A DNA stretch of 5,670 nt from contig QXWX01000192.1 of assembly GCA_009911175.1 (NCBI GenBank), positions 1-5,670 of the forward strand, in the 5' to 3' direction. Origin of the DNA: Lachnospiraceae bacterium. Lineage in GTDB: Bacteria; Bacillota_A; Clostridia; Lachnospirales; Lachnospiraceae. The position numbers were made by a program, and so were the translations under genes. Below, one piece after another: positions 1-5,670 of the stretch. Each line of letters starts with the position of its first letter. Position 1 is the stretch's first letter. The notes under the pieces were generated by a model, which did not search any database, had not been told where the DNA came from, and saw only the letters and a program-made list of their open reading frames with translations.

Positions 1-43
1 AGTGAGGTATTGGGAGTGGTTGTAACGATAACTGCGGCGAATT

Positions 44-310
44 TTATGCGAGCTTATACCGCCGTGAATAATTCAGGATTAATATTGTTATATAACAATA
101 CACTATTGAAATACCATCGTCTTTAAGTTCACTTATACTCACAATAGTTATTATAACTGGAATCAAAATATATAATACAAAATACGCAGTACCATCACCT
201 TTTCTAAAGTCCTAAATATTTTCTCTCATCCAACTTTCGACTACTGAAGAAGGAAACGTATTTGGACAGGCCTCATCTTTTGTATTCAATCTATAATCCC
301 CCTCAATCAT
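44..310 (-). pseudogene. small two-helix membrane protein, interrupted by one in-frame TAG
   Basis: Reading leftward from the ATG at 310, one frame stays open to TAA at 46-44 except for a single TAG at 214-212. The first part (32 residues) is hydrophilic and ends in VESWMRENI. The part after the TAG (55 codons) starts DFRKGDGTAY, then has two hydrophobic stretches (about FVLYILIPVIITIV and ISIVYCYITILIL) separated by SELKDDG, and ends in the basic tail SRRYKLA. That layout is typical of a small integral membrane protein. The ATG has no close ribosome binding site, but a TTG at 289 has GGGG at 298-301 eight bases upstream and may be the true start. A promoter at 338-366 points into it. No usable start codon with a ribosome binding site follows the TAG, so the second half is probably not translated alone. 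I do not recognise the family. Alternatives are a genuine 25-32 residue peptide followed by chance open frame, or stop readthrough. Confidence 0.4.
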
Positions 311-337
311 CTGTTAACTATATTTGCTTACACTCCT

Positions 338-366
338 ATTATACTAAGCCCCATTTAAAAATGCAA
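338..366 (-). promoter_or_regulatory. sigma-A-type promoter for the small minus-strand gene
   Basis: On the minus strand the -35 box is TTGCAT (366-361) and the -10 box is a consensus TATAAT (343-338), with exactly 17 bp between them. Transcription should start near 331, about 20 bases before the ATG at 310. It diverges from the plus-strand promoter at 470-498. Confidence 0.65.
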
Positions 367-392
367 TTACGATTATATCTTAATCGCTAAGA

Positions 393-423
393 AAGCCTGT
401 ATTTTCAAGCACTTCGCAGGCTT
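393..423. repeat. 7+7 bp inverted repeat between two divergent promoters
   Basis: AAGCCTG (393-399) and CAGGCTT (417-423) are perfect inverted copies around a 17-base loop. The flank is T-rich on neither strand (CATGATG on plus, TCTTAGC on minus), so it is a poor intrinsic terminator. It could be a weak terminator, a protein-binding site, or a relic. The other sequence between 367 and 469 shows nothing I can support. Confidence 0.45.
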
Positions 424-469
424 CATGATGTTATTTTCCGTACAAAAATAGAATTATTGAAAAAAACTG

Positions 470-498
470 TTGACAGACCAGACGAATCACGCTATATT
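470..498 (+). promoter_or_regulatory. near-consensus sigma-A promoter for the short transcript
   Basis: A perfect -35 box TTGACA (470-475) is followed after exactly 17 bp by TATATT (493-498), one mismatch from the consensus -10. Transcription should start near 505. The TTGACA also forms an apparent TTG start codon of a 66-codon open frame, but as a promoter element it would lie upstream of the RNA, so that start cannot be used by this transcript. Confidence 0.75.
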
Positions 499-504
499 AT
501 TGGT

Positions 505-718
505 ATGGGATACATACGTGTTGCGTATTAATAGAATCCCGAATTCCAGGCTTATATATATGAATCAGGCATCACAGTTTTCTATTGTGCGCAAGCATTT
601 TGATGCGGTCAGCATTTGGAATATATGTGAAGCCTTCAAACAGATCACAACTCCAAAATTGAAAAAGTAGATAGAAAAGGTAAAAAAGAGCACTTCCAGG
701 TTTGCTCTTTTTTACTTT
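505..718 (+). ncRNA. candidate small structured RNA, about 210 nt
   Basis: This interval is bounded by a near-consensus promoter and a strong intrinsic terminator and has no convincing gene inside. It contains nested complementary segments. Near the 5' end, GGGAT (507-511) pairs with ATCCC (536-540) around ATACG (514-518) and CGTAT (524-528), which have a 5-base loop. In the middle, AGGCTT plus ATATAT (548-559) pair with ATATAT and AAGCCT (621-626, 630-635), leaving only GTG bulged. Inside that, GCATCA (569-574) pairs with TGATGC (601-606). At the 3' end is the terminator hairpin. The alternative is a small mRNA: an ATG at 560 opens 36 codons to a TAG at 668-670, with only a weak CAGG upstream and the ATG next to the central stem. 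It matches no RNA family I know. The boundaries are inferred from the promoter and terminator. Confidence 0.45.
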
Positions 719-720
719 GT
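680..720 (+). terminator. intrinsic terminator of the short plus-strand transcript
   Basis: GTAAAAAAGAGCA (680-692) and TGCTCTTTTTTAC (703-715) form a perfect 13 bp stem with a 10-base loop, followed by T-rich sequence. The stem has an A-run on one side and a T-run on the other, so it could also work on the minus strand as a backup for the large gene. Confidence 0.85.
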
Positions 721-753
721 TCTTTTTTATCACCGCTTCTCATTTAGCTGATA

Positions 754-794
754 AAAACCGCCCCGGCACTCGTTAAAGCGCAAGGGGCGGTTTT
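754..794 (-). terminator. intrinsic terminator of the surface-protein gene
   Basis: AAAACCGCCCC (754-764) and GGGGCGGTTTT (784-794) form a perfect 11 bp GC-rich stem with a 19-base loop. On the minus strand it begins 7 bases after the stop codon of the large gene and ends in TTTTT. Together with the terminator at 680-715 it separates two converging transcripts. Confidence 0.92.
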
Positions 795-801
795 CAATTA
801 C

Positions 802-3800
802 TTATTTCTTTTTCTTTGTTTTTTGAGTCGATTTCTGTGTTGTCTTCTTTGTGGTCTTGTTCGGCTTTTTCTTCTTGCCGTTTTTCTTCTTCACAATACC
901 GACAATCACTCCAATACTCACGACTGCCGCCGCAATCCACGGGATAAAGGAAATCGGGTCACCGGTCTTCGGCATGAGGTTGGAAAGAGCACTCTTGCTG
1001 TCATCCGATGCACCTTGTTCGGCTGCATTGGTGGAAGAGGTCGTTCCATTTCCGTTAGTGCCGTCCCCGTTCTGATTGCCTGTGCCGTCTCCGTTTGCAT
1101 TCGGATCCTGGTTATCCGGGTTGTTCGGGTCATCTGGATTGGTTGGATCATCCGGGTTATTCGGGTCGTCCGGATTATCCGGGTTGTTCGGGTCATCTGG
1201 ATTATCCGGGTTGTTCGGATCGTCCGGATTATTCGGGTTGTTCGGGTCATCTGGATTGGTATTCGTTGCTACCTTCCAACCAATTGCAAGTGGTGAGGTT
1301 CCATTTACTGTAAATGATAAGTGATCTCCTTCAACCTGATCAATCTTGGTAATGTTCTCCATTTCCCCAGCTTTAAACTTATCAAACTTCCCAGAGTACA
1401 TATGAACCGCAACCAAATCGTACTTTGTTTCACCATTCAGATCCGGGAATTTCGGATCTGCGGAACGAAGATTATCATATGTAAGGTCTATCTTACGCGG
1501 AAAATCATTTTCTCCCGCAGGTACACTATCTACTTGCTTACCATTCGTATCGTAGATTCTCATTTCTACTTCAAGGTCGTAATATGCCACGTTATCAAAT
1601 TCATATCCCGAATTCATGGTACGCAGATAGGCATTCATATAAGTTCTGATTGACTCTGCATTGCTGATCGGCGGGGAATCAGGATCAAGCTGTACTCCCA
1701 TTAATGTAGACGGAATTGTATTATCAGTTAAAGATTGTACTTTTCCATCTGCTACTTCTATCGCTTTCTCAGCGGTAAAGAGTTCTTCTGCCATATCACT
1801 GTCTTTCATATTACTCCTGGTAGCAATTGCCTTAACTGTTGTTGTCTTATCAATCGAAAATGGTTCTTCCCCTTTGTATAGTGTACTCTTTTTACTGTCC
1901 TTACTCGGAGTGCTACCATCTGTGGTATAGTAAATCTCCATTCCCGGCATCGCTGTAGGATAAGTAATAATTACGTTCGTCCTTCCGCCAAAAGTAGTTC
2001 CTCCGGCGCTAGTCGTAATTTCAGGCTTTTTAGCCTGCAGCATTTCCGTAGATACTGGTTCACCACATTGCGTTCCTTCCGCATTTGCCAGATAAACTTT
2101 TGTTGCAGCATACCTTATATAACCTGTATACTGTGTACCTGACAGGCAATCTGCCTTAGTTGGTGACTCCTGCCATTCGATACCATTACCGCTGTCAAAG
2201 CCATATTCAAAGGGCCCTGCATCTCCTTCTGGAGGTGTAATCGTAGCTGTATAGGTTTCACCATCTTCATTTGGATCAGGATTAATTGTCAGTACACCTG
2301 CTTCCGGTTTATCTGTTCGCTCCAGCAAATCAAATTTTCTATCTGGATCCGAATAGACTTCGCTTCCCTTCACATTGGTTGACTCTGTAGCATAGGCATA
2401 AAACGTATGTGTACTTCCCGGCTCAATGTTGTCAAAAACAGCAATCGGAGTCAAAACATCCGGGTTATTCTCGGGATCCAATGCTGTCCAGACCGCCTCT
2501 GTCTTCTGGCTATTTTCAGCGTCCTGATCTTCCGTATCCATCCATACCCACACTTTACTGCTTCCACTGCGATCAATAACATCATTTTCTGTCTTGCCGG
2601 TTACAGTTACTGTATGGATAAACTTTTCTGGATTTGAACTAACAGTATAACTACCACCAACACTAAGCGCCGGTGCATCTCGCTGTTCAATTACCACTGG
2701 CGCTGTCAATAAGTTCAAACCTGCAGCGCCAACAGTATATGTTCCATCTACAGAATAATTACTACCTTTTGTGCCTGAAAGAGTCATTCCTTCAAGCCTA
2801 ACTGTATTATATGTCCCAACATTTACACCGTCTTTACCATCTGCACCTACTATAATACCTTCCATCCCTTTTGTATCTTTTCCAATATTAGGCAAATCAT
2901 CCTTTAAAATAGATTTTGCATTATCAGGATCATCAAAATCCACATCTATACCACTTATTTTTACATTGGATTTACCGTTGTATTGTCTTCCATCGGCAGT
3001 TATACTTTTCACTTTCAATACTATTTTATTGATATTATATGTTATTGTTGCCGAATCAGTAAAATTGTTACCACTTCCTACAACTCTAACTGTAATCGTT
3101 CCTGCACTGGTAAAATCAGTCGTTATTTCGGTACCTCTTAAATATTCAACCTTATAGTCGTCCGGCGATAAAACTTTATTTCCGTCTTTCCGGTCTAACG
3201 TATCTAATGTAACTTGTTCTACAGTTGCTTGATGCGGTGTATTATTATACAGATACCCCTTTTCGTCCACACCCAACTTAATTTTTGCAGTTAAAAGAGA
3301 AGCCGGTTTTATTGTATATGGTACATCTTTACTACCTGTAAAATTACCATTACCACTTCTATAAGGCGTAATTCTTATTGTACCCGTACCTGCCTCTGTC
3401 TGATTTATAACAGCACTGTTGTCATCATTCGTTGTAGGCAAGTCAAACGTATAATCTGTGCCTTCTACCAGCTTTATCCTTCCCTCATCGCAGGATACTG
3501 CGATATCACCTACTGCAAAATCAGCGCGAGTATATGCTCTACCAATATATTGTTTTTCTTCACCAGAAACAGAAACATTACAATCTTTAAGATTTAACGG
3601 ATCGATTGTAAACTCAAATTCAAACCTCAAAGTCCCATTTCTATATTCCACGCTATAGGTTCCAGCATTTATTATAGGATCTCCTTCTTTTAAGGGCTTG
3701 CCATCAAGAGAAAAGGTAGGCTTCCACCCTGTCTCATCAACAGGGAATGTATCTTTACCAACTGTTCTCGTAGGATTAATCGTATACACCTTCTTACTTA

Positions 3801-5088
3801 AATCAGTACCTGTGTATACAACATTTGGAGTCGTTAATGTAATATCTTCTTTGCCAAGGCTTATCACTTCTTTTATGGTAGATTCTTTGCTTCCACCTAC
3901 GTCTGCCATCTTATGAGCGTTAATTATCTTACCAGCACCAGTAATTTTACCTTCGTTCTCGAGTGAAGATCCATCTATTGGAATCGTCAATGAACTCCCG
4001 GCAGGAATAAATAATTCCTGTCCCATTCCGATCTTAAAGAGGGGTGGCATTGTTGCCTGCCCCCGGACTGTACATAAATCTCCTTCAACAATAGTATCAT
4101 TCGCTCCACTTTTTGCTTCCCATATTAGTCCAGTAAAAGATCCGACTATAGCAGGGCTCACATCGTTTGCTGTAATTACTATACTCTGCGATGATGAAAG
4201 TTGATCACATGAAATACCACTTGCCCTACTATTTTCTGCGCCACTCGCATCTGTTCCACCTAGAGCTTTTACTGAGCCACCATTAATCTTTACAGTACCA
4301 ACGACTATATTGTAACTACCATTTCCAATACCTGGTGCACCTTCTGAATTATCATTTTCACCATTTCCACCAAAAGCAGTTACTTTACTGCTGCCTTCAA
4401 TTGTGATATCGCCAGCTCCTCCATTTTTATAACCGCCAATGCCGGCTCCTCCAGCGCCTCCTTTTGCCGTTATCGTACCGCCTTTAATTGTAATTTTACC
4501 CGCATGAGCGCCGTCACCGTTCGCCGAACCGCCAATACCGGCTCCTCCATATTTACTTTCAACATTCAAGCTACCCGAACCATTAATTGTAAGACTTGCA
4601 TTAGTCGGAACATAGATTCCTGCATAACCTTTTCTACTTACAAGGCTATTTGTACCTTCCAAATTCAGTTCAAGCCCTGCATTTTTTCCAACTTCTATGG
4701 CACTATCCCCTCTGACTACCGTTCCATCAGACAGAGTTTTTTCTTTAGTTGTATTAATTTTAACATTGTCTAAAGTGACTTTATGATTTCCACTTATTAC
4801 TTTAATTCCAAAACTTGATTCCGTACCATCATTAGTTATAGTATGCCCACAACAAATATCATGTCCATTTTCATCTTTGACAGTAAAACAATTTTTTACT
4901 TCCTCACCTTCAAAATGATAACCCGTACTTTCCAACAATAAATTTGATGTACTACTACTGGTAATTGGCGTACTAACCGACGCAGCCTCAATTCTCAACG
5001 GCACAAAAAACGATGCCATAACCGCCGTCATTGCCATCGCCAGAACTTTCCCCTTTATTCTCTTTTGAATCACTCTATCCTTGATCAT
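802..5088 (-). CDS. large sortase-anchored surface protein with MBG/YDG-like repeats
   Basis: This 1428-residue protein is exported and probably wall-bound. Residues 1-35 are a signal peptide (basic start, hydrophobic core, likely cleavage at IEA|AS). Residues about 100-400 are Gly-rich with GGAGIGG at 181 and 213, the style of clostridial beta-helix or carbohydrate-binding-like repeats. About 412-800 hold four beta modules of roughly 95-110 residues. Each starts with a Y-x-G-like motif (425, 514, 614, 703); the first three end in FTIDP, YTIKP or YNINK, typical of MBG/YDG domains. About 800-1020 look Ig- or fibronectin-like. About 1021-1108 (YYTTDGSTP at 1053) match the chitobiase C-terminal type. 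About 1109-1276 are unrecognised. A 1277-1330 Asn/Asp/Pro stalk follows. The end is MPKTG (1372-1376), a membrane helix (about 1380-1399) and a 29-residue lysine-rich tail. The start is set by GAGGA nine bases upstream of the ATG and by the signal peptide. No catalytic domain is visible. I infer an adhesin or glycan-binding role. Confidence 0.97.
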   Translation of the reverse strand: MIKDRVIQKRIKGKVLAMAMTAVMASFFVPLRIEAASVSTPITSSSTSNLLLESTGYHFEGEEVKNCFTVKDENGHDICCGHTITNDGTESSFGIKVISGNHKVTLDNVKINTTKEKTLSDGTVVRGDSAIEVGKNAGLELNLEGTNSLVSRKGYAGIYVPTNASLTINGSGSLNVESKYGGAGIGGSANGDGAHAGKITIKGGTITAKGGAGGAGIGGYKNGGAGDITIEGSSKVTAFGGNGENDNSEGAPGIGNGSYNIVVGTVKINGGSVKALGGTDASGAENSRASGISCDQLSSSQSIVITANDVSPAIVGSFTGLIWEAKSGANDTIVEGDLCTVRGQATMPPLFKIGMGQELFIPAGSSLTIPIDGSSLENEGKITGAGKIINAHKMADVGGSKESTIKEVISLGKEDITLTTPNVVYTGTDLSKKVYTINPTRTVGKDTFPVDETGWKPTFSLDGKPLKEGDPIINAGTYSVEYRNGTLRFEFEFTIDPLNLKDCNVSVSGEEKQYIGRAYTRADFAVGDIAVSCDEGRIKLVEGTDYTFDLPTTNDDNSAVINQTEAGTGTIRITPYRSGNGNFTGSKDVPYTIKPASLLTAKIKLGVDEKGYLYNNTPHQATVEQVTLDTLDRKDGNKVLSPDDYKVEYLRGTEITTDFTSAGTITVRVVGSGNNFTDSATITYNINKIVLKVKSITADGRQYNGKSNVKISGIDVDFDDPDNAKSILKDDLPNIGKDTKGMEGIIVGADGKDGVNVGTYNTVRLEGMTLSGTKGSNYSVDGTYTVGAAGLNLLTAPVVIEQRDAPALSVGGSYTVSSNPEKFIHTVTVTGKTENDVIDRSGSSKVWVWMDTEDQDAENSQKTEAVWTALDPENNPDVLTPIAVFDNIEPGSTHTFYAYATESTNVKGSEVYSDPDRKFDLLERTDKPEAGVLTINPDPNEDGETYTATITPPEGDAGPFEYGFDSGNGIEWQESPTKADCLSGTQYTGYIRYAATKVYLANAEGTQCGEPVSTEMLQAKKPEITTSAGGTTFGGRTNVIITYPTAMPGMEIYYTTDGSTPSKDSKKSTLYKGEEPFSIDKTTTVKAIATRSNMKDSDMAEELFTAEKAIEVADGKVQSLTDNTIPSTLMGVQLDPDSPPISNAESIRTYMNAYLRTMNSGYEFDNVAYYDLEVEMRIYDTNGKQVDSVPAGENDFPRKIDLTYDNLRSADPKFPDLNGETKYDLVAVHMYSGKFDKFKAGEMENITKIDQVEGDHLSFTVNGTSPLAIGWKVATNTNPDDPNNPNNPDDPNNPDNPDDPNNPDNPDDPNNPDDPTNPDDPNNPDNQDPNANGDGTGNQNGDGTNGNGTTSSTNAAEQGASDDSKSALSNLMPKTGDPISFIPWIAAAVVSIGVIVGIVKKKNGKKKKPNKTTKKTTQKSTQKTKKKK
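1105..1260 (-). repeat. tandem repeats encoding the Asn-Pro-Asp-Asp-Pro stalk
   Basis: This stretch encodes variations of NPDDPNNPDNPDDP, an extended proline-rich spacer of the kind that carries wall-anchored proteins through the peptidoglycan. At DNA level it is built of degenerate 9-base units. One 29-base segment occurs twice without a mismatch, at 1112-1140 and 1175-1203, exactly 63 bases (21 codons) apart. A shorter related copy lies at about 1239-1258. Gain or loss of 63-base units would keep the frame. Confidence 0.9.
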
Positions 5089-5097
5089 CTCAACACA

Positions 5098-5102
5098 TCC
5101 TC
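5098..5102 (-). promoter_or_regulatory. ribosome binding site of the surface-protein gene
   Basis: GAGGA on the minus strand lies nine bases upstream of the ATG at 5088. It supports that start over the internal methionines of the signal peptide. Confidence 0.8.
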
Positions 5103-5136
5103 ATAATCCTTATTATTGATAGCCCTTACTTGTTTC

Positions 5137-5165
5137 AGTATAGTGCAAAAGTCCACAAAATTCAA
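5137..5165 (-). promoter_or_regulatory. probable promoter of the surface-protein gene
   Basis: On the minus strand the -35 box is TTGAAT (5165-5160) and the -10 box is TATACT (5142-5137), with 17 bp spacing. Transcription would begin near 5130, giving a leader of about 40 bases with no visible structure. No terminator or other gene lies between it and the start codon, so the surface protein is probably monocistronic. Confidence 0.68.
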
Positions 5166-5343
5166 TGTTTTTATACAGAATTCACAAAAACCTTTCCTGG
5201 ACTCCCAATAGCCGCCCCTCCCCTGTATTATCAGTCTATTCTCCGCAGCGGGCAAACTATTTGTATAATTATTTATCGACTGTCCCCCCTGATTTGATAA
5301 GCATTCTTTTTTAACTTAATCTTCCAATTTTGCTACTCCAAAC
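5166..5343. other. intergenic stretch with no supported feature
   Basis: This is the middle of the 533 bp divergent intergenic region. I see no reading frame with a ribosome binding site, no convincing hairpin and no tRNA. A TATAAT at 5264-5269 has no -35 partner at a suitable distance. Two C-rich runs (5202-5223 and 5283-5290) are the only compositional oddity. Confidence 0.6.
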
Positions 5344-5361
5344 CCGGTAAGCATTTACCGG
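5344..5361. repeat. 18 bp perfect palindrome, possible operator
   Basis: CCGGTAA (5344-5350) and TTACCGG (5355-5361) flank GCAT. Neither side is followed by a T-run, so it is not an intrinsic terminator. It lies 33 bp upstream of the -35 box of the plus-strand promoter and about 180 bp upstream of the minus-strand promoter. Dyads of this kind commonly bind dimeric regulators; which regulator, if any, cannot be told from the sequence. Confidence 0.5.
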
Positions 5362-5394
5362 ATAACATCCGCACGAAAATACCTGGATTCTCTC

Positions 5395-5424
5395 TTGTAT
5401 TCCCGTACAGCCATATGCTACAAT
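5395..5424 (+). promoter_or_regulatory. probable promoter of the leader and gene at 5622
   Basis: TTGTAT (5395-5400) and TACAAT (5419-5424) are separated by 18 bp, and TGC directly before the -10 gives an extended -10 element. The predicted start near 5431 falls a few bases before the first strand of the putative closing stem of the leader (5435-5443), which fits a leader RNA beginning there. Confidence 0.62.
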
Positions 5425-5558
5425 AGGGAAAAGCAGATTTTCTAAAGTTTCTTATATCGGAACGTCTGGTTTCGATATATCTGAGAACGTGACATTTCTA
5501 CACAAGGGCCTCTGTGTCCTGCCGTTCAGAAAATTCGTGCTTTGATCCACATGAAGCG

Positions 5559-5621
5559 GGAGGTTTTCTGATCTGGCACGGGAAAATCTCCTAACAACAA
5601 TTGAATAAGAGGAGGTTTTCT
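5559..5621 (+). repeat. 11 bp direct repeat duplicating the ribosome binding site
   Basis: GGAGGTTTTCT occurs at 5559-5569 and again at 5611-5621, 52 bases apart. The second copy is the ribosome binding site directly before the ATG. The first copy is followed by GATC and has no start codon, so it cannot serve translation. Both are complementary to the intervening segment 5582-5592. Confidence 0.85.
5610..5615 (+). promoter_or_regulatory. strong ribosome binding site of the gene at 5622
   Basis: AGGAGG lies six bases before the ATG, a full consensus Shine-Dalgarno at good spacing. It fixes the start of the downstream gene and is the part of the leader that would be masked by pairing with 5582-5592. 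Confidence 0.9.
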
Positions 5622-5670
5622 ATGAAACAAAAGAGAACGAGTAAGAAAAAAGTAAGCAGTACAAATGTGG
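5622..5670 (+). CDS. start of an unidentified gene, cut by the window end
   Basis: Only the first 16 codons are present: MKQKRTSKKKVSSTNV. The start is secure because of the consensus AGGAGG six bases upstream. The visible part is hydrophilic and strongly basic (seven Lys or Arg in the first eleven residues). That could be the n-region of a signal peptide, the start of a cytoplasmic nucleic-acid-binding protein, or a signal-anchor; nothing here decides between them. It is transcribed divergently from the large surface-protein gene and sits behind a long structured leader, so its expression is probably controlled after transcription starts. I cannot name the product. Confidence 0.85.
   Translation, partial: MKQKRTSKKKVSSTNV

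Follow-up and report, generated by a model that had tools for sequence, protein, structure and literature searches.

What does a structured leader do when it runs into the ribosome-binding site of a gene? The question is raised by the 3′ end of the window (the whole stretch of 5,670 nt of Lachnospiraceae DNA that was analysed, contig QXWX01000192.1). An earlier note, made from the sequence alone, had drawn four helices there and proposed a riboswitch-like leader, with a closing stem that doubles as an anti-Shine-Dalgarno (anti-SD) and without a match to the consensus elements of several known riboswitch classes or the T-box. The last point agrees with our search of Rfam 15 with the window leader (5430-5624) and its relatives (E limits of 10, 5 and 1), in which no class matched the leader; it is a member of a cis-regulatory RNA family that is new to Rfam 15. 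The computed stability of the window leader has a z-score of -3.5, and none of 200 shuffles was equally good. Here, we describe this family and argue, at a probability of roughly 0.7, that it works as a default-OFF switch of translation for Rpn-type toxins, in which a less stable fold (the pairings A:B and C:D, below) represents the ON state.

Relatives were first searched for with a pattern of the anti-SD and Shine-Dalgarno (SD) strands (24 fixed bases plus a gap), run on genome contigs. The resulting 13 stretches all have one protein family at the ATG that follows (the copies in L006 and L011 are cut short), and they keep the leader as far as the contigs reach; the leader alignment of these pattern relatives has 12 rows. 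A covariance model (R1) built from the leader's 3′ part matches 20 of the 397 genomes from the family of genome G001 (E up to 0.01), also before clearly different genes. A second model (R2), restricted to segments B to D, finds 77 places in 45 of the 397 Lachnospiraceae-family genomes (E up to 0.001). Class-wide, R2 matched two of 391 genomes, G001 (which includes a Schaedlerella arabinosiphila contig) and G032, both already known as carriers. The 86 leaders tabulated here derive from 38 R1-type and 49 R2 places, minus one repeat. Left out before the counts were reverse-strand R1 matches, near-identical copies from the first group (L001, L003, L007, L010, L011, L013, L044 and L064), and the R1 matches L060 and L070, which were judged by eye to be chance. 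Depending on the run, all segments are present in 79 or 77 of the 86 leaders, and those leaders were analysed further; similarity cuts for covariation reduced the 79 to 56, and the 77 to 34, 11 or 6. Among the leaders of the 12 genomes searched for the genus, L105 is closest to that of the window (83%). Another window-like leader, L194 (G002:C226:1-1400), carries about 100 extra bases between A and B that form a hairpin by eye, and the gene after it is decayed.

The 86 distinct leaders share one fixed order of parts: a promoter element, segment A, a spacer, segments B, C, D and E, and the start codon (Table 1). The segments follow the patterns AAAGCA..TTTTCT (A), AGAAAA..TGCTTT (B), AAGCAGGAG..TTTTCT (C), ..CTCCTG (D) and GGAGG (E). 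D and E were located in 80 of the 86; some of the six that lack D are decayed copies. A is 53 to 139 nt away from the TGCTT of B (a range that excludes the second L068 leader, where the scorer misplaced A).

Table 1. Features of the window, with positions counted from its first base.
Feature	Position	Strand	Sequence	Remark
Surface-type protein gene	802-5088	-		1428 aa; divergent from the leader
-35 element, weak, possible	5395-5400	+	TTGTAT	assigned by eye
Extended -10 promoter element	5414-5424	+	TATGCTACAAT	precedes segment A
Segment A	5430-5443	+	AAAGCAGATTTTCT	at the predicted transcript start
A-B spacer hairpin (helix 2 of the earlier note)	5453-5479	+		7/7 pairs; lineage-specific, spacer length variable
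Segment B	5526-5543	+	TCAGAAAATTCGTGCTTT	pairs with A or C
Segment C	5553-5571	+	GAAGCGGGAGGTTTTCTGA	pairs with B, or with D via 5558-5568/5582-5592
Segment D, anti-Shine-Dalgarno	5582-5592	+	GAAAATCTCCT	pairs with C or E, 11/11 each
Segment E, Shine-Dalgarno stretch	5610-5620	+	AGGAGGTTTTC	pairs with D
Start of the controlled gene, 16 codons	5622-5670	+	MKQKRTSKKKVSSTNV	cut by the window end; putative Rpn-type nuclease

Segment A resembles C, C resembles E, B is complementary to both A and C, and D to both C and E. These likenesses and complementarities result in four chained helices (A:B, B:C, C:D and D:E), of which neighbours are mutually exclusive. In the window, A:B is formed by 5430-5435/5538-5543 and 5438-5443/5528-5533 (6/6 pairs each), and B:C by 5526-5533/5564-5571 (8/8) and 5538-5543/5553-5558 (6/6), while C:D pairs in full (11/11). 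The likeness of C and E is literal here, as the SD stretch GGAGGTTTTCT has an exact second copy at 5559-5569, inside segment C, of which the earlier note had made no use.

Covariation was assessed from duplex energies, by comparing segments that belong to the same leader with permuted partners, a procedure in which some relatedness survives permutation. With 56 non-redundant leaders, the cognate pairings are favoured at z -3.1 for A:B (p 0.001), -12.2 for B:C, -3.4 for C:D (p 0.0004) and -8.5 for D:E. With 34 leaders and shorter, non-overlapping segments, the values are -2.7, -9.1, -2.5 and -6.8, respectively. All four helices of the chain remain at p 0.012 or below with 11 leaders, and A:B weakens to p 0.076 when only six very distinct leaders are used. 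A:B and C:D are thus backed by weaker covariation than B:C and D:E. The compensatory changes can also be seen by eye: D:E reads CCGGA/UCCGG in L049 and GAAAA/UUUUC in most leaders, and B:C is altered to CGGAAA/UUUCCG in L047. At the single pair of A position 7 and B position -1, the bases pair in 76 of 83 leaders versus 68.5 expected (p 5e-5), or in 61 of 68 versus 55.2 after deduplication (p 0.001), with G-C in L062, A-U in L085 and G-U in L050 and L054; the window itself has a G-G mismatch. A fixed-register pair count on alignment A8 gave no excess over shuffles, and the register of the stem shifts by one base between groups. The non-chain pairing B:D reached z -2.6 (p 0.008) at 56 leaders, with overlapping segments, and dropped to z -0.5 at 34 leaders with non-overlapping ones.

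The same comparison of homologous leaders, which the earlier note had called for, separates what it had drawn correctly from what it had not. Its anti-SD pairing (5582-5592/5610-5620, 11/11 with one G-U) is kept and covaries in relatives, and the anti-SD strand is, as proposed, common to two mutually exclusive helices, namely C:D and D:E. The other helix of this strand is not the closing stem, however, since its conserved alternative partner is C (5558-5568); likewise, the 5′ element has its conserved pairing with B (5526-5543) rather than with D. The closing stem itself (helix 1, 5435-5442/5582-5589, which is A:D) can be drawn with 8/8 pairs in the window, but it has no cognate preference in the sets of 56, 34 and 11 leaders (z 0.0, p 0.51; z -0.1, p 0.46; and p 0.16); with only six leaders it reaches p 0.025, contrary to the larger sets. 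Similarly, helix 4 (5536-5540/5576-5580) has 5/5 pairs in the window but is exact in only three of 80 leaders, window included. Since relatives conserve neither A:D nor helix 4, the architecture drawn originally is wrong. Of the remaining two, helix 2 (5453-5459/5473-5479) can be drawn in full in the window but lies in the variable-length spacer and is missing in L002 and L012, and helix 3 (5481-5489/5523-5529) is only partly drawable (5/7 pairs in both registers), with arms of unequal length.

The chain can be resolved into two competing folds, whose energies were compared with the core pairs forced. The fold B:C+D:E, in which the SD is hidden, beats A:B+C:D, in which it is free, in 75 of 77 leaders by a median of 6.4 kcal/mol (-57.9 versus -46.7 in the window), and the mean unpaired probability of the SD core is 0.02 across the 77. 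Stepwise folding, computed as the equilibrium at each RNA length and not as kinetics, predicts which helices prevail at each stage. Once B is out, A:B exceeds a probability of 0.5 in 76 of the 77 leaders. With C out, this holds for B:C in 53 and for A:B in 23; with D out, for A:B in 47, C:D in 48 and B:C in 27; and with E out, for B:C in 76, D:E in 67 and A:B in none. In the window, A:B (0.99) is followed by B:C at 0.99 already when D is out, which makes its ON intermediate weaker than in relatives such as L008, and not predicted to be populated. Taken together, the leader has conserved, mutually exclusive helices, one of which hides the SD, as is characteristic of a cis-acting translational RNA switch.

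In translational riboswitches and erm-type attenuators, one strand is common to an upstream helix and to the helix that hides the SD. The anti-SD strand of the present leader is likewise shared between two helices, but the leader consists of five serial segments instead of one shared strand and, unlike erm-type attenuators, contains no leader peptide by eye. Its likeness to an expression platform, together with an AUCC-like loop and segments B and C that are strictly conserved by eye, would fit a metabolite riboswitch, in which a ligand bound to the B-C hairpin sets the SD helix. We consider this unlikely: strict conservation of B and C can be explained by their having two pairing partners each, the genes downstream are nuclease- or toxin-like rather than metabolic, and the Rfam classes do not match. 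What stands of the riboswitch-like description is a new structured leader with likely translational control; nothing suggests a metabolite, and the switch, on which a ligand may act, would not require one.

The leader precedes mostly genes for putative Rpn-type PD-(D/E)XK nucleases, as judged from library matches to Rpn or PD-(D/E)XK families, profile relations and fold matches of the downstream proteins. At E up to 0.001, TIGR01784 is matched by 12, PF12784 by seven and PF04754 by three of 56 downstream proteins. Five groups take in 71 of 76 downstream ORFs and leave five outside, a count that is not independent of the sorting, as the groups were built from the same ORFs. The window gene is tentatively assigned to the Rpn-type nucleases because its closest leader, L105, precedes a protein (beginning MKQKRAARKRARCTEV) whose group shows a relation to PDDEXK_2; L105, which stands in for the window gene, itself has no match to TIGR01784, PF12784 or PF04754 at E up to 0.001, and PF04754 occurs in three of 120 L105 homologues among the matches listed. 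The leader is not carried by all Rpn-type genes: for the type of the largest group, with 30 loci in 12 carrier genomes, R2 finds it at 13 (E up to 0.001), and four more were recognized by eye (L151, L155, L161 and L170). Some leaders are followed by remnants or other genes. In L127, what is left of a leader directly precedes the glycerol kinase gene glpK, the Rpn-type gene apparently having been lost. The genes behind the leaders in L058 (1024-1503) and L059 (1608-2339) belong to none of the five groups; judged by eye, one has a JAB/MPN-like H-x-H..S..D motif and the other is Nudix-like, and the switch may carry them as further cargo.

Rpn proteins have been described as toxins that act in phage defence and whose antitoxin is translated from a start within the same gene, in a paper that calls their differential expression unexplained (PMC10327210). 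Candidate signals for such an internal start are present here too. The SD signal before a conserved Met or Val codon scores 6.2 versus 3.9 by synonymous resampling in 13 ORFs, and 6.6 versus 4.4 in 17 ORFs of the other motif class (one of them without signal); this scoring covers the 30 of 59 long ORFs that have a motif-marked site and reads the sequence signal only. L105 has a similar internal SD-start site at codon 250.

A structured, SD-hiding leader on toxin-like genes, in multi-copy loci whose segments could cross-pair, also recalls type I toxin-antitoxin systems, where an antisense or trans-acting RNA would control the leader. This seems quite improbable, as the ORFs after intact leaders are nuclease-like and mostly about 250-370 aa long (proteins of around 300 aa) rather than small hydrophobic peptides; a simple scan of 5430-5670, weak evidence in itself, listed no promoter-like site on the reverse strand.

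Elsewhere in the window, the surface-type protein has NPDDPNNPDN repeats, matches to Fn3_assoc and CHB_HEX_C_1, and an MPKTG-like sorting signal by eye. The left part of the window matches an uncultured Lachnospiraceae MAG (L005, contig CATLCV010000105.1), with 94% identity over window positions 78-1308, which takes in only the 3′ part of this gene, and 98% over 460-720; the window thus comes from a close relative within the Schaedlerella group. About 1.2 kb beyond the matching stretch, L005 contains a further leader copy with its gene (5441-5672), so the surface-protein gene may lie between two leader-bearing genes. At 470-498 there is a strong promoter-like site (TTGACA-17-TATATT, 11/12), and some 200 nt without a clear ORF follow (505-712), with a hairpin and T run near 686-712 by eye; the hairpin was not listed by a terminator scan of the window. 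This stretch, possibly a small RNA, is 98% conserved in G002 and partly conserved in G001 (two of the 12 genus genomes).

Returning to the leader, the earlier note's promoter just before the first helix is well placed. Its extended -10 recurs: 78 of 85 leaders have TGNTANNNT within the 25 nt that precede A, versus 13 of 499 control stretches further upstream; the window site was missed by a consensus promoter scan because its -35 is poor. Segment A, which is included in neither R1 nor R2, begins with exactly AAAGCA in 81 of 86 leaders and scores at least 11 of 12 in 69 of 85, versus 1.9% of dinucleotide shuffles. This recurring promoter element suggests that transcription starts at A. Such a position invites another explanation, in which a single DNA operator (AAAGCA-spacer-TTTTCT), bound by a regulator, is present in three copies close to the promoter, namely A, C and the reverse of B. 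We regard this as very unlikely, given that the spacers differ (usually 2 nt in A, and 4 nt in B and C), that D:E covaries though D and E are not copies of this site, and that G-U and U-G pairs are seen at A7/B-1. Hairpins that guard against read-through translation are known for some transposase mRNAs, and the leader might merely be such an end structure of a mobile unit. This would fit in that genomes carry many copies, some copies are decayed, and those at different sites are homologous over a stretch that begins close to the promoter and ends close to the stop codon. That reading is the least credible, in view of the own promoter element just before A and of the published argument that Rpn genes are not transposases (PMC10327210).

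We return to the default-OFF switch, which would operate as follows. Once transcription has begun at segment A, A:B would form and leave C free to capture the anti-SD D, so that E would be open to ribosomes; this A:B+C:D fold is the presumed ON state. In the stable fold, for which stability is computed and both helices covary, B:C and D:E would hide the SD of the Rpn-type PD-(D/E)XK nuclease gene, and the nuclease is probably kept off until the fold changes, a switching predicted to occur inside the cell. Since A:B can form first and the OFF fold is complete only with E, the ON fold is probably metastable or stabilised by a factor, which would allow brief or conditional synthesis. The gene probably has an internal start in its last third, as the known RpnS antitoxins do, and this start would lie outside the lock, so the antitoxin could be made while the full-length toxin is off. 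If that start is used, the leader would lock the full-length toxin alone.

The closest described mechanism is that of the Helicobacter pylori type I toxin mRNA aapA3, where successive, metastable and mutually exclusive helices hide the SD during transcription and the mRNA ends in an inert, stable fold, with covariation reported (PMC6733600). The present leader shares the toxin mRNA, the exclusive SD-hiding helices and the covariation, with folds that are computed only. It differs in that everything takes place in the 5′ leader, whereas the final lock of aapA3 is a long-distance 5′-3′ pairing that is opened by 3′ trimming. Furthermore, aapA3 has an antisense RNA (IsoA3), no antisense RNA is known for the present leader, and its gene encodes a putative nuclease of about 300 aa. 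With the E. coli rpn genes, the present ones share predicted PD-(D/E)XK nucleases, mobility, multiple copies and, as signals, internal SD-start sites; they carry a leader, and the words leader and untranslated are absent from the main text of the E. coli paper (PMC10327210). Mobile or repeat candidate motifs are also multi-copy, structured and linked to nuclease or transposase genes (PMC11109978), but the present motif is fixed in position and orientation and overlaps the SD of its gene.

More tentatively, the leader could be an RNA timer for phage-defence toxins, with each new mRNA briefly ON (A:B+C:D) and then lastingly OFF, while the antitoxin start stays open throughout. If this is true, toxin output would report the transcription rate or the speed of RNA polymerase, without ligand or antisense RNA, and a phage that disturbs transcription would be an example of a trigger. 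For the widespread Rpn proteins, reported as toxins and with a differential expression described as unexplained (PMC10327210), the conserved leader offers a concrete, testable switch. Within a major family of gut bacteria, it also provides a clean natural case of serial RNA strand exchange.
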